From: a bacterium OL-1
Lineage (GTDB): Bacteria; Actinomycetota; Coriobacteriia; Coriobacteriales; Atopobiaceae
Direction of reading: 5' to 3'
Assembly: GCA_000752675.2 (NCBI GenBank)
Contig: LM994625.1
Coordinates: 427,940-491,939, forward strand
DNA: 64,000 nucleotides
In this document: positions 1 to 64,000 of the stretch, piece after piece
Layout: the number at the start of each line of letters is the position of its first letter
How positions within the stretch are numbered: position 1 is the stretch's first letter
Translations under genes and position numbers: made by a program
Notes under the pieces: generated by a model
What the model was told of the DNA's origin: nothing
Database searches by the model: none
Seen by the model: the letters and a program-made list of their open reading frames with translations, nothing else

Positions 1-871
1 CAGCGCCGTCGCCTGCCGCATGCGCCTGGAAGTAGTGCGCGCGTATGCCCACGTGCGTAACGCCCTCGGACACGGGAAGCGACGTCTCCAGCGTGACGCC
101 CCAGTCGTCGCACATAAGCAGGCCGGGGCCCGCCACCCGCGCTCGGCTCACGTTCTTGCAGCCGCTGATGAGGGCCGCCGCCAGCGTTGCCGGAGAAGCA
201 AAGAGCTCGCGCACGCCCACCTTGGCGTCCGAGCGACCGCGGTCAAGAACGCAGACCGTGTCGCACATGCGGTAGACCTCGTCGCGGTTGTGCGAGACGT
301 AGACCGCCCCGCCGGGAAACCCGCGCAGGACATCCGTCAGCTCGAGCTCCAGCTGCCAACGCAGGTACCCGTCGAGCGCCGAGAAGGGCTCGTCAAGCAG
401 GATGAGCTCCGGGTCGCTTGCGAGGATGCGCGCCATGGCGCAGCGCTGCTGCTGGCCGCCGGAGAGCTGAGCGGGCTTACGGTGCTCGAGGCCCTCCAGG
501 CGCATGGCGGCAATCTCCCTTGCCGCACGCGCCGAGCGCTCCTCACGCGTGGCGCCAGCCGCCCCGGCGCGCACGTTCTGCTCGACGGTCATGGTGGGAA
601 AGAGCGCATAGCTCTGGAAGAGGTAGCCCACGCGGCGCTGCTGCGGCGGTAGGTCTACGTGCGCGCTGGAATCGAAGAGCGTGCGGCCCCCCAGCACGAT
701 GCGCCCCGAGTCAGGGCGCTCGATGCCGGCGATGCACTTGAGCGTCATGGACTTGCCGCAGCCCGAGGGGCCGAGCAGCGCCATGATCTCATCCGGGCGC
801 TCGATGGCAAACGAGACGTCAAGCGAGAAGAATCCGAGCCGCTTGGTGATGTCGACCTCGAGCGTCGTCAT
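1..871 (-). CDS. modC: Molybdate ABC transporter ATP-binding protein ModC (C-terminus cut by window edge)
   Basis: ATPase subunit that powers molybdate import through ModB. About 290 residues are visible, read on the minus strand from ATG 871. The Walker A motif GPSGCGKS is at about residues 34-41, the signature LSGGQQQR at about 136-143, and the Walker B/D-loop LILLDEPFSALD at about 156-167, followed by the H-loop histidine in VSHNRDEV. The segment after the ATPase core (CKNVSRA region) fits the start of a ModC C-terminal TOBE-type domain, which runs off the window. The start codon overlaps the modB stop as ATGA, so the two are translationally coupled. The family call is firm; the missing end prevents checking completeness. 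Confidence 0.93.
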   Translation of the reverse strand, partial: MTTLEVDITKRLGFFSLDVSFAIERPDEIMALLGPSGCGKSMTLKCIAGIERPDSGRIVLGGRTLFDSSAHVDLPPQQRRVGYLFQSYALFPTMTVEQNVRAGAAGATREERSARAAREIAAMRLEGLEHRKPAQLSGGQQQRCAMARILASDPELILLDEPFSALDGYLRWQLELELTDVLRGFPGGAVYVSHNRDEVYRMCDTVCVLDRGRSDAKVGVRELFASPATLAAALISGCKNVSRARVAGPGLLMCDDWGVTLETSLPVSEGVTHVGIRAHYFQAHAAGDGA

Positions 872-1551
872 GCGACCGCCCCCTTCGCGCGGGCGGAGCG
901 AGAACGCGCCTCGAGCATGTTCATGGCGAGAAGCACCACGGCGCTTATCGCCAGGTTCACGAGGACCCACTGGAAGGCAAGGCCATCCTCGCCCGTGCGC
1001 CAGAGCTGGTAGACCGTCGTGGAGACGGTAGCGGTAGAGCCCGGGGTATAACCCGCGACCATCGAGGTGGCGCCATACTCGCCCAGCGCCCGCGCGAAGG
1101 CCAAGACCGAGCCCGCGATGATGCCCTGACGGCAGGCAGGCATCTTGACGCGCCAGAACACCCAGGTATTGGATTTTCCCAGCGTGCGGCCGGCGTCGGC
1201 CAAGCTCTGGTCAAAGCCCTCGAACGCACCGCGCGCCGTGCGGTACATGAGCGGGAAGCTCACCACCACGGTGGCAAAGATGGCCGAGTACCAGGTCATG
1301 GTGAGCTTCACGCCAAAGGTAGCCAGCACCCATGAGCCGATGGGGCGCCTAGGCCCGAGAAGCACCAGCAGGAGGTAGCCCACGACGGTGGGTGGCAGCA
1401 CCAGGGGCAGCGTGAGCACCACGTCGAGGATGCCCTTCACCACCCGGGGCGCCCGCGCCACCACGTCCGCGAGCCAGATGCCGAGAAGGTAGACCACCGC
1501 CGTGGAGATGGCGGCTATTCTCAGCGAGTTGAGAAGCGGATACCAGTCCAT
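868..1551 (-). CDS. modB: Molybdate ABC transporter permease ModB
   Basis: Integral membrane channel subunit (227 aa) for molybdate uptake. It starts MDWYPLLNSLRIAAIST and shows about five hydrophobic segments, as expected for ModB. The cytoplasmic EAA-type loop that docks on ModC is visible around 'DAGRTLGKSNTWVFWRVKMP' near residue 140, followed by the conserved 'ARALGEYGAT'. It begins 6 bp after the modA stop with a GAGG-type ribosome site inside the end of modA, and overlaps modC by 4 bp. The three genes form one operon, modA-modB-modC. Confidence 0.95.
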   Translation of the reverse strand: MDWYPLLNSLRIAAISTAVVYLLGIWLADVVARAPRVVKGILDVVLTLPLVLPPTVVGYLLLVLLGPRRPIGSWVLATFGVKLTMTWYSAIFATVVVSFPLMYRTARGAFEGFDQSLADAGRTLGKSNTWVFWRVKMPACRQGIIAGSVLAFARALGEYGATSMVAGYTPGSTATVSTTVYQLWRTGEDGLAFQWVLVNLAISAVVLLAMNMLEARSRSARAKGAVA

Positions 1552-1557
1552 GCCGCG

Positions 1558-2436
1558 CTACGCCTCGGCAAGCGGCGTGAAGCCGACCTTCTCGAAGCAG
1601 TCACCGGCATCCTTGGTCTTGAGGAATTTGAGAAAGGATGCGGCGAGCTCGGGCTGGAGGGCATTCTTGGTGGCCGCAGCCGGGTAGACCACGCGGCCGC
1701 ACATCTCCTCCGTTGCCTCGTCCACCATGGTGAGGTTTGCCGACGTGGCGTCGGTCTTGTAGATGACTCCACAGTCGACGGCCGCCTCGGTTACCTGCGA
1801 GGTGACCTCCTTCACATTGGTGCCGTAGGTGATGCAGCCAGCGTTTGCCAGCTCGGTCTCGTCGAGGTTGTAGTAGGCGAGAATCTTCTGGGTGTACTGG
1901 CCCACGGGCACGTCGGAGTTGCCCATCCCCAGCAGGATGTCGTGGGCCTGGAGCTTTTTGGCCATGTCATCGAAGCCCTGGACGGCCTTGGGGTTGCCGT
2001 CGGGCACGCAGAGCGTGACCTTGTTCTCGAGGATGTCAAAGCGCGTATCGTGGTTGATGAAGTCGAGACCTTCGTCGTTGCCGGAAGTGGCGCTGGCATC
2101 AAGCTGGTTCATCTGCTTCTGGCCGGCGGAGATGAAGACGTCGCAGTCTGCCCCCTCCTGAATCTGTGTCTTGAGGGTGCCCGAAGAGTCGAAGTTGAAG
2201 CTAATGTCCACGCCGTCATTGGCTGCTTTGAAGAGGTCGCCCGCCTCGGTGAGAGACTCGGTGAGCGAGGCCGCCGCAAAGACGACGAGCGTCTTTGTCT
2301 CTGCCGCGGACGCGGTGTCTGCCGCCATCGAGTCTGCGGACTGGGACTGCGTGCCTCCGCACGCCACCAATCCAAGGCCTGCCGCGATGACCGCCGCCAA
2401 CGCAAACGACCGCCTGGTGATGCTGGTGCCTGCCAT
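1558..2436 (-). CDS. modA: Molybdate-binding lipoprotein ModA
   Basis: Extracytoplasmic molybdate/tungstate-binding protein (292 aa) that feeds ModBC. I chose ATG 2436 because GGAAGG lies at the right distance upstream; a longer reading frame from 2511 has no such site. The N-terminus has TRRSF followed by a hydrophobic stretch and the lipobox LVAC, so it should be a membrane-anchored lipoprotein. The twin arginines make Tat export possible. The mature part starts with the typical 'LVVFAAASLTESL' and contains 'GADCDVFISAGQKQMN' and 'DVPVGQYTQKIL', all characteristic of ModA. It is the first gene of the mod operon. Confidence 0.95.
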   Translation of the reverse strand: MAGTSITRRSFALAAVIAAGLGLVACGGTQSQSADSMAADTASAAETKTLVVFAAASLTESLTEAGDLFKAANDGVDISFNFDSSGTLKTQIQEGADCDVFISAGQKQMNQLDASATSGNDEGLDFINHDTRFDILENKVTLCVPDGNPKAVQGFDDMAKKLQAHDILLGMGNSDVPVGQYTQKILAYYNLDETELANAGCITYGTNVKEVTSQVTEAAVDCGVIYKTDATSANLTMVDEATEEMCGRVVYPAAATKNALQPELAASFLKFLKTKDAGDCFEKVGFTPLAEA

Positions 2437-2510
2437 GGTGCCTTCCTTTCCCTCGGTGTAATGCCTGCCTGGGGCGCATCTCTGGTGCGATGCTTTTTGC
2501 GTGCTGCCCA

Positions 2511-2552
2511 TGTGGTGCCTGTGGGCTTCGCCGCCACAGATGTGGTGCCTGT
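2511..2552. repeat. 12-bp direct repeat in the modA leader
   Basis: TGTGGTGCCTGT occurs at 2511-2522 and again at 2541-2552, 30 bp apart, between the putative operator and modA. The role is unknown; it may be a simple duplication or part of a leader RNA structure. Confidence 0.5.
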
Positions 2553-2557
2553 CCGCT

Positions 2558-2591
2558 GACGGCGTTCTTGCTTACAAACTATAACGCCGTC
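2558..2591 (-). promoter_or_regulatory. Inverted repeat upstream of modABC, possible ModE-type operator
   Basis: GACGGCGTT (2558-2566) and AACGCCGTC (2583-2591) form a perfect 9-bp inverted repeat with a 16-bp spacer, about 120 bp upstream of modA. Read on the minus strand the core is CGTTATA then, 24 bp in total, AACG. This layout recalls the E. coli ModE operator as I remember it. No modE gene is in the window, so the regulator is an inference. Confidence 0.45.
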
Positions 2592-2692
2592 CAAACAAAA
2601 AGTATGGAAAAGGTGGTGGGCGGGTCACAGGCGGCGCGGACGGCGCAAACGTGATTCGGACGGCAGCGCAGGCATGGCGCGGACGGCGTGAC

Positions 2693-3046
2693 CTAGCCCG
2701 CCTCGCGCGAGCGCGTCTGGTCGTAGGCAAAGACCCACCAGCGCAGCTCCTCGGGTTGCCCCACCGCCGGAACGGCGCTGCGTCTCTCTAGGTAGAGCTC
2801 CGTCTCGTGCCCACCAAAGCGCACGTGGTAGCAGGCCTGCCGTCGCCCGCGTGCCTCAGCGCCAAACGTACCTTCCTCCGTTACCTCGTCTATTGCAAAG
2901 CTCCTCCCATCCTTCCAAATGACCGCAACGGGTTCCAGGGAGCCGTCACGCCCAAAGCGCGCGATGACATCCACGTACTCGCGGTGCACACGACGCCGCG
3001 TCCCGTCTGTGAGCGTTCGATATTCCATGACCCGAGAGTAGAACAT
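2693..3046 (-). CDS. DUF6504-like small protein divergent from the Y-family polymerase
   Basis: A 117-aa protein of unknown biochemical function. The central part ('VIWKDGRSFAIDEVTEEG', then 'CYHVRFGGHETELYLERR' and a Trp-rich 'RWWVFAY' end) looks like the DUF6504-type family that accompanies Y-family polymerases in actinobacteria; I make this assignment from memory. The start at 3046 has GAGAGGG 6 bp upstream. An alternative ATG at 3028 gives 111 aa but lacks a clear ribosome site. The first codons lie inside a LexA-type box (3041-3052), so SOS control is likely. A 642-residue frame that extends this gene upstream is antisense to the polymerase gene and is not credible. Confidence 0.7.
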   Translation of the reverse strand: MFYSRVMEYRTLTDGTRRRVHREYVDVIARFGRDGSLEPVAVIWKDGRSFAIDEVTEEGTFGAEARGRRQACYHVRFGGHETELYLERRSAVPAVGQPEELRWWVFAYDQTRSREAG

Positions 3047-3052
3047 GTGTTC
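3041..3052. promoter_or_regulatory. LexA/DinR-type SOS box 1
   Basis: GAACATGTGTTC fits the Gram-positive/actinobacterial SOS core GAAC-N4-GTTC, and the next base C extends the match to the Bacillus-type consensus. It overlaps the start of the minus-strand DUF6504-like gene. Confidence 0.75.
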
Positions 3053-3140
3053 CCTCTCGACAAGCGAACGAGTAGTGAATTCTCCGAGCGGAACGCGCTT
3101 ATTTGTGTCGCGCGGACGCCGTATAACCTTATGCGAGTTA

Positions 3141-3152
3141 GAACATGTGTTC
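3141..3152. promoter_or_regulatory. LexA/DinR-type SOS box 2
   Basis: An identical GAACATGTGTTC lies exactly 100 bp after box 1, 21 bp before the polymerase start. It sits just downstream of a candidate -10 (TATAAC, 3122-3127) on the plus strand, where bound LexA would block transcription start. The -35 for that promoter is weak. Confidence 0.78.
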
Positions 3153-3172
3153 TTAGATGGAATGGAGGAGCC

Positions 3173-4453
3173 ATGGCACCAGATGCGCACGCACTCGAGA
3201 AGACCTACCTGGCAATCGACCTCAAGTCGTTTTACGCAAGTGTGGAATGCGCCGACAGGGGCCTGGACCCCTTCGCCACGGACCTTGTGGTGGCAGACCC
3301 AACGCGCAGCCCCAACACCATCTGCCTGGCCATAACCCCCGCGCTCAAGGCCAAGGGGGTCAGGAACCGCTGCCGCGTGCGCGAGATACCCCAGGGCATC
3401 CCCTACATCACCGCCATGCCCAGGATGCACCGCTACATGGAGGTCTCCGCGCAGGTGTACGCCATCTACTTGCGCTACGTGTCCAGTCAGGACGCCTGGC
3501 CGTACAGCGTGGACGAGGCCTTTCTCGATGTGACGCCCTACCAGGCGCTCTATGGCCCCAACGCACGGGCGCTCGCAAAGCGCATCATCGCCACGGTACG
3601 AGAGGAGACGGGCGTCTCGGCAACGGCGGGCATAGGCCCCAACATGTTTCTCTGCAAGGTGGCGCTCGACCTCATGGCCAAGCACGCCGCAGATGGCATA
3701 GGACAGCTGGACGAGAAGACCTTTCGCCACGACGTGTGGTTCCACCATCCCATCACGGACATCTGGGGCATAGGGCCCGGCATTGCGCGCAGGCTCGCTC
3801 GGGCGGACGTCTACGACCTTGCGGGCATCTGCGCCACGGACCCAACGTGGCTGCGCGGGGAGTTTGGCCGCAACGCCGAATGGCTCATCGACCACGCCTG
3901 GGGGCTCGAGCCCTGCTCCATTGCGGACGCCCGCGGGTACGTGCCCAGGGCGCGTTCGCTCTCCAACGGCCAGGTGCTCATGCGCGACTACGGCTTTGGC
4001 GAGGCGCGCGTGGTGCTGCGCGAGATGGCCTGGCAGAGCTGCCTGGACTTGCGGCAGCAGGCACTCGCGTGCGACACGGTGGGGCTCTACGTGGGCTACT
4101 CGGGTCAGGCCGAGCTCTTTGGGCACGGCGGCGGGCAGAGGGGCCTCGGACACCAAACAGCCGGCGAGCGAGAGGTGACAGACGCACTTCTCGCGCTCTA
4201 CGACCAGACGGTTGCGCGCAACGTGCCCATACGCCGCGTGTGCCTGTGGCTGGGCGGCGTTGTCCCGGCGGCCATCGCAGCCCCCACGCTCTTCGACAAC
4301 CCCGCGGCAGACGCGCGTGAGGCACGGCTGGCCGGCGCCGTGATGCGCGCGCGACGGCGCTTTGGGCCCAACACCGTGCTTTCTGGCACGAGTCTGCTTC
4401 CCGCCGCCAACGCCCGTGAACGCAACCTGCAGATCGGGGGCCACCGTGCGTAA
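3173..4453 (+). CDS. Y-family (UvrX/ImuB-like) translesion DNA polymerase
   Basis: Error-prone lesion-bypass DNA polymerase of the UmuC/UvrX type (426 aa). The start ATG 3173 has GGAGGAG directly upstream. The catalytic carboxylates are present: D16 in 'AIDLKSFYASVE' and D114-E115 in 'YSVDEAFLDV'. The helix-hairpin-helix-like thumb ('DIWGIGPGIARRL') follows at about residue 200. The 'TRSPNTICLAITPALKAKGV' stretch is typical of the Firmicutes UvrX branch rather than DinB. The SOS box 21 bp upstream indicates damage induction. The stop codon overlaps the GTG start of a YolD-like gene, giving a two-gene operon. Acting as a damage-tolerance unit is an inference from these neighbours. Confidence 0.9.
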   Translation: MAPDAHALEKTYLAIDLKSFYASVECADRGLDPFATDLVVADPTRSPNTICLAITPALKAKGVRNRCRVREIPQGIPYITAMPRMHRYMEVSAQVYAIYLRYVSSQDAWPYSVDEAFLDVTPYQALYGPNARALAKRIIATVREETGVSATAGIGPNMFLCKVALDLMAKHAADGIGQLDEKTFRHDVWFHHPITDIWGIGPGIARRLARADVYDLAGICATDPTWLRGEFGRNAEWLIDHAWGLEPCSIADARGYVPRARSLSNGQVLMRDYGFGEARVVLREMAWQSCLDLRQQALACDTVGLYVGYSGQAELFGHGGGQRGLGHQTAGEREVTDALLALYDQTVARNVPIRRVCLWLGGVVPAAIAAPTLFDNPAADAREARLAGAVMRARRRFGPNTVLSGTSLLPAANARERNLQIGGHRA

Positions 4454-4763
4454 GGACGTGCGCCAAGAAATCGGCCGGCTACCTTTGGCATCCTCGTGGC
4501 CAGACATAGGCGAGCGCGAGCAGGAGCGCAGGGAAGCGGTGCTTAGAGGCATTGTCCAGCGCATTGTTGAGGACGGGCCGCGCCGTGCCATGGCCTCCCC
4601 CGAGCGGGGGCGCCAGTTCATCCCGTTTGCCGCCCTCCGTGGCTACGGCGAGATGCTCGAGGAGGTGGAGCTCCGCGCCGCCGGCGCCGGAGGGAGCGCC
4701 TCGGCAGTCGATGCGGAGAGGGAGCGCCTCCGGCGCAGAAATGACGCCGGGGGCGCGTTGTAG
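4446..4763 (+). CDS. YolD-like small protein coupled to the Y-family polymerase
   Basis: A 105-aa protein starting at GTG 4446, whose start overlaps the polymerase stop by 8 bp. The segment 'GRQFIPFAALRGYGEMLEE' closely resembles the core of YolD-like proteins, which accompany UvrX/YqjW polymerases in Firmicutes. The rest is charged and Arg/Glu-rich with no membrane segment. Its biochemical role is not established; its position suggests it modulates the polymerase, and it would be induced from the same SOS promoter. A longer frame from 4362 exists but lies within the polymerase gene. Confidence 0.7.
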   Translation: MRKDVRQEIGRLPLASSWPDIGEREQERREAVLRGIVQRIVEDGPRRAMASPERGRQFIPFAALRGYGEMLEEVELRAAGAGGSASAVDAERERLRRRNDAGGAL

Positions 4764-4893
4764 CAGCAACCACGTTGCCGGCGGGGTTCTCGGCGCCCAC
4801 CAACCCCAACGCCGCGTACACATCGGCAACGTATACTGTCTTCTTGGCTTATTCGCCGCGAGGTACCTTGGCACAAGACCCGAAAGGAAACCC

Positions 4894-5949
4894 ATGAGCG
4901 AAGCAAAAGACCCCCAGAACACCTGCGTGCTCGTCACCGGCGGCGCCGGCTTCATTGGCAGCCACACCGTGGTCGAGCTTTTGCAAGACGGCTACAAGGT
5001 AGTCATCGTCGACGACCTCTCCAACGCATCCGAGAAGGTCATCGGCCGCATCAAGACCATCGTGGGCGACGCAGCGGCAGCGAACCTCACCTTCTACCGC
5101 ACTGACGTCAACGACCGCGAGGCTATGAACGCCGTCTTTGACGAGAACCACATCGACCGCGTGATCCACTTTGCCGGCTTCAAGGCAGTGGGCGAGTCCG
5201 TGAGCAAGCCCATCGAGTACTACACCAACAACCTGGGCAACACCCTCACGCTCGTGGACGTGATGCGCAACCACGGCTGCAAGGACATCATCTTCTCCAG
5301 CTCCGCTACGGTCTACGGCGACCCGGACAGCCTCCCGCTCACCGAGGAGAGCCCCAAGAAGCCCGCAACCAACCCCTACGGCTGGACCAAGTGGATGATC
5401 GAGCAAATCCTGACCGACCTCCACACCGCAGACCCAGAGTGGAACGTCGTGCTTCTCCGCTACTTCAACCCCATCGGCGCGCACCCCTCGGGACTCATGG
5501 GCGAGGACCCCAAGGGCATCCCCAACAACCTCCTGCCCTACGTCGCACAGGTGGCCATTGGCAAGCGCGAATGCGTGCACGTCTTTGGCGATGACTACAA
5601 CACCCCAGACGGCACCGGCGTCCGCGACTACATCCACGTCTGCGACCTTGCCACCGGCCATGCCGCGGCTCTCAACTGGATGAACGGCCGCACCGGAGTG
5701 GAGATCTTCAACCTCGGCACCGGCAAGGGCACCTCGGTCCTCGAGATCATCAAGGCCTTCTCGCGCGCCTGCGGCAAGGACCTCCCCTACCAGATCGATC
5801 CGCGCCGTCCCGGCGACGTCGACGCCAACTACGCCGACTGCTCCAAGGCCAAACGCGAGATGGGCTGGGAGGCCAAGTACACGATCGACGACATGTGCCG
5901 CGACTCCTGGAACTGGCAGTGCAAGAACCCCAACGGCTACGAGGGCTAG
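4894..5949 (+). CDS. galE: UDP-glucose 4-epimerase GalE
   Basis: Interconverts UDP-glucose and UDP-galactose (also often the N-acetyl forms) with bound NAD; supplies sugar donors for the envelope and the Leloir pathway. 351 aa from ATG 4894, preceded by GAAAGGAAA. The NAD-binding motif GGAGFIGSH is at residues 16-24, and the catalytic pair Tyr162/Lys166 is in 'YGWTK' after the 'SSSATVYG' strand (Ser136 region). The sugar-binding C-terminal part ('LRYFNPIGAH', 'RPGDVDANYAD') is complete. A possible -10 (TATACT, 4832-4837) lies upstream. The prenyl synthase start follows 2 bp after the stop. Confidence 0.96.
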   Translation: MSEAKDPQNTCVLVTGGAGFIGSHTVVELLQDGYKVVIVDDLSNASEKVIGRIKTIVGDAAAANLTFYRTDVNDREAMNAVFDENHIDRVIHFAGFKAVGESVSKPIEYYTNNLGNTLTLVDVMRNHGCKDIIFSSSATVYGDPDSLPLTEESPKKPATNPYGWTKWMIEQILTDLHTADPEWNVVLLRYFNPIGAHPSGLMGEDPKGIPNNLLPYVAQVAIGKRECVHVFGDDYNTPDGTGVRDYIHVCDLATGHAAALNWMNGRTGVEIFNLGTGKGTSVLEIIKAFSRACGKDLPYQIDPRRPGDVDANYADCSKAKREMGWEAKYTIDDMCRDSWNWQCKNPNGYEG

Positions 5950-5951
5950 CC

Positions 5952-7019
5952 ATGACAGCAGGCAGCGCCACAGACACGGACAACGGGGGCAGGCTCTTCG
6001 CGGAATACCTCGCCGAGAAGCGCCCCGCCATCGAGGCGTACCTCGTCGGACACGCGCCCGCACCCCTGTCCGACGAGACGCACGCGGGCGATGACCTTTC
6101 GCGCTACCTTTACGACCCATTTGCGCGCTTCACGCGCTCGGGCGGCAAGCGCACGCGTCCCGCGCTGGTGCTGCTTGGCTGCGAGGCCGTTGGCGGAGAC
6201 GCCTCGTGCGCCCTCTCGGCCGCGGCCGCAATAGAGGACTTCCAGTCCGCAGCCCTCATCCACGACGACATCGCCGACGAGGGCGAGATGCGCCGTGGCC
6301 AGCCCTGCGTGCACCGCACCGAAGGCGTTGGCGTGGCCATCAACGTTGGTGACCTCGGCATCGTTCGCACCTTCGGGGGCGTGCTCGAGGACGAATCACT
6401 CGACGGCACAACCAAGCTGCGCGTGCTCGAGGAGATTGCGCAGATGGAGCAGCGCACCGTCGAGGGTCAGGCGCTCGACCTCGGCTGGGCGCGCGACGAG
6501 CGTTGGGACGTCACCACGGGTGACTACCTCACGATGGCCACGCACAAGACCGCGTTCTACTCCGCCGCCTCGCCACTCTCCATTGGCGCCATCTGCGGCG
6601 GCGGAACGGACGCACAGGTGGAGGCGCTTGGCTCCTTTGGCATAGACGCAGGCCTTGCCTTCCAGCTGCAGGACGACCTCCTCAACCTCGTTGGCGACGC
6701 CGAGGCCCAGGGCAAGGACTTCCGGAGCGACATCACCGAGGGCAAGCGCACCATGATCGTGTGCTGGGCGCTCGAGCATCTGACAGGCATCGAGAGGGAC
6801 GAGCTTCTCGACATCCTCTCGTCGCACACAACGGACGCGTTGACACTTGCCCGCGCGGTAGAGCTCATGGAGGATGCGGGGGCCATCGACGCAGTGCGCA
6901 GCTACGCCCATGGGCTCGCGCGCAGCGCAAAGGCAAGCCTCAAGGGCGTCGAGCTCGCAGGAGACGCACACGCCGTTCTCGAATCTATGGCAGACTTCTT
7001 TGTGGAACGCAGGGGCTAG
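5952..7019 (+). CDS. Polyprenyl (farnesyl/geranylgeranyl-type) diphosphate synthase
   Basis: Trans-isoprenyl diphosphate synthase (355 aa) that condenses isopentenyl diphosphate units to make prenyl chains for quinones or lipid carriers. It has GGKRTRP at residues 64-70, the first aspartate-rich motif 'HDDIADEGEMRRG' with D105, D106 and D109, the 'MATHKTA' lysine near 199, and the second motif 'QDDLLNLVGD' at 240-249. The last acidic position of the second motif is replaced by Asn, a variation seen in some members. Chain length cannot be fixed from sequence alone. It is translated immediately after galE, and GAGGG at the galE end serves as its ribosome site. Confidence 0.9.
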   Translation: MTAGSATDTDNGGRLFAEYLAEKRPAIEAYLVGHAPAPLSDETHAGDDLSRYLYDPFARFTRSGGKRTRPALVLLGCEAVGGDASCALSAAAAIEDFQSAALIHDDIADEGEMRRGQPCVHRTEGVGVAINVGDLGIVRTFGGVLEDESLDGTTKLRVLEEIAQMEQRTVEGQALDLGWARDERWDVTTGDYLTMATHKTAFYSAASPLSIGAICGGGTDAQVEALGSFGIDAGLAFQLQDDLLNLVGDAEAQGKDFRSDITEGKRTMIVCWALEHLTGIERDELLDILSSHTTDALTLARAVELMEDAGAIDAVRSYAHGLARSAKASLKGVELAGDAHAVLESMADFFVERRG

Positions 7020-7063
7020 TCCGGATGCTGCCTCACGCCCACGATATCGAGGGGAACTAGGGT

Positions 7064-7981
7064 ATGGAACCAATTCGCGAAGGCGCGTCGGGCGCCGCCG
7101 TGGAGGACATCCAGGAGCGCCTGGGCTCGCTGGGATACAAGATCGACGAGAAGGAGACTGCCGAGAAGACCTTTGGCCATTCGACAGCCACCGCCGTCGC
7201 GCGCTTTAGGCTCGACCACGGTCTGTCGCTGGGCGACGTCATTGATACTGCTACCTGGGCCGCATTGGTGGACGAGTGCTACCAGCTTGGTGACCGCACG
7301 CTCTACCTGCGCCTCCCAAACTTCCATGGCAACGATGTGCGCCAGCTTCAGGAGCGCCTCAACGTCCTGGGCTTCTCCTGCGGCGCGGTCGACGGCCAGT
7401 ACGGCGCCCACACCGAGGCCGCGGTCAAGCAGTTTCAGGAGAGCGTTGGCCTTTTGGCAGACGGCATGGCTTTCCCCGACACCTTTGATGCCATCGACCG
7501 CCTGAAGCACGTGTGGGGCGGCAACCCCGCTGCTGGTCCGCATCCGCAGGGCGGCATGGGCTTTGCCCGCGCCGCAGGCGTGCTCGAGGTCGTGAAGCTC
7601 TGCATCACCGGCGAGGACCCCATCTCGAGAAACGTCGCGGGCCGCATCTGGAACCTGGCAAGCGCCACGACAAACGCCTCGGGCCTCGAGCTTGTGGACT
7701 CCGCGGAGTCCGACGCCTGCAAGGAAGCCCAGGCCGTGCTCGTGCTCTCTGCCGCTCCTCTGCCCGATGGCACCACCACCTCCAACGTGGTGATGGACGA
7801 CGTCGACACGCTGCCATTACGCCTGCGCACGGCCGTTGAGAGCTCGCGCGAGACGGTGCCCGTGGTGCGCATTGAGCTGCCCGTTGGCCCCAACTTCGAG
7901 GGCACCTTCACAATCAGTGATGCCCAGACCTACGCTGTGCTGCTGCTCGACGCCATCTGTGCCGCGTTCGAAGGGATGTGA
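7064..7981 (+). CDS. Protein with two peptidoglycan-binding repeats and an uncharacterised C-terminal domain
   Basis: 305 aa with two tandem PG_binding_1-type repeats: residues about 5-65 ('SGAAVEDIQERLGSLGY' ... 'ARFRLDHGL') and about 87-145 ('HGNDVRQLQERLNVLGF' ... 'KQFQESVGL'). A C-terminal domain of about 140 residues, starting near 'GFARAAGVLEVVKLC', shows no amidase or peptidase motif I recognise. No signal peptide or membrane segment is seen, so it may act in the cytoplasm, as CwlM-like regulators do, or bind wall fragments. That comparison is speculative. The TGA stop forms the first bases of a 29-bp palindrome, and a terminator follows. Confidence 0.8.
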   Translation: MEPIREGASGAAVEDIQERLGSLGYKIDEKETAEKTFGHSTATAVARFRLDHGLSLGDVIDTATWAALVDECYQLGDRTLYLRLPNFHGNDVRQLQERLNVLGFSCGAVDGQYGAHTEAAVKQFQESVGLLADGMAFPDTFDAIDRLKHVWGGNPAAGPHPQGGMGFARAAGVLEVVKLCITGEDPISRNVAGRIWNLASATTNASGLELVDSAESDACKEAQAVLVLSAAPLPDGTTTSNVVMDDVDTLPLRLRTAVESSRETVPVVRIELPVGPNFEGTFTISDAQTYAVLLLDAICAAFEGM

Positions 7982-8007
7982 GACAAAGGGAGTTTCCCTT
8001 TGTCTCA
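7979..8007 (+). repeat. 29-bp palindrome, copy 1, containing the stop codon of the plus-strand gene
   Basis: TGAGACAAAGGGA, a 3-base loop GTT, then TCCCTTTGTCTCA: a perfect 13-bp stem. The first three bases are the TGA stop of the peptidoglycan-binding protein. The same 29 bases occur on the opposite strand at 8064-8092. This looks like a REP-type intergenic palindrome. Confidence 0.9.
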
Positions 8008-8026
8008 TGGCGCAACTCATATAACG

Positions 8027-8062
8027 ACGGCCCCGAAGCAACTTCGCTCCGAGGCCGTTTTT
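8027..8062 (+). terminator. Rho-independent terminator for the galE-to-7981 genes
   Basis: ACGGCC (8027-8032) pairs with GGCCGT (8053-8058), with an inner CGAAG/CTTCG stem, and is followed by TTTTT. It lies between the two palindrome copies. Confidence 0.8.
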
Positions 8063-8063
8063 G

Positions 8064-8092
8064 TGAGACAAAGGGAAACTCCCTTTGTCTCA
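8064..8092 (-). repeat. 29-bp palindrome, copy 2, containing the stop codon of glgP
   Basis: Read on the minus strand this is base-for-base the same 29-mer as 7979-8007 (loop GTT), and again its first three bases are the stop codon (TGA of glgP). The stem is 15 bp when flanking bases are included (8062-8094). The two copies form an inverted repeat around a terminator. Confidence 0.9.
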
Positions 8093-10351
8093 CAGGTGCC
8101 AGATGTCCTCGTTGTACTGGCGGATGGTGCGGTCGGACGAGAAGGCGCCCGCCTTCGCAATGTTCACCAGCGACTTCTTGCGCCAGGCATCGCGGTTCTC
8201 GTAGTCGGCAAGCACCTGCTCCTTCTTCTGGATGTACTCCTCGATGTCAAGAAGCGCCATGAACCAGTCCTTCCAGGCCATGTCGTCGTGCAGGCGGTGC
8301 AGGCGCTCTGCGTTGCCCAGCGCAAGGAAGGCGGGGTTGGTGATGAAGTCCACCAGGAGCTTCACACCCGGGCGCAGGTAGTGCGCGTGCGCGTCGTAGG
8401 CGTGCTCGGCGTACAGCCGCTCGACCTCCTTGGAGGAGGTACCAAAGGTGTAGATGTTCTCGTCGCCTACAAGGTCAGCAATCTCGACGTTTGCTCCGTC
8501 CAGCGTGCAGAGGGTCACGGCTCCGTTGAGCATGAACTTCATGTTCGAGGTGCCCGAGGCTTCCTTTGAGGCAAGAGAGATCTGCTCGGAGATGTCGGCG
8601 GCGGGAATCACACGCTCGGCAGCACTCACGTTGTAGTTCTCGATCATGACCACCTGCAGGTGCGGCGAGACAACCGGATCTGCCGCAATCCAGCGGGAGA
8701 GCAGCAGGATAAGGTGGATGATGTCCTGCGCGATGGTGTAGGCGGGCGCCGCCTTGCCACCAAAGACGATGGTGAGCGGGCGTGCGGGAATGTTGCCGTT
8801 TTTGATGTCGAGGTACTTCCAGATGATGTAGAGCGCGAGCATCTGCTGGCGCTTGTACTCGTGGATGCGCTTCACCTGCACGTCGATGATGGCGTCCTCG
8901 GGGATGCGCACGCCCTGCGTCTCCCACAGAAACTCGCGCATGCCGGCCTTGGCCTCAGACTTTGCGTCGTCCAGGCGCGCGAGGACTGCCTCGTCGTCCT
9001 TGAAGGCGAGAAGCCCGGAGAGGTCACAGGAGGTGCGCCAGCCCGTGCCCAGGACGTCGTCGAGCACGCCAGAGAGCGCCGGGTTGGCATCCATGATCCA
9101 GCGGCGGAAGGTGATGCCGTTGGTCTTGTTGGAGAACTTCTCGGGATAGAGCTCGTAGAAGGGGTGCAGCTCGGTGTCCTCGAGGATCTTGGTATGCAGC
9201 GCGGCCACGCCGTTAATCGAGAAGCCGTAGTGGATGGCCATGTGTGCCATGTGCACCACGCCGTCGCGCACGATGGCCACGGCGTCGTTGCTGCCATTCT
9301 CGGCGCGCTCGAGCTCGTCCAGCTTGACCACGATCTCCGCGATGCGCGGGGCAACGGTCTTCAAGCTCTCGAGCGGCCACTTCTCGAGCGCCTCGGCAAG
9401 GATCGTGTGGTTGGTGTAGGCCACCATGCGGCGCACCACCGAGACGGCCTCGTCGAGCTCGAAGCCATGAACGTCCACAAGCAGGCGCACCAGCTCGGGG
9501 ATGACCATGGAGGGGTGTGTGTCGTTAATCTGCACCACGGCGTAGTCGGGCAGGTCGTGCAGGTTGGAGCCGCGCTCGACGGCCTCGTCGAGGATAAGCT
9601 GGGCCGCATTGGAGACCATGAAGTACTCCTGGTACACGCGGAGCAGGCGGCCGGCGTCATCGGAGTCGTCGGGGTAAAGGAAGAGCGTGAGGTTCTTGGC
9701 GAGCTCGCCCTTGTCGAAGTCGATGGAGTTGACCGGCACCAGCGAGTCGTCAACGCTCTCGAGGTCAAAGAGGCGCAGGCGGTTCTTGGTGGTGCGGCCA
9801 TAGCCCAAAACGTCGATGTCGTACAGGCGCGACTTCACCGTAAAGCCGCCGAACTCGACGGTGGAGGCCTTCTCGTCCTTCACGAGCCAGTCCTGGCGGT
9901 CCAGCCAGCCATCGGGCTCCGCGGCCTGCTGCAGGTCAACAAAGCGCTGGTGGAAGAGGCCGTAGTGGTAGTTCAGGCCCACGCCGTCGCCGGGAAGCCC
10001 AAGCGTTGCGATGGAGTCCAGGAAGCACGCGGCAAGGCGGCCCAGGCCACCGTTGCCCAGGGACGGCTCGACCTCGCGCTCCTCGACGGCACCCAGGTCA
10101 TGGCCGGCGGCAGCGAGCTGCGCCTTAACGTCGTCGTACACGCCCAGCTCGATGAGGTTGTTGGTGAGCAGACGGCCAATGAGAAACTCGGCCGAGAGGT
10201 AGTACAGGCGGCGCTTGCCCTCGTTGAGGGGCATGGTCGCCGCATGCTCGCGGACGATGTCCTCAAGCATGGTGCAGATGGTGGTGTCATCGAGCTCGGC
10301 GAGCGGACGGCCAAACTTCTCCTGGGAACGTGCCTCAAGATCGATCTTCAT
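8090..10351 (-). CDS. glgP: Glycogen/maltodextrin phosphorylase
   Basis: PLP-dependent alpha-glucan phosphorylase (753 aa) that releases glucose-1-phosphate from glycogen or maltodextrins. The PLP lysine is K605 in 'EASGTSNMKFMLNGA'. 'SLGNGGLGRLAACFLDS' and 'VQINDTHPSM' are other family signatures. ATG 10351 has GGAGG 11 bp upstream; an in-frame ATG at 10405 is an alternative and would add 18 residues. It lies 73 bp downstream of malQ in the same direction, matching joint use in maltodextrin breakdown. MalP and GlgP cannot be separated by sequence here; the neighbouring maltodextrin genes favour a MalP-like role. Confidence 0.94.
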   Translation of the reverse strand: MKIDLEARSQEKFGRPLAELDDTTICTMLEDIVREHAATMPLNEGKRRLYYLSAEFLIGRLLTNNLIELGVYDDVKAQLAAAGHDLGAVEEREVEPSLGNGGLGRLAACFLDSIATLGLPGDGVGLNYHYGLFHQRFVDLQQAAEPDGWLDRQDWLVKDEKASTVEFGGFTVKSRLYDIDVLGYGRTTKNRLRLFDLESVDDSLVPVNSIDFDKGELAKNLTLFLYPDDSDDAGRLLRVYQEYFMVSNAAQLILDEAVERGSNLHDLPDYAVVQINDTHPSMVIPELVRLLVDVHGFELDEAVSVVRRMVAYTNHTILAEALEKWPLESLKTVAPRIAEIVVKLDELERAENGSNDAVAIVRDGVVHMAHMAIHYGFSINGVAALHTKILEDTELHPFYELYPEKFSNKTNGITFRRWIMDANPALSGVLDDVLGTGWRTSCDLSGLLAFKDDEAVLARLDDAKSEAKAGMREFLWETQGVRIPEDAIIDVQVKRIHEYKRQQMLALYIIWKYLDIKNGNIPARPLTIVFGGKAAPAYTIAQDIIHLILLLSRWIAADPVVSPHLQVVMIENYNVSAAERVIPAADISEQISLASKEASGTSNMKFMLNGAVTLCTLDGANVEIADLVGDENIYTFGTSSKEVERLYAEHAYDAHAHYLRPGVKLLVDFITNPAFLALGNAERLHRLHDDMAWKDWFMALLDIEEYIQKKEQVLADYENRDAWRKKSLVNIAKAGAFSSDRTIRQYNEDIWHL

Positions 10352-10424
10352 GTGTTGCGATACCTCCAAGTGTCGCGGTGACATGACAGAGTGGACGGTG
10401 GCCATGCGGCATCCCGCACTCCCC

Positions 10425-11933
10425 CTATTCGGGAAGCTCAGGCTCCTTCGTGCCGGGGACCCGGTAGTAGGTGGTGGTCAGATCAGAGAGCTCTGCCTCG
10501 ACCTCGGGTGTCACGGCGTCGGGCAGCATGCGCCAGCGCCAGTTCTTCCCCACGGTCGAGGGGGTGTTGGTGCGAGCGGAGTTATCCAGCCCGAGAAGAT
10601 CCTGCATGCGGAAGATGCAGGTGTCGCTCACCGAGGCGGCAATGGCGCGGTTGCAGCCCTGCGCCACGGTCTCACCGGGCCCAAGGGCCAGGTAGCGCAT
10701 GGTCTTCTCGCGCACGTCGGGCGTGGCGGTGTCCTTGAACCAGCCCATGGCAGTCTCGTTGTCGTGCGTGCCCACGTAGGCCACGGTGTTGGCAACGTAG
10801 TGGTGCGGAAGGTCGAGGGAATCGCCCTCGGAGTCAAAGCCAAACTGCAGGATCTTCATGCCGGGGAAGCCCGTGTGCTCGCGCATGGCTATGACCTCTG
10901 GCGTCATGAAGCCCAGGTCCTCAGCAATGATGGGAAGCTCGCCCAGATGCTCGGCGACGGCGTCAAAGACGTCGCTGCCGGGACCCTTGGCCCAGCGCCC
11001 AAAGCTCGAGTCAGGCGCGCCAAAGGGCACGGACCAGTAGGACTCGAAGCCGCGGAAGTGGTCGATGCGCAGGATGTCGTAGAGCTCGAGGCTAGCGCGC
11101 AGGCGCTCGACCCACCAGGCAAAGCCGTCCTCGGCCATGCCCGCCCAGTCATAGATGGGGTTGCCCCAGTACTGACCGGTCGAGGAGAACTGGTCGGGCG
11201 GGGTACCGGCCACGCACGTGGGGTTGCCCGTGGCGTCCACGCGGAAGAGCTCCGGCGTGGCCCACATCTCCACAGAGTCGCGCGAGACGTAGATGGGGAT
11301 GTCTCCAATGATAAGGACGCCGCGCTCGTTGGCGTAGTCCTTCAGGCTCTTCCAGTTACGATAGAAGAAGTACTGCGTCATCTGGTGGTAGCGCATGCGC
11401 TCGGGGTGCTTGGCGCAGAGCGCTGCGCTCGCCTTGCCACGGCTGCGGTACTGCTGCGGCCACTCGTAGTACGCCTTGAGGTCAAACTCCTCCTTGACGG
11501 TCATGAACTCGCAGTAAGGCTCGAGCCAGGAGCCGTTCGACTCGCAGAACTCCCCGAAGTCCTCGGGCGGCGCTGCCGAGAAGCTCGGGAGCGCACGCTC
11601 GAGCAGAGCCCTGTGTCCGCGGAAGAGCGTGCCGTAGTCGACATTCTCTGGATCGTCTCCAAAGGGCAAAACAACGAGGTCCTGCTCGGTGAGGTAGCCA
11701 AGGCGAACGAGATCCTGGATGTCTATGAAGTACGGATTCCCCGCAAAGGCGGAGAAGGACTGGTAGGGCGAGTCGCCAAAGCTTGTGGTGGTGAGGGGTA
11801 GCACCTGCCAGTAGCGCTGGTGGGTGCGGGCAAGGAAGTCCACGAAGTCATACGCCTCGCGACCAAAGGTGCCAATGCCCACAATACCCGGAAGCGACGA
11901 GACGGGCATGAGAACGCCGCTTGCTCTCTCCAT
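10425..11933 (-). CDS. malQ: 4-alpha-glucanotransferase MalQ (amylomaltase)
   Basis: GH77 disproportionating enzyme (502 aa) that transfers maltosyl units between alpha-1,4-glucans, making substrates for the phosphorylase encoded next to it. The likely catalytic residues are visible: nucleophile D291 in 'LRIDHFRGF', acid/base E338 in 'IIAEDLGF', and D391 in 'GTHDNE'. 'GDIPIYVSRDSVEMW' is also typical. I chose ATG 11933 because AGAAGGAGAG precedes it; a longer frame from 12038 runs through the terminator of the upstream ABC gene. Expression probably depends on read-through of that terminator or on an unseen promoter. Confidence 0.95.
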   Translation of the reverse strand: MERASGVLMPVSSLPGIVGIGTFGREAYDFVDFLARTHQRYWQVLPLTTTSFGDSPYQSFSAFAGNPYFIDIQDLVRLGYLTEQDLVVLPFGDDPENVDYGTLFRGHRALLERALPSFSAAPPEDFGEFCESNGSWLEPYCEFMTVKEEFDLKAYYEWPQQYRSRGKASAALCAKHPERMRYHQMTQYFFYRNWKSLKDYANERGVLIIGDIPIYVSRDSVEMWATPELFRVDATGNPTCVAGTPPDQFSSTGQYWGNPIYDWAGMAEDGFAWWVERLRASLELYDILRIDHFRGFESYWSVPFGAPDSSFGRWAKGPGSDVFDAVAEHLGELPIIAEDLGFMTPEVIAMREHTGFPGMKILQFGFDSEGDSLDLPHHYVANTVAYVGTHDNETAMGWFKDTATPDVREKTMRYLALGPGETVAQGCNRAIAASVSDTCIFRMQDLLGLDNSARTNTPSTVGKNWRWRMLPDAVTPEVEAELSDLTTTYYRVPGTKEPELPE

Positions 11934-11990
11934 GTTTCTCTCCTTCTCTCGTTCTGCGCTCACGCGCAGGCCGTCATCGATGTCGCTCCC

Positions 11991-12030
11991 GCAAAAGAGC
12001 CCCGACCCGTCCGAGAAAGCGGGCCGGGGC
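11991..12030 (-). terminator. Rho-independent terminator after the sugar ABC operon
   Basis: On the minus strand, GCCCCGGCCCG pairs with CGGGTCGGGGC (12030 to 11999) and is followed by TCTTTTGC. It separates the ABC ATPase gene from malQ. Confidence 0.75.
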
Positions 12031-12064
12031 CGCACCAAGCCGATGTCGCGGGAGGGAGGGAAGG

Positions 12065-13270
12065 CTACGGCTTGATGATGTTCTTACCGGACGCCTTGTC
12101 AAAGAAGTGGACAGCGTTCGGCTCGAACTTGAAGGAGATGGGTGCGCCATCGGCAAAGGACCTGCCCAGGGCGCCGTCGAAGTCGATGGTTGGGATGACG
12201 AGGACAAAGTCGTAGCCCTCGACGCTCGCGTGCACGTGGACCGTCGAGCCCATGAGCTCGGAGACGTCGATGGTGCCAGACATGGCGCCCGGCTCGTCCG
12301 CATTGGCAAGCTGGATCTGCTCGGGACGCACGCCTGCGGTGACATCGAGCGAGGTGACGCCGGCTGCCTCAAGGGCCTTGCCCGTCTCGGGCGAGATGGC
12401 AATCTTGGTGTCGAGCGCGTCGAGCACGTAGCCCGAGGCGGTCTTCTCGAGGTGGCCATCGAAGAAGTTCATCTGCGGCACGCCGATGAAGCCGGCCACG
12501 AAGAGGTTGGCGGGCTCGTTGAAGACCTCCTGCGGGGTGCCCACCTGCTGCACCACGCCGTCCTTCATGATCACGATGCGGTCACCAAGGGTCATGGCCT
12601 CGGTCTGGTCGTGCGTGACGTAGACGAAGGTGGCGTTGATGCGCTTGCGAAGCTTGATGATCTCAGCGCGCATCTGGTTGCGGAGCTTGGCGTCCAGGTT
12701 GGAGAGGGGCTCGTCCATGAGGAGCACCTTGGGGTCACGCACGATGGCGCGGCCGATGGCGACACGCTGGCGCTGGCCACCGGAGAGGGCCTTGGGCTTA
12801 CGGTCAAGGTACTGGGTGATGCCCAGGGTCTCTGCCGCCTGGCGGACCTTCTGGTCAATCTGGTCCTCGGGGACCTTGCGGAGCTTCAGCGGGAAGGCCA
12901 TGTTGTCGTACACAGTCATGTGAGGATACAGGGCGTAGCTCTGGAAGACCATGGCAATGTCGCGGTCCTTGGGGGCCACCTCATTCATGACCTTACCGTC
13001 AATGGTGAGCTCGCCGCCGGAGATGCTCTCGAGGCCGGCAATCATGCGCAGCGTCGTAGACTTGCCGCAGCCGGAGGGGCCGACAAGGACGACAAACTCG
13101 CGGTCGGCGATGTCGAGGTTGAAGTCCTCGACAGCCACGACGCCCTCGTCGGTGACCTTGAGGTTGCTCTTCTTCTCGGGCTCGGCGGCCTTCTTGCCAA
13201 AGTGGTGCTTCTTGGTCTTCTCGATGTTTGGATAGATCTTGGTGATGTGCTTAAGGCTGACTTCTGCCAT
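12065..13270 (-). CDS. msmK: Sugar ABC transporter ATP-binding protein (MsmK/UgpC type)
   Basis: ATPase (401 aa) that energises carbohydrate importers of the CUT1 class. Walker A GPSGCGKST is at residues 64-72; 'LSGGQRQRVAIGRAIVRDP' and Walker B 'VLLMDEPLSNLDAKLR' follow, then a regulatory OB/TOBE region from about residue 270. Between the first strand and the ATPase core there is an insert of about 30 charged residues (roughly 13-43, 'KKHHFGKKAAEPEKK') that E. coli MalK lacks. Its position after two permease genes and a binding-protein gene suggests it serves that system; MsmK-type ATPases often serve several importers. Confidence 0.93.
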   Translation of the reverse strand: MAEVSLKHITKIYPNIEKTKKHHFGKKAAEPEKKSNLKVTDEGVVAVEDFNLDIADREFVVLVGPSGCGKSTTLRMIAGLESISGGELTIDGKVMNEVAPKDRDIAMVFQSYALYPHMTVYDNMAFPLKLRKVPEDQIDQKVRQAAETLGITQYLDRKPKALSGGQRQRVAIGRAIVRDPKVLLMDEPLSNLDAKLRNQMRAEIIKLRKRINATFVYVTHDQTEAMTLGDRIVIMKDGVVQQVGTPQEVFNEPANLFVAGFIGVPQMNFFDGHLEKTASGYVLDALDTKIAISPETGKALEAAGVTSLDVTAGVRPEQIQLANADEPGAMSGTIDVSELMGSTVHVHASVEGYDFVLVIPTIDFDGALGRSFADGAPISFKFEPNAVHFFDKASGKNIIKP

Positions 13271-13425
13271 GGTTCTCGGATTCCTTCCTTAGGTCGCAGC
13301 CGGGGCCCGCGTCCCCACGATAGGCTGCATGTCTTTGAGGAGGTCCCCCCTCCGCGGGGCCCAGGATGGGTCCCGCGAAGAGAGTGGGAAAGAGGGGGCG
13401 AACTCAGACGTGCCCGGTCGTTGGC

Positions 13426-14292
13426 CTAGCCCTTGACGGCGCCGGCAGCAACGCCCTTGATGATGTACTTCTGGCAGGAGAGGTAGAACACGATGACGGG
13501 GATGATGGCCATGAGAATGATTGCCATGGTCGCGCCCAGGTCGACCGTTCCGTAGCTGCCCTTGAGGTACTGGATCTGAATAGGGATCGTGCGGTACTGG
13601 TTGATGTCCAGGACCAGGTACGGGAGGAGGTAGTCGTTCCAGACCCACATGATCTCGAGGATGCCAACGGAGATGAGCGTGGGCTTAAGCATGGGGAGCA
13701 CGACCAGGAAGAAGGTGCGCACCGGGCCGCAACCGTCGATGGCGGCGGCCTCCTCGATCTCCAGCGGGATGGACTTCACGAAGCCGACGAACATGAAGAT
13801 CGCAAGGCCCGCACCAAAGCCCAGGTAGACAATTGGGATGGTCCAGGGCGTGTTGAGCTTCAGGGTGTCAGCCGTCTTGGACAGCGTGAACATGACCATC
13901 TGGAAGGGCACGACCATCGAGAAGATGCAGAGCGTGTAGATGACCTTGCAGAACTTGGAGTCCACACGGGCAATGTACCAGGCCGCCATAGAGCAGCAGA
14001 CAAGGATCAGCGCGGTGGAGAGCACGGTGATAAGGGCGCTGTAGCCAAACGCGCTCCAGAACGGGTAGTTGCCGAAGGTCATTCCAGTGATGAAGTTGGA
14101 CCAGCCGGCAAAGCTCTCCTCGGTGGGGAGGGCGAAGGTCTCGGTCTTGACGAAGGTGTTCAGCTTGAAGGAGTTGATCGCCACGCACACAACGGGCAGG
14201 ACCCAGATGACACAGATGATGGTAAAGACGATGGTCAGAATCTTCTTGTGACGCGCCTCGGATGCGAGCGTCTGTGGCTGCTGGTTTGCCAT
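13426..14292 (-). CDS. Carbohydrate ABC transporter permease (MalG type)
   Basis: Inner-membrane channel subunit (288 aa) of a CUT1 sugar importer. It has about six membrane segments and the EAA loop 'EIEEAAAIDGCGPVRTFF' that contacts the ATPase. Its ATG shares one base with the TAA stop of the upstream permease (TAATG), so the pair is coupled. With the MalF-type partner, the lipoprotein and the ATPase it forms one importer, probably for maltodextrin or another oligosaccharide given malQ and the phosphorylase nearby. Substrate is an inference. Confidence 0.92.
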   Translation of the reverse strand: MANQQPQTLASEARHKKILTIVFTIICVIWVLPVVCVAINSFKLNTFVKTETFALPTEESFAGWSNFITGMTFGNYPFWSAFGYSALITVLSTALILVCCSMAAWYIARVDSKFCKVIYTLCIFSMVVPFQMVMFTLSKTADTLKLNTPWTIPIVYLGFGAGLAIFMFVGFVKSIPLEIEEAAAIDGCGPVRTFFLVVLPMLKPTLISVGILEIMWVWNDYLLPYLVLDINQYRTIPIQIQYLKGSYGTVDLGATMAIILMAIIPVIVFYLSCQKYIIKGVAAGAVKG

Positions 14293-15194
14293 TACTGCTG
14301 CACCTCCCTCTTACGGGTGTACGAGAGTTGCGCAAGGCCCATGGCTGCCACGAGAATGAAGAATATGACTGCCTTTGCCTGGGCAACGCCACGTGATGCA
14401 CCGGTACCGGAGTAGAACGTGTTGTAAATGTTCAGGGCCATCATCTCGGTTGTGTTGATGGTCGAGCCATCGGCGAGCTGCTCGTACGGCAGGCCTCCCG
14501 TAAGCGCGAGGTTCTGGTCGAAGAGCTTGAAACCGTTGGTGAGCGAGAGGAACGTGCAGATGGTGATCGACGGCATGACGTTGGGGATGATCACCTTGAA
14601 GAGCGTCTGCGCCTTGGTTGCGCCGTCAATCTTGGCGGCCTCGATCATATCCTCGGGGACGGCCTGGATGCCGGCAATGTAGATGATCATCATGTAGCCG
14701 ATCTGCTGCCAGCACATGAGGATAATCAGGCCCCAGAAGCCATACTTGGTCTCGAGGACCACCGAGGTGCCGTACTGCTGCAGGATGCCATCGAAGATCA
14801 TCGACCAGATGTAGCCCAGAACGATGCCGCCGATGAGGTTAGGCGCGAAGAAAATCGTACGGAAGATGTTGGAGCCCTTGATGCCCTGCGTGAGCGCGTA
14901 GGCAACGGCGAACGCAATCACGTTGATGAGGACCAGGCACACGATGGCAGTGAGCGCCGTATACCAGAAGGAGTGCTGGAAGGACTCGTCCGCAAAGGCG
15001 GAGGCGTAGTTGGAAAGACCGATAAACTTGGCGCTCGAAATGGTCTTAAATTTGCAGAAGGAAAGGTAGATGCCCTGGAAGAACGGCCACACGAAGCCAA
15101 TGCAGAACGCGGCCGTCACGGGCAAAAGAAAGAGCCACCAGAAGCGTCTAGTCGATTTTATCTGGGAGCTCTGCTTTATGGCTTTGCTTTTCAT
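14292..15194 (-). CDS. Carbohydrate ABC transporter permease (MalF type)
   Basis: First permease of the sugar importer (300 aa) with about six membrane segments; the N-terminus carries a basic segment and then 'WWLFLLPVTAAFCIGFVWPF'. The EAA loop is 'DMIEAAKIDGATKAQTLFKV'. It is separated from the binding-protein gene by 89 bp containing a strong hairpin, which could lower expression of the membrane parts relative to the lipoprotein. Confidence 0.92.
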   Translation of the reverse strand: MKSKAIKQSSQIKSTRRFWWLFLLPVTAAFCIGFVWPFFQGIYLSFCKFKTISSAKFIGLSNYASAFADESFQHSFWYTALTAIVCLVLINVIAFAVAYALTQGIKGSNIFRTIFFAPNLIGGIVLGYIWSMIFDGILQQYGTSVVLETKYGFWGLIILMCWQQIGYMMIIYIAGIQAVPEDMIEAAKIDGATKAQTLFKVIIPNVMPSITICTFLSLTNGFKLFDQNLALTGGLPYEQLADGSTINTTEMMALNIYNTFYSGTGASRGVAQAKAVIFFILVAAMGLAQLSYTRKREVQQ

Positions 15195-15222
15195 GCTTTT
15201 CCACTCCCGCGTGAGAAAAGGA

Positions 15223-15259
15223 ACGGGGACCAGGCGCCCTAATAACGCCTGGCCCCCGT
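15223..15259 (-). terminator. Hairpin between binding-protein and permease genes (attenuator-like)
   Basis: On the minus strand an ACGGGG.CCAGGCG arm pairs with CGCCTGG.CCCCGT around a 9-base loop and is followed by CCTTTTCTC. Such intergenic hairpins in sugar ABC operons commonly set a high lipoprotein-to-permease ratio; the function here is inferred. Confidence 0.65.
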
Positions 15260-15283
15260 ATGCCAGTCAGAGGTCAGATGAGA

Positions 15284-16624
15284 CTAGGCGTTCTCAGTCT
15301 TGTAGTTCTGAGCCCAGCCGTCGACGAATGCGGTCTTGAAGGTATCCCAGTTGGCGTCGGACTGATCCGCCGTGTAGGCGTTGAGCGCGGACACCAGGCC
15401 CTTGCGGTACTGGTCAACGTTGGGCTGGTAGTTGGTAGCCCAGTCCATGGTGTAGTTGCCAGCCTTGGAGAGCTCCTCGGCCTTGTTGAGGTAGCCGTTG
15501 TCGCCCTTGGCAGCATCGGTGTAGGGAAGGACGCCAAGCTGAGCGACCATTTCCTTGGAGGCCTCGGGGTCGGTGACGAGCCAGAGCCAGAAGTCCATGG
15601 TGGCCTTCTTGTCCTCATCGGAGGCAGCGTCGTTGATGGCGAGGCGGTTCTCGGTACCGCTGTTGAGACCGGCCTTCTCCTCGCCGGACACGCCGCAGTA
15701 GTACGGAATCATCGTGGTGTTCTTCTGGGCAGCCGCGATGGTGGCGTAGTCCCAGGAGCCGGTGAAGAAGAATGCGGCCTTGCCGGAGGTGAACTCGGTC
15801 GCAGGATCGTGGCCACCAGTGGAGAGGGTCGTGGGGTCCTCGGCGGAGTTGTTGATGGCCAGGTCGAAGATCTTCTTGTAGTTGGGGAGGTAGGTGCCCT
15901 TGATGGTGGCGGGAGTGGCGTCCCAGCCGCCGTCGTCCTTCTCTTCGTAGTAGTACTCGAGGTTGGCAAGGTGGCCAGTCACGCGCCAGGACGAGGCGTC
16001 ATCGAGGTCGGTGGCAGCGAAGGCGTCAAAACCGAGGGTGGCGGCGTTCTTGTGGATGTCCTCGACGACAGCCTTCAGGGAGTCGAAGTCCTTGATGTCA
16101 TCAACGCTGTGACCGGCCTTCTCAACCAGGTCTGCGTTCACGACGATGCCATAGGTCTCATAGCAGAGGCCGGCGCAGACCAGACGACCATCGGAATCCT
16201 TGTAGGTGTAGTCGGTGGTGGAGAGGGCCTTCTCGATATCGGTGCCGGAGAGGTCCATGGCGCTGGAACCCCACTCCTTGACGCCGGCGGTGGTGCCAAT
16301 GTTGAACAGCGTGGGGGCGTCAGTCTTGTCCATCTCGGAGGTCATGGTCTGCTCGTAGGTGCCGGACGCGGCAGTCTGAACCTTGACCTTAACGTTGGGG
16401 TACTTCTCCATGTAGGTCTTGGCGAGGGCCTGGGCGGTCTCATCAAGCTCGGGCTTGAAGTTGAGCCAGTAGACGTTGCCGGAACGGTCATCAGTGCTGG
16501 AGCTGCTGGTGTCAGACGAGCTGGAGCCGTCGCTGCTGGAGCTGCTACCGCAGCCAGCGAGGCCAAGGACCGCCGCCGACGCCGCACCGAGCGTGATGAA
16601 CTGCTTCCTCGAAATGTTCCCCAT
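15284..16624 (-). CDS. Sugar-binding lipoprotein of the CUT1 ABC importer
   Basis: Extracellular solute-binding protein family 1 (446 aa). ATG 16624 has GGGAGGATC upstream. The N-terminus has a hydrophobic stretch ending in lipobox LAGC and then a low-complexity Ser/Asp linker (about residues 26-46), typical for a surface lipoprotein. The mature domain has alternating Gly/Trp/Tyr-rich segments ('FFFTGSWDYATIA', 'DFWLWLVTDPEASKEM') as in maltose- and multiple-sugar-binding proteins. It is the first gene of the minus-strand importer operon, facing a GntR-type regulator. The exact sugar is not readable from sequence. Confidence 0.92.
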   Translation of the reverse strand: MGNISRKQFITLGAASAAVLGLAGCGSSSSSDGSSSSDTSSSSTDDRSGNVYWLNFKPELDETAQALAKTYMEKYPNVKVKVQTAASGTYEQTMTSEMDKTDAPTLFNIGTTAGVKEWGSSAMDLSGTDIEKALSTTDYTYKDSDGRLVCAGLCYETYGIVVNADLVEKAGHSVDDIKDFDSLKAVVEDIHKNAATLGFDAFAATDLDDASSWRVTGHLANLEYYYEEKDDGGWDATPATIKGTYLPNYKKIFDLAINNSAEDPTTLSTGGHDPATEFTSGKAAFFFTGSWDYATIAAAQKNTTMIPYYCGVSGEEKAGLNSGTENRLAINDAASDEDKKATMDFWLWLVTDPEASKEMVAQLGVLPYTDAAKGDNGYLNKAEELSKAGNYTMDWATNYQPNVDQYRKGLVSALNAYTADQSDANWDTFKTAFVDGWAQNYKTENA

Positions 16625-16732
16625 CGTGATCCTCCCGTTGCTTCCTGCTTGAACGACGTATCCCGTCGTTCTTGCACCTGTGCGGGGCCGATTGCCGAGG
16701 TTTTTCAGGCACCGCCCCGTTTCTCACCTATG

Positions 16733-16760
16733 AGAATAGCGTGACGGAGTTCTTGTTCAA
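16733..16760 (-). promoter_or_regulatory. Promoter of the sugar ABC operon with overlapping palindrome
   Basis: On the minus strand: -35 TTGAAC (16755-16760), a 16-bp spacer and -10 TATTCT (16733-16738). A CTTGT-TCAA-ACAAG palindrome (16752-16765) covers the -35 and could be a repressor site for the adjacent GntR protein. Confidence 0.6.
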
Positions 16761-16803
16761 ACAAGTTTTGACTGAGCGGTATCTATTTTGTGGTGAACGG
16801 TAG

Positions 16804-16819
16804 GTATGAGTTGTCATAC
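16804..16819. promoter_or_regulatory. Palindromic operator candidate
   Basis: GTATGA-GTTG-TCATAC is a perfect 6-bp inverted repeat with a 4-bp spacer between the divergent promoters. It is a plausible GntR/UTRA binding site; which palindrome the regulator uses is unknown. Confidence 0.45.
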
Positions 16820-16976
16820 ATCTATTGTTTTCGCAGGTAGATTGCTATATTGGCGCAAGCGGCCACCGGTTACTCGTCTAAATAGCTTTCAGGAGTTCTA
16901 GGATATCTGGTACCGCACATGTTCCGCTCCCGCCACGCCCCCTGGGCCCGGCGGTCCGCAAGCGAGGAGAGACCAC

Positions 16977-17696
16977 ATGCCTAAGGCGATCTTTGAGGGT
17001 ATCTACCGCGACCTCAAGGGCAAGATTCAAGAGGGTACCTACTCGTACCAGGAGCTTCTTCCCTCCGAGGGCGAGCTCACGGCAGAGTATGGGTGCTCGC
17101 GCAACACGCTGCGCAGGGCAGTCTCCATGCTTGCAGATGACGCCTACGTGCAGCCCATGCACGGCCGCGGCGTGCGCGTGATTTGGCAGCGAGAGGCACA
17201 CAGCGCCCAGGGATCCCTCGAGGGCGTGGAATCCTTTGGCGAGTACGCGCGGAGGAACGGCTTTGTGCCTGGTACGCAGGTCAAGTCATTTGAACATGTC
17301 ACCTGTGGCGCAGGCCTGGCACGGCGCACCGGCTTTGCCGAGGGCGTCGAACTTGTGCGCGTGGTGCGCGTGCGCACGCTGGACGACGTCGCGCGCCAGA
17401 TTGACCACGACTACTTCCTTGCCTCCGCCGTTCCCGGGCTTACCGCAGAGCAGGCCGAGAAGTCCGTCTACAGCTATCTCGAGCACAACCTGGGAATGCG
17501 CATCCTCACGAGCCGGCGCCGCATCACGGTGCAGCTGGCGACCGACGAGGATTGTAGCTACATGGACCTCGACCCCTACAACTGCGTTGCCGTGGTGGAG
17601 AGCCAGTCATACAACTCCGACGGCGTGATGTTCGAGTACACGCAGGTGCGGCACCACCCGGAGCTCTTCTGCTTCACCACCGTGTCGAGGAGGTAG
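16977..17696 (+). CDS. GntR-family transcriptional regulator with UTRA ligand-binding domain
   Basis: 239 aa. Residues about 5-72 form a GntR winged helix ('LLPSEGELTAEYGCSRNTLRRA'), and about 95-235 form a UTRA sugar-sensing domain ending with 'MFEYTQVRHHPELFCFTTV', as in TreR/NagR-type repressors. GAGGAGA lies just upstream of ATG 16977. It is transcribed away from the sugar ABC operon and probably represses it until a sugar or sugar phosphate binds; the two palindromes in the shared intergenic region are candidate operators. Confidence 0.9.
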   Translation: MPKAIFEGIYRDLKGKIQEGTYSYQELLPSEGELTAEYGCSRNTLRRAVSMLADDAYVQPMHGRGVRVIWQREAHSAQGSLEGVESFGEYARRNGFVPGTQVKSFEHVTCGAGLARRTGFAEGVELVRVVRVRTLDDVARQIDHDYFLASAVPGLTAEQAEKSVYSYLEHNLGMRILTSRRRITVQLATDEDCSYMDLDPYNCVAVVESQSYNSDGVMFEYTQVRHHPELFCFTTVSRR

Positions 17697-17818
17697 CGGC
17701 GCGCCCGCATCGTAGGGATAACGCCACAGCGAGGGTTTCGTACGCACTTGCTGCTGCGACGGCCCTTGTGGCGCCAACCCAGCGCGCCAAGCGCGCCCGG
17801 GACATCTCTGCGTGACGG

Positions 17819-18454
17819 TTACAGCCACCCCGCGAGCAGGGCAACCACCGCGACAACGCCCAAGACGAGAAGCGCACCGTCCACCACGCCGGCGGACTTG
17901 CACAGCCCCAGCGACTGCCCCTTTGCAACGGGCCAAAAGAGCCGCTCCGGCATCTTGTTGAGAAGGTCAATCACCAGGTGTGAGAAGTACCCCACCGTCA
18001 ATGCCAGGGCAATCTCCGGCACCGCAAGGTACGCCCCGCCAAAGAACAGCACCGCAGCCACAAGCGAGTGCGAGAAGCCCCTATGTCCGGAGGCCCGCCC
18101 GCAAGCAAGTACAGCAATGATAACGGCAATGCCGGCAACCTGATACACGCCCGCAGCGCGAACAAACGCCACCGTCTGCGCACCCAGATCTAGCCCCAGC
18201 AGGGCATCCGCCGCAAACGTCGCGGCTATCACAGCAACGAGAAGCCACCACGCCCTTCTCAGCTGACGCGAAGCCTCGCTCGTCGAAACATCGGTATCGG
18301 GGAGAAGGCCACCCGCCGCACCAGCGGCAAGACAGGCGAGCGCCGAAGCGTCTCCGGCAATCGTCGGCACCCCTGCCGTCAGCGCCGCAGGAACGTACTT
18401 TGCAACCACAAGCGCGGCCGCGGCCCCAACAGCAATGTGCGTCTTTCCCGTCAT
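17819..18454 (-). CDS. YdjM-type membrane-bound metal-dependent hydrolase family protein
   Basis: 211-aa integral membrane protein. The start 'MTGKTHIAVGAAAAL' is the typical N-terminus of the LexA-regulated YdjM / DUF457 family, with the conserved H6 and a later 'GHRGFSHSL' motif carrying the family histidines. About six hydrophobic segments are seen. The catalytic function of this family is not well established. It follows a HAD phosphatase gene by 21 bp on the same strand, and it is convergent with the GntR regulator (123 bp between them, no clear terminator). Confidence 0.82.
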   Translation of the reverse strand: MTGKTHIAVGAAAALVVAKYVPAALTAGVPTIAGDASALACLAAGAAGGLLPDTDVSTSEASRQLRRAWWLLVAVIAATFAADALLGLDLGAQTVAFVRAAGVYQVAGIAVIIAVLACGRASGHRGFSHSLVAAVLFFGGAYLAVPEIALALTVGYFSHLVIDLLNKMPERLFWPVAKGQSLGLCKSAGVVDGALLVLGVVAVVALLAGWL

Positions 18455-18475
18455 CGCGTCGGTAATCCGACGGAC

Positions 18476-19285
18476 CTAGATGAGGCCCAGCGTGGCAAGG
18501 GCCGTTGCCACGCCGTCGTTATCTACCGTGTCGGTCACCATCGAGGCCGCAGCCTTTACCACCGGTGACGCATTACCCATGGCAACGGGCACGTCTACCT
18601 GCTCAAACAGGCTGAGGTCATTCTCGGAGTCACCAAAGCCGTAGGTGGTGCCCGCATCCCCCAGATAGTCGAGAATGGCTTTCACGGCACCACTCTTGCT
18701 GTTCTCCACAAGGCCGACCTCGCTGTTGCCAAGCTCGAGCTCCATGATCGAGAGGCCCACCGCTCCGGCAAGCCGGCTGACCACAAGCTTTGCCGTGGGC
18801 GTGGGCAGCACGACCTTGTGCGCACGTCCACCCGGAATGCGCTCAAGCGCCTCCGCAACGCTCGCTGGGGAAGGCCAATGCGTTCCAGCCGTGCCCCCGC
18901 GCACGTCAACAGAGCCACGCACAGACTCCAGCAGCGCACCCATGCCCGTCTCAGCAAGCACCTCGTCCACGCAGGCAAGCACCTCGGGTGGCAGGGCTAC
19001 GTCGCGAAGTACGACGTCCCCTACCTTCACGTAGGCACCCGCAAGGCACGCCATTCCCGAGAAGGGCAGGGCAGCCATCTTGGGGTGAATGTCGAGCGGT
19101 GAGCGCCCCGAGCAGATGAACGCGCGGTTGCCCGCTGCCACAAAGCGCCTGATGGCATCTGCAACGATAGGGCTGGGAACCGGCGAGAGCTTGCGCTCCG
19201 TATCGCTCATGTGCTCGCGGGCAACCGGGTCGGTCCACCCCAGGGTCCCATCGATATCGAAGAACGCCGTCACGCACTCGGCCAC
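18476..19285 (-). CDS. HAD-superfamily Cof-type phosphatase
   Basis: About 269 aa. The nucleophile motif is 'FFDIDGTLGW' close to the N-terminus, the C2-type cap follows, and motif IV is 'GFGDSENDLSLFEQV' near the C-terminus, followed by the Cof-typical 'PVAMGNASPVVKAAASMVTD'. Such enzymes dephosphorylate sugar phosphates or nucleotides; the substrate cannot be predicted. Start choice is uncertain: GTG 19285 has GGGA upstream, GTG 19273 is possible, and a longer frame from 19348 begins with an unlikely Cys/Arg-rich stretch. Confidence 0.88.
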   Translation of the reverse strand: MAECVTAFFDIDGTLGWTDPVAREHMSDTERKLSPVPSPIVADAIRRFVAAGNRAFICSGRSPLDIHPKMAALPFSGMACLAGAYVKVGDVVLRDVALPPEVLACVDEVLAETGMGALLESVRGSVDVRGGTAGTHWPSPASVAEALERIPGGRAHKVVLPTPTAKLVVSRLAGAVGLSIMELELGNSEVGLVENSKSGAVKAILDYLGDAGTTYGFGDSENDLSLFEQVDVPVAMGNASPVVKAAASMVTDTVDNDGVATALATLGLI

Positions 19286-19428
19286 GTTAGTCCCAAGCCT
19301 CTCGTTCCAAGCGGCGGAGTACGGACGGGCACGGCAGCAACACCGCATCTTCGCCGAAATAACTTGCTACCTTGTCATTCAACCACTTGTTTAAACTTCC
19401 AACAAGGTCGCGTTCTCAGGGGTGCCCC

Positions 19429-21045
19429 TCACCCATCGATGCCCAGGACCTTCTCGACGCGCTCTGCCACCTGCGTCACATTGAGACCCACGATCACCTG
19501 GACCGCACGGCCCGTGCACACGGCACCCCTCGCGCCAGCGTCCACAAAGGCATCGCTCTCCGCGACCTTCTCGGGATCGCGCACGCCCACCCGCAGACGC
19601 GTGGCGCAGCTGGTAATGCCCTCGATGTTCTCGGCGCCGCCGAGAAGCTCCACAAGTCGCAGCGCATAGGCGTCCTCCTGGTGGGCGTCGAGCTTCTCGC
19701 CCTCGACCCCAAGGCGCTTGCCGTCCTGCGCGCGCGGCATCCCGTGGGCGTCTCGGTACTCGTCCTGCGTGTGCAGCCGTACCTCCTCGTCGCTCGCCCT
19801 TCCGGGCGTCTTGAAGTCAAAGCGCAGGATGAGGAAGCGGAAAACCAGGAAGTATATGACCGTGAAGCACAGGCCAATTGCCAGCGCCACAAGATAGGTC
19901 TGACCATGTGTGGCGGAGAGGGGCACAAAGTCGAGCGAGGACATCTCGATGAGGCCGCCCGAGAAGACGCCTACCACGCCAAAAGCGTTCATCGTCATGG
20001 AGAGGCAGGCGGCAAGCGCCGCGTGGGCCACAAAGAGCTGGGGCGCCACAAAGAGGAAGGTGTACTCGATGGGCTCGGTCACGCCACAGAGCACCGAGGT
20101 CAGCGTCACGGGGACGAGAAGCGCCAGCACGCGCTTGCGGCGCTCGGGCTTGGCGGTAACGTAGAACGCGGCGGCGATGCCAGGAATGCCAAAGAGCTTT
20201 GACCAGCCCGTGGCCGTGAGTGACGCCCACGGCGCGAGCTCCGCAAGCGGGCGCGCGGAGGCCGCAAGGCCCGGCAGGGCGTTTGCCCAGGCAGCGTAGA
20301 TGCCTCCCTGCACAATCACGTTGTCGTAGTAGAAGGGCGCGTAGAGCAGGTGGTGCAGGCCAAACGGAATGAGCACGCGCTCAAGGAAGACGAAGATTCC
20401 CACACCCGCCGTGCCGGCGTCGAGGATGACCTGCTGAAATACGTGCATGCCCACCTGGACCTTGGGCCATACCAGCACCACCACGACAGCAATCGGCAGC
20501 ATCACGATGAACGAGACCATGTACACAAAGGTCGAGCCGGAGAAGACCCCCAGCCACTCTGGCAGGCGCGTATCGAAGAAGCGGTTGTGGAGCGAGATGA
20601 CCACGCCAGAGATGAGAAGTGCGCCGGCAATGCCCATGTCCAGCGTGCGAATGCCTGCAATGGTCGCGATGCCCTCCGCGCTCCCGGCGCTGGCCGAGAA
20701 GTCAACGCCCAACTCGGGCGCCCAGGCAGAGAGCATCGAGCTCACAAAGTAGTTGAACGTGAGGTAGGCGACAAACGCCTCGAGGCAGCAGCGGCCCGCT
20801 TGCTTCTTGGCAAGGCCAATGGGAAGCGCCACGGCAAATAGCAGCGGAAGCTGGTTGAAGACCGTCCAACCGCCGTCGAGAATCACGGTCCAGCACTTGG
20901 TCCAGGTGGTGCCAGCCGCCGCGATGGGCCCCATGATGGACTCGGTGGTGAAGAGCGTTCCCAGACCCACCACGACCCCCGCAAAGGCGAAGAGCATGGC
21001 GGGCGTGAAGAGCGCGCCGCCAAACCGCTGGATGGCCTTCATCAT
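19429..21045 (-). CDS. PTS EIIBC permease, glucose/maltose (MalX) type
   Basis: Sugar-phosphorylating permease (538 aa). The IIC domain occupies about residues 1-405 with about ten membrane segments and the conserved 'GVTEPIEYTFLFVAP' motif. After a charged linker the IIB domain (about 450-538) carries the phosphorylated cysteine in 'ITSCATRLRV'. No IIA domain is fused, so it must borrow one. The layout matches MalX/alpha-glucoside permeases. ATG 21045 has GAGGGGGA upstream. It is divergent from tRNA-Gln. An alpha-glucoside substrate would fit the region but is an inference. Confidence 0.9.
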   Translation of the reverse strand: MMKAIQRFGGALFTPAMLFAFAGVVVGLGTLFTTESIMGPIAAAGTTWTKCWTVILDGGWTVFNQLPLLFAVALPIGLAKKQAGRCCLEAFVAYLTFNYFVSSMLSAWAPELGVDFSASAGSAEGIATIAGIRTLDMGIAGALLISGVVISLHNRFFDTRLPEWLGVFSGSTFVYMVSFIVMLPIAVVVVLVWPKVQVGMHVFQQVILDAGTAGVGIFVFLERVLIPFGLHHLLYAPFYYDNVIVQGGIYAAWANALPGLAASARPLAELAPWASLTATGWSKLFGIPGIAAAFYVTAKPERRKRVLALLVPVTLTSVLCGVTEPIEYTFLFVAPQLFVAHAALAACLSMTMNAFGVVGVFSGGLIEMSSLDFVPLSATHGQTYLVALAIGLCFTVIYFLVFRFLILRFDFKTPGRASDEEVRLHTQDEYRDAHGMPRAQDGKRLGVEGEKLDAHQEDAYALRLVELLGGAENIEGITSCATRLRVGVRDPEKVAESDAFVDAGARGAVCTGRAVQVIVGLNVTQVAERVEKVLGIDG

Positions 21046-21099
21046 GATGTGATCCCCCTCTCGGCACGAGAGCGCACGGCGCCTCGCGCGGCCACACTC

Positions 21100-21108
21100 T
21101 GATACACT
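21100..21108 (+). promoter_or_regulatory. Extended -10 element of the tRNA-Gln promoter
   Basis: TG-A-TACACT is an extended -10 hexamer about 36 bp upstream of the mature tRNA. No good -35 was found. Confidence 0.4.
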
Positions 21109-21143
21109 AGCCGAGAAGCCCGCTTAGCGGGTGGCACGCTCAC

Positions 21144-21218
21144 TGGGGTATCGTCCAACGGTTAGGACACGGGTTTTTGGTGCCTGGAATGTGGGTTCGA
21201 ATCCTACTACCCCAGCCA
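21144..21218 (+). tRNA. tRNA-Gln (anticodon TTG)
   Basis: 75 nt including an encoded CCA. Acceptor TGGGGTA (21144-21150) pairs with TACCCCA (21208-21214); the D stem is GTCC/GGAC. The anticodon stem CGGGT/GCCTG carries the loop TTTTGGT with anticodon TTG. The T arm is GTGGG-TTCGAAT-CCTAC. A T-run follows the CCA. Confidence 0.96.
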
Positions 21219-21423
21219 TTTTTCTTCTCGCATTTGCCTTCACCTGGTACAAAAGCTGGGATGCATTGAATTCTCCGCGAACGGTAGAGTGACGCCCCTC
21301 GCCTTGGGATACCCATGAAACGCGCGTGTAATGTGGCGGCAAGCGCTTTGGCTGCGCTATCATCGTTGCGGCACGAACAGCCTGAATAGCCGGGATAGGT
21401 CCCAGACGGAAGGACGGCAGTCG

Positions 21424-22419
21424 ATGTACGAAGACCTGAGCAAGCCCACCACCTACCAGAAGGAAATCAAGCTTTACTCCGGTACCAGCAACCCCAAGCT
21501 CGCCCAGGACATCGCAGACATCCTCCACCTCAAGCTTCAGGGTCTCAAGATTGAGAAGTTCGCCAACGGCGAGATCTATGCCCGTTTTGAGGAGTCCGTC
21601 CGCGGCGACGAGGTCTTCTTCATCCAGACCATCGCCGGCAAGAACGTGAACGACCTCATCATGGAGACCCTCATCGTGGCTGACGCCGCCACCCGCGCAA
21701 GCGCGGAGAGCTTCACGGCGGTCATCCCCCACTACGGCTACGCACGCCAGGACCGCAAGGCCTCCAGCCGCGAGCCCATCACCGCCCGACTGGTGGCAAA
21801 CCTCCTCGAGGCCGCCGGCGTTGACCGCGTGATCACGCTCGACCTGCACTCCGGCCAGATTCAGGGCTTCTTCGACATCCCCGTGACGCACCTCACCGCC
21901 CTCTACAACTTTGGCGACTATTTCAAGACCAAGGACTTCGACTGGGACAACACCGTAGTTGTCTCGCCTGACATGGGCCGTGCCAAGGTTGCCAAGAAGC
22001 TTTCCGACTACCTTGGCTGCGAGGTGGCCATTGCCCACAAGAGCCGCCCCAAGCACAACGCCGCCGAGGTCATGGGCGTCATTGGTGACATCGTGGGTAA
22101 GACCTGCATCATCAACGACGACATGATCGACACGGGTGGCACCCTCGTGGGCTCCATCAACAAGCTCAAGGAGATGGGTGCGGGTGACATCTACGTCTCT
22201 GCCACCCACGGCATCTTCTCCGGCCAGGCCGTCGAGCGCTTGCAGAACGCACCCATCGTCGAGTGCGTGGTCACCGACGCCATCCCCTGCGAGGCCGCCA
22301 ACAAGCCCGGCTCCAAGATCAAGCAGATCAGCATCGCCGAGCCCCTGGCAACCTGCATCTACAACGTCTACACCAACAACTCGGTCTCGCAGGGCGCAGC
22401 TGGTCACTCCGAGGTCTAG
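21424..22419 (+). CDS. prs: Ribose-phosphate pyrophosphokinase
   Basis: Makes phosphoribosyl pyrophosphate from ribose-5-phosphate and ATP for nucleotide, His and Trp synthesis. 331 aa from ATG 21424, with GGAAGGACGG upstream. It has the N-terminal 'KLYSGTSNPKLAQDIA', the ATP-loop 'YGYARQDRKASSREPITA', and the PRPP-binding loop 'CIINDDMIDTGGTL'. A longer frame from 21331 has no ribosome site. It is the first gene of a plus-strand run with the CLC channel, glmU and amylase genes. Confidence 0.96.
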   Translation: MYEDLSKPTTYQKEIKLYSGTSNPKLAQDIADILHLKLQGLKIEKFANGEIYARFEESVRGDEVFFIQTIAGKNVNDLIMETLIVADAATRASAESFTAVIPHYGYARQDRKASSREPITARLVANLLEAAGVDRVITLDLHSGQIQGFFDIPVTHLTALYNFGDYFKTKDFDWDNTVVVSPDMGRAKVAKKLSDYLGCEVAIAHKSRPKHNAAEVMGVIGDIVGKTCIINDDMIDTGGTLVGSINKLKEMGAGDIYVSATHGIFSGQAVERLQNAPIVECVVTDAIPCEAANKPGSKIKQISIAEPLATCIYNVYTNNSVSQGAAGHSEV

Positions 22420-22423
22420 ACGC

Positions 22424-23677
22424 ATGCCGGACGAGAAGCCCAAAACACACGAGAGGATCATCGACGCCGCGGAGGAGGCCCCCCGCGGCGTCGCTCTGTT
22501 GCGCGCGTCCCTTGTGCTGCTGCTCTGGGCACTCTTGGCGGGAGTGGTAGTGGGCGCAGGCTGCCTCGCCACGTTGAAGGCGGTCGATCTGCTCCAGGAG
22601 GTTGTCTGGGAGGGCATCGCCGAGGCACTCCCCCAGCCCCTGGGCGCAGTGGCACCGGTGCTTTTCTGCACCCTGGGTGGCGTCCTCGTGGGCGTTGCCA
22701 CCAGCCACACGGGCTTCTCGCTTGACACCCTTGGCGTGGTGGTTGGCCACTGCCGCACCGAGGGCGGCTACCAGGTGAAGAGCTGGCCATGGGCGCTGGT
22801 GCTCTTTGCGCTTCCCATCGCCTTTGGCGGTGCCGTTGGCCCCGAGGCGGGCGTCTCGGGCTTCACCGCGGCGCTAGGCACCATGGCCATGCACGGGATG
22901 CGTCGCTCGGGCGTGGCGGTGGCGCGCAACACTACGCACCCGCTTGCGGCCGCCTGGAAGGCGCTCTCCCCCGCCGCGAGCGACGAGGGCAGGCGCTACG
23001 CGCGCGGACCCCGCATCCTGCTCTGGGCTGTGGCGGCCGTGGGGTTTGTGTTTGGCGCGCTCGGAATCTCTCGCCTCTTTGGGCCCGGAGCGGGCTTCCC
23101 CCGCTTTGACGGCATCGACTACCTGGGGCTTAATGCGAGCGCGCTGTGGGCGCTCCTCGCGCTTCCCCTCGGCTGGGCTCTCGCGCGTCTCGCCGCATAT
23201 GCCGGCAAGGCCGCACAGCTTGCGTGTGGCCGCATGAAGACCGTCCCCAAGGCCATTCTCTGCGGCGTTGTCCTGGGGCTTGTCGCCCTGGCTCTGCCCG
23301 AGGTGCTCTTCTCGGGGCAGTCCGGCACGAGAGACCTCCTCGACGGCTGGCAGGCCATGGGTGCCGGGGTGCTGCTTGCAACCTGCGTGGCAAAGCTTGC
23401 CCTCACGCAGCTCTGCGAGGAGACCGGCTGGATTGGCGGCGAGTTCTTCCCCCTCATCTTTTGCGGGGTCGCTGCCGGCTATGCCGTCGCAATCATCACC
23501 GGAGGCGACCCCATGCTCGCGGTGGCGCTCTCCACGGGTGCCCTCGTGGGAGCTAGCACGGGAAAGTGGCTGCTCAGCACCTGCGTGCTTGCGTTGTGCT
23601 TCCCGCCGGTGAGCCTGCCCGTGGTGGCACTTGCGGCCGTCGTTGGCGCAAAGACCAACGGTCACTCCCGCAACTAG
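22424..23677 (+). CDS. CLC-family ion channel/antiporter (YfeO-like)
   Basis: 417-aa membrane protein with about ten to eleven hydrophobic segments starting at about residue 25. Two family motifs are seen: 'GGAVGPEAGVSG', the counterpart of the CLC glutamate-gate segment, and 'GWIGGEFFPLIFCG', the counterpart of the GG-x-F-x-P anion-binding segment. The GPE form resembles YfeO-type CLC homologues rather than the classical GREGP form. Transported ion and mechanism (channel or H+ exchanger) cannot be told from sequence. It starts 4 bp after the prs stop, with CGAGG as a weak ribosome site. Confidence 0.83.
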   Translation: MPDEKPKTHERIIDAAEEAPRGVALLRASLVLLLWALLAGVVVGAGCLATLKAVDLLQEVVWEGIAEALPQPLGAVAPVLFCTLGGVLVGVATSHTGFSLDTLGVVVGHCRTEGGYQVKSWPWALVLFALPIAFGGAVGPEAGVSGFTAALGTMAMHGMRRSGVAVARNTTHPLAAAWKALSPAASDEGRRYARGPRILLWAVAAVGFVFGALGISRLFGPGAGFPRFDGIDYLGLNASALWALLALPLGWALARLAAYAGKAAQLACGRMKTVPKAILCGVVLGLVALALPEVLFSGQSGTRDLLDGWQAMGAGVLLATCVAKLALTQLCEETGWIGGEFFPLIFCGVAAGYAVAIITGGDPMLAVALSTGALVGASTGKWLLSTCVLALCFPPVSLPVVALAAVVGAKTNGHSRN

Positions 23678-23790
23678 CCGCGGCCCTCGGGCCCTGCACA
23701 TGCCTGAGCTATCATGAGTTGGTATGTGGCCGCCCGGCGAGTGCCGGTCGGCCCGCACGCCCCATGTCACCGCGAACACAGGAGGCAGCC

Positions 23791-25185
23791 ATGCCCGTCA
23801 CCGCGATCGTCCTTGCCGCCGGCGAGGGAACGCGTATGAAGTCTCACCACCCTAAGGTTATGCACAAGGTCCTCGACAAGCCGCTTGCCTGGTGGGTTGT
23901 CGACGCCGCCCGCAAGGCCGGCGTCGACCGCATCGTGCTGGTGGTGGGCAACGGTGCCGACGAGGTCCGCTCGTACTTTGCGGACGAGAAGGACGTGGAG
24001 TTTGTCGAGCAGACCAAGCGTCTGGGCACCGGCCACGCCGTGCGCGTGGTGCGCGACGCCCTGGACGGCTTTGCCGGACCCGTGGTGGTTCTCAACGGCG
24101 ACCTGCCGCTCGTTCGCCCCGAGACCATAGCTTCCCTGGTAGATGCCACCCGCGCTGACCACAACGCCTGCACGCTGCTCACCATGACGCCGCCGGACGT
24201 CTCTGGCTACGGCCGTGTGCTCATCGAGGACGACGGCGTGCGCGCCATCATCGAGGACAAGGACTGCACGCCCGAGCAGCGCGTCACTCTCCTCGAGTGC
24301 AACGCCGGCGCCTACTGCTTCTGCGGCGAGCGCCTCTCGACCAATATCGACAAGGTCACCAACGACAACGCCCAGGGCGAGTACTACCTCACCGACATGG
24401 TAGGCATCTACGTGGGCATGGGCGAGCCCGTCTCGGCAGTCCACTGCGACGACTACGAGGAGCTCCTGGGCGTCAACGACCGCGTCCAGCTGGCGCAGGT
24501 CACCAAGATCATGCAGCGCCGCATCAACGAGGGCCTCATGCGCTCCGGCGTCTCGATGCTCGATCCCGACCAGGTCTGGGTTGGCCCCGAGGCCACCGTT
24601 GGAAAGGACACCGTCCTTCTCCCCCAGACCTTCCTCTGGGGCAAGACGTCCGTGGGCGAGGCATGCACCGTTGGCCCCAACAGCCGTCTAGAGGACGCCA
24701 CGGTGGGCAACAACTGCACCGTGGACGAGACCGTGATTGTCGACTCCGCCATCGACGACGACGTCAACTGCGGGCCCCGCGCCTACCTGCGCGGCCACAC
24801 CCACCTGCTTCGCGGCGCCAAGGCCGGCACGCACGTGGAGCTCAAGAACTCCGTGGTGGGCGAGGGCTCCAAAGTGCCGCACCTCTCCTACATTGGCGAC
24901 ACGCAGATGGGCGCCGGCGTGAACATTGGCGGCGGGTCCATCACCTGCAACTACGACGGCGTGCACAAGAGCCACACCACCATCGGCGACGGCGCCTTCA
25001 TTGGCTCGGACACCATGATGGTGGCGCCCGTCAACATTGGTGCCGGCGCCATTACAGGCGCGAGCTCCTGCATCACGCACGACGTGCCCGACGACGCCCT
25101 TGCTATCGAGCGCAGCCAGCAGAAGAACGTCGAGGGCTACGCTATCGCCCGTCGCGAGCGCCTGGGCATCAAGCCCCGGAAGTAG
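23791..25185 (+). CDS. glmU: Bifunctional GlmU: UDP-GlcNAc pyrophosphorylase / glucosamine-1-P acetyltransferase
   Basis: Makes UDP-GlcNAc for peptidoglycan in two steps. 464 aa from ATG 23791, with AGGAGG upstream. The uridylyltransferase half starts 'IVLAAGEGTRMKS' (residues 6-18) and has 'VLNGDLPL'. From about residue 250 a left-handed beta-helix of hexapeptide repeats follows, with 'NYDGVHKSHTTIGDGAFIG' and the acetyl-CoA-binding end. Length is normal. The amylase gene begins 7 bp after it. Confidence 0.96.
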   Translation: MPVTAIVLAAGEGTRMKSHHPKVMHKVLDKPLAWWVVDAARKAGVDRIVLVVGNGADEVRSYFADEKDVEFVEQTKRLGTGHAVRVVRDALDGFAGPVVVLNGDLPLVRPETIASLVDATRADHNACTLLTMTPPDVSGYGRVLIEDDGVRAIIEDKDCTPEQRVTLLECNAGAYCFCGERLSTNIDKVTNDNAQGEYYLTDMVGIYVGMGEPVSAVHCDDYEELLGVNDRVQLAQVTKIMQRRINEGLMRSGVSMLDPDQVWVGPEATVGKDTVLLPQTFLWGKTSVGEACTVGPNSRLEDATVGNNCTVDETVIVDSAIDDDVNCGPRAYLRGHTHLLRGAKAGTHVELKNSVVGEGSKVPHLSYIGDTQMGAGVNIGGGSITCNYDGVHKSHTTIGDGAFIGSDTMMVAPVNIGAGAITGASSCITHDVPDDALAIERSQQKNVEGYAIARRERLGIKPRK

Positions 25186-25192
25186 GACGCCC

Positions 25193-26692
25193 ATGGCCAT
25201 CAACACGAAGAACGGGCTCATGCTCCAGGCCTTCTCCTGGTACCTGCCAGCAGACGGCCAGCACTGGCGTCGTCTCGCCAAGATGGCCCCGCGCTTCGCG
25301 GAGGAGGGCTTCACCTCGGTGTGGATGCCGCCTGCCTACAAGGGGCAGGCGGGCGCCGAGGATGTGGGCTATGGCGTCTACGACCTCTGGGACCTGGGCG
25401 AGTTCGACCAGAAGGGATCCGTGCGCACCAAGTACGGCACGCGCCACGAGTATCTGGCTGCCATCCGCGCCATCCAGGAGCAGGGCGTCAACGTGCTGGC
25501 AGACGTTGTTCTCAACCACCGCATGGGTGCCGACGGTACGCAGCTGGTGCTGGCGCAGGAGTGCGACGCGCAGGACCGCACAAAGCCTGTAGGTGATCCA
25601 CGCGAGATTCGCGCCTACACGCGCTTTGAGTTCCCGGGACGCGCAGGCAGGCTTGACCGCTACCAGTGGGGCATCACGGACTTCACCGGCGTCGACTACG
25701 ACGAGCTTGAGGGCACAACTGGCATCTATCGCTTTGTGGGCAAGGAGTGGTCCCGCGAGGTGAGCAACGAGCTGGGTAACTATGACTACCTCATGGGAGC
25801 CGACGTCGACCTGGACGACCCCCGCGTGCGCGCTCAGCTGGCCACGTGGGGCGCCTGGTACCTGGGGCTCACGGGCGTGGACGGCGTGCGGCTTGACGCC
25901 GTGAAGCACATGAGTCGCTCGTTCTACCTCGATTGGCTTGCCCGCATGCGCGAGAAGACCGGCAAGGAGCTCTTTGCCGTAGGCGAGTACTGGTCACAGA
26001 ACGTGGACGAGTTGCAGGGCTACCTGGGACGCGAGGGCGCCATGAGCCTCTTTGACGTGCCGCTCCACTTCAACTTCTACCACGCGTCCACCGCCGGTGA
26101 CGGCATAGACCTTACCCACATCCTGGACGGGAGCCTGGTGAGCGTGGACCCCATCCATGCCGTGACCTTTGTGGACAACCACGACACCCAGCCCGACCAG
26201 GCCCTCGAGTCCACAGTTGAGCCCTGGTTCAAACCGCTTGCCTACGCGCTCATCCTGCTGCGCGAGGCAGGCTATCCCTGCGTCTTCATGGGCGACCTCT
26301 TTGGCCTCCCCAACGACCAGATTCCCGCCGTTCCCGAGCTTGAGCTGCTCATGGAGGTGCGTCGTCGCTTTGCCTATGGCGAGCAGCGCGACTGGTTTGA
26401 CGAGAAGGACCTTGTCGGCTGGACGCGCGAGGGCACGGCGCGGCACGGGATTTCCGGTGCCGCGGTGCTTCTCTCCACGCGCACTGGCAACGCGACGAAG
26501 CGCATGTGCGTTGGCGCGGGGCACGCGGGCGAGACCTGGCGCTGCGTGCTGGGCGTCGACGGCACCGTCACGATCGACAACGATGGCTGGGCGGAGTTTC
26601 CTACCGGCGGCGCGCGGCTGACGGTCTACCTGCCTGCGGCGACAGCGGACAAGCTTGACAGTATTCCCATCCTGGTGAGGCCAGAGGCATAG
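25193..26692 (+). CDS. amyA: Cytoplasmic alpha-amylase (GH13, E. coli AmyA type)
   Basis: Hydrolyses internal alpha-1,4 bonds of glucans in the cytoplasm. 499 aa, no signal peptide. Start 'MLQAFSWYLPADGQHW'. The GH13 catalytic triad is visible: D235 in 'GVRLDAVKHM', E265 in 'FAVGEYWSQ' and D331 in 'FVDNHDTQ'. The 'YDLWDLGEFDQKGSVRTKYG' segment matches the AmyA/GH13_5 branch. It probably works with the phosphorylase and MalQ on glycogen or imported dextrins, although it is encoded elsewhere, just after glmU. Confidence 0.93.
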   Translation: MAINTKNGLMLQAFSWYLPADGQHWRRLAKMAPRFAEEGFTSVWMPPAYKGQAGAEDVGYGVYDLWDLGEFDQKGSVRTKYGTRHEYLAAIRAIQEQGVNVLADVVLNHRMGADGTQLVLAQECDAQDRTKPVGDPREIRAYTRFEFPGRAGRLDRYQWGITDFTGVDYDELEGTTGIYRFVGKEWSREVSNELGNYDYLMGADVDLDDPRVRAQLATWGAWYLGLTGVDGVRLDAVKHMSRSFYLDWLARMREKTGKELFAVGEYWSQNVDELQGYLGREGAMSLFDVPLHFNFYHASTAGDGIDLTHILDGSLVSVDPIHAVTFVDNHDTQPDQALESTVEPWFKPLAYALILLREAGYPCVFMGDLFGLPNDQIPAVPELELLMEVRRRFAYGEQRDWFDEKDLVGWTREGTARHGISGAAVLLSTRTGNATKRMCVGAGHAGETWRCVLGVDGTVTIDNDGWAEFPTGGARLTVYLPAATADKLDSIPILVRPEA

Positions 26693-26772
26693 GCGCCAGC
26701 CAGTTGGCTGCCGCCCGGCAGCTGCTCGCCGGCACTTCTCGGCAGTGGCGCAATTCTCGAACGGAGCAACGC

Positions 26773-27813
26773 ATGAAGAGGATCCTCATGGTGGCCACAG
26801 GCGGCACCATTGCATCCATGCCCGAGGCAGACGGCACGGGCCTTGCCCCGGCGCTCACCGGCGAGGAACTAGCAGGCTACGTTCCGCAGGCACGCGGCCT
26901 GTGTGACCTGGATATCGTTCAACCCATGAACATCGACTCGACAAACATGCGCCCCAGCGACTGGAAGCGCATAGCTGCAACGATCATGGAGGCCTACGAC
27001 GACTACGACGGCTTTGTGGTGCTGCACGGCACGGACACCATGGCATACACGGCGGCAGCCCTCTCCTACCTCATCCAGGGCAGTCCCAAGCCCATCGTGC
27101 TCACGGGCTCGCAGCAACCCATGGCGAACCCCTTCACCGATGCCAAGCTCAACCTGTACCAGTCGCTGCTCTACGCCACCGACGACGACTCGCGCGACGT
27201 GTCCATTGTGTTTGGCGGCTCGGTCATTGTGGGAACGCGCGCCCACAAGCAGCGCACCATGAGCTTCAACGCGTTTACCAGCGTAAACTATCCGCTACCC
27301 GCCATCATCCGCAACGACCGCATCGTGCGCGAGGGCCGAGAGGGAATGACCATCCCCACTGCAGCGGGCACGCCCGTGGCGGCACGGGCAGAACGGCCGC
27401 GCGTCTACGAGCGCTTGGACGAGCACGTGGTTGTGGTGCGACTCACGCCGGGCCTGGGACCGGGGATCCTCGACGCGCTGGGACCAGACTACGACGCTGT
27501 GATTCTCGAGACCTTTGGCATTGGCGGCATCCCAGAGTGCAGGGGCGCCCACTTCGAGCAGGCAATCTTTGACTGGATTGGCTGCGGAAAGACTATCGTG
27601 CTTACCACGCAGGTCTCGGAGGAGGGCCTTGACCTGGGCGTCTACGAGGTGGGAAGCGCGTATGCCAACGAGCCGGCCATCCTCCGCGGTGACGACATGA
27701 CCACGGAGGCCCTGGTGGCAAAGACCATGTGGGCGCTCGGCCAGACACGCGAACCGGCCGAGGTGGCAAAGCTCTTCTATCGGCCCGTGAACCACGACCG
27801 CGCCGTGCGGTAG
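26773..27813 (+). CDS. ansA: L-asparaginase (type I, cytoplasmic)
   Basis: Converts asparagine to aspartate and ammonia. 346 aa without signal peptide. The first catalytic threonine is in 'TGGTIAS' (residues 9-15) and the second in 'LHGTDTMAYTAAALSY' at about residues 83-98. The C-terminal regulatory-type domain is present ('TFGIGGIPECRGAHF'). ATG 26773 is preceded by CGGAG. A possible terminator follows the gene. Confidence 0.92.
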   Translation: MKRILMVATGGTIASMPEADGTGLAPALTGEELAGYVPQARGLCDLDIVQPMNIDSTNMRPSDWKRIAATIMEAYDDYDGFVVLHGTDTMAYTAAALSYLIQGSPKPIVLTGSQQPMANPFTDAKLNLYQSLLYATDDDSRDVSIVFGGSVIVGTRAHKQRTMSFNAFTSVNYPLPAIIRNDRIVREGREGMTIPTAAGTPVAARAERPRVYERLDEHVVVVRLTPGLGPGILDALGPDYDAVILETFGIGGIPECRGAHFEQAIFDWIGCGKTIVLTTQVSEEGLDLGVYEVGSAYANEPAILRGDDMTTEALVAKTMWALGQTREPAEVAKLFYRPVNHDRAVR

Positions 27814-27929
27814 GAGACGGCGCTAGAGGGCACGTTCCGAACGCGATGGCATACGTAGGTCTCGCCCCGCCGCCAACGGCAACAGTCGCCGAAGAGGCAT
27901 CATTGTTGCGTTTTGCATCACCTTGGCCC

Positions 27930-27964
27930 CTCCGGAGTCAATAAGTCGCCGGAGCGCTTGTTTT
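27930..27964 (+). terminator. Possible terminator after ansA
   Basis: CTCCGG (27930-27935) and CCGGAG (27949-27954) form a 6-bp stem with a 13-base loop, followed by CGCTTGTTTT. The stem is short, so this is moderate support. Confidence 0.45.
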
Positions 27965-28006
27965 GACGCAATCGGCAACAACAGCAGCCTCCCGGCGCCG
28001 CCGTCC

Positions 28007-29212
28007 CTACCCGCGCGACTCCTCGCGCTTCGTGAGCGCCAACGTGACACCCACCAGCGCTGCTGCCGCCACGGCGAGCACTGCCCCCACCAGGCCCACC
28101 GCGCCGATCCCCGGACCAGAGACCACGACACCTCCCACAAAGGTCCCAAAGGCAATCCCCACGTTGAACGAGAGCGGCTCGAGCGAGCTGGCCAGCGTGA
28201 GCGCCTTGGGGTAGCGCCTGCGCGCCACGTCCATGAAGTGGGACACGCTGGGAATCGACGCCACGTACATGACCAGCCCCACAAGCATCACCAGCACCAG
28301 GGCAGCCGGCATCGACGAGCCCGCCACGTACAGCCCCGCGAGAATCGCCGCCTGGGCGAGAAAGACCACGACCAGCGCCTTGAGGCCAAAGCGCATGTCC
28401 ACCCAGCCGCTCAGCAGGTTCGAGCCAAACGTGATGACTCCATACACCACGAGTGCCCCGCTCACGGCCACGGCGTCCATCCCCAGCACCTGCTCCATGT
28501 ACGGCGTCACGTAGCCGTAGAACGTGCACACAGAGCCAATGCCAAACACAAACACGAGCATGCCCGCAATGATGCTCGGCTCGCCAAAGAGGCGCGCCTG
28601 CTCACGCGCGGTTGCGGGCTCGTCGGTCTGGCCACTTCTCGGCATGAAAACGGCGAGAAGAACGCCAGCAATAAGCGAGAGAGCAAGTGCCCCGTACATG
28701 GCAACGTGCCATCCGACCGTGCTCGCAAGGATCTTGCCAACGCTCGTCGCCACGATAAGCGCCACGGAATAGCTGGCATACACCAGCGTGAGGGCGCCGG
28801 ACGACCTCTTGGCACCCACCAGCTCCGGAATGAAGGTCACACCAACCGCCAGCAGCGCGCCAGAGACCGAGCCCAGCAGCACGCGCGCCGCAAGCAGCAC
28901 GCCAAAGCTTGGCGCGAACGTCGAGAGGGCATTGCCCAAACAAAAGAGGACCAGGTAGACCAGCATGACGGAGTAGCGCCTAAAGCGGCCCGTCGCCAGG
29001 GCGAGTACCGGCGTCATCACCGCGTACGGCAGCGCAAAGAGACTGATGAGCTGGCCGGCAGTGGCAAGCGAGACGCCCATCTCCTTTGCCAGGTTTGACT
29101 CGATGCCAATCACGATGAACTCCGAGCAGCCCAGCGCAAAGCCCATGAGCACGAGAAGGGCCACGCACAGACGCGCACGGCCCGGCGTAACGCCAGTCAC
29201 AGTCTCTTCCAC
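28007..29212 (-). CDS. MFS transporter (AraJ/drug-efflux type)
   Basis: Major facilitator with about twelve membrane segments (401 aa). The conserved loop between segments 2 and 3 is seen as 'ALATGRFRRYSVML'. The N-terminal 'ALGCSEFIVIGI' resembles the AraJ/YdhP efflux group ('FxxGxxEFxxxG'). I chose GTG 29212 because GAGGGGG precedes it by 7 bp. Substrate unknown; the group includes sugar and drug exporters. It is divergent from pth. Confidence 0.85.
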   Translation of the reverse strand: MEETVTGVTPGRARLCVALLVLMGFALGCSEFIVIGIESNLAKEMGVSLATAGQLISLFALPYAVMTPVLALATGRFRRYSVMLVYLVLFCLGNALSTFAPSFGVLLAARVLLGSVSGALLAVGVTFIPELVGAKRSSGALTLVYASYSVALIVATSVGKILASTVGWHVAMYGALALSLIAGVLLAVFMPRSGQTDEPATAREQARLFGEPSIIAGMLVFVFGIGSVCTFYGYVTPYMEQVLGMDAVAVSGALVVYGVITFGSNLLSGWVDMRFGLKALVVVFLAQAAILAGLYVAGSSMPAALVLVMLVGLVMYVASIPSVSHFMDVARRRYPKALTLASSLEPLSFNVGIAFGTFVGGVVVSGPGIGAVGLVGAVLAVAAAALVGVTLALTKREESRG

Positions 29213-29281
29213 GAACAAATCCCCCTCAGAAGGCGGCAACAGCCGAGAAGCCTAGCACGCGCTTCTCAACGTTGCCACACC

Positions 29282-29311
29282 GCTTGCGTTACCCTTACCG
29301 TAACCGCAAGC
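29282..29311. repeat. Inverted repeat between the MFS gene and pth
   Basis: GCTTGCG-TTAC and GTAA-CCGCAAGC are near-complementary arms around a short loop, with one bulged base. It lies in the shared promoter region and may be an operator. No regulator gene is adjacent. Confidence 0.4.
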
Positions 29312-29332
29312 AACCATGACGAGAGGAGCGTC

Positions 29333-29905
29333 ATGTCCGCGCGTCCCAAGGAGATCCGGCTCGTGTGCGGCCTGGGCAACCCCGGCCCAGAGTACGAGCG
29401 CACGCGTCACAACATTGGCTTTGCCACCGTCGACGTGCTGGCCGAGCGCGCCGGCACGCGCTACTGGAAGAGCGAGGCCGGCTGCATGGTTGCCCGTGCC
29501 CTCATCGGCGGACGCGAGGTCATTCTCGCCAAACCGCAGGACTTCATGAACACGAGCGGCGGCCCGCTCTCCAAGCTCATGCGACAGGAGCACGTGACCC
29601 CCGCAGAGATCCTGGTGGTGCACGACGAGGTTGACCTTCCCGCGGGAGAGGTGCGCGCCAAGTGGGGCGGCGGCCTTAATGCCCACAATGGCCTGCGCTC
29701 CATTGCTAACAAGCTCGGAACGAGGGACTTCTCGCGCGTTCGCTGCGGCATTGGTCGTCCGCCCGGAAAGATGCAGGTGGCAGACTACGTCCTGCGCGAG
29801 CTCAAGGGCGGTTTCCTGGACGAGTTCCTCATTCTGGCCCAGGACGCGACGTCTCTCTGCGAGCAGGTCGTGAGAGACGGTATGCCCGCGGACGCCCTAC
29901 GCTAG
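29333..29905 (+). CDS. pth: Peptidyl-tRNA hydrolase
   Basis: Recycles tRNA from peptidyl-tRNAs dropped by ribosomes. 190 aa. The motif 'CGLGNPGPEYERTRHNIG' holds the substrate Asn16 and catalytic His26; 'QDFMNTSGGPL' and 'VVHDEVDLPAGEVRAKWGGG' with the catalytic-site Asp and Asn follow. ATG 29333 has GAGAGGAG upstream. Normal length and complete. Confidence 0.96.
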   Translation: MSARPKEIRLVCGLGNPGPEYERTRHNIGFATVDVLAERAGTRYWKSEAGCMVARALIGGREVILAKPQDFMNTSGGPLSKLMRQEHVTPAEILVVHDEVDLPAGEVRAKWGGGLNAHNGLRSIANKLGTRDFSRVRCGIGRPPGKMQVADYVLRELKGGFLDEFLILAQDATSLCEQVVRDGMPADALR

Positions 29906-29932
29906 CTCCGGCAACGAGCAACCGCTCGCCTC

Positions 29933-29968
29933 AAAACCTGCTGCGATAAAAAAACCTGCTGCGATAAA
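29933..29968. repeat. Tandem 18-bp duplication upstream of nfnAB
   Basis: AAAACCTGCTGCGATAAA occurs twice head to tail with no spacer (29933-29950 and 29951-29968). Related AAACCTGCGGC sequences occur after the operon (32455 and 32555 on the opposite strand). Function unknown. Confidence 0.85.
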
Positions 29969-30092
29969 TCATGTAGGCGCTGTTGAGGGTAATCTACAGT
30001 TCAACCAACAATTAAACTAAGACGTTGGTAGGCCTTGGGCATCTCCGCTCGGGGTCAAGTCTGAAGCGGCTTTAGGAGAGGAGTCAGGCTTC

Positions 30093-30935
30093 ATGTATAA
30101 GATCCTCGAAAAGACGCAGTTCTCGGAGAAGGTGTTCAAGTTCCGCATCGAGGCGCCGGAAATGGCCAAGCACGCACACGCTGGCCAGTTCCTCATGGTT
30201 CGCGCCAACGAGACCGGTGAGCGCGTGCCGTTCACCTTCGCGGACTGGAACCCCGAGGAGGGCTGGGTCGAGTTCATCTTCATGGTGGTCGGCAAGACCA
30301 CGAAGATGCTCTCTACGTACGAGCCCGGCGACGCCATTCTCGACGTCACCGGCCCGCTGGGACAGCCCACGGTCATGGCCCCTGGGACCACCTGCGTCAT
30401 TGGTGGCGGCGTTGGACTTGCCATCGCGTACCCCGTTGCGCGCACGCTGGTGAAGACCGGCCACGAGGTTCACGCCATCATGGGCGCCCGCACCAAGGAC
30501 CTGCTTCTTCTCGAGGATCAGTTCCGCGAGCTTCTGCCCGACGACCACATCCACATCACCACCGACGACGGCTCCTACGGCGAGAAGGGCGTGGTCACTG
30601 CCCCGCTCGAGCGTCTGCTCCAGGCCAAGGCCGTCGACGAGGTCTTCTGCGTTGGCCCCGTCCCCATGATGAAGTTCTCCACGCTCACGGCCGAGAAGTA
30701 CGGCACCCCCATCACCGCGTCGCTCAACCCCATCATGGTCGACGGCACGGGCATGTGCGGCTGCTGCCGCGTCGAGATCGACGGCAAGACCAAGTTTGCC
30801 TGCGTCGACGGTCCCGACTTCGACGCAACCAAGGTCGACTGGAACGACCTGCGCGCGCGTCAGGCTGCATACCGTACCGAGGAGGGCCAGGCCCTCAAGG
30901 CCTATGAGGAGGCGAACTGCGCATGCCACAGGTAA
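30093..30935 (+). CDS. nfnA: Ferredoxin-NADP+ oxidoreductase small subunit (NfnA type)
   Basis: FAD/2Fe-2S subunit of a soluble NADH-dependent reduced ferredoxin:NADP+ oxidoreductase, a flavin-bifurcating enzyme that balances NADH, NADPH and ferredoxin in anaerobes. 280 aa. The FAD-binding barrel comes first ('RVPFTFADWNPEEGW'), then the nucleotide-binding part ('CVIGGGVGLAIAYPVAR'). The C-terminal cysteine cluster 'GTGMCGCCRVEIDGKTKFAC' binds the 2Fe-2S centre. The same architecture is annotated as PyrK/sulfide dehydrogenase-like; the partner gene decides for Nfn. It overlaps nfnB by 13 bp. Confidence 0.9.
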   Translation: MYKILEKTQFSEKVFKFRIEAPEMAKHAHAGQFLMVRANETGERVPFTFADWNPEEGWVEFIFMVVGKTTKMLSTYEPGDAILDVTGPLGQPTVMAPGTTCVIGGGVGLAIAYPVARTLVKTGHEVHAIMGARTKDLLLLEDQFRELLPDDHIHITTDDGSYGEKGVVTAPLERLLQAKAVDEVFCVGPVPMMKFSTLTAEKYGTPITASLNPIMVDGTGMCGCCRVEIDGKTKFACVDGPDFDATKVDWNDLRARQAAYRTEEGQALKAYEEANCACHR

Positions 30936-32329
30936 ACGGTCGCTTTGTTCCCGACATGAAGTCCCCGCGCACCCCAGACAACGAGGAGCCGGCGGAGGAG
31001 CGTGCCCACGACTTCCGCCCCGTCGACAAGGGCTTCACCAAGGAGATGGCGCTGGCCGAGGCTGAGCGCTGCATGGACTGCAAGAAGCCCCTCTGCGTCG
31101 AGGGCTGCCCAGTCAACATCAAGATCCCTAAGTTCATCGAGAAGATTCGCGAGCAGGACTTTGGCGCCGCTCTCGACATCATCCACGAGGACTCGATGCT
31201 CCCCGCAATCTGCGGCCGCGTGTGCCCGCAGGAGAACCAGTGCGAGGGCCGCTGCATCCGCGGCAAGAAGTCCGAGCCCGTGGCCATCGGCCAGCTCGAG
31301 CGCTTCCTGGGCGACCAGCCCGAGCTTGCCAGCAAGCCGCAGATGAAGCCCGCAAACGGCAAGAAGGTCGCCGTCATTGGCTCCGGCCCCTCCGGCATCA
31401 CCTGCGCCGGCGAGCTTGCGCGTAACGGCTTTGACGTCACTGTCTTCGAGGCATTCTTCACCGGCGGCGGCGTGCTTGTCTACGGCATTCCCGAGTTCCG
31501 TCTGCCCAAGGCAGTCGTCAAGCGCGAGATCGACGGCCTCAAGGAGCTGGGCGTCAAGTTTGAGTTCAACTCTGTTATGGGCAACCTGGCCAATGCCGAC
31601 GAGCTCCTGGGCGAGAAGGGCTTCGATGCCATTTACGTGGCAACTGGCGCCGGCCTGCCTAAGTTCCTCAACATCCCCGGCGAGAACCTGCCCAACGTGT
31701 ACTTCGCCAACGAGTACCTCACCCGCGTGAACCTCATGAAGGCGAACAAGTTCCCCGAGTACGACACCCCCACCAAGCACGCCAAGCAGGTCGTGGTCTT
31801 TGGTGGCGGTAACGTCGCCATGGACGCTGTCCGCACGGCAAAGCGCCTGGGTGCCGAGCGCGCCATTATCGCTTACCGCCGCACCGAGGCCGAGATGCCC
31901 GCCCGTCGCGCCGAGCTTCACCACGCCAAGGCCGAGGGCGTCGAGGTTATGCCGCTTGTCTCGCCGCTTGAGTTCATCGCTGGCGAAGACGGCAACGTGT
32001 GCGCCGTGAAGGTCCAGAAGATGGAGCTGGGCGAGCCCGACGCCTCTGGCCGTCGTCGCCCCATCCCCATCGAGGGCGCCATCGAGGAGATCCCCTGCGA
32101 CGTGGCCATCTCCGCCATTGGCACCAACGCCAACCCCTTCGCCAAGAAGATTGGTGGCATGGACCTCAACAAGTGGGGCTACATCGTTGCTGACGAGAAC
32201 GGCCGCACCTCCAACCCCCGCATCTGGGCTGGCGGCGACATCGTCACCGGTGCCGCAACGGTCATCCTGGCCATGGGCGCCGGCAAGACCGCCGCAGCAA
32301 GCATCACCGAGACGCTTACCGCCGAGTAG
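30923..32329 (+). CDS. nfnB: NADPH-dependent glutamate synthase small-chain-like subunit (NfnB type)
   Basis: 468 aa. N-terminal 4Fe-4S domain with Cys clusters ('ERCMDCKKPLCVEGCPVNI' at about 49-67 and 'CGRVCPQENQCEGRC' at about 96-110). The FAD-binding 'VAVIGSGPSGITCAGELA' (about 152-169) and NADPH-binding 'VVVFGGGNVAMDAVRTAK' (about 291-308) Rossmann motifs follow. This is the GltD-like large subunit of NfnAB. No glutamate-synthase large chain is nearby, so the ferredoxin-linked role is preferred. A strong terminator follows. Confidence 0.9.
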   Translation: MPQVNGRFVPDMKSPRTPDNEEPAEERAHDFRPVDKGFTKEMALAEAERCMDCKKPLCVEGCPVNIKIPKFIEKIREQDFGAALDIIHEDSMLPAICGRVCPQENQCEGRCIRGKKSEPVAIGQLERFLGDQPELASKPQMKPANGKKVAVIGSGPSGITCAGELARNGFDVTVFEAFFTGGGVLVYGIPEFRLPKAVVKREIDGLKELGVKFEFNSVMGNLANADELLGEKGFDAIYVATGAGLPKFLNIPGENLPNVYFANEYLTRVNLMKANKFPEYDTPTKHAKQVVVFGGGNVAMDAVRTAKRLGAERAIIAYRRTEAEMPARRAELHHAKAEGVEVMPLVSPLEFIAGEDGNVCAVKVQKMELGEPDASGRRRPIPIEGAIEEIPCDVAISAIGTNANPFAKKIGGMDLNKWGYIVADENGRTSNPRIWAGGDIVTGAATVILAMGAGKTAAASITETLTAE

Positions 32330-32361
32330 CACAGCGCTTCTCGTAGGTTTTGCCGCGTTCG

Positions 32362-32399
32362 CGGGCCCCAAGGCCATCTGGCCTCGGGGCCCGTTTCTT
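32362..32399 (+). terminator. Rho-independent terminator after nfnAB
   Basis: CGGGCCCC (32362-32369) pairs with GGGGCCCG (32386-32393) with an inner AGGCC/GGCCT stem, followed by TTTCTTG. Confidence 0.88.
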
Positions 32400-32454
32400 G
32401 TCTGCGGTAGCCCCCGCGGTGGAGCCTCGCCTCCAAGACACCCAAATGCAGCGG

Positions 32455-32555
32455 AAACCTGCGGCTTAGTTGCAGCTGGGCTCATGCGATGCCGAGAATA
32501 ACTGCAGGCAGATGACTTGCGGCTTTCTCAGGCACTGCTATTAAGCCGCAGGTTT
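32455..32555. repeat. 14-bp inverted repeat after nfnAB
   Basis: AAACCTGCGGCTTA (32455-32468) and its exact complement TAAGCCGCAGGTTT (32542-32555), 73 bp apart. A partial third copy (TTGCGGCTTTCTCAG) starts near 32518. The core resembles the 18-bp tandem unit upstream of nfnA. Confidence 0.75.
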
Positions 32556-32774
32556 TCTCAGTGGGCGAGCAACGCACGGCGGGATGGAGCATCGCCGCGC
32601 AGAACTATCCCCAGCAGTCGTTTTCGCACGAAATTCTTGGGTCAGGCTAGCTGTAACTGGGCAAACACCGTAAATATCAGGAATTACGTTCAATAATTGG
32701 CGTCCTCGGCCAGCGAGTTGCAGAGCCCTCGGCTTGCAGGAAAGCGGCGCACGATTGAAAGCTCGCTGCACTAG

Positions 32775-32799
32775 TGCACGAAAATGGCCTATCGGACGG
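32775..32799 (-). repeat. 25-bp repeat, copy A (minus orientation)
   Basis: Reads CCGTCCGATAGGCCATTTTC then GTGCA on the minus strand. It differs from copy B at four or so positions; it is the most diverged copy. Confidence 0.85.
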
Positions 32800-32814
32800 G
32801 ATTTTTCTTCCGGC

Positions 32815-32839
32815 TGCACAAAAGGGCCCTATCGAACGG
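32815..32839 (-). repeat. 25-bp repeat, copy B (minus orientation)
   Basis: Reads CCGTTCGATAGGGCCCTTTT then GTGCA on the minus strand. It starts exactly 40 bp after copy A. Confidence 0.9.
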
Positions 32840-32959
32840 TTTCCTCCACGCATCCTCATCAAAAGTTGAATATTATTTGCATGAATATACATATTTCTAT
32901 GAATATATGCAATTACATGCAACGTTGATTTGAAGTTTGATGTCATTGCGCGGGGGGCA

Positions 32960-32984
32960 CCGTTCGATAGGGCGTTTTTGTGCA
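32960..32984 (+). repeat. 25-bp repeat, copy C (plus orientation)
   Basis: Reads CCGTTCGATAGGGCGTTTTT then GTGCA on the plus strand, two bases different from copy B. Confidence 0.9.
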
Positions 32985-32999
32985 TCAGTCTCCATAATC

Positions 33000-33024
33000 C
33001 CGTTCGATAGAGCGTTTTTATGCA
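33000..33024 (+). repeat. 25-bp repeat, copy D (plus orientation)
   Basis: Reads CCGTTCGATAGAGCGTTTTT then ATGCA on the plus strand, exactly 40 bp after copy C, so the C-D spacing mirrors A-B. It ends about 100 bp before the barnase-like gene. Confidence 0.9.
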
Positions 33025-33126
33025 GCCAGCGGGGAATCACGTAGCTTTGGGACACCCGCTGCAACGACCCGGAGACAGCCCACATACAATCGAGAAGAAC
33101 CAAACGCCACGCCGCAGGGAGGACCC

Positions 33127-33603
33127 TTGGGAAAGCTTCACGACCTTGCACATGCGCTCGCCATCACGCTCACGGCAGTAGTGCTGAGTCTCTCTCTTGC
33201 TGCTTGCGGCAGCGGCACCGCTCAACAGGCGGATTCCCAAGACCAGCCGCAAGCCACCGCAATCTCCCGCGACGGCAGCTACACCAGCAAGGAGGACGTG
33301 GCACTCTACCTGCACACCTACGGAGAGCTTCCATCAAACTTCATCTCGAAGACAAGGGCCCGCGAGGCAGGGTGGAACCCGCAGGAGGGCAACCTCGACA
33401 AGGTCTGCCCGGGCAAGAGCATTGGCGGCAGCGTCTTCTACAATGATGACGGTGCGCTGCCGGACGCTCCGGGACGCACCTGGCACGAATGCGACATTAA
33501 CTACCAGGGCGGGCATCGCGGTCCAGAACGCATTGTGTACTCCAACGATGGCCTCGTGTACTACACGCCAGACCACTACCAGACCTTTGAGCAGCTCTAC
33601 TAG
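33127..33603 (+). CDS. Barnase-like secreted ribonuclease with lipobox
   Basis: Guanyl-preferring extracellular RNase of the barnase (N1/T1) family, 158 aa from a TTG start with GGGAGGACC upstream. Residues 1-27 form a signal peptide ending in a lipobox (LAAC, Cys27), so the enzyme should be lipid-anchored outside the membrane, unlike free barnase. The catalytic residues align by eye with barnase: E121 in 'WHECDINY', R135 in 'PERIVYSNDG' and H150 in 'DHYQTF'. The fold region begins near 'SKEDVALYLHTYGELPSNFI'. The next gene encodes its likely inhibitor. It could serve as a competition toxin or in RNA scavenging. Confidence 0.92.
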   Translation: MGKLHDLAHALAITLTAVVLSLSLAACGSGTAQQADSQDQPQATAISRDGSYTSKEDVALYLHTYGELPSNFISKTRAREAGWNPQEGNLDKVCPGKSIGGSVFYNDDGALPDAPGRTWHECDINYQGGHRGPERIVYSNDGLVYYTPDHYQTFEQLY

Positions 33604-33611
33604 GAGGAGCC

Positions 33612-33890
33612 GTGGCAACCGTGAAGATCCGTGAGGCAAGCGATGCCTCTGAGCAGGAGATATTCCAGCAGATTGCAAAGAAGCTCAGGTTTCCTAGCTA
33701 CTTTGGCAATAACTTCGCCGCGCTAGAGGACTGCCTTGGCGACATGACCGAGAGCACCCGCGTCGACGTCGTTCGCTACCGCGACGACCCCGACCCAAAG
33801 CGCCGGGCGTTTTTTGGGACCCTCTGCGCCGTGGTAGCTCGAGTGGCGCTTGAGAACCCCAACGTCCACCTTACGATGTACGAGAAGTAA
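33612..33890 (+). CDS. Barstar-like ribonuclease inhibitor
   Basis: 92-aa cytoplasmic protein from a GTG start with GGAGGAG upstream, 8 bp after the barnase-like gene. The segment 'FPSYFGNNFAALEDCLGDM' matches the barstar core ('YFGxNxDALxDCL'), which carries residues that plug the barnase active site. Binding protects the producer from any RNase that fails to be exported. It is part of a two-gene toxin/inhibitor operon. Confidence 0.92.
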   Translation: MATVKIREASDASEQEIFQQIAKKLRFPSYFGNNFAALEDCLGDMTESTRVDVVRYRDDPDPKRRAFFGTLCAVVARVALENPNVHLTMYEK

Positions 33891-33920
33891 TCGCACGAAG
33901 CACAAGCGGCTGACCAGCGG

Positions 33921-33997
33921 CGTTGTCTTTATTGCGAAGAGCCATGGGACGCACGGTAACCGTTCCACACGCCGCGCATGTCACCCCAAAGACAACG
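33921..33997. repeat. 10-bp inverted repeat after the barstar-like gene
   Basis: CGTTGTCTTT (33921-33930) and AAAGACAACG (33988-33997) are exact complements 57 bp apart, in the 205-bp gap between convergent genes. Possibly a long terminator-like structure or a mobile-element footprint; unclear. Confidence 0.5.
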
Positions 33998-34095
33998 ATG
34001 CCAAGCGCGTAAAGGCCCGTCCCCTCGCTTGTCAGGCTGCGGTAAGGCAAGCGTCACAGTTCAAATAAGCCTCAGGATGCAGGTAGCGCCAACGC

Positions 34096-35091
34096 CTACG
34101 CCAAGGGTGGCATGGGCTTCCAAGCGGGATCGTGCAGCGCCTTCTTTGAGTCGCGATACCCCGCCCAGAGCCTGGCCCAGCTGGGGCCAAAGTGGCCTCG
34201 GTCAACCAGAACCAGGCGCAGGAACTCCTTTGCAAACGAGAGGAACGTGCCAAAGCCATACCCTACGGGGTTGTAGTCGCCGTGCAGCATGAAGTAGCGC
34301 GCCATGTATCCGCGGTTGCGCATGATGTAATAGCGGGTCATGTCGGAGGTGGAGGAGATCTGCCGCACGCCAGACGCACCAACCTCCTGGTGGCGCACCT
34401 CGCGCGTACGCCGCAGCACGTAGTCCGGCACCAGCACGGGCTGGCACACCTTGCTTGCCAGGTAGCCGTAGATGGCGTCGTCGTAGTAGATGAAGAAGCG
34501 GTAGTCGGGCAGCCCGATCTTCTCGACCACGCAGCGCCTGAACAGGGCGCCCTCGAAGCACATGACGTTTACGTCCAAGTGATCGGCACCGTTGAAGCCC
34601 GCGCGCGAGAGCGGGTTGTAGATGCACAGTGACGTCATGAAGTGGTGCTGCCAGAAGAAGGGCGTGCTGTCGTAGTCGTAGCGCTGGCCCTGCACCACGT
34701 CGTAGTGGGCCGACCACGGCTCCAGGCGCTCCAAAGCCTCGGGGAGCACGGCAACGTCGTCGTCCATGACCCAGAACCACTCGGCCCCAAGCTCGAAGGC
34801 ACGCCTCACGCCTTCTGAGAAGCCACCAGAGCCGCCGGTATTGGTCTCTTGCGGGTCGTAGACCACGCGCTCCGTGCCGCCGTCAGAATCGGGCTCTGAG
34901 GACGTCTGACCCCACTGCTCCGTAAGGCGTGTGGAGAAGTCTGCCACCATCTGCGCCGTCTTGGTGGAGTTCTCGTTGTCCACCACCACAATGCGCCATG
35001 GCGCCACCGTAAGCCCCGCAATCGAGTCAAAGAGACACCCGAGAAGCTCCTGGCGCTTGAAGGTTACTATCACGATTGCGAGACGATCCAT
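34096..35091 (-). CDS. Family-2 glycosyltransferase (GlfT2/rhamnosyltransferase-like)
   Basis: 331 aa, GT-A fold. Start 'MDRLAIVIVTFKRQELL'; nucleotide-binding aspartate in 'IVVVDNENS'; 'NTGGSGGFSEGVRRAFE' and the DDD metal site at residues 110-112 in 'WVMDDDVAVL', both characteristic of the GlfT2-like galactofuranosyl/rhamnosyl branch. No clear membrane segment. It probably adds sugars to a cell-wall or capsule polysaccharide. It is divergent from a second glycosyltransferase gene. Confidence 0.88.
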   Translation of the reverse strand: MDRLAIVIVTFKRQELLGCLFDSIAGLTVAPWRIVVVDNENSTKTAQMVADFSTRLTEQWGQTSSEPDSDGGTERVVYDPQETNTGGSGGFSEGVRRAFELGAEWFWVMDDDVAVLPEALERLEPWSAHYDVVQGQRYDYDSTPFFWQHHFMTSLCIYNPLSRAGFNGADHLDVNVMCFEGALFRRCVVEKIGLPDYRFFIYYDDAIYGYLASKVCQPVLVPDYVLRRTREVRHQEVGASGVRQISSTSDMTRYYIMRNRGYMARYFMLHGDYNPVGYGFGTFLSFAKEFLRLVLVDRGHFGPSWARLWAGYRDSKKALHDPAWKPMPPLA

Positions 35092-35233
35092 ATCCCATCC
35101 AAGGCTGCGGTTGTCGGCATGACATTCGTGGCACGTCCCGGGCGGGCGAGCAATGCGCCAGCACCGCGTCGAGTCACTGTATTATAGGGTACGGCCGCGG
35201 ACGCACCGTGGCGGTCGGCGGCAGGGAGGTCAC

Positions 35234-36388
35234 GTGGAAGCCACGAAACCAGAAAGCAGGACGTCCAAGGACAGCAGGCGCTTCTCGCACAAGGTGTCGG
35301 TGGTGGTCCCCACCTACAACGTGGAGCGCTACCTAGACCAGTGCCTCACCAGCATCCAGATGCAGCCGTTCGCGAACATCGAGGTCATCTGCGTGAACGA
35401 CGGCTCGACAGACGGCTCGCTGGACATCATGCGAGAGCATGCCGCGCACGATCCCCGCGTACGCGTTATCGACAAGCCCAACGCCGGGTACGGAGCCGCG
35501 TGCAATACCGGCATTGATGCCGCCACCGGCGACTACGTGGCCATTGTCGAGCCGGACGACTACCTCACGGGCGACATGTTTGGCGACCTTCTCGCCTTTG
35601 CAGACTCGCTCGACGGAGGCCCGGTTGACATTGTGAAGTCGTCCTACTGGCGTATCTTCAACGCCGGCACCCCCAATGAGCTGCGCACGGTTTGCCTGTA
35701 CCAGGACCGCGTGAACCCACCGAGCCAGCCCTTTGCCATTGGAGACGGCGTCGCCCTCCTCGAGCACCACCCCTCAATCTGGACCGCGCTCTACCGCAAG
35801 GCCTTTCTGGACGAGAAGCACATCCGCTTTCGCGAGTACCCGGGCGCCGCCTGGGCCGATAATCCCTTCCTGGTGGAGACGCTCTGCCAGACGGATCGCA
35901 TAGCCTACGTAAACCGCCCCTACTACAACTACCGCGAGGACACAGAGGAGAAGCTCGTCGCCTCCACGCGCCGTGACCCCCTGCTGCCAATTAAGCGCTG
36001 GAACGACATGCAGGATATCGTCGAGAGCCTGGGCGTCACGGACAGGCGCGTGCTCTCGGCGCAGACCAAGCGCGGCATCAACTACTGCGGGCTCACCATC
36101 GACGCGGTTGGGCTGGACCATCCTGGCGTGCGCGAGGCGGTCACAGCCGTCTACCAGCGGCTCGATTACGACTTGGTGATGGAGCAGCCGCTTGTGACGC
36201 CAGCCGCCAAGCGGCTCTACTGCGAGCTCACGGGCCGGCCAGACCCTAAGATTGGCCGCCTCTCGATGCTGCCAGCCGCCGCAAGCGAGGTGTGGTATCG
36301 CCTGCGACACACAAGCCCCAGCTACACGTGGTTCTCGATCACGAGCTTCATGCGGCACCGCAGGGGTCGCGCCGGCGAGGGCGAGTAG
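35234..36388 (+). CDS. Family-2 glycosyltransferase
   Basis: 384 aa from GTG 35234, chosen because GGGAGGTCAC precedes it; a longer frame from 35153 has no such site. The GT-A domain begins 'KVSVVVPTYNVERYLDQCL', with 'ICVNDGSTDGSLDIM' and the DxD-like 'IVEPDDYL'. The C-terminal part (about 230-384) is the Arg/Tyr-rich extension seen in capsule and teichoic-acid glycosyltransferases. Acceptor and donor are unknown. A TATTAT element lies about 55 bp upstream in the divergent region. Confidence 0.88.
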   Translation: MEATKPESRTSKDSRRFSHKVSVVVPTYNVERYLDQCLTSIQMQPFANIEVICVNDGSTDGSLDIMREHAAHDPRVRVIDKPNAGYGAACNTGIDAATGDYVAIVEPDDYLTGDMFGDLLAFADSLDGGPVDIVKSSYWRIFNAGTPNELRTVCLYQDRVNPPSQPFAIGDGVALLEHHPSIWTALYRKAFLDEKHIRFREYPGAAWADNPFLVETLCQTDRIAYVNRPYYNYREDTEEKLVASTRRDPLLPIKRWNDMQDIVESLGVTDRRVLSAQTKRGINYCGLTIDAVGLDHPGVREAVTAVYQRLDYDLVMEQPLVTPAAKRLYCELTGRPDPKIGRLSMLPAAASEVWYRLRHTSPSYTWFSITSFMRHRRGRAGEGE

Positions 36389-36428
36389 CAGCGGCCCCAT
36401 GGGCAAGCCCCAGCGTCCGCGGCTGCCC

Positions 36429-37511
36429 CTACAGCGACGTGCAGAACGGGCCCAGGCCCCTCTCGCCGCCGCGCTTCATGAACGAGGCGAGAAACCCCTC
36501 GGTGTAGGCAAGGCCGGCGTTGCCGGACCTGATGGGCCCCTGCATGGCCTTGGCGCCCACGCCGCGGGGACGCGCCACGTCGGCGGCAAGGCGCGCGCGA
36601 TCGGTGGAGACCATCTCGCCCACCAACTGGCGACGCTCGGCCGCAGAGAGGCCGGAGCGATCGGAGAAGACGCCCGCCACGCAATCCACAAGGCACTCGA
36701 AGTAGCGGTTCTGAATGAGCCCCATGCTGGTGGGATCGCCGTCAAGCCCCCAGTGATGGTACACGCCCACAAGGGTTCCGTACTGTCGCTCGAGTGCGCG
36801 ATAGTCGCGCACCGAGAAGCCCGGCAGCCGCTGCAGCGAGCGGCACTCCACGTGATAGCGGACGTTGCCCGTGAGGCCCACGCGCTCGACGTCACGCACG
36901 TAGCCAGCAATGAAGGAGAGGGCATCAGTGCAGTCGCCGTCACCATCGGCAAACGAGAGGCCCAGGCGCTCGACGCGCGAGCGCAGGAACAACTTGGCGC
37001 AGGGCGACGTGAGAAGGTTGCCCTCGAAGAGCTGCCAGGCACCCGCGCGGAAGTCGTGCTGCGTGGGAAAGACGCAGGCGGGCTGGTTTGCTTCGACGGA
37101 ATCCTGGTGGCGTCCGTCGCCCACGACGGTCGCCGAGTAGCCCGCAATGGCAAGCTCGAGCGAGGACTCCTCCGCCGCGCCAACCAGGTCTGCGAGCATG
37201 TCAGGGTTGGCCCAGCCGTTTGCGTCAAAGAACACCAGGTAGCGGCTACGTGCACGGGACATACCCAGGTCAAGCGCAGCCGCCAGGCCACAGCCGTCAG
37301 CCTGCACCAGCGAAATGGTGAGGTCTCTCTGCGCCATGTTGTCAACAATGCCCGGCGTTCCATCCGTCGAGCCGTCATCGACCACGATGGTCTCATGGCT
37401 TCTCAGCGTCTGGTTCTGGATGCTCTCGAGGGCACGACGTATCGTGGCAGCGTCATCGCGCGCGGCGATAACAACCGAGACAATAGGCTCCCTGTGCATG
37501 GTGCTCGGCAT
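36429..37511 (-). CDS. Family-2 glycosyltransferase
   Basis: About 360 aa. 'PIVSVVIAARDDAATIRRAL' and 'IVVDDGSTDGTPGIVDNM' define the GT-A donor site; the usual DxD is changed to 'FFDANGWANPDML', with Asp-Ala-Asn. The C-terminal half has 'YHHWGLDGDPTSMGL'. The start is uncertain: ATG 37511 has GGAGGAG rather far upstream, and ATG 37499 is close by. It is the third glycosyltransferase in this stretch; together with the LCP-like gene downstream it suggests a small surface-glycan region. Confidence 0.83.
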   Translation of the reverse strand: MPSTMHREPIVSVVIAARDDAATIRRALESIQNQTLRSHETIVVDDGSTDGTPGIVDNMAQRDLTISLVQADGCGLAAALDLGMSRARSRYLVFFDANGWANPDMLADLVGAAEESSLELAIAGYSATVVGDGRHQDSVEANQPACVFPTQHDFRAGAWQLFEGNLLTSPCAKLFLRSRVERLGLSFADGDGDCTDALSFIAGYVRDVERVGLTGNVRYHVECRSLQRLPGFSVRDYRALERQYGTLVGVYHHWGLDGDPTSMGLIQNRYFECLVDCVAGVFSDRSGLSAAERRQLVGEMVSTDRARLAADVARPRGVGAKAMQGPIRSGNAGLAYTEGFLASFMKRGGERGLGPFCTSL

Positions 37512-37725
37512 AACCTGGCGCGACTCTCCTCCCCGAAGACCGTCCCAGTGGGCTGCCTCACAGCCCCAACCAACTGTTGACGAAAGGGTATCAGCCGTTC
37601 GTGAAGCCAGCGTGACAATCGGGGGCAACTACCATTACTACAAATAAAGCCCAGGAGAGGGACACAGCGTCAAAGTCGCCAGTGCCATTCGCCGCTTATA
37701 CCGGGACGTTCGCGGAGGCAGGGGC

Positions 37726-38517
37726 CTAGCCCTCGTTGCTCACGAGCGTGCCCACGGCAAGGCCGAGCGACGCCTGGTCAATCACGCGATAGCCTGTCGA
37801 GACGGCATTGCCGCTCTCGTCGGTGGTGGTCTCGTCCACCACGGGCGCGTCGACCTTGGCAAGGCCGTCGGTCCCCGCGGACTGGACCTTCTCGGCCAAA
37901 TCGAGGATGTCCTGCGACGACATGTCGGTGCGAATGGACGAGAGGAAGTCGGACGCACGGCTGATGAGCGAGTTCACACCCGCACCCGAGAGCGAGCGCA
38001 CCTCGTCCCACACTTCGCTTGTCGAGACGATGACGTGCGTGACTGGCAGGTTGGCAGCCGTGGAGAGCGGAGAGACGCAGGCACTGGAGCCGGAGCTGTT
38101 GAAGAGCTCTGCCAGCGTGGTGTCTTGTCCGTTGTAGGAGACCTTCACGTCGGTGGGGATGGAGACGAGCTTGCCCGTTGCAGCAGTCTCGTCGTAGACC
38201 AGAAGCTCCGCCGAGGAGAGATTGGCACCACCAGTCTCCGAGGCGTCCAAGTTGTCTGTCGTGAGGAGCAGGACCCCCATGAACGAGTCGCTCGAGACGG
38301 TATAGCCCAGATCAGAGACCGTGGACGTCTTGCTCACCGAGGAGCTCAGGTTGCTGTCCCCCAGGTGCGACTGCGCCTGGGCGCGCCGCCACGCAATGGA
38401 GACCACAACGCCAACGGCAACAAAGACCACTACCAGCACAACGGCTGCAATGGTGTTGCGGTGCGGATTGTCACGGGGGACGTCGGTCCTCTCGAATCGC
38501 TCGCGCTGTCTGGCCAT
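37726..38517 (-). CDS. LCP (LytR-CpsA-Psr)-like membrane protein, diverged
   Basis: 263 aa: a basic N-terminus, one membrane helix (about 22-44), a Ser-rich linker, then an extracellular domain. 'FMGVLLLTTDN', 'LLVYDETAATGKLVSIPTDVKVS' (split here as LLVYDETAATG and KLVSIPTDVKVS), the 'TTLAELFNSSG' helix and 'LPVTHVIVSTSEVW' follow the strand order of LCP domains, which attach glycopolymers to peptidoglycan. The arginines that bind the pyrophosphate in active LCP enzymes are not seen at the expected places. It may be a non-catalytic relative. GGGAGGG precedes ATG 38517. Confidence 0.65.
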   Translation of the reverse strand: MARQRERFERTDVPRDNPHRNTIAAVVLVVVFVAVGVVVSIAWRRAQAQSHLGDSNLSSSVSKTSTVSDLGYTVSSDSFMGVLLLTTDNLDASETGGANLSSAELLVYDETAATGKLVSIPTDVKVSYNGQDTTLAELFNSSGSSACVSPLSTAANLPVTHVIVSTSEVWDEVRSLSGAGVNSLISRASDFLSSIRTDMSSQDILDLAEKVQSAGTDGLAKVDAPVVDETTTDESGNAVSTGYRVIDQASLGLAVGTLVSNEG

Positions 38518-38563
38518 GGAATCCCTCCCGTCACCCAACACCTGGAGCCGGGCACCCCGGCAT

Positions 38564-39514
38564 CTAGAAGAGCATACCTGAAGCCGACACAAGAAGTCCC
38601 ACGACGACCCCCACCGCATAGACGAAGGCGGTGATGGCCACGTTCTGGCGCACGTTGCTGTTGGTGCGGAAGAGCACGAGCAGCCCAACGCCACCCGAAG
38701 CGAGAAGGCCCGCAATCATGGAACCGGCACCAAGGACGCCATCAAGGTAGAGCTCGGTGATGGCGACAGATGCGCCACAGTTGGGAATCAGCCCCACAAG
38801 GGCTGCCAGGAAGGTGGCGCGCACGGGGTGGCTCCCCAGGAGCTGGGCCAGCGAGTCCTCGCCCATGACCTCGATGAGCAGTCCAAACAAGAACGTGACG
38901 AGAAGGATGAAGCCTGTCACCTGCACGGTGTGGACGGCAGCGGAGCGCACGATGGCCCAGTGGCCGTGACCATGGTGGTGATGGCCGTGTGTGGCGTCGC
39001 CGGCGCCCTGCTCGACAGGCGCGCTCTGCTCGGCAGACTCGTCCTCCTCGCAGTGGCAGTGCGCGCGCTCGCAGAGGTCGTGAATATGCGGCTGAGGGGT
39101 TCCCACGTGACGCACGGCATGAAGGAACGCATCCAACAGAAGGCCTACTACAATGCCCACGACCACCTTGAGCAGCATGATCGAGAGCAGACGCCCCACG
39201 GGCTCCTGGTGGGCAAGAAACACCGGCACCATCTCGTCCGAAGTCGAGAGCACAACGGCAACGAGCGTGCCCACGGTCACGACGCCGCCCGAGAAGAGCG
39301 TGGCAGCCATGGCCGAGAATCCGCACTGCGGAATGGCGCCGAGAAGTGAGCCCACAACGGGGCCGGCATGGCCTGCGCGCGCAACAAGGCCCTGCATACG
39401 ACCCCCAGTGGAGTGCTCGAGCGCCTCCATGGCGAGGTAGGTCACAAACAAGAACGGCACCAGCTCGAGGGTGTCGAGCACCGACTCGGCAATCACGTCG
39501 ACGAGCATGTCCAA
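38564..39514 (-). CDS. Putative manganese/metal transporter with His-rich loop
   Basis: 316-aa membrane protein with about eight to ten helices arranged as two halves that each contain a related motif: 'GAIPQCGFSAMAATLFSGG' and 'GLIPNCGASVAITELYLDG'. This is the family annotated as putative manganese transporter or arsenic-efflux-like permease (DUF318-related). A cytoplasmic loop at about residues 148-185 carries 'HCHCEEDE' and 'HGHHHHGHGH', a likely metal-binding site. It follows truA by 30 bp, with no room for a yybP-ykoY manganese riboswitch. Metal specificity is inferred from the family only. Confidence 0.78.
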   Translation of the reverse strand: MDMLVDVIAESVLDTLELVPFLFVTYLAMEALEHSTGGRMQGLVARAGHAGPVVGSLLGAIPQCGFSAMAATLFSGGVVTVGTLVAVVLSTSDEMVPVFLAHQEPVGRLLSIMLLKVVVGIVVGLLLDAFLHAVRHVGTPQPHIHDLCERAHCHCEEDESAEQSAPVEQGAGDATHGHHHHGHGHWAIVRSAAVHTVQVTGFILLVTFLFGLLIEVMGEDSLAQLLGSHPVRATFLAALVGLIPNCGASVAITELYLDGVLGAGSMIAGLLASGGVGLLVLFRTNSNVRQNVAITAFVYAVGVVVGLLVSASGMLF

Positions 39515-39544
39515 AGCATATCCTCCAAAACAACAGGCGCTGGG

Positions 39545-40441
39545 CTAGGCCCAGGGCTCGAGAAGTCCGTCGGGGTATTCTACCCAGACAAACGTGAGTC
39601 CCTGCGCGGGAGCACATGGCCCGGCAGCCGCCCTGTCGCGTGCTGCAAGCACCCGAGAGACCCAGGAGGGGTCACGGTGCCCCCTTCCCACCTCGACGAG
39701 GGTGCCCGCGATGGTGCGCACCATGTTGTGGAGAAACGCGTTACCCGTAACGTCTATGGCCACAAGGGGCTCTCCCGCCTCCTCAACGCGCGAAACAGCC
39801 ACGCGCTCCAGGAAGCGACTGGTGGGCTTGCCCTCGGCCGAAGCTGCCTTGCAAAAGCTCTTGAAGTCATGCTCCCCCACCAGGCAGGCAGCACCCTCCT
39901 GCATGGCCGCAACGTCAAGGCCTCCGCGATACCACCAAGCATGATCCCAGGCAAGCACGGGGCGAGCGTCTCCCGCAGCTATGCGGTAGCGATACGATCG
40001 CGACGTGGCATCGAATCGAGCCGAGAAAAGCGCGTCACCGCGGTAAAGCCCCCTAATGGAGATGTCGTCCGGCGTAAGCGCCACGAGCGAGCGCGAGAGC
40101 GTGCGACCAGTAATGGCCAGCTCCCCCTCGCTCACGGGGACGCTCACATACTGCGATAGCGCATGAACGCCGGAGTCTGTCCGGCCAGCGCAGACAAGCT
40201 CAACATCGCGACGCAAAACGGTCGAGAGAGCTCGCCTCAGCTCACCCGCGACCGTTCGCATGCCCGGCTGCTCGGCAAATCCTGCAAAACCAGCCCCACG
40301 ATAACCCACGCAGAGCACCAGGGTTCCCGCTGCGGGCCCTCCATCAACCAGGGGGACTTCTCGTTCCGTACGGCTTGGCCTTTGCAGTGTTGCAGGGCTG
40401 TATGGTGCTTCTTGCATGTGAGGAGAGCTCGCTTTCCACAT
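39545..40441 (-). CDS. truA: tRNA pseudouridine(38-40) synthase TruA
   Basis: Forms pseudouridine in the anticodon stem-loop of many tRNAs. Catalytic aspartate D89 is in 'CAGRTDSGVHALSQ'. 'FSARFDATSRSYRYRI' and 'FLHNMVRTIAGTLVEVG' are further TruA signatures. As read it has 298 aa with an unusual N-terminal stretch of about 38 residues before the fold ('TLVLCVGYRGAGF'); neither ATG 40441 nor 40417 has a good ribosome site, so the true start may be further in. It is the usual gene after rplQ. Confidence 0.9.
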   Translation of the reverse strand: MWKASSPHMQEAPYSPATLQRPSRTEREVPLVDGGPAAGTLVLCVGYRGAGFAGFAEQPGMRTVAGELRRALSTVLRRDVELVCAGRTDSGVHALSQYVSVPVSEGELAITGRTLSRSLVALTPDDISIRGLYRGDALFSARFDATSRSYRYRIAAGDARPVLAWDHAWWYRGGLDVAAMQEGAACLVGEHDFKSFCKAASAEGKPTSRFLERVAVSRVEEAGEPLVAIDVTGNAFLHNMVRTIAGTLVEVGRGHRDPSWVSRVLAARDRAAAGPCAPAQGLTFVWVEYPDGLLEPWA

Positions 40442-40481
40442 TTGATAGCTTACGCATGGAGCTTACCACGAGGGCCAACGG

Positions 40482-40521
40482 CCCCAAACACAAGAAAGGG
40501 CCCCAGCCGTGGGGCTGGGGT
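40482..40521 (-). terminator. Terminator after rplQ
   Basis: CCCCAGCC (40501-40508) and GGCTGGGG (40513-40520) form a compact hairpin; on the minus strand it is followed by CCCTTTCTTGTGTTT. It likely ends the alpha operon before truA. Confidence 0.7.
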
Positions 40522-40549
40522 CCTTCTCGTTACCGTATCTGGGGCAGAC

Positions 40550-41053
40550 CTACTCGGCCTTCTCCTCGGCCTCGGGCTCGTCGGCCTTGGGCTCCTCGGC
40601 AGGGGCCTCCTCAGCCTTGGGCTCCTCGGCAGGCGCCGCGGCAACCTTGGTCACGGTAGCCTTGGGCTCAGCCTTGGTCTTGGGCGTGACAGCTTCGGTC
40701 ACGAGCTCCATGATGACGATCTCGGCGCCGTCACCCTTGCGGGGGCCAAGCTTCATGATGCGGGTGTAACCGCCGTTGCGGTCGGCCCACATGCCCTGCG
40801 CGGCCTTCTCAAAGACCTCGCGGACGATCTCCTTGTCGCCAACCTTCGCGATGGCAAGGCGACGGGAGTGAAGGTCGCCCTTCTTGGCCCAGGTGATGAC
40901 CTTGTCCACGTCGGGACGAATGGCCTTGGCGCGCGGCTCAAGGGTCTTAATGCGATCGTTAGCAAGCAGGGCAGAGACAAGGCTCTTCTTCATTGCCTTG
41001 GTGTGGCTGGCATCGGTGCCGAGCTTCATGCCCCTCTTCTTGTTGTGCCTCAT
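40550..41053 (-). CDS. rplQ: 50S ribosomal protein L17
   Basis: 167 aa, lining the exit side of the large subunit. The L17 core ('MRHNKKRGMKLGTDASHTKA' to 'YTRIMKLGPRKGDGAEIVIMEL') ends near residue 118. The remaining about 48 residues are a low-complexity Ala/Glu/Pro/Lys tail ('AEEPKAEEAPAEEPKADEPE'), as in several actinobacterial L17 proteins. Last ribosomal gene of the alpha operon, 33 bp after rpoA. Confidence 0.95.
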   Translation of the reverse strand: MRHNKKRGMKLGTDASHTKAMKKSLVSALLANDRIKTLEPRAKAIRPDVDKVITWAKKGDLHSRRLAIAKVGDKEIVREVFEKAAQGMWADRNGGYTRIMKLGPRKGDGAEIVIMELVTEAVTPKTKAEPKATVTKVAAAPAEEPKAEEAPAEEPKADEPEAEEKAE

Positions 41054-41086
41054 GTCTAGCTTCTCCTATGCGATGCGTGCGGCGGC

Positions 41087-42028
41087 CTAAGCCTTGAGGG
41101 AAAGTCCCATGGACTCGAGCTTGTCCTTGACTTCCTCGATGGACTTGACGCCAAAGTTGCGGATGTTGAGAAGGTCGTTCTCGGAGAACTCCACGAGCTG
41201 ACGCACGGAGTGGATGCCGGCGCGCTTCAGGCAGTTGTAGGAACGGACGGAGAGGTCCAGGTCCTCAATCTGCTTGTCGAGCTCGGCGTTGTCCTCCTCG
41301 GCGCCCGTCGCGAAAATCGACTCGTCCTCCTGGGGCTCGTCGACGTCCGCGAGGCCCATGAAGGCCGTCATGTGCTGGTTGATGATGTTGGCGGCCTCGA
41401 CGATCGCGTCGCGCGGGCTGATGGAGCCATTGGTCTCGACCTCGAGCAGCAGGCGGTCGTAGTCGGTGTGGCGACCAACGCGGCAAGGCTCGACGGACTT
41501 GGCGCAGCGGCGCACGGGCGAGTAGAGCGAATCCACGTGGATGATGCCGATGGGGTCGCTCTCGCGCTCGTTGTCGTCACCAGAGACGTAACCGCGACCA
41601 ATGCCAATGCGCATCTTCATAGAGAGGTGCGCGTCGGCGCCGAGGGTGCAGATGACGTGGTCGGGGTTCACGAGCGTGAACTCCGCAGGGACGTCAAAGT
41701 CCCCACCGGTGACCGTCATGGGGCCGTCGACGTTGATGGAGGCGGTGGCCTCATCGCCGGTGCCCATGGAGCGGAACACGAGGCCCTTCACGTTGAGGAC
41801 GATATCGGTGACGTCCTCGTAGACACCCGGCACGGTGGTGAACTCGTGCTGCACGCCATCAATCTGGATGGCCTCGACGGCTGCGCCCTCGAGGGAGGAC
41901 AGCAGAACGCGGCGCAGGGAGTTACCAAGCGTGTCACCATAGCCACGCTCGAGCGGCTCTGCGCTCACGCGCGCGAGGTTGTCGCTGATCTCTTCTACCG
42001 ACACGGTGGGCCGGATGAACTCGGACAT
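41087..42028 (-). CDS. rpoA: DNA-directed RNA polymerase subunit alpha
   Basis: 313 aa. The N-terminal dimerisation domain carries 'GYGDTLGNSLRRVLLSSLEG' and the C-terminal domain 'LDLSVRSYNCLKRAGIHSV' ... 'NFGVKSIEEVKDKL', which contacts UP elements and activators. GGAGGTAGCA precedes ATG 42028; four extra residues upstream in the frame are not supported. Sits between rpsD and rplQ as in most Gram-positive genomes. Confidence 0.97.
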   Translation of the reverse strand: MSEFIRPTVSVEEISDNLARVSAEPLERGYGDTLGNSLRRVLLSSLEGAAVEAIQIDGVQHEFTTVPGVYEDVTDIVLNVKGLVFRSMGTGDEATASINVDGPMTVTGGDFDVPAEFTLVNPDHVICTLGADAHLSMKMRIGIGRGYVSGDDNERESDPIGIIHVDSLYSPVRRCAKSVEPCRVGRHTDYDRLLLEVETNGSISPRDAIVEAANIINQHMTAFMGLADVDEPQEDESIFATGAEEDNAELDKQIEDLDLSVRSYNCLKRAGIHSVRQLVEFSENDLLNIRNFGVKSIEEVKDKLESMGLSLKA

Positions 42029-42052
42029 TGCTACCTCCAAACTGAGTCGGGC

Positions 42053-42646
42053 TTACTTGGAGTAAAGCTCGACGATGAGCTGGGCATCGATGTCGAGGTC
42101 GATCTGGTCACGGTTGGGAAGCTGGAGCACGGTGCCCTGGAGCTTCTCGATGTCGACCTCAAGCCAGGCCGGCACAGCCATGTGCTCGGAGGAGATGAGG
42201 GCCTCCTTGATGGGGAGAAGGTCCTTGGCCTTGGGGGCCACGGCGACCACGTCGCCAGCCTTCACCTGGTAGGAGGGGATGTCGACGCGGTGGCCGTTCA
42301 CGGTGATGTGACCATGAAGAACGGTCTGGCGGGCCTCCTTGCGGGTGCGAGCAAAGCCAAGGCGGAACACGACGTTGTCGAGCCTGGACTCGAGGATGGT
42401 CATGAGGTTGTCGCCCGTGATGCCCTCGCGCTTAAGAGCCAGCTTGTAGTAGCTGCGGAACTGCTTCTCGAGAACGCCATAGATGAACTTGGCCTTCTGC
42501 TTCTCGCGAAGCTGCGTGCCGTACTCGCTCTCCTGACGGCGACGCTGCTTGGGCTGACGGTGAGATTCCTTGTTGATTCCCATGACGACGGGATCGATGC
42601 CGAGCTGACGGCACCGCTTAAGGACAGGCGTCCTGTCAACTGCCAT
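42053..42646 (-). CDS. rpsD: 30S ribosomal protein S4
   Basis: 197 aa. Primary 16S-binding assembly protein. The 'LDNVVFRLGFARTRKEARQ' S4 RNA-binding domain and 'HGHITVNGHRVDIPS' are clear. The N-terminus lacks the four-cysteine zinc site of the C+ paralogue. Located between rpsK and rpoA. Confidence 0.97.
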   Translation of the reverse strand: MAVDRTPVLKRCRQLGIDPVVMGINKESHRQPKQRRRQESEYGTQLREKQKAKFIYGVLEKQFRSYYKLALKREGITGDNLMTILESRLDNVVFRLGFARTRKEARQTVLHGHITVNGHRVDIPSYQVKAGDVVAVAPKAKDLLPIKEALISSEHMAVPAWLEVDIEKLQGTVLQLPNRDQIDLDIDAQLIVELYSK

Positions 42647-42664
42647 TAGTGGTGTCCTTCCTAG

Positions 42665-43066
42665 CTACACGCGACGACGCTTGCACGGACGGCAACCGTT
42701 GTGCGGAATGGGGGTCTTGTCCTGGATGCCCGAAACCTCGAGGCCGGCGGCCTGGAGGGAGCGGATGGCCGTCTCACGGCCGGAGCCGGGGCCCTTGACG
42801 AACACGGCGACCTTGTGCAGGCCGTGCTCCATGGCTGCCTTGGCAGCGGCCTCGGCGGCAAGCTGCGCCGCGAACGGGGTGGACTTACGGGAGCCCTTGA
42901 AGCCAACGGTGCCGCCGGACTGCCAGGAGATCACGTTGCCCTGGGGGTCGGTGATGGAGACGATGGTGTTGTTGAAGGTGCTCTTGATGTGAGCCTGGCC
43001 CACCGCGATGTTCTTGCGCTCAGAGCGGCGCACGCGGGTGGTACGGGCATTCTTCTTCTGCGGCAT
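42665..43066 (-). CDS. rpsK: 30S ribosomal protein S11
   Basis: 133 aa, platform of the small subunit at the mRNA exit. '[19 protein letters not shown]' and the C-terminal '[18 protein letters not shown]' are diagnostic. 12 bp after rpsM. Confidence 0.97.
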
Positions 43067-43078
43067 TGTGTTATCCCC

Positions 43079-43450
43079 TTACGCCTTCTTCTTTGCACCG
43101 ATCTGACGCTTCTTGCCCTTGCGGGTGCGAGCGTTGGTGTGGGTGCGCTGACCGCGAACGGGGAGGCCCTTGCGGTGGCGAAGACCGCGGTAGCAGCCAA
43201 TCTCCATCAGACGGGCAATGTTCTGCCTCACCTCGCGGCGAAGGTCGCCCTCGGTGGTGTAGTTAGCATCGATGTAGTCACGAATCTTGGTGACCTCGTC
43301 CTCCGTCAGGTCCTTGACGCGAGTGGAGGGGTCAACACCGGTCTCCGCGCAAATCTTGGTTGCGGTGGTCTGGCCGATGCCGTAAAGGTAGGTAAGTCCG
43401 ACCTCGACACGCTTGTCACGCGGAAGGTCGACGCCATTGATACGGGCCAA
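43079..43450 (-). CDS. rpsM: 30S ribosomal protein S13
   Basis: 123 aa, head of the small subunit, contacts P-site tRNA and L5. '[20 protein letters not shown]' and '[20 protein letters not shown]' with a basic lysine-rich tail are diagnostic. Follows rpmJ by 21 bp. Confidence 0.97.
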
Positions 43451-43471
43451 CGTGAGTCTCCTCTCAGTTAT

Positions 43472-43585
43472 CTAGCCCTGACGCTGCTTGTGGCGCGGGT
43501 TCTCGCAGATTACGTATACCTTGCCGTGGCGACGAATGATCTTGCACTTGTCGCACATCTTCTTTACCGAAGGACGTACCTTCAT
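43472..43585 (-). CDS. rpmJ: 50S ribosomal protein L36 (zinc form)
   Basis: 37 aa, found by direct reading of the gap between infA and rpsM. It begins [19 protein letters not shown] and has the zinc ligands C11, C14, C27 and H32, so it is the zinc-binding form. A GGAAAG ribosome site precedes ATG 43585. Normal place in the infA-rpmJ-rpsM order. Confidence 0.96.
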
Positions 43586-43709
43586 GTGTCTTTCCTTCCA
43601 GTAGACAGTACCTGTACTGGTAGTGCATCTGGCCTGGCAGGTGGTGCTGCCTGGCGCTCTATCTCATCGCCCAGCCGCAGGCGTGAATAACCAGCTGTGT
43701 GCGCAGCGC

Positions 43710-43928
43710 CTACTTGTAGCGGTAGGTGATGCGGCCCCTTGTGAGGTCATACGGCGAAATATCCACCACAACCTTATCGCCGGGCAGAATCCTGATGTAG
43801 TTCATCCGGATCTTCCCCGAGATGGTGCAGAGGATGGTCTTACCGTTCTCAAGCTCGACGTTGAACATGGCGTTAGGCAGGGGCTCGATGACCTTGCCCT
43901 CAAGCTCGATTGCATCCTGTTTGCTCAA
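43710..43928 (-). CDS. infA: Translation initiation factor IF-1
   Basis: 72 aa, binds the A site during initiation. The OB-fold core '[20 protein letters not shown]' and '[20 protein letters not shown]' is diagnostic. I choose TTG 43928 because GAGAGGG lies 5 bp upstream and the product has the exact family length ([11 protein letters not shown] start); the longer frame from 43961 has no such site. An own promoter is likely (43964-43992). Confidence 0.95.
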
Positions 43929-43963
43929 ATTCAACCCTCTCAACGCTGTGACAGCGACCAAAT

Positions 43964-43992
43964 ATCTTACCTAAAAACATCACAAACGTCCA
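43964..43992 (-). promoter_or_regulatory. Candidate promoter for infA-rpmJ-rpsM-rpsK-rpsD-rpoA-rplQ
   Basis: On the minus strand: -35 TGGACG (43987-43992), 17-bp spacer, -10 TAAGAT (43964-43969), each four of six matches to the consensus. It overlaps a hairpin that may terminate transcripts coming from map. Confidence 0.5.
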
Positions 43993-44021
43993 CGTTGCAC
44001 TTAATTCGCACAACGTGGACG
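43987..44021 (-). terminator. 11-bp perfect hairpin between map and infA
   Basis: CGTCCACGTTG (43987-43997) and CAACGTGGACG (44011-44021) are exact complements with a 13-base loop; on the minus strand TTTGTGATGTTTTTAG follows. Probably a partial terminator ending the spc operon after map. Confidence 0.6.
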
Positions 44022-44043
44022 CACATTATGCGCGAGAGGGGCG

Positions 44044-44838
44044 CTAGGCGTCCTTCTTGCCACCCTGCATATTGCACCAGGGGCCAACCTCATCGGCGGT
44101 GAGAATGACAGGGCCGTCTTTAGTGATGGCAATGGTGTTCTCGTAGTGAGCTGCAGGGAGGTTGTCGTTGGTGACAACGGTCCAACCATTCGAGAGCGTG
44201 TGGGAGTCATAGCTACCCATGGTAATCATGGGCTCGATGGCGATGACCATGCCAGCCTGCAGACGAACGCCGCGGCCACGCTTGCCGTAGTTTGGCACGT
44301 TGGGATCCTCGTGCATCACGTGGCCCACGCCGTGACCAACGTAGTCGCGAACAACCCCATAACCATGAGACTCTGCAAGCTCCTGAATGGCAGCACCAAC
44401 ATCACCAAGGCGATTACCTGGTACCGCCTGCTCGATGCCCGCCTTTAGGCAGTCGCGCGTAACCTCGCAAAGGCCCTTGACCTCGTCCGACACCTCGCCA
44501 ACATAGAAGGTCCAGGCGTTATCTCCCACCCAACCCCCAAGCGTGGCGCCCGTGTCGATTGAGATGATGTCGCCCTCCTTGAGAGCAACGGCGGGAGACG
44601 GAATACCATGGACTATCTGCTCGTTGACCGAGGAGCAGATGCTAGCGGGGAAGCCGCCGTAACCCTTGAAGGTGGGCGTGGCGCCATGCAGACGGATGTA
44701 GCTCTCAACAACCTGGTCAATCTCCCTGGTGGTGATGCCCGGGCGAACCATAGCCCCAGCACGACGAAGGGCCGCCTTGGACACTGCCCCGGCGGCCTTC
44801 ATCTGCTCGATCTGTTCGGGTCTCTTGATGTGAATCAT
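44044..44838 (-). CDS. map: Methionine aminopeptidase, type I
   Basis: 264 aa. Removes the initiator methionine from nascent proteins. Metal ligands are visible: Asp in 'SIDTGATLGGWVGDNAW' (two Asp), His in 'VGHGVGHVMHEDPN', and Glu in 'VIAIEPMI' and near the C-terminus. The start overlaps the adk stop as ATGA. Standard position in the spc operon. Confidence 0.96.
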   Translation of the reverse strand: MIHIKRPEQIEQMKAAGAVSKAALRRAGAMVRPGITTREIDQVVESYIRLHGATPTFKGYGGFPASICSSVNEQIVHGIPSPAVALKEGDIISIDTGATLGGWVGDNAWTFYVGEVSDEVKGLCEVTRDCLKAGIEQAVPGNRLGDVGAAIQELAESHGYGVVRDYVGHGVGHVMHEDPNVPNYGKRGRGVRLQAGMVIAIEPMITMGSYDSHTLSNGWTVVTNDNLPAAHYENTIAITKDGPVILTADEVGPWCNMQGGKKDA

Positions 44839-45461
44839 TTGGTGAGGAGAGCCCTTACGTCGGCATAGACCTCGTCGACCGGCCTGTCTCCATCGACCTC
44901 CTTGAGAATCGAGTGACCGCGATAGTACTCGATAAGCGGTGCGGTCTGCGTCTGATAGACGTCCAAGCGCTTCTGAATCGTCTCCGGCTTGTCATCATCG
45001 CGCTGGTACATCTCGCCGCCGCAGCGCGGGCACACATCCACGCCAGCTGGGGCGGTGTAGCCGCAAGAACGGCAGGTGCGACGAGAGCTCAAGCGCTTCA
45101 CAATGACGTCGGGCTTCACGTCGACGAGAAGCGCAGCGTCAAGGTTGCGCTCCATGGCAGCAAGCTCGGAGTCGAGTGTTACTGCCTGAGCAGTGTTGCG
45201 GGGGAAACCGTCGAGGATGAAGCCAGACTGCGCATCATCCGCCTCGAGACGCTCCTTCACGAGATTGATGACAAGCTGATCAGGGACGAGCTTGCCGGCA
45301 TCCATGTAGGCCTTGGCCTGGAGACCGAGCTCAGACTGCACCTTGACTGCAGCGCGGAGAAGGTCGCCGGTAGAGATGTGAGCAAGCCCAAACTCCTCAA
45401 CCAGCTTCTGCGCCTGCGTGCCCTTGCCTGCGCCCGGGGCACCGAGCAAAACGATGTTCAT
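44835..45461 (-). CDS. adk: Adenylate kinase (zinc-LID form)
   Basis: 208 aa. Interconverts ATP+AMP and 2 ADP. P-loop GAPGAGKGT at residues 7-15. The LID holds four cysteines (C130, C133, C144, C147), the zinc-binding Gram-positive type. ATG 45461 follows AAGGGGG at 6 bp; an in-frame ATG two codons upstream abuts the ribosome site. Overlaps map by 4 bp and follows secY by 61 bp. Confidence 0.96.
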   Translation of the reverse strand: MNIVLLGAPGAGKGTQAQKLVEEFGLAHISTGDLLRAAVKVQSELGLQAKAYMDAGKLVPDQLVINLVKERLEADDAQSGFILDGFPRNTAQAVTLDSELAAMERNLDAALLVDVKPDVIVKRLSSRRTCRSCGYTAPAGVDVCPRCGGEMYQRDDDKPETIQKRLDVYQTQTAPLIEYYRGHSILKEVDGDRPVDEVYADVRALLTK

Positions 45462-45522
45462 GTGCATCCCCCTTCAAAAAAGGGTGCCGGCCCAACGACC
45501 GGCACCCAGCGTTACAGATTGC

Positions 45523-46800
45523 CTACTTAAAGAAGCCATCGTAGTTGTGCATCTTGAGTTGGCTCTCGAGTGACGCGATGGTGTCCATGGCCACGCCGAC
45601 CATGATGAGCACCGAGGTCCCGCCAAACGACTGGATGAGCGTGTCGTTTGTGAACCAGAAGATGATAGTGGGCACCACGGCAAGGACTGCCATGAAGAGT
45701 GCACCAGGAAGCGTGACGTGGTCAATGGTGCTCTTGATGTAGGCCGCCGTTGCAGCTCCCGGCCTCACACCCGGGATGAAACCACCCTGCTTGCGGAGCT
45801 GGTCGGCCGTCTCCTCGGGGTTGAAAACCATCGACGTGTAGAAGTACGCGAAGAACACGATGAGCACCACGGAGAGGACCCAGTTGAGCCAGCCCGAAGA
45901 GAGGGCGTTGGCAACGGCCTGAATCCAGCCCACGCCCGGGAAGAACACGGCGATCTGGGCCGGGAAGTACAGCACTGCGGAGGCGAAGATAATGGGCACG
46001 ACGCCAGCCGTGTTGACCTTAATGGGGAGGTAGGTATTCTGCCCGCCCATGACCCGGCGGCCCACCACGCGCTTGGCGTACTGCACGGGGATGCGGCGCT
46101 GGCCGCGCTCCACGTACACAATGAGCGGCACGATTGCAACGATCACGATGAGCGTGATGACCGTGAGCAGCGCATTGCCGTTGGTGGTCACCGAGGAGAT
46201 GAGCGCCGACGGCAGACCGGACATGATGTTTGCAAAGATGATGAGCGACATGCCGTTGCCAACGCCGCGCTGGGTGATGACCTCGCCCAGCCACATGATG
46301 ATCACTGCGCCCACGAGCATCGTGAAGACCACAATGACGTTCACGAGTGCCTCGGAGATGCCCATCTGGGAGAACGTCACGCCATAGCTCTTGAAGTAGA
46401 AGAGGTAGGCAATGGCGTTGAGAAGAGCAAGGCCAATGGTGAGGTAACGGGTGTACTGCGTGATCTTGCGCTGACCCGACTCCCCCTCCTTGGCAAGCTC
46501 ACCCAGCGAGGGAACCACTGCCTGAAACATCTGGAGGATGATCTGGGCAGTGATGTAGGGCATGATGCCCAGGCTGAAGACGGACATGCGCGAAAGGGCG
46601 CCGCCCGAGAACAGGTTGAGCACCGCCATGGCACCGCTCGAGGAGACGCCGGACGCATACGCGCTCAGCATCTCCTGGAACGGGGCGCCAGGCACGGGAA
46701 GGTACGCACCGAAGCGGTAGAGAACGAGAATCCCCACGGTGAGGAGAATCTTCTTCCTCAGTTCCGGCACTCGGAAAGCGTTGGCGATTCCGTTTAGCAC
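45523..46800 (-). CDS. secY: Preprotein translocase subunit SecY
   Basis: 425 aa, ten membrane helices; the protein-conducting channel of the Sec system. '[12 protein letters not shown]', '[14 protein letters not shown]' and '[20 protein letters not shown]' are diagnostic. GTG start, which lies inside the last codons of rplO (7-bp overlap), so translation is coupled. Confidence 0.96.
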
Positions 46801-47243
46801 GCCGGCTCGACCTTTCCTCCGGCCGCCTCAATCTTGATCTTGGCCGAGGCGGAAACCTTGTCCACCTTGACAGTGAGCTTCTTGGTGAGCTCGCCGTCAC
46901 CGAGGACCTTCACAGGAACATACGTGTGCTTGATGACGCCCTTGGCGACCAGGGACTCGGCATCGACGGTGTCGCCATCTTCGAAGACCTCCTGGAGGCG
47001 GTCAACGTTGACGGGTGCGTACTCGACGCGGTTGGGGTTCCTAAAGCCGGGGAGCTTAGGAAGACGCATAGCGAGCGGCTGCTGGCCGCCCTCGAAGCCG
47101 GCGCCCTTGCCGCCGCCAGAGCGGGAGAGCTGGCCCTTGGTGCCGCGGCCAGCGGTGGTGCCGTGGCCGGAAGAGTTGCCGCGACCAATGCGCTTGCGGT
47201 TCTTCCTGGAGCCCTCTGCGGGGCGCAGATCATTGAGCTGCAT
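46794..47243 (-). CDS. rplO: 50S ribosomal protein L15
   Basis: 149 aa. Gly/Arg-rich N-terminus ('[19 protein letters not shown]') followed by '[18 protein letters not shown]', diagnostic for L15. Ends in ...PAC, with its stop codon inside the secY start region. Confidence 0.97.
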
Positions 47244-47254
47244 TTGGATGACTC

Positions 47255-47443
47255 CTAGTTCTCTTCAACGGTCACGAGGTGCTTGACCTTGAAGATCATG
47301 CCTCGGACGCTGGGGTTGTCGGGCAGGACGGCGACGTCGCCGATCTTGCGAAGGCCCATGGCACGGCAGGTGGCCGTCTGGTCCTTCTTCACCTGCGTCA
47401 CGGCGCTGCGGACGAGGGTGACGGTGAGCTTCTTCTCTGCCAT
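47255..47443 (-). CDS. rpmD: 50S ribosomal protein L30
   Basis: 62 aa. '[18 protein letters not shown]' and '[20 protein letters not shown]' match the family; normal length and position between rpsE and rplO. Confidence 0.95.
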
Positions 47444-47445
47444 CG

Positions 47446-47967
47446 CTAGTTCTCCTTCCCGACGAACATCTCGGAGACGGTGATGCCACGGCGCTTGGCG
47501 GTCTCCTGGGGGCTGGAGAGCTCCTTCAGGCCCTCGGCAGCCGCCTTGATGATGTTCATGGCGTTATCGGTGCCCAGGGACTTAGAGAGAACGTTGGTGA
47601 TGCCGGCGAGCTCGAAGAGCGGGCGGACAGGGCCGCCGGCGATGACGCCGGTACCCTCGATAGCCGGCTTGATGAGAACGCGCCCGGCGCCGTAGTGGCC
47701 CTCGACCGTGTGGGGCACGCTGCCCTCGGCGGTAACGGGAACCTTGAACATGTTCTTCTTGGCGTCCTCGACGCCCTTCTGGATAGCCAGGGGCACCTCA
47801 GTGGAACGACCCATGCCCAGGCCCACGTTACCCTTGCCGTCACCAACGACGACGAGAGCCACGAGGGACATGCGACGGCCGCCCTTGACGGTCTTGGAGA
47901 CGCGGTGGATGTAGACGACGCGCTCCTGAAGGTCCGTGTCCTGCTGGCGCTTACGATCACGTGCCAT
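47446..47967 (-). CDS. rpsE: 30S ribosomal protein S5
   Basis: 173 aa. 'QERVVYIHRVSKTVKGGRRM' and 'GHYGAGRVLIKPAIEGTGVI' are diagnostic of S5, involved in decoding accuracy and mRNA unwinding. Two bases separate it from rpmD. Confidence 0.97.
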   Translation of the reverse strand: MARDRKRQQDTDLQERVVYIHRVSKTVKGGRRMSLVALVVVGDGKGNVGLGMGRSTEVPLAIQKGVEDAKKNMFKVPVTAEGSVPHTVEGHYGAGRVLIKPAIEGTGVIAGGPVRPLFELAGITNVLSKSLGTDNAMNIIKAAAEGLKELSSPQETAKRRGITVSEMFVGKEN

Positions 47968-47976
47968 TGAATCCTC

Positions 47977-48345
47977 CTAGAACTTCAGGCCCGCGCTGCG
48001 GGCACCGTCTGCCAGAGCCTGGACACGGCCGTGATAGATACGGCCGCCACGGTCGAACTTCACCGTGGTGATGCCCTTCTCGATGGCGCGCTTGCCAACG
48101 AGCTCGCCCACGAACGCGGCGGCCTCCTTGTTGGAGCCCACCTTTCCGGTTGCGCGGAACTCGGGGTCGAGGGTCGAGGCAGAGCAGAGCGTCTTGCCCT
48201 CAGTGTCATCGATGACCTGTGCATAGATGTTGGCGTTGGTGCGGTGCACGCAGAGGCGGGGACGCTCTGGGGTACCGAAGATCTTGGCGCGGACGCGACG
48301 CTTGCGACGCGCGAGGCCAGCTGCCTTCTTCTGATACTTGTTCAT
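47977..48345 (-). CDS. rplR: 50S ribosomal protein L18
   Basis: 122 aa, binds 5S rRNA. '[19 protein letters not shown]'-like segment (here [19 protein letters not shown]) and C-terminal '[20 protein letters not shown]' are diagnostic. Confidence 0.97.
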
Positions 48346-48405
48346 TCCTTCTCCTTAGTCACGCCACCACCTGACGGGGTGATGGTCTTGTGCCTGGTCC
48401 TATTA

Positions 48406-48942
48406 CTACTTGGCGGCCTTGCCGAGCTTGCGGCGGATGTGCTCGCCCTCGTAGTGGATACCCTTGCCCTTGTACGGCTCGGGCGGACGCTTCTCGCGAA
48501 TCTCGGCGGCAACCTGGCCAACCTGCTCCTTGGAAATGCCCTTCACCGTAATGTGGGTGTTGTCGGGCACCTCGAACGAGATGTTCTCGGGGCAAGCGAA
48601 GATGACGGGGTGCGAGTAGCCGAGGGAGAGGTCGAGGTCCTTGCCCTTGAGCGCAGCACGATAGCCAACGCCCGTGAGCTCGAGCTTCTTCTCGAAGCCC
48701 TCGGAGACGCCAACGACCATGTTGTGGATGAGGGTGCGGACGAGGCCCTGCTGAGCGTTGGACTCCTTGGACTCGTCAACGCGGGAGACCGTGAGGACGT
48801 CACCGTCCAGGGCGATGCTCACAAGCTCAGAGAAGGTGCGGGTGAGCTCACCCTTGCTGCCCTTGGCCGAGACGGTGGTGCCGTCGATGGTCACCGTGAC
48901 TCCAGCCGGAATCTGGACAGGCTTCTTACCAATACGAGACAT
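48406..48942 (-). CDS. rplF: 50S ribosomal protein L6
   Basis: 178 aa. 'MSRIGKKPVQIPAGVTVTI' start and 'EPYKGKGIHYEGEHIRRKLG' end are diagnostic. A 60-bp gap to rplR is longer than most in this cluster but shows no clear terminator. Confidence 0.97.
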   Translation of the reverse strand: MSRIGKKPVQIPAGVTVTIDGTTVSAKGSKGELTRTFSELVSIALDGDVLTVSRVDESKESNAQQGLVRTLIHNMVVGVSEGFEKKLELTGVGYRAALKGKDLDLSLGYSHPVIFACPENISFEVPDNTHITVKGISKEQVGQVAAEIREKRPPEPYKGKGIHYEGEHIRRKLGKAAK

Positions 48943-48973
48943 TGTCTCCTCCTATCTTGATTCAGCGGGAGTT

Positions 48974-49372
48974 TTACCAGATGTAGGCGATGACCTCGCC
49001 GCCGACGCCGAGCTTGCGAGCGTCGCGGTCGCACATCATGCCCTTGGAAGTAGAGATAACGGCAGTGCCGAGGCCACCCAGGACGCGGGGAAGCTTGTCC
49101 GCCTGGGAGTAGATGCGAAGGCCCGGCTTGGAGATGCGACGGATGCCGCGGATGACGCGGGCGCGCCTGTTGCCGTACTTAAGCGTGATGTGAAGGGTCT
49201 TCTGGGGCTTGGTGTCCTCCACCTCGTAGCCCTCGATGTAGCCCTCCTCCTTGATGACGCGAGCGATCTCGACGAGCACCTTGGTCGAGGGCATGGAGAC
49301 CTCGGCCTTGCCCGCTGAGTTCGCGTTGCGGATGCGCGTCAGCATGTCTGAAATGGGATCGGTAATCTTCAT
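48974..49372 (-). CDS. rpsH: 30S ribosomal protein S8
   Basis: 132 aa. '[20 protein letters not shown]' start and '[20 protein letters not shown]' end are diagnostic. ATG 49372 gives the family length; the longer frame from 49426 is unsupported. S8 is the classical translational autoregulator of the spc operon in E. coli, which acts near rplE; here the spc genes start a separate unit at rplE. Confidence 0.97.
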
Positions 49373-49459
49373 TGATCCTTCTCCTTCGTCATGATGAAAC
49401 TGCGTGTCCGGTTCGCCCAAACCCATGGCATGGGCGCCTGGACGCCAGAGCCCTGCGCC

Positions 49460-49645
49460 CTACCAGCTTGCCTTGCGGACGCCAGGAAGCTCGCCCTTGC
49501 TCGCCAGCTCGCGGAAGCAGACACGGCAGAGACCGAACTTGCGATAGACGGAGTGGGGACGCCCACAACGCTGGCAGCGGTTCTGCTTGCGCGTCGAGAA
49601 CTTCGGCTCGCGGTTCGCCTTGACGATCATCGATGTCTTAGCCAC
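49460..49645 (-). CDS. rpsN: 30S ribosomal protein S14, type Z
   Basis: 61 aa from GTG 49645, with AAGGAGG upstream. Zinc ligands C24, C27, C40 and C43 make it the short zinc form. '[20 protein letters not shown]' is diagnostic. A longer frame with 7 extra residues is not supported. Confidence 0.96.
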
Positions 49646-49714
49646 AAATCCTCCTTCATAGTGCATCTTGACCGCCCGGTGACATCCCGGGCGAGGTCAT
49701 TGCGATGGTTTGGC

Positions 49715-50275
49715 CTACTCCGCCTTGAACGGGAAGTGGAAGGCGTCGAGAAGCGCCTTGCCCTCCTCGTCGGTGGGAGCGGTGGTCACGATGGTGATGT
49801 CCATGCCGCGCGTACGGTCGATCTTGTCGAAGTCAATCTCGGGGAAAATCAGCTGCTCAGTGACGCCCATGGAGTAGTTGCCGCGGCCGTCGAAGCTCTT
49901 GGGCGAGAGGCCACGGAAGTCGCGGATGCGCGGGATGGCGACTGCGATGAGGCGGTCGAGGAACTCCCACATACGGTCGCCACGAAGGGTGACCTTGGCG
50001 CCAATGGCCTGGCCGGCGCGCAGGTGGAAGGTTGCGATAGACTTACGGGCGTGCGTGACGAGCGGCTGCTGGCCGGTGATGGCACGCAGGTCGGCGATGG
50101 CGCCGTCGATTGCCTTGGAATCGGTTGCGGCCTCGCCAACGCCCATGTTCACGACGATCTTCTCGAAGCGAGGGATCTGCATGACGTTGCCGTAGTTGAA
50201 CTGCTTCTGCAGCTCGTCGCGGACCTCGTCGTAGTACTTCTGCTTGAGGCGGGGCACGCACTTCTCTTCTGCCAT
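49715..50275 (-). CDS. rplE: 50S ribosomal protein L5
   Basis: 186 aa, binds 5S rRNA and bridges to S13. '[20 protein letters not shown]' and '[20 protein letters not shown]' are diagnostic. AAGGAG lies 6 bp before ATG 50275. Unusually it does not follow rplX: about 2.2 kb with two other genes separates them, and a promoter of its own is visible at 50403-50431. Confidence 0.97.
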
Positions 50276-50402
50276 GTTCACTCCTTAAATCTTGGTGGTT
50301 TACGTGCGGGGTTTCTTTCTCGCACCCCCTGGGGTGGCACTCCCAGGAGCCAGCATCTACACCGCGAGACAGCATAGTCCCTGCCTAGCGACGCAATTTC
50401 AA

Positions 50403-50431
50403 ATCATAGTGTTTCCGGCGCTTTTCTGCCA
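50403..50431 (-). promoter_or_regulatory. Promoter candidate for the rplE-to-map unit
   Basis: On the minus strand: -35 TGGCAG (50426-50431), 17-bp spacer, -10 TATGAT (50403-50408, five of six to consensus). The resulting leader to rplE is about 120 nt and contains a GGGTGGCAC/GTGCCACCC-type foldable stretch, room for autoregulation. Confidence 0.6.
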
Positions 50432-50553
50432 GCCCTCAAGTTTGCTGGTTTTGTCGCTGAGAAATTCTCCTCAGTATCAACACGAGAGACCCCTCCCCGC
50501 GTGGCGGAAAGGGGTCCTTGCACTAATGAAGCCCGGATGTTCGGACCGTCTGG

Positions 50554-51297
50554 CTAGTCGAGCTTCTTGCCACACTCGGGGCAGAAGTGAGAGCCTGGCT
50601 GGACGGGCGCACCGCACACGGGGCAGAACCCACCCGCGGCAGGGGCCGCCTGCTCGGCGCTTGGCGTCTCCGGTGCAAGGGCAGGCTCCGGCTGGCCTGC
50701 AGCTCCCTGTGGCTGCTCGGGCTGATCGGGCGCCTCGGGCGGCTGCGGCGCGTGGTGTGCCGGCGCCTCGGGCGCAGGCTGGAACGGCGGCTGCGGCGCG
50801 GGGCCAGCGGGAGGCAGCTCGGAGGCGGGGCGGCTCCCCAGCATGCCCTTAATGTCGCTAGTGTTGCGCGTGATGATGACGCTCAGCATCACGGACTCAA
50901 AGGACACGCGCTCGAGCAGCTCGATAATCAGGCAGAGGATGGCGCACATGATAAGCGTGATGAGAAATACCACGATGCCGTCTGCCAGGCTCGCCAGCAC
51001 CAGCGCCAGGAAGAAGAACGCGGTGAAGATGGCGCAGAAGATGTAGAGCGCCCTTAGGATCTTGTCTATCACGAGCTTGTCGAAGCGTAGGAAGGGCCCC
51101 CATGTGCTCTTGTCCTTGAAGCTCAGGGGCTGCTCGTTGCCATCGCTTGCGTATTTGCGGTATACAACCACGGCAAGCACAATGGCGGCAATGAAGCCAA
51201 TGACGACCAGAGTCACAAAGATACCGCCTGCCGCACCAATGCCAAAACTTGGGCCACCGTATCCGTAGTTTTCGTACCCGTACCCATATCCGTACAT
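50554..51297 (-). CDS. Membrane protein with Tyr/Gly-rich N-terminus and C-terminal zinc ribbon
   Basis: 247 aa, unknown function. Residues 1-20 are Tyr/Gly-rich ('MYGYGYGYENYGYGG'). Helices lie at about 25-48, 85-108 and 108-130. A Pro/Ala/Gln-rich linker (about 165-220) leads to a zinc ribbon with C225, C228, C239 and C242 (CxxC-x10-CxxC). It lies inside the ribosomal cluster, after a 2-hydroxyacid dehydrogenase gene and before the rplE promoter. Similar zinc-ribbon membrane proteins are common in gut actinobacteria without known roles. The same spacing of cysteines occurs in the protein inserted after rpsJ. Confidence 0.85.
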   Translation of the reverse strand: MYGYGYGYENYGYGGPSFGIGAAGGIFVTLVVIGFIAAIVLAVVVYRKYASDGNEQPLSFKDKSTWGPFLRFDKLVIDKILRALYIFCAIFTAFFFLALVLASLADGIVVFLITLIMCAILCLIIELLERVSFESVMLSVIITRNTSDIKGMLGSRPASELPPAGPAPQPPFQPAPEAPAHHAPQPPEAPDQPEQPQGAAGQPEPALAPETPSAEQAAPAAGGFCPVCGAPVQPGSHFCPECGKKLD

Positions 51298-51403
51298 GGC
51301 GCTCCTTTCGGTTGGTCGAGCGTCGTTCGCCCGATGCCTGCGCGCCCCGTGGGTAATGGGGCACGGCCCTTTGGGCTTCTCTCATGGTAATACAGGGCTT
51401 GGC

Positions 51404-52402
51404 TCAGCCACGAACGACGTTCTTGAGGCTCTCGCCCCTTACGTAGCGATTAAGATTCTCTGTCGCCAGGGCTACCACGCTCTCAAGCGTTGAGTGCAGG
51501 TGCCAAAAGCCGGCTACGTGCGGCGTGATGATGAGGTTGGGCGCATCCCACAGGGGATCATTGGCTGGGAGCGGCTCGGGAGTTGTGACGTCCAGCGCCG
51601 CACCCGCAAGCCTGCCCTCCTGCAAGGCAGCACGCAATGCCGCCTGGTCAATGAGGTCACCTCGGCCGGCGTTCACCAGATACGCACCGGTCTTCATGCT
51701 GCCGAGAAACCCAGCGTCCACAAGTCCGCGCGTCTCGGCTGAGCTGGGTAGGAAGCTTGCGACCACATCTGCCTGGGGCAGCTCTTGCGCAAGCTCTTCC
51801 ATGGACACCACACGCTCGAAGGCCTGCGCATACTTTGGAGATAGGTTGCTCGGCACATGTCTTCTCACCCCTACGCACATAGACCCAACCGCCGTGCAGA
51901 GGTGTGCGAAACAGAGGCCAATGTCGCCTGCGCCCAGCACCAGGACACGAGCACCCGCCATGGTCGAAACCATCCCCTCGTCCAGCCACGCGTGGGCACG
52001 TTGGTTGTCCCGGTAGGCCGGCAGTCGCTTCATGAGTGAGAGGAGCATGGCAAACGAGTGCTCAGCGACAGCCGGACCGTATGCCCCCGTTCCGTTGGTC
52101 ACGATGGTCGAAGGCGCAAGCACGCCGGGTGTAAGGTAAGCCTCGTAGCCCGCGGAGCCCAGCTGGATCCACTGGAGCCGCGGGGAGGCGGCGATAAGCG
52201 ACGGTGCCACGTTGCCGAGAATCACGTCCGCCTTGGCCACGCGGTCGGCAGCAATTTCAAGCTTTGGCGTCTTTGGAAGACGGCACGTCTCGCCGACCGG
52301 AGCGGCAAAGTCGAAGACCGCATCAGGTGCGGCGACCCTCAACGCCTCAGCCTCTTCCTCGGTGACGGGTATCTTGACAAGCACATTATTGACTTCGCGC
52401 AT
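51404..52402 (-). CDS. D-2-hydroxyacid dehydrogenase
   Basis: 332 aa NAD(P)-dependent oxidoreductase. The Rossmann motif is 'VLVLGAGDIGLCFAHLC', and the catalytic Arg/Glu/His are in 'NAGRGDLID', 'DVTTPEPLPANDPLW' and 'ITPHVAGFWH'. The GAG-IG form and missing TCGH segment place it in the group with GhrA-like or phosphoglycerate-dehydrogenase-related enzymes of unknown substrate. GGGGAGGGG precedes ATG 52402. It sits directly downstream of the terminator after rplX, within the broken ribosomal operon. Confidence 0.9.
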   Translation of the reverse strand: MREVNNVLVKIPVTEEEAEALRVAAPDAVFDFAAPVGETCRLPKTPKLEIAADRVAKADVILGNVAPSLIAASPRLQWIQLGSAGYEAYLTPGVLAPSTIVTNGTGAYGPAVAEHSFAMLLSLMKRLPAYRDNQRAHAWLDEGMVSTMAGARVLVLGAGDIGLCFAHLCTAVGSMCVGVRRHVPSNLSPKYAQAFERVVSMEELAQELPQADVVASFLPSSAETRGLVDAGFLGSMKTGAYLVNAGRGDLIDQAALRAALQEGRLAGAALDVTTPEPLPANDPLWDAPNLIITPHVAGFWHLHSTLESVVALATENLNRYVRGESLKNVVRG

Positions 52403-52427
52403 AACCCCTCCCCCGCAATCCTTGCGG

Positions 52428-52474
52428 GAAAAATAGCACGAACCCGGCCACCGCAGAAGCGACAACCGGGTTCG
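52428..52474 (-). terminator. Rho-independent terminator after rplX
   Basis: On the minus strand CGAACCCGG (52474 to 52466) pairs with CCGGGTTCG (52447 to 52439), followed by TGCTATTTTTCC. It ends the rplC-rplX transcription unit inside what is normally one operon. Confidence 0.85.
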
Positions 52475-52502
52475 AGATTCAAGCATGTCCTAGCGCAATG
52501 GC

Positions 52503-52820
52503 TTAGAACTTCGCGCCGCACTTCTTGCAGACGCGAACCCTGCGGCCATTGTCATCGACATCGTGGCCAACGCGCGTACGCTTGCCGCAGACGGGGCAAA
52601 CGAGCATGACGTTGGAGACGTGGATGGGGGCGGGCTTCTCGATGATGCCGCCCTGCTGGTTCATGGCGTTAGGCTTGGTGTGACGCTTCACAATGGCAGC
52701 GCCATCGACAATGACCTTGGAATCCTTCGGCATAGCACGCAGGACCTCGCCCTGCTTGCCCTTGTCCTTGCCGGTGATGACCTCGACCTTGTCGCCCTTC
52801 CTCACGTTCATCTTAGGCAT
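52503..52820 (-). CDS. rplX: 50S ribosomal protein L24 with C-terminal zinc ribbon
   Basis: 105 aa. KOW motif in '[20 protein letters not shown]'. The C-terminal part carries C75, C78, C98 and C101, the C+ form of L24. A longer frame upstream is unsupported. Normal neighbour rplN is 14 bp upstream, but rplE does not follow. Confidence 0.96.
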
Positions 52821-52834
52821 GTGTCCAGGCCTCC

Positions 52835-53203
52835 TTACAGCGTCTCGGGTGCGAGCGAGACGATCTTCATGTACTTGCGATCGCGCAGCTCGCGGGCAAC
52901 GGGCCCGAAGATACGCGTGCCCTTGGGCTCGCCCTCCTTGTCGACCAAGACGCAGGCGTTCTGGTCGAAGCGGATGTAGCTGCCGTCCTTGCGACGGGCC
53001 TCCTTCTTGGTGCGCACGATGACGCAACGCACGATGTCGCCCTTCTTGACGCCGGAGCCAGGGGTTGCCTCCTGGACAGCGCCGATGATGACGTCACCGA
53101 GGCCAGCGTAGCGGCGCTTGGAGCCACCGAGGACCTTGACGCACTTGACGCGCCTGGCGCCGCTGTTGTCAGCGACGTTAAGCATGGTCTCCATCTGAAT
53201 CAT
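52835..53203 (-). CDS. rplN: 50S ribosomal protein L14
   Basis: 122 aa. '[19 protein letters not shown]' start and '[20 protein letters not shown]' end are diagnostic. ATG 53203 gives the standard length; GGAGGAACATC precedes it. Confidence 0.97.
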
Positions 53204-53284
53204 GTGATGTTCCTCCGAACCTATATCCCACCAGAGGTGCACCCACGCGAGCGGCGCACATGGGGAATCCTGGGTGTTCGCTAC

Positions 53285-53551
53285 TTACTTGGCCTTCTCG
53301 ACAATCTCGACGACGCGCCAACGCTTGGTCTTGGACAGCGGGCGGGTCTCCATGACCTTCACCGTGTCGCCCAGGCCACACTCGTTGTTCTCATCGTGGC
53401 AGTGGAGCTTCTTGGAGATGGTCATCATCTTGCCGTACTTGGGGTGGTGCTTGCGGTAGCTGATCTTCACCGTCACAGTCTTGTCGCCGGAGAGCGAGAC
53501 GACGGTTCCGGTGCGAACCTTACGCGCGTTCCTGCTTTCGGTCTCTGCCAT
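53285..53551 (-). CDS. rpsQ: 30S ribosomal protein S17
   Basis: 88 aa. '[20 protein letters not shown]' and '[20 protein letters not shown]' are diagnostic. Confidence 0.96.
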
Positions 53552-53568
53552 GTCTTATCTCTCTCCTG

Positions 53569-53784
53569 CTACTTCTGTGCAGCGGACTTCTCCGCGGCGA
53601 TCTGACGGGCGCGAATCTCGGTCTGAACGCGAGCGATGTCGCGCTTTACGAGCTTGACGCGAGCGGTGTTGTCCAGCTGGCTGGTGGCCATCTGAAAACG
53701 GAGGTTGAAGAGCTCGGCCCTGCTGTCGTCCAGCTTCTTGGCAAGCTCCTCGTCCGAGAGGGCCTGGATGTCCTTGTACTTCAT
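53569..53784 (-). CDS. rpmC: 50S ribosomal protein L29
   Basis: 71 aa. 'MKYKDIQALSDEELAKKLDD' and 'FNLRFQMATSQLDNTARVKL' are diagnostic of this exit-tunnel protein that docks SRP and trigger factor. ATG 53784 follows GAGGAATAGT, 5 bp after rplP. Confidence 0.96.
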   Translation of the reverse strand: MKYKDIQALSDEELAKKLDDSRAELFNLRFQMATSQLDNTARVKLVKRDIARVQTEIRARQIAAEKSAAQK

Positions 53785-53789
53785 GGTGA

Positions 53790-54215
53790 CTATTCCTCCC
53801 CGTCCTGGTCGGCGCGGGTGACGATCTTGGTCTTGATGGGCAGCTTGTGCTGGGCGAGACGCAGGGCCTCCTTGGCGGTAGCCTCGTCGACACCAGCGAT
53901 CTCGAACATGATGCGGCCCGGCTTCACGACGGCCACCCACTCCTCGGGGTTGCCCTTTCCGGAACCCATGCGGGTCTCTGCCGGCTTCTTGGTGATGGGC
54001 TTGTCCGGGAAGATGGTGATCCAGATCTTGCCGCCACGCTTCATCTCACGGGTGATGGCGACACGAGCGGCCTCGATCTGGCGGTTGGTGATCCAGTGAG
54101 CCTCCTCGGCCCTCAGGCCGTAGTCGCCAAAGTAGAGCTTGGTGTTGCCCTTGGCGTGGCCCTTCATGGAACCGCGCTGGACCTTGCGGTGAAGAACGCG
54201 CTTAGGTGCGAGCAT
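53790..54215 (-). CDS. rplP: 50S ribosomal protein L16
   Basis: 141 aa. '[20 protein letters not shown]' and '[19 protein letters not shown]' are diagnostic. Its ATG overlaps the rpsC TAA by one base (TAATG). Confidence 0.97.
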
Positions 54216-54925
54216 TAACGGCTCCTCCTCTCATTGCGGGCGCGACGGGGACGAGAAGAACCCTCGAGAGCCGGCGTGGGCTTGGGCTGGCCAGGCAGCT
54301 TCTCGCCCTGATAAATCCAAACCTTGATGCCGCAGGCACCCATGGTGGTGCGGGCGGTTGCGGTGCCGTAGTCGATGACGGCACGCAGGGTGTGCAGGGG
54401 CACGCGACCCTCGCGGTACCACTCGCGACGGCCCATCTCGGCGCCGTTAAGGCGGCCGGAGCACTGGATACGAATACCCTTGGCGCCAGCCTTGCGGGCG
54501 GACTGGACCGCCTTGCGCATGGCGCGACGGAAGGCAACGCGCTGCTCGAGCTGCTCGGCGATGGACTGGGCGACGAGGTTGGCATCAAGCTCGGGGCGCT
54601 TGACCTCGATGACGTCAACGGCAACCTGGCCCTTGCCAACCTTGGCGACCTTCTCGAGCTCGGAGCGCAGGACGTCGATCTCGGCGCCCTTCTTGCCAAT
54701 CACGATGCCGGGACGGGCGGTGTACAGGGTGACCTTCACCTTGTCGCCAGCGCGCTCGATGTCGACGCGGGAAAGGGCTGCCTTCTCAAGGCGCTTCTCG
54801 AGGAACTTGCGGATCTCGAGATCGTTGCCGAGCTTCTCGGCGTAGTTCTTATCGGCGTACCAACGGGAACGCCAGTCCTCGGTGATGCCGAGACGGAAGC
54901 CGGTAGGCTGAACCTTCTGACCCAT
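54215..54925 (-). CDS. rpsC: 30S ribosomal protein S3
   Basis: 236 aa, part of the mRNA entry tunnel. '[20 protein letters not shown]' start and KH-domain '[20 protein letters not shown]' are diagnostic. The C-terminus has a basic tail rich in Ser/Arg. The longer frame upstream is a shadow over rplV. Confidence 0.97.
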
Positions 54926-54932
54926 GCTTTCC

Positions 54933-55292
54933 CTACGCCTCCTTTCGAGGAGCGACGATGACGGTGATGTGGCTCGTGCGCTTGTTGATGCGCGAAGCAG
55001 AGCCCTTTGCGCGAGGACGGATGCGCTTGAGCGTGGGGCCCTCGTCGACATAGCAGGCCTTCACGTACAGGTCGTCGCCGCGCAGGCCGTTGTTGTTCTC
55101 GGCGTTGGCGATGGCGGAACGCAGGACCTTCGAGACGTCATATGCAGCCGCACGCTTGGTGAACTGCAGGATCTCGAGGGCCTTGTCGACGGGCTTGTTG
55201 CGGATGAGGTCCACGACGGCGCGAGCCTTGCGCGGGGCGATGCGCACGTAACGTGCGACGGCCCTGACCTCGTTGGAATCGGTGTTAGCCAT
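54933..55292 (-). CDS. rplV: 50S ribosomal protein L22
   Basis: 119 aa. '[20 protein letters not shown]' and '[20 protein letters not shown]' are diagnostic; the latter hairpin reaches the exit tunnel. Confidence 0.97.
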
Positions 55293-55305
55293 TCGAGCTT
55301 ACCCC

Positions 55306-55566
55306 CTAGTTAGCCTTGTGGCCACGGAAGGTGCGGGTGGGAGCGAACTCGCCCAGCTTGTGACCGACCATGGACTCGGTGATGTACACGGGAACGTGCT
55401 TGCGACCATCGTGAACCGCAATCGTGTGGCCGACCATCTCCGGGTAGATGGTGGAGGAGCGGGACCAGGTCTTGATGACGTCCTTCTTGCCAGCCTCGTT
55501 CATAGCGGTGACACGCGCGAGGAGGCGAGTCTCCACGAACGGACCCTTCTTGAGACTTCTGCTCAT
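55306..55566 (-). CDS. rpsS: 30S ribosomal protein S19
   Basis: 86 aa. '[19 protein letters not shown]' and '[17 protein letters not shown]' are diagnostic. Confidence 0.97.
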
Positions 55567-55595
55567 GCTTTCTTTCTCCTACTACTCGTGTACCG

Positions 55596-56432
<837 letters not shown>

Positions 56433-56567
56433 TACTTCTTTCCCTTCTGTTTCCGTTGGCCACCCTGCTCAGGGATTGGCGGGGTGACACCGGATTACCA
56501 CGGTACCGCGCGTATCCATCATGCGCGGCATGAGAGCCCGGACCCCCGGAGGGGCCGGGCAGGATTG

Positions 56568-56873
56568 CTACTCGGCGTCGGCCTGCTGCTGGGTAGCGAA
56601 GATCTCGATCTGCTCACCGGGGGCGAGCGTCACGATGGCCTTCTTCCAGCTGCGGGTCATGCCAACCTGGTAGCGGACGCGCTTGGCCTTGCCGCGCACG
56701 TTGATGGTGTTGACCTTGAGCACGTGGACGTTGAAGAGCTTCTCAACGGCCTCGGCGATCTCCTCCTTGGGAGCCTTCTTGGCAACCTCGAAGGTGTACT
56801 TGCCCTGCTCCATGAGGTCGTAAGAACGCTCGGAGACCACGGGGCGGATGATGACGTCGTATGCGGACTGCAT
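56568..56873 (-). CDS. rplW: 50S ribosomal protein L23
   Basis: 101 aa. 'IRPVVSERSYDLMEQGKYTF' and 'VNTINVRGKAKRVRYQVG' are diagnostic. The start overlaps the rplD stop (TAATG). Confidence 0.96.
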   Translation of the reverse strand: MQSAYDVIIRPVVSERSYDLMEQGKYTFEVAKKAPKEEIAEAVEKLFNVHVLKVNTINVRGKAKRVRYQVGMTRSWKKAIVTLAPGEQIEIFATQQQADAE

Positions 56874-57499
56874 TATGCAAGCACCTCCTCGAGCTGCTTC
56901 GCGATGTCGGTGGTCATGACGAGGGCACCGTTGTCGATGAGGTTGCGGGCGTTGGCCTCGGAGACGGCGATGCAGTTGACCTTCTCCAGGTTGCGGAAGG
57001 AGAGGTAGCTGTTGACGTCATCATCGGGGATGACCACGGTGACGCGCTTGCCCGAAACGCCCAGGGCGTCGAGAACGGCCTTGGCCTGCTTGGTCGAGGG
57101 CTTCTCGAAGGTGAGGGAGTCGACGAGGACGAGCTCGGAATCGGCGACCTTGCCGGAGAGCACGGACCTCATAGCGAGCTTGACCATCTTCTTGTTGATG
57201 CGCTTGGAGTGGTCACGCGGGGTGGGGCCAAAGACAACGCCGCCGCCGGTCCACTGGGCAGCGCGGATGGAGCCCTGGCGGGCACGACCGGTGCCCTTCT
57301 GGCGCCAAGGCTTGCGGCCGCCGCCGGAGACCTCGTGACGGTTCTTGGTGGAGTGAGTGCCCTGACGCAGGCAGGCGTCCTGGCAGACCACAACCTGATG
57401 GATGACCGGGATGTTCGGCTCGATGCCGAAGACGTCGTCGGAGAGGTCGGCCTGTCCGGCCGCCTGCCCCTCGACGTTCTTGATGTCGTACTTGGACAT
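56873..57499 (-). CDS. rplD: 50S ribosomal protein L4
   Basis: 208 aa. '[20 protein letters not shown]' and '[19 protein letters not shown]' are the tunnel loop signatures. In E. coli L4 represses the S10 operon; whether that applies here is unknown, because rplC-rplD start a separate unit. Confidence 0.97.
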
Positions 57500-57544
57500 G
57501 AGTCCTCCTTGTTAGCCTAAGTGTGTGCCTACTCGCGTGGGCCC

Positions 57545-58171
57545 CTAGGCCATGCGGACCTGGACCAGGGCGTTCTTGCCACCGGGCACGGCGCCCTTGA
57601 TGAGCATGAGGTTCTGCTCGGCATCGACGCGGACGAGCTTGAGGTTCTTGACGGTGACACGCTCGTCGCCCATGTGGCCGTACATGTGAAGGCCCTTGCG
57701 GACGCGAGCGGGGTAGGCGCACTGGCCAATGGAGCCAGGCTTACGCTGGTTGCGGCAGCCGTGGGTCATGGGGCCACGGGAGAAGTTCCAGCGCTTGACG
57801 GTGCCCTGGAAGCCCTTGCCCTTGGAGGTGCCAATGACGTCGACGGACTTGACGTCCGCGAAGTCGGCGACGGTCACAACGTCGCCGGTGTGGTGCTCCT
57901 CGCCGTTCTCGACGCGGACCTCGCGCAGGTAGCGCATGGGCTCGACGCCGTGAGCGGCAAAGTGACCAGCCATGGGCTTGTTGACGTGCTTGGACTTGAT
58001 GTCTCCGAAGCCGATCTGGACGGCGTCGTAGCCGTCGGTCGCCTTCGTCTTCACCTGCGAGACGGTGCAGGGGCCAGCCTGGATGACGGTGACGGGGACG
58101 ACGTTGTCGTCCTCATCCCACACCTGCGTCATTCCGAGCTTGCGGCCAAGAATCGTGCTGACCATGCTCAT
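57545..58171 (-). CDS. rplC: 50S ribosomal protein L3
   Basis: 208 aa. 'STILGRKLGMTQVWDEDDNV' and 'FQGTVKRWNFSRGPMTHGCR' are diagnostic. Two in-frame ATGs (58171 and 58165) share the GAGGGTAAGGA ribosome site; the second may be used. First gene of its unit, with a promoter at 58293-58321 and about 115 nt of leader, and not preceded directly by rpsJ. Confidence 0.96.
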   Translation of the reverse strand: MSMVSTILGRKLGMTQVWDEDDNVVPVTVIQAGPCTVSQVKTKATDGYDAVQIGFGDIKSKHVNKPMAGHFAAHGVEPMRYLREVRVENGEEHHTGDVVTVADFADVKSVDVIGTSKGKGFQGTVKRWNFSRGPMTHGCRNQRKPGSIGQCAYPARVRKGLHMYGHMGDERVTVKNLKLVRVDAEQNLMLIKGAVPGGKNALVQVRMA

Positions 58172-58292
58172 TCCTTACCCTCGGTGGTCATGGGACCATT
58201 GGGCAGCTCCTCTGCCCTCCCCAGCGGACCACGTCCTGTAGAAGCGGCGCATGGGGGCGAGACACAACTCTCCCCTTTAGCGCAGCCTGTCT

Positions 58293-58321
58293 AGTTTACA
58301 CGCAGGACCGGGCATTCACAA
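58293..58321 (-). promoter_or_regulatory. Promoter for the rplC-to-rplX unit
   Basis: On the minus strand: -35 TTGTGA (58316-58321), 17-bp spacer, -10 TAAACT (58293-58298). The leader contains a perfect GGGCAG-AGGAG-CTGCCC hairpin and a TGGT/ACCA stem just before rplC. Confidence 0.7.
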
Positions 58322-58415
58322 TGTCTTCGCAGATTTTCTTGGCCCCAGGAGCTGGGGATTCGCATTCCGCGCCGTCGGGCGTATCCATAGGGCCCAAACG
58401 GCGTCAGGCGCCACC

Positions 58416-59060
58416 CTACTGCTGGCGCGGAGTGGTCCCGTTAGCCGGAATAAAGGAGCCCATAACACGCTGGCGCTCGAGCTTCTCGTGCATATGGTCG
58501 CGGGCGAGAAGAACGATCGAGAGCACCCCCATCGCTATGCCAAGAATAAGGAGACAGAACCCGGCGCCCAAGTTGACGTAGTACACGGTGTACGTGGAGT
58601 TAAGCAGCATGAGACCCACCGAGCATATCTCGAAAAGGGCAAATGCGGTGGTAATTGAGCTGAGTACCAGCGCGGCAGTACGACGACGAAGCATGGGAAG
58701 CACGGCGGTGCCAATGGCGAGAAGTACGAGCACCGCCCCATCCGGGGCATCCGTAAGCGCAACGGAGTAGTCGTAGCTCGAGCCAGAGACGATGAGGAAC
58801 GGCAGGAAGGCCGCAATGCCCATGAGAAGCGCAGCGGCGAGCGTAACGAGCTCAGACGCTGTCACAGCCTTGGGGGAATGCGCGGGGGCGCTTGCAAGGG
58901 ACACCTGCTGCGGTTGCGCCTGTGGCTGAGCTTGCTGTCCGGCAGGAGCGGCGGTGGCCGAAGCAGCCGCGCTCCTTGAGGGCCACGAAAGGTCAAAGCC
59001 GCAGTTGGGGCAGAACTTCTCCGTGCCGCCAAGCTTCTTTCCACACTGAGGACAGAACAT
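58416..59060 (-). CDS. Membrane protein with N-terminal zinc ribbon, between rpsJ and rplC
   Basis: 214 aa, unknown function. Zinc ribbon C3, C6, C17 and C20 (CxxC-x10-CxxC; start 'MFCPQCGKKLGGTEKFCPNC'), then a Gln/Ala/Pro-rich linker (about 29-62) and about four membrane helices (about 68-180). AGGGGGTTGC precedes the ATG. It breaks the normally contiguous rpsJ-rplC pair and lies between the rpsJ terminator and the rplC promoter. Zinc-ribbon plus helices recalls the second inserted protein at 50554-51297, but with the reverse domain order. Confidence 0.85.
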   Translation of the reverse strand: MFCPQCGKKLGGTEKFCPNCGFDLSWPSRSAAASATAAPAGQQAQPQAQPQQVSLASAPAHSPKAVTASELVTLAAALLMGIAAFLPFLIVSGSSYDYSVALTDAPDGAVLVLLAIGTAVLPMLRRRTAALVLSSITTAFALFEICSVGLMLLNSTYTVYYVNLGAGFCLLILGIAMGVLSIVLLARDHMHEKLERQRVMGSFIPANGTTPRQQ

Positions 59061-59112
59061 GCAACCCCCTAGCCTCGTGAACCAACAGTCTAGATACTAC
59101 CCGTATGCATGC

Positions 59113-59178
59113 AATCGATTTGCCGGGCACATCAATCCCACGCGGAATCGAAATGCCGGGCAATTCAATCCCGCATAC
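59113..59178. repeat. Imperfect 33-bp direct repeat downstream of rpsJ
   Basis: AATCGATTTGCCGGGCACAT continues to CAATCCCACGCGG; from 59146 it repeats as AATCGAAATGCCGGGCAATT continuing to CAATCCCGCATA. The two units abut, with a few mismatches. Located just beyond the rpsJ terminator; no gene is apparent. Confidence 0.65.
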
Positions 59179-59216
59179 GAAAAGGGACCCGTCTCCTCGC
59201 AGAGACGGGTCCCTCT
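59178..59216 (-). terminator. Rho-independent terminator after rpsJ
   Basis: AGGGACCCGTCTC (59183-59195) and GAGACGGGTCCCT (59202-59214) form a perfect 13-bp stem with a 6-base loop; on the minus strand TTTTCG follows. It ends the str operon after rpsJ. Confidence 0.92.
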
Positions 59217-59236
59217 CAGGCGCTAGGTTGCTTGGA

Positions 59237-59545
59237 CTAGAGCTTAATCTCGATGTCCACGCCCGCAGGAAGGTCGAGACGCATAAGCGAGTCGACGGTG
59301 GAGCTGCTGGGGTCGAGGATGTCGATGAGGCGCTTGTGGGTGAGCATCTCAAACTGCTCGCGGGAATCCTTGTCCTTGTGGGGCGAGCGGATGACCGTGT
59401 AAAGGTTGCGCTCGGTGGGCAGGGGGATGGGGCCGGAAACGCGGGCGCCCGTCTTCTGGGCAGTGTCCACGATGAGCTTGGCGGACTGGTCGACGACCTC
59501 GTGATCGTAGCCCTTGAGGCGAATCCTGATCTTCTGGCTTGACAC
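59237..59545 (-). CDS. rpsJ: 30S ribosomal protein S10
   Basis: 102 aa from GTG 59545, with GGAGG 6 bp upstream. '[19 protein letters not shown]' and '[20 protein letters not shown]' are diagnostic. Also called NusE, it takes part in transcription antitermination. Located 40 bp after fusA, with no tuf gene between, and followed by a strong terminator, so it belongs to the str unit instead of heading the S10 operon. Confidence 0.97.
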
Positions 59546-59585
59546 TGTAAACCTCCGTAAATGAGCTATCGCTCGTGGTCGTTAA

Positions 59586-61682
59586 CTAGGAAGCGGTGCC
59601 GCCGGCCTTGGCGACGATCTCGTCGCGGACGGCCTTCGGAACGGGCTCGTAAGCGCTGAACTGCATGGTGTAGCTCGCGCGACCCTGCGTCTGGGAGCGG
59701 AGGTCGGTAGCGTAGCCAAACATCTCACCCAGGGGCACCTTGGCGCGAATGACCTTGGTGTCCTTGCGATCCTCCATGCCCTCGATCTTGCCGCGGCGAG
59801 AGGACAGGTTGCCCATGACGTCACCCATGTACTGTTCGGGGGTCTCGACCTCGACCTCCTCGATGGGCTCGAGAAGGACAGGATCGGACTTCTTGAGGGC
59901 GTCCTTGATCGCCATGGAGCCGGCGATCTTGAAGGCGGCCTCGGAGGAGTCGACCTCGTGGTAGGAGCCGTCGACGAGGGTCACCTTGATGTCGACCACG
60001 GGGTAGCCGGCGATGACGCCACTCTCCAGGGCCTCCTGGATGCCCTTGTCGATCGAGGGGATGTACTCCTTGGGCACGACGCCGCCGACGATGGCGTTGA
60101 CGAACTCGTAGCCCTTGCCCTCCTCGTTGGGCTCCATGTCGATGATCGCGTGACCATACTGGCCGCGGCCACCAGACTGGCGGACGAACTTGCCCTCGGC
60201 GTGCTGCACGGCGTGGCCAGCGGTCTCGCGGTAGGCGACCTGCGGCTTGCCCACGTTGCAGTCGACCTTAAACTCACGGCGCAGGCGGTCGACGATGATC
60301 TCGAGGTGAAGCTCGCCCATGCCGGCAATGATGGTCTGGCCGGTCTCCTGGTCGGTGTGTACGCGGAAGGTCGGGTCCTCCTCGGCCAGCTTGGCGAGAC
60401 CAACGGACATCTTCTCCTGCTCGGCCTTGGTCTTGGGCTCAACGGCAACGTCGATGACGGGATCGGCGAACTTAATGGACTCGAGGATGATGGGCTTGTG
60501 CTCGTCGCAGAGGGTGTCACCGGTCTGGGTGTTCTTGAGGCCAACGCAGGCAACGATGTCGCCGGCAGAGCACTCCTCACGGTCAACACGGTCGTTGGCG
60601 TTCATCTCGAGGATGCGGCCCAGGCGCTCCTTGCTGTCCTTGACGGAGTTGTAGACATAGGAGCCTGCCTCCGCCTGGCCAGAGTACACGCGGATGTAGG
60701 TGAGCTTGCCCACGTACGGGTCGGTCATGATCTTGAAGGCCAGGGCCGCGAAGGGCTCCTTGGGATCCGCGTGACGGACCTCGGGCTCACCCTTGAGGTT
60801 CTTGCCATCGATCTCGGGAACGTCAAGCGGGCTGGGCAGGTAGTCCACGACGGCGTCGAGGAGCTCCTGGATGCCCTTGTTCTTGTAGGCGGAGCCCACG
60901 AAGACGGGGTTGAGCTCGTTGGCGATGACGCCCTTGCGGATGGCGGCCTTGAGGAGGTCGACGGGGATGTCCTGCTCCTCGAGGACGGCCTCCATGAGGT
61001 CGTCAGAGAAGTTGGAGGCTGCGTCGAGCAGCTCCTCGCGCTTCTCCTGGGCGAGGTCGGCAAACTCCTCCGGGATGGTATCCATGGGCTCGGGGTAAAT
61101 CATGCCCTTGGCGTCTTCCTTGAAGTCCCACGCAGTCATGGTGACCAGGTCGATGAGACCCCAGAAGTTGGACTCGGAGCCCATGGGAATCTGCGCGGCC
61201 ACGGCGGGGGCGGAGAGGCGCTCCTTCATCGTGTCGATGGCGTGGAAGAAGTCCGCACCCACGCGGTCGAACTTGTTGATGAAGGCGATGCGGGGGACGT
61301 TGTACTTTGCGGCCTGACGCCACACGGTCTCGGACTGGGGCTGGACGCCGGCGACGGCGTCGAACACGGCGACGGCACCGTCGAGGACGCGCAAGCAGCG
61401 CTCGACCTCGGCCGTGAAGTCAACGTGGCCCGGGGTGTCGATGATCTGGATGACGTGGTCCTTCCAGAAGCACGTGGTGGCCGCAGAGGTGATGGTCACG
61501 CCGCGCTCCTGCTCCTGGACCATCCAGTCCATGGTGGCAGCGCCGTCGTGGACCTCGCCAATCTTGTGGGTCTTGCCGGTGTAGTAGAGGATGCGCTCGG
61601 TAGTGGTGGTCTTACCGGCATCGATGTGGGCCATGATGCCGATGTTTCGCAGGTCTTCGAGCTTGTACTTCATCTGTGCCAT
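59586..61682 (-). CDS. fusA: Elongation factor G
   Basis: 698 aa GTPase that drives translocation. G1 '[18 protein letters not shown]' at about 14-31, G2/switch region '[15 protein letters not shown]', G3 'DTPGHVDF' and G4 'NKFDRVGAD'; domains II-V are complete, ending in '[20 protein letters not shown]'. Spaced 16 bp after rpsG. Confidence 0.98.
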
Positions 61683-61698
61683 ATACTGCTACCCCCAA

Positions 61699-62169
61699 CT
61701 AGAAGCGGTAGTGAGAGAACGCGCGGTTGGCCTCGGCCATCTTATAGAGGTCCTCGCGACGCTTGACGGAGGCGCCCACGCCATTGGCGGCATCCATAAT
61801 CTCGTTGGCGAGACGCTCGGCCATGGTCTTCTCCTTGCGGGCGCGCGAGAAGGTCACGAGCCAGCGGATGGCCAGAGTGGTGGCACGACGGGAGTTGACC
61901 TCCATGGGCACCTGGTAGGTGGCGCCACCGACGCGCTTAGGCTTGACCTCGAGCGTAGGACGGATGTTGTCCATGGCCTTCTTGAAGACGGAGAGGGGAT
62001 CCTCGCCGGTCTTCTCGGCGACCATGTTGAAGGCACCGTAGACGATGCGCTCCGCGGTGGCCTTCTTGCCATCGAGGAGGACCTTGTTGATGAGCTGGGT
62101 CACGAGGCGGTTGTTGTAGACGGCGTCAGGCTGGACCTCACGACGCACTGCTGCTGCACGACGCGGCAT
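61699..62169 (-). CDS. rpsG: 30S ribosomal protein S7
   Basis: 156 aa, nucleates the head of the small subunit. '[20 protein letters not shown]' and '[20 protein letters not shown]' are diagnostic. Confidence 0.97.
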
Positions 62170-62214
62170 GTTTGTATCTCCCTAGAACAGTTGGCTTGCG
62201 TTGCTTGTGATGGT

Positions 62215-62586
62215 TTACTTGCCGCGCTTGGCGCCGTAGCGGGAACGGGCCTTCTTGCGGTTCTGGACGGCAGCGCAGTCATAGGCGCCACGGATGATCT
62301 TGTAACGGACACCAGGGAGGTCACGGACACGGCCACCACGGATGAGCACGATGGAGTGCTCCTGCAGGTTGTGGCCCTCGCCGGGGATGTAGGCGGTGAC
62401 CTCGATGCCGTTCACGAGGCGCACGCGGGCGACCTTGCGGAGGGCGGAGTTAGGCTTCTTGGGCGTGGTGGTGAAGACGCGGGTGCAGACGCCACGCTTC
62501 TGGGGGTTGTGCTGGAGCGCGGCGTTCTTGGACTTGGCCTTGACGCTCACGCGGCTGTGGCGGACGAGCTGGTTAATGGTAGGCAA
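62215..62586 (-). CDS. rpsL: 30S ribosomal protein S12
   Basis: 123 aa from TTG 62586, with AAAAGGAGAGAACT upstream ('[20 protein letters not shown]'). '[15 protein letters not shown]' retains the lysine linked to streptomycin sensitivity, and '[17 protein letters not shown]' holds the second accuracy loop. First gene of the str operon, rpsL-rpsG-fusA-rpsJ. Confidence 0.97.
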
Positions 62587-62674
62587 AGTTCTCTCCTTTT
62601 ATACCTATCTACGTGCATGTACACGAATCTTAAGGGCAGCGCAGCACCGTCACCCTGGATTGGCGCGAGGTGAT

Positions 62675-62703
62675 ACGTTACGCGCGCCCGCTGCAGTTGT
62701 CAA
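62675..62703 (-). promoter_or_regulatory. Promoter of the str operon
   Basis: On the minus strand: -35 TTGACA (62698-62703, perfect), 17-bp spacer, -10 TAACGT (62675-62680, weak). The leader to rpsL is about 85 nt. Confidence 0.65.
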
Positions 62704-62773
62704 AAAGCCACGGGACCGGGCGTATCCCTTCTTCACGTGACGCACACGCAACTGGGGCGTCTGGGCACGAGAA

Positions 62774-62804
62774 GGGCGGGGGCCACCTGCGTGGCACCCC
62801 GCCC
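62774..62804 (-). terminator. Terminator after the glycerol dehydrogenase gene
   Basis: GGGCGGGGGCCAC (62774-62786) pairs with GTGGCACCCCGCCC (62791-62804) apart from one base, and CTTCTCG follows on the minus strand. The U-tract is poor. Confidence 0.6.
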
Positions 62805-62838
62805 ATCACCGCAACGCTTGATGGAGCTAGCGTTTCCG

Positions 62839-63951
62839 CTACTCCTCCTCGTCGTCATCCAGACCGAGGACAGTCCTGCCGATGGCGTCCGTTGCCACGA
62901 TGGCTGCATAGAGCTCGTCGGGCGTGACGTCACCTGCCAGGTTGTGGATCGTCTCGCCGGGGACGCAGGCGTTCTTGGCGATGGTGCGAATCTCGTCGTC
63001 GGTGGTGATGCCCAGCTCCTTCAGCGTGACCGGCAGGCCAACCTCGAGGCAGAACTCCTGCACGTCGAGGAACTCCTCCTCCGTTGCGCCCTCGAGCGTG
63101 AGCTGCACCAGGGTGCCAAAGGCCACGCAGTTGCCGTGGGGCACGGTGTGACCACCGAGCGAGGTAAGGCCGTTGTAGAAGGAGTGCGCCGCTGCGCAGT
63201 TGACGTTGTCAGCACCAATGCCGGAGAGGTAGACGTTGGCCTCGATAATGGCGTCCAGGGCAGGCGTCACCACGTGCTTCTCGCACGCGGCAAGCGCCTG
63301 GGTGCCGTAGTCGCGCAGCGTCTGGTAGCAGAGCTTGGCGAGCGCCATGCCGGCACGCGTGATGCCCGTGCCCTCGAGGCTGGGAGACTCGGTGCGGATG
63401 GATGCGCGGCCCTCGAAGTAGGTGCCCAGGGCGTCACCCATGCCGGCGACCAGGAAGCGCACCGGGGCGTTTGCGATGACCTGGGAATCAACCATGACGG
63501 CATCGGGGTTGGTGGGATAGAAGAGGTACTTGTCAAAGCTGCCGTCGTCGTTGTAGATGACCGAGAGACCCGTGCAGGGCGCGTCGGTGGCTGCGACGGT
63601 GGGGATGATCACCACGTGCTTGCCGGTATAGTAGGCCGTGGCCTTGGCGGTGTCGACGGCAGAGCCGCCACCCACGGCCACCACGGCATCGATGCTGTCC
63701 TCCTCGACGATTGCCTTCATCTTGGCAATCTCGCCCTTGCTCGAGATGCCGCCAAAGATCTCGTAGCGACGGTAGTCGCCTGCGTCGCCAAAGCTCTCCT
63801 CAAGCTGGTCATGGCAGGCCTTGTAGCCGCTCTTCGAGCACACGAAGAGCCAGCGCTTGCCCATATAGCCCATCTCGTCCTTGAACTTGAGCAGGGCACC
63901 CTTGCCCTGGACGTACTTCAGGGGCTCACGCATTGCACGCAACAGCTTCAT
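62839..63951 (-). CDS. gldA: Glycerol dehydrogenase
   Basis: 370 aa iron-type (here zinc) alcohol dehydrogenase that oxidises glycerol to dihydroxyacetone with NAD, or runs in reverse. The NAD-binding loop 'VVAVGGGSAVDTAKATAYY' and 'PTVAATDAPCTGLSVIY' are typical of GldA. Metal ligands are the Asp in 'GMGDALGTYFEG' and the His residues in 'AAHSFYNGL' and 'GGHTVPHGNCVAFG'. AAGGGAACC precedes ATG 63951. It ends with an acidic tail (DDDEEE). Confidence 0.95.
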   Translation of the reverse strand: MKLLRAMREPLKYVQGKGALLKFKDEMGYMGKRWLFVCSKSGYKACHDQLEESFGDAGDYRRYEIFGGISSKGEIAKMKAIVEEDSIDAVVAVGGGSAVDTAKATAYYTGKHVVIIPTVAATDAPCTGLSVIYNDDGSFDKYLFYPTNPDAVMVDSQVIANAPVRFLVAGMGDALGTYFEGRASIRTESPSLEGTGITRAGMALAKLCYQTLRDYGTQALAACEKHVVTPALDAIIEANVYLSGIGADNVNCAAAHSFYNGLTSLGGHTVPHGNCVAFGTLVQLTLEGATEEEFLDVQEFCLEVGLPVTLKELGITTDDEIRTIAKNACVPGETIHNLAGDVTPDELYAAIVATDAIGRTVLGLDDDEEE

Positions 63952-64000
63952 GGCGGTTCCCTTCTGTCATTGCGGCCGTGGCCTTCTCCACGGCATACGC

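Follow-up and report, generated by a model that had tools for sequence, protein, structure and literature searches.

REPINs, which belong to the REP/RAYT systems, are inverted doublets that lie in extragenic DNA and fall into several sequence families per genome; their ends are conserved, their interior is diverse, their population is maintained over long times, and singlets are its decaying remnants (PMC3116915, PMC8049555). To the knowledge of their authors, they are the sole sequence population that is stably maintained within prokaryote genomes (PMC8049555). MITEs, such as ERIC and the Correia-type elements, are multi-copy, non-coding, intergenic elements of about 250 bp with inverted ends. 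The RIB/RIP and BIME elements of enterobacteria are pairs of REP sequences around an IHF site. The ends of transposons of the Tn7, Mu and Tn5053 type hold several transposase sites.

We analyzed a stretch of 64,000 nucleotides from the genome of the bacterium OL-1 (the window) and found that a 250-bp block in it is one copy of a dispersed non-coding element, which occurs in several families across Atopobiaceae. All the properties of REPINs listed above are shared by the element. It differs from them in that each end consists of two 25-bp units in tandem, with a pitch of 40-41 bp, in a total of about 250 bp, and in that a family has about 10-20 copies per genome, whereas REPINs have about 100. 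The unit consensus, TGCAYAAAANNGCNCTATCGRACGG, read by eye, lacks the GTAG/CGTC tag and a clear hairpin, units of family 1 (F1), the family of the window's copy, are not hairpin-forming palindromes, and no RAYT was seen among the neighbours tested. The definition of a MITE by terminal inverted repeats, a length of 100-400 bp and absence of coding sequence describes the element (doubled ends, 250 bp), but its copies are only about 70% alike, its length is rigid, its ends are doubled, and neither target duplication nor an autonomous partner was found in the genomes examined. Like RIB/RIP and BIME elements, it consists of mirrored repeats around a conserved core at gene 3ʹ ends, with units that differ in sequence, number and spacing; the ATCAA in the F1 core is half of the IHF consensus, and only this half-motif was seen. 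As in the Tn7/Mu/Tn5053-type ends, each end has two same-facing units that resemble binding sites, and the outer ends read TG...CA, but there is no cargo and no transposase, and the inner units are conserved like the outer ones. Literature searches found no description of such elements. They look like a second, unrelated case of a stably maintained sequence population, in Actinobacteria.

Results

The block in the window is composed of the following segments.

32775-32799, minus strand: unit A (outer left), TGCACGAAAATGGCCTATCGGACGG on the plus strand, found by pattern match and matrix score
32800-32814, no strand: spacer A-B, 15 bp, constant in length and variable in sequence
32815-32839, minus strand: unit B (inner left), TGCACAAAAGGGCCCTATCGAACGG on the plus strand, found by pattern match
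32840-32857, no strand: link from unit B to the core motifs, variable, the least conserved segment
32858-32941, no strand: AT-rich core, a loose palindrome, F1 half-core consensus ATCAANNATNNAACTANATTTGCATNATTATGCATATTT
32960-32984, plus strand: unit C (inner right), CCGTTCGATAGGGCGTTTTTGTGCA
32985-32999, no strand: spacer C-D, 15 bp
33000-33024, plus strand: unit D (outer right), CCGTTCGATAGAGCGTTTTTATGCA

The layout agreed with the original prediction in every part: four 25-bp copies form two mirrored pairs, A and B on the minus strand and C and D on the plus strand, with 40 bp from start to start in both pairs and 120 bp of AT-rich core between B and C; ATGAATATA occurs twice in the core, at 32881 and 32899, and the outer ends of the block read TGCA. 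The core also carries the mirrored motifs ATCAA (32858-32862) and TTGAT (32937-32941). The unit pattern, with four matches in the window, had none in 100 dinucleotide-preserving shuffles of it. When both halves were folded together, the F1 half-consensus of 125 bp was TGCAYAAAANNGCNCTATCGRACGG-15-TGCAYAAAANNGCNCTATCGRACGG-18-ATCAANNATNNAACTANATTTGCATNATTATGCATATTT to the centre. In family 1, the palindrome thus extends through the core, which is conserved as well. Spacers (15 bp) and link of F1 vary in sequence and hardly at all in length; the geometry holds nearly to the base, although the sequences of spacers and links drift.

In the window's genome (G000), which named matches place in the genus Tractidigestivibacter, the unit had 46 matches, against 2 for the reversed-pattern control, and nearly all of them lay in 11 blocks of the same layout, each with a B-to-C distance of 145 or 146 bp. 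One of these blocks has a fifth unit at +40 bp, a tandem copy of unit and spacer, and one unit match is a single remnant. The element was present in all eight Tractidigestivibacter genomes examined; T. montrealensis, T. scatoligenes, Olsenella sp. kh2p3 and the MAG RUG11916 are among the named genomes with matches. A scan by geometry plus matrix scored 67 full elements in the retrieved loci of the genus. In the most distant species (G004), the unit has drifted to roughly TGCATGAAAWCGNNNTATCGNANGG and there are about 21 copies, and G007 has a unit variant ...CTATCTAACRG beside the standard unit. Pairing and spacing were conserved in the relatives searched for the unit, and the copies were not scattered singly. 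Viral contigs (IMG/VR), phages and plasmids gave no match to the element.

A second family (F2), with the unit TGCAYYGAANTGCCCTTCGTTACAC, follows the same plan with other units. It was first seen where G000 and G001 lack family 1, and G000 holds at least 12 copies of it. A de novo scan for mirrored tandem pairs, made without any preset unit sequence, gave F3 (G128), F5 (G119), F6/7 (G137 and G140) and F9 (G131) in genus g4, F4 in genus g17 (G023) and F8 in genus g27 (G085). The sister families, which occur in this genus and in three others, are all mirrored, with a pitch of 40-41 bp and a length of 218-254 bp; each family has its own distance between the inner units (112-159 bp). With a free pitch of 30-60 or 32-55 bp, strong matches appeared at 40 only, and a later scan at 38-43 bp showed that 40 and 41 both occur; one scan made at a 41-bp pitch also gave matches, and its counts are lower bounds for the 40-bp families. 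No mirrored-pair match was found in 400 kb of 3-mer-shuffled control or in 140 kb scanned from genus g13 (G019), and a search of many other Atopobiaceae genomes gave no match. Most families have TGCRYNNAANNGC in common on the outer side of the unit and vary on the inner side, as would be expected if recognition and site co-evolve. An element in locus L276 is very like one of G140 (taxonomic family f1) although its genome, G164, belongs to another taxonomic family (f10), by transfer or contamination.

Many elements lie at the same place in several species, and that of the window is present in five, with homologous flanks. We averaged over ten pairs that are orthologous throughout: mean divergence was lowest in units (about 9%), followed by spacers (14%), the core (18%) and links (22%). 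Pooled conservation figures also include occupants of a gap that are not orthologous, and the orthologue-separated table was used instead. Conservation of the outermost units did not exceed that of the inner ones, in contrast to the tips of transposons. The rigid geometry, the constrained units and the drifting spacers together suggest that a sequence-specific protein binds double-stranded DNA at two units per half. The original prediction had read protein binding from the equal spacing, which fits a geometry that is kept and units that diverge least among orthologues. Within elements, the nested partners resembled each other more (A-D, z 3.9; B-C, z 5.3) than the crossing pairs did (A-C, z 2.5; B-D, z 0.8), which may be the result of palindrome-templated repair.

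Losses occur by deletion, at times inside the element: locus L086 has lost B, core and C, L105 keeps a half, and at the L071 site there is a deletion in G000 and G006. Close species differ in the presence of the element at F2 sites, and where G005 lacks an F2 element of G000, the gap is deleted or different, with no target duplication. More generally, where a close relative lacked the element, the whole gap was missing or different, or a unit remnant was left. Comparison of L298/L296, L300/L306, L304/L311, L101/L294 and L071/L132 showed no precise empty site and no target-site duplication, and no clean gain of an element was seen in the compared gaps. Nearly every half-element found by profile was matched by a second half at the distance typical of the family; those without one, where examined, were remnants or contig ends. 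In the eight genomes of the genus, no gene was found enclosed by unpaired ends and no autonomous copy was seen, and no insertion-sequence body with unit ends was found in the genomes examined. The alternative guess of a MITE-like element held for dispersal, inverted ends and absence of coding sequence, but a target duplication, a clean empty site and an autonomous partner were not found; it was the nearer of the two earlier guesses, the other being a regulatory site of the adjacent barnase-like gene.

Other shared gaps had non-homologous occupants, either another F1 element or an F2 element. At four sites, that of the window included, a gap occupied by F1 in some species has F2 in others. The window's gap has F1 in five species, a complete F2 copy with an insertion-sequence-like stretch alongside in G006, and half an F2 element in G007. 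Exchange between F1 and F2 was found also at the L066 and L067 sites. At the L035/L294 site, G001 and G003 have F2 and G000 and G005 have F1, which is fused there to the one outer unit that is left of the F2 element. Similar but divergent proteins of about 325 aa are encoded at the same place beside F2 (L294:9390-10364) and F1 (L035:5326-6306); the L035 protein had no Pfam match. A stretch of about 2.8 kb in L169 (G119) is 98-99.7% identical to L067, from genomes of two genera, and includes an internally deleted F1 element, by recent transfer or because of a misassigned contig.

The genes next to the element in the window are as follows.

30923-32329, plus strand: glutamate-synthase-small-chain-like oxidoreductase (Fer4_20, Pyr_redox_2), its 3ʹ end facing the element
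33127-33603, plus strand: barnase-type ribonuclease (PF00545) with a signal-like N-terminus
33612-33890, plus strand: barstar-type inhibitor (PF01337)

Most elements lie near the 3ʹ ends of ordinary genes, in intergenic, non-coding DNA. The neighbours of F1 elements that were examined are mostly what we take, from their sequences, to be ordinary core genes, for example ilvC, argH, metK and lgt. Non-redundant F1 and F2 sites were in 10 tandem, 8 convergent and 5 divergent gaps, against 71, 19 and 26 for element-free background gaps, with genes called by our own script; convergent gaps are thus over-represented (8/23 with an element, 19/116 in the background). At these sites, stop codons were at a median distance of about 80 bp and start codons at about 150 bp. 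No transposase was found inside the elements or consistently beside them, and the sole one among the neighbours tested was an ISL3 fragment beside L102, near a contig end. A terminator hairpin was considered as a regular neighbour and rejected: some copies abut one, but there was no excess over control flanks. The left flanks of L083, L089 and L110, which represent one element site, contain variable toxin-antitoxin-like cargo (Fic and DUF4160 by Pfam, and an antitoxin-like gene by eye).

Discussion

We explain these results best by old, vertically maintained, non-autonomous elements with REPIN- or MITE-like dynamics, a different anatomy, and paired units bound by a putative trans-acting protein, an explanation for which our belief and our doubt are about equal. 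Doubled same-facing end units, dispersal, family-specific sequence and absence of coding sequence point to non-autonomous elements that are served in trans. Each half would be a tandem pair of 25-bp putative binding sites at a pitch of 40-41 bp, facing the other half across a core of family-specific length. The protein that we infer, encoded in trans and with a family-specific recognition surface, would bind the units cooperatively, two per half, and bring the mirrored halves together in one symmetric complex, as transposases with doubled end sites do. Through such a complex, the element may once have spread, by copying or by movement, to gaps close to the 3ʹ ends of genes, and the population would now be inherited vertically, with slow change, loss by deletion and constraint on the units. 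The very regular anatomy should lead directly to the binding protein.

For the alternation of F1 and F2 in the same gap at four sites, a mobile element is no obvious explanation. The non-autonomous elements favoured here leave this reoccupation by different families unexplained; no other argument for a host function is as good, and the exchange offers a natural experiment on selfish persistence versus host function. The elements could be host chromosome-architecture sites, that is, anchors or insulators downstream of genes (for a nucleoid protein, gyrase or a loop anchor) for which any family serves, so that the family could change at a site that retains an element. This rival is to be taken seriously, if on the whole improbable: same-gap coincidences should be rare at about 12 or more F2 copies per genome, and the convergent-gap bias, the unit constraint among orthologues and the constant length within a family all agree with it, but elements were lost without replacement in close relatives (the L071 site; F2 sites in G005), many other Atopobiaceae genomes gave no match, and species within a single genus have different unit families, which is more typical of selfish elements. 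A family-wide anchor system, in which interchangeable elements are required at gene ends and bound by fast-diverging paralogous proteins with replaceable specificities, seems doubtful to us.

It is unlikely that the units are recombination boundaries, exchange points for small cassettes of an element and its neighbour gene, beside which variable genes (for example toxin-antitoxin or barnase pairs) would gather. At L035, G000 is homologous to G001 and G003 on the left as far as a point within the F2 outer unit fused to F1, the junction runs across a short CAYAAAAA similarity, and beyond it the element is different and so is the allele of the neighbouring protein; the L034 site is flanked by DUF4160 (G001) or Fic (G003) genes. 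However, a single such junction was seen, other replaced sites lose homology near gene ends rather than at units, and illegitimate recombination needs only short similarity. Paired sites about four helical turns apart, with the barnase gene 103 bp downstream, had suggested a regulator of that gene, but the core genes beside other blocks have unrelated functions, and the gaps are convergent, tandem and, in a few cases, divergent; many are convergent and have no start codon towards the element, and regulated genes in a shared downstream position were not found. The barnase-operator reading is thus unlikely, and a regulatory region of neighbour genes in general very improbable. We give equally little credence to an RNA element transcribed as a long hairpin, in which A would pair with D and B with C, such as a two-way terminator; it would account for the excess of nested over crossing resemblance, but so can palindrome-templated repair, and the T run of F1 is absent from F2 units, the spacers are not complementary, and the loop would be 120 nt. 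No Rfam family reached the gathering score, and the matches, far below it, reflect AT-rich palindromes.

Other similarities near the elements

The barnase/barstar stretch (33127-33890) has matches also in G004, G006 and G007, and that in G004 lies about 9 kb from the match to the upstream gene. Another mirrored repeat, GGCGCAAAAGCGCTTCGAATGGACG, adjoins an F8 element in G085 (L225:1215-1415). To the left of the element in the window, at 32450-32560, there is a second dispersed repeat of about 105 bp with the inverted sequences AACCTGCGGCTTA...TAAGCCGCAGGTT; G006 and G007 contain at least eight relatives.
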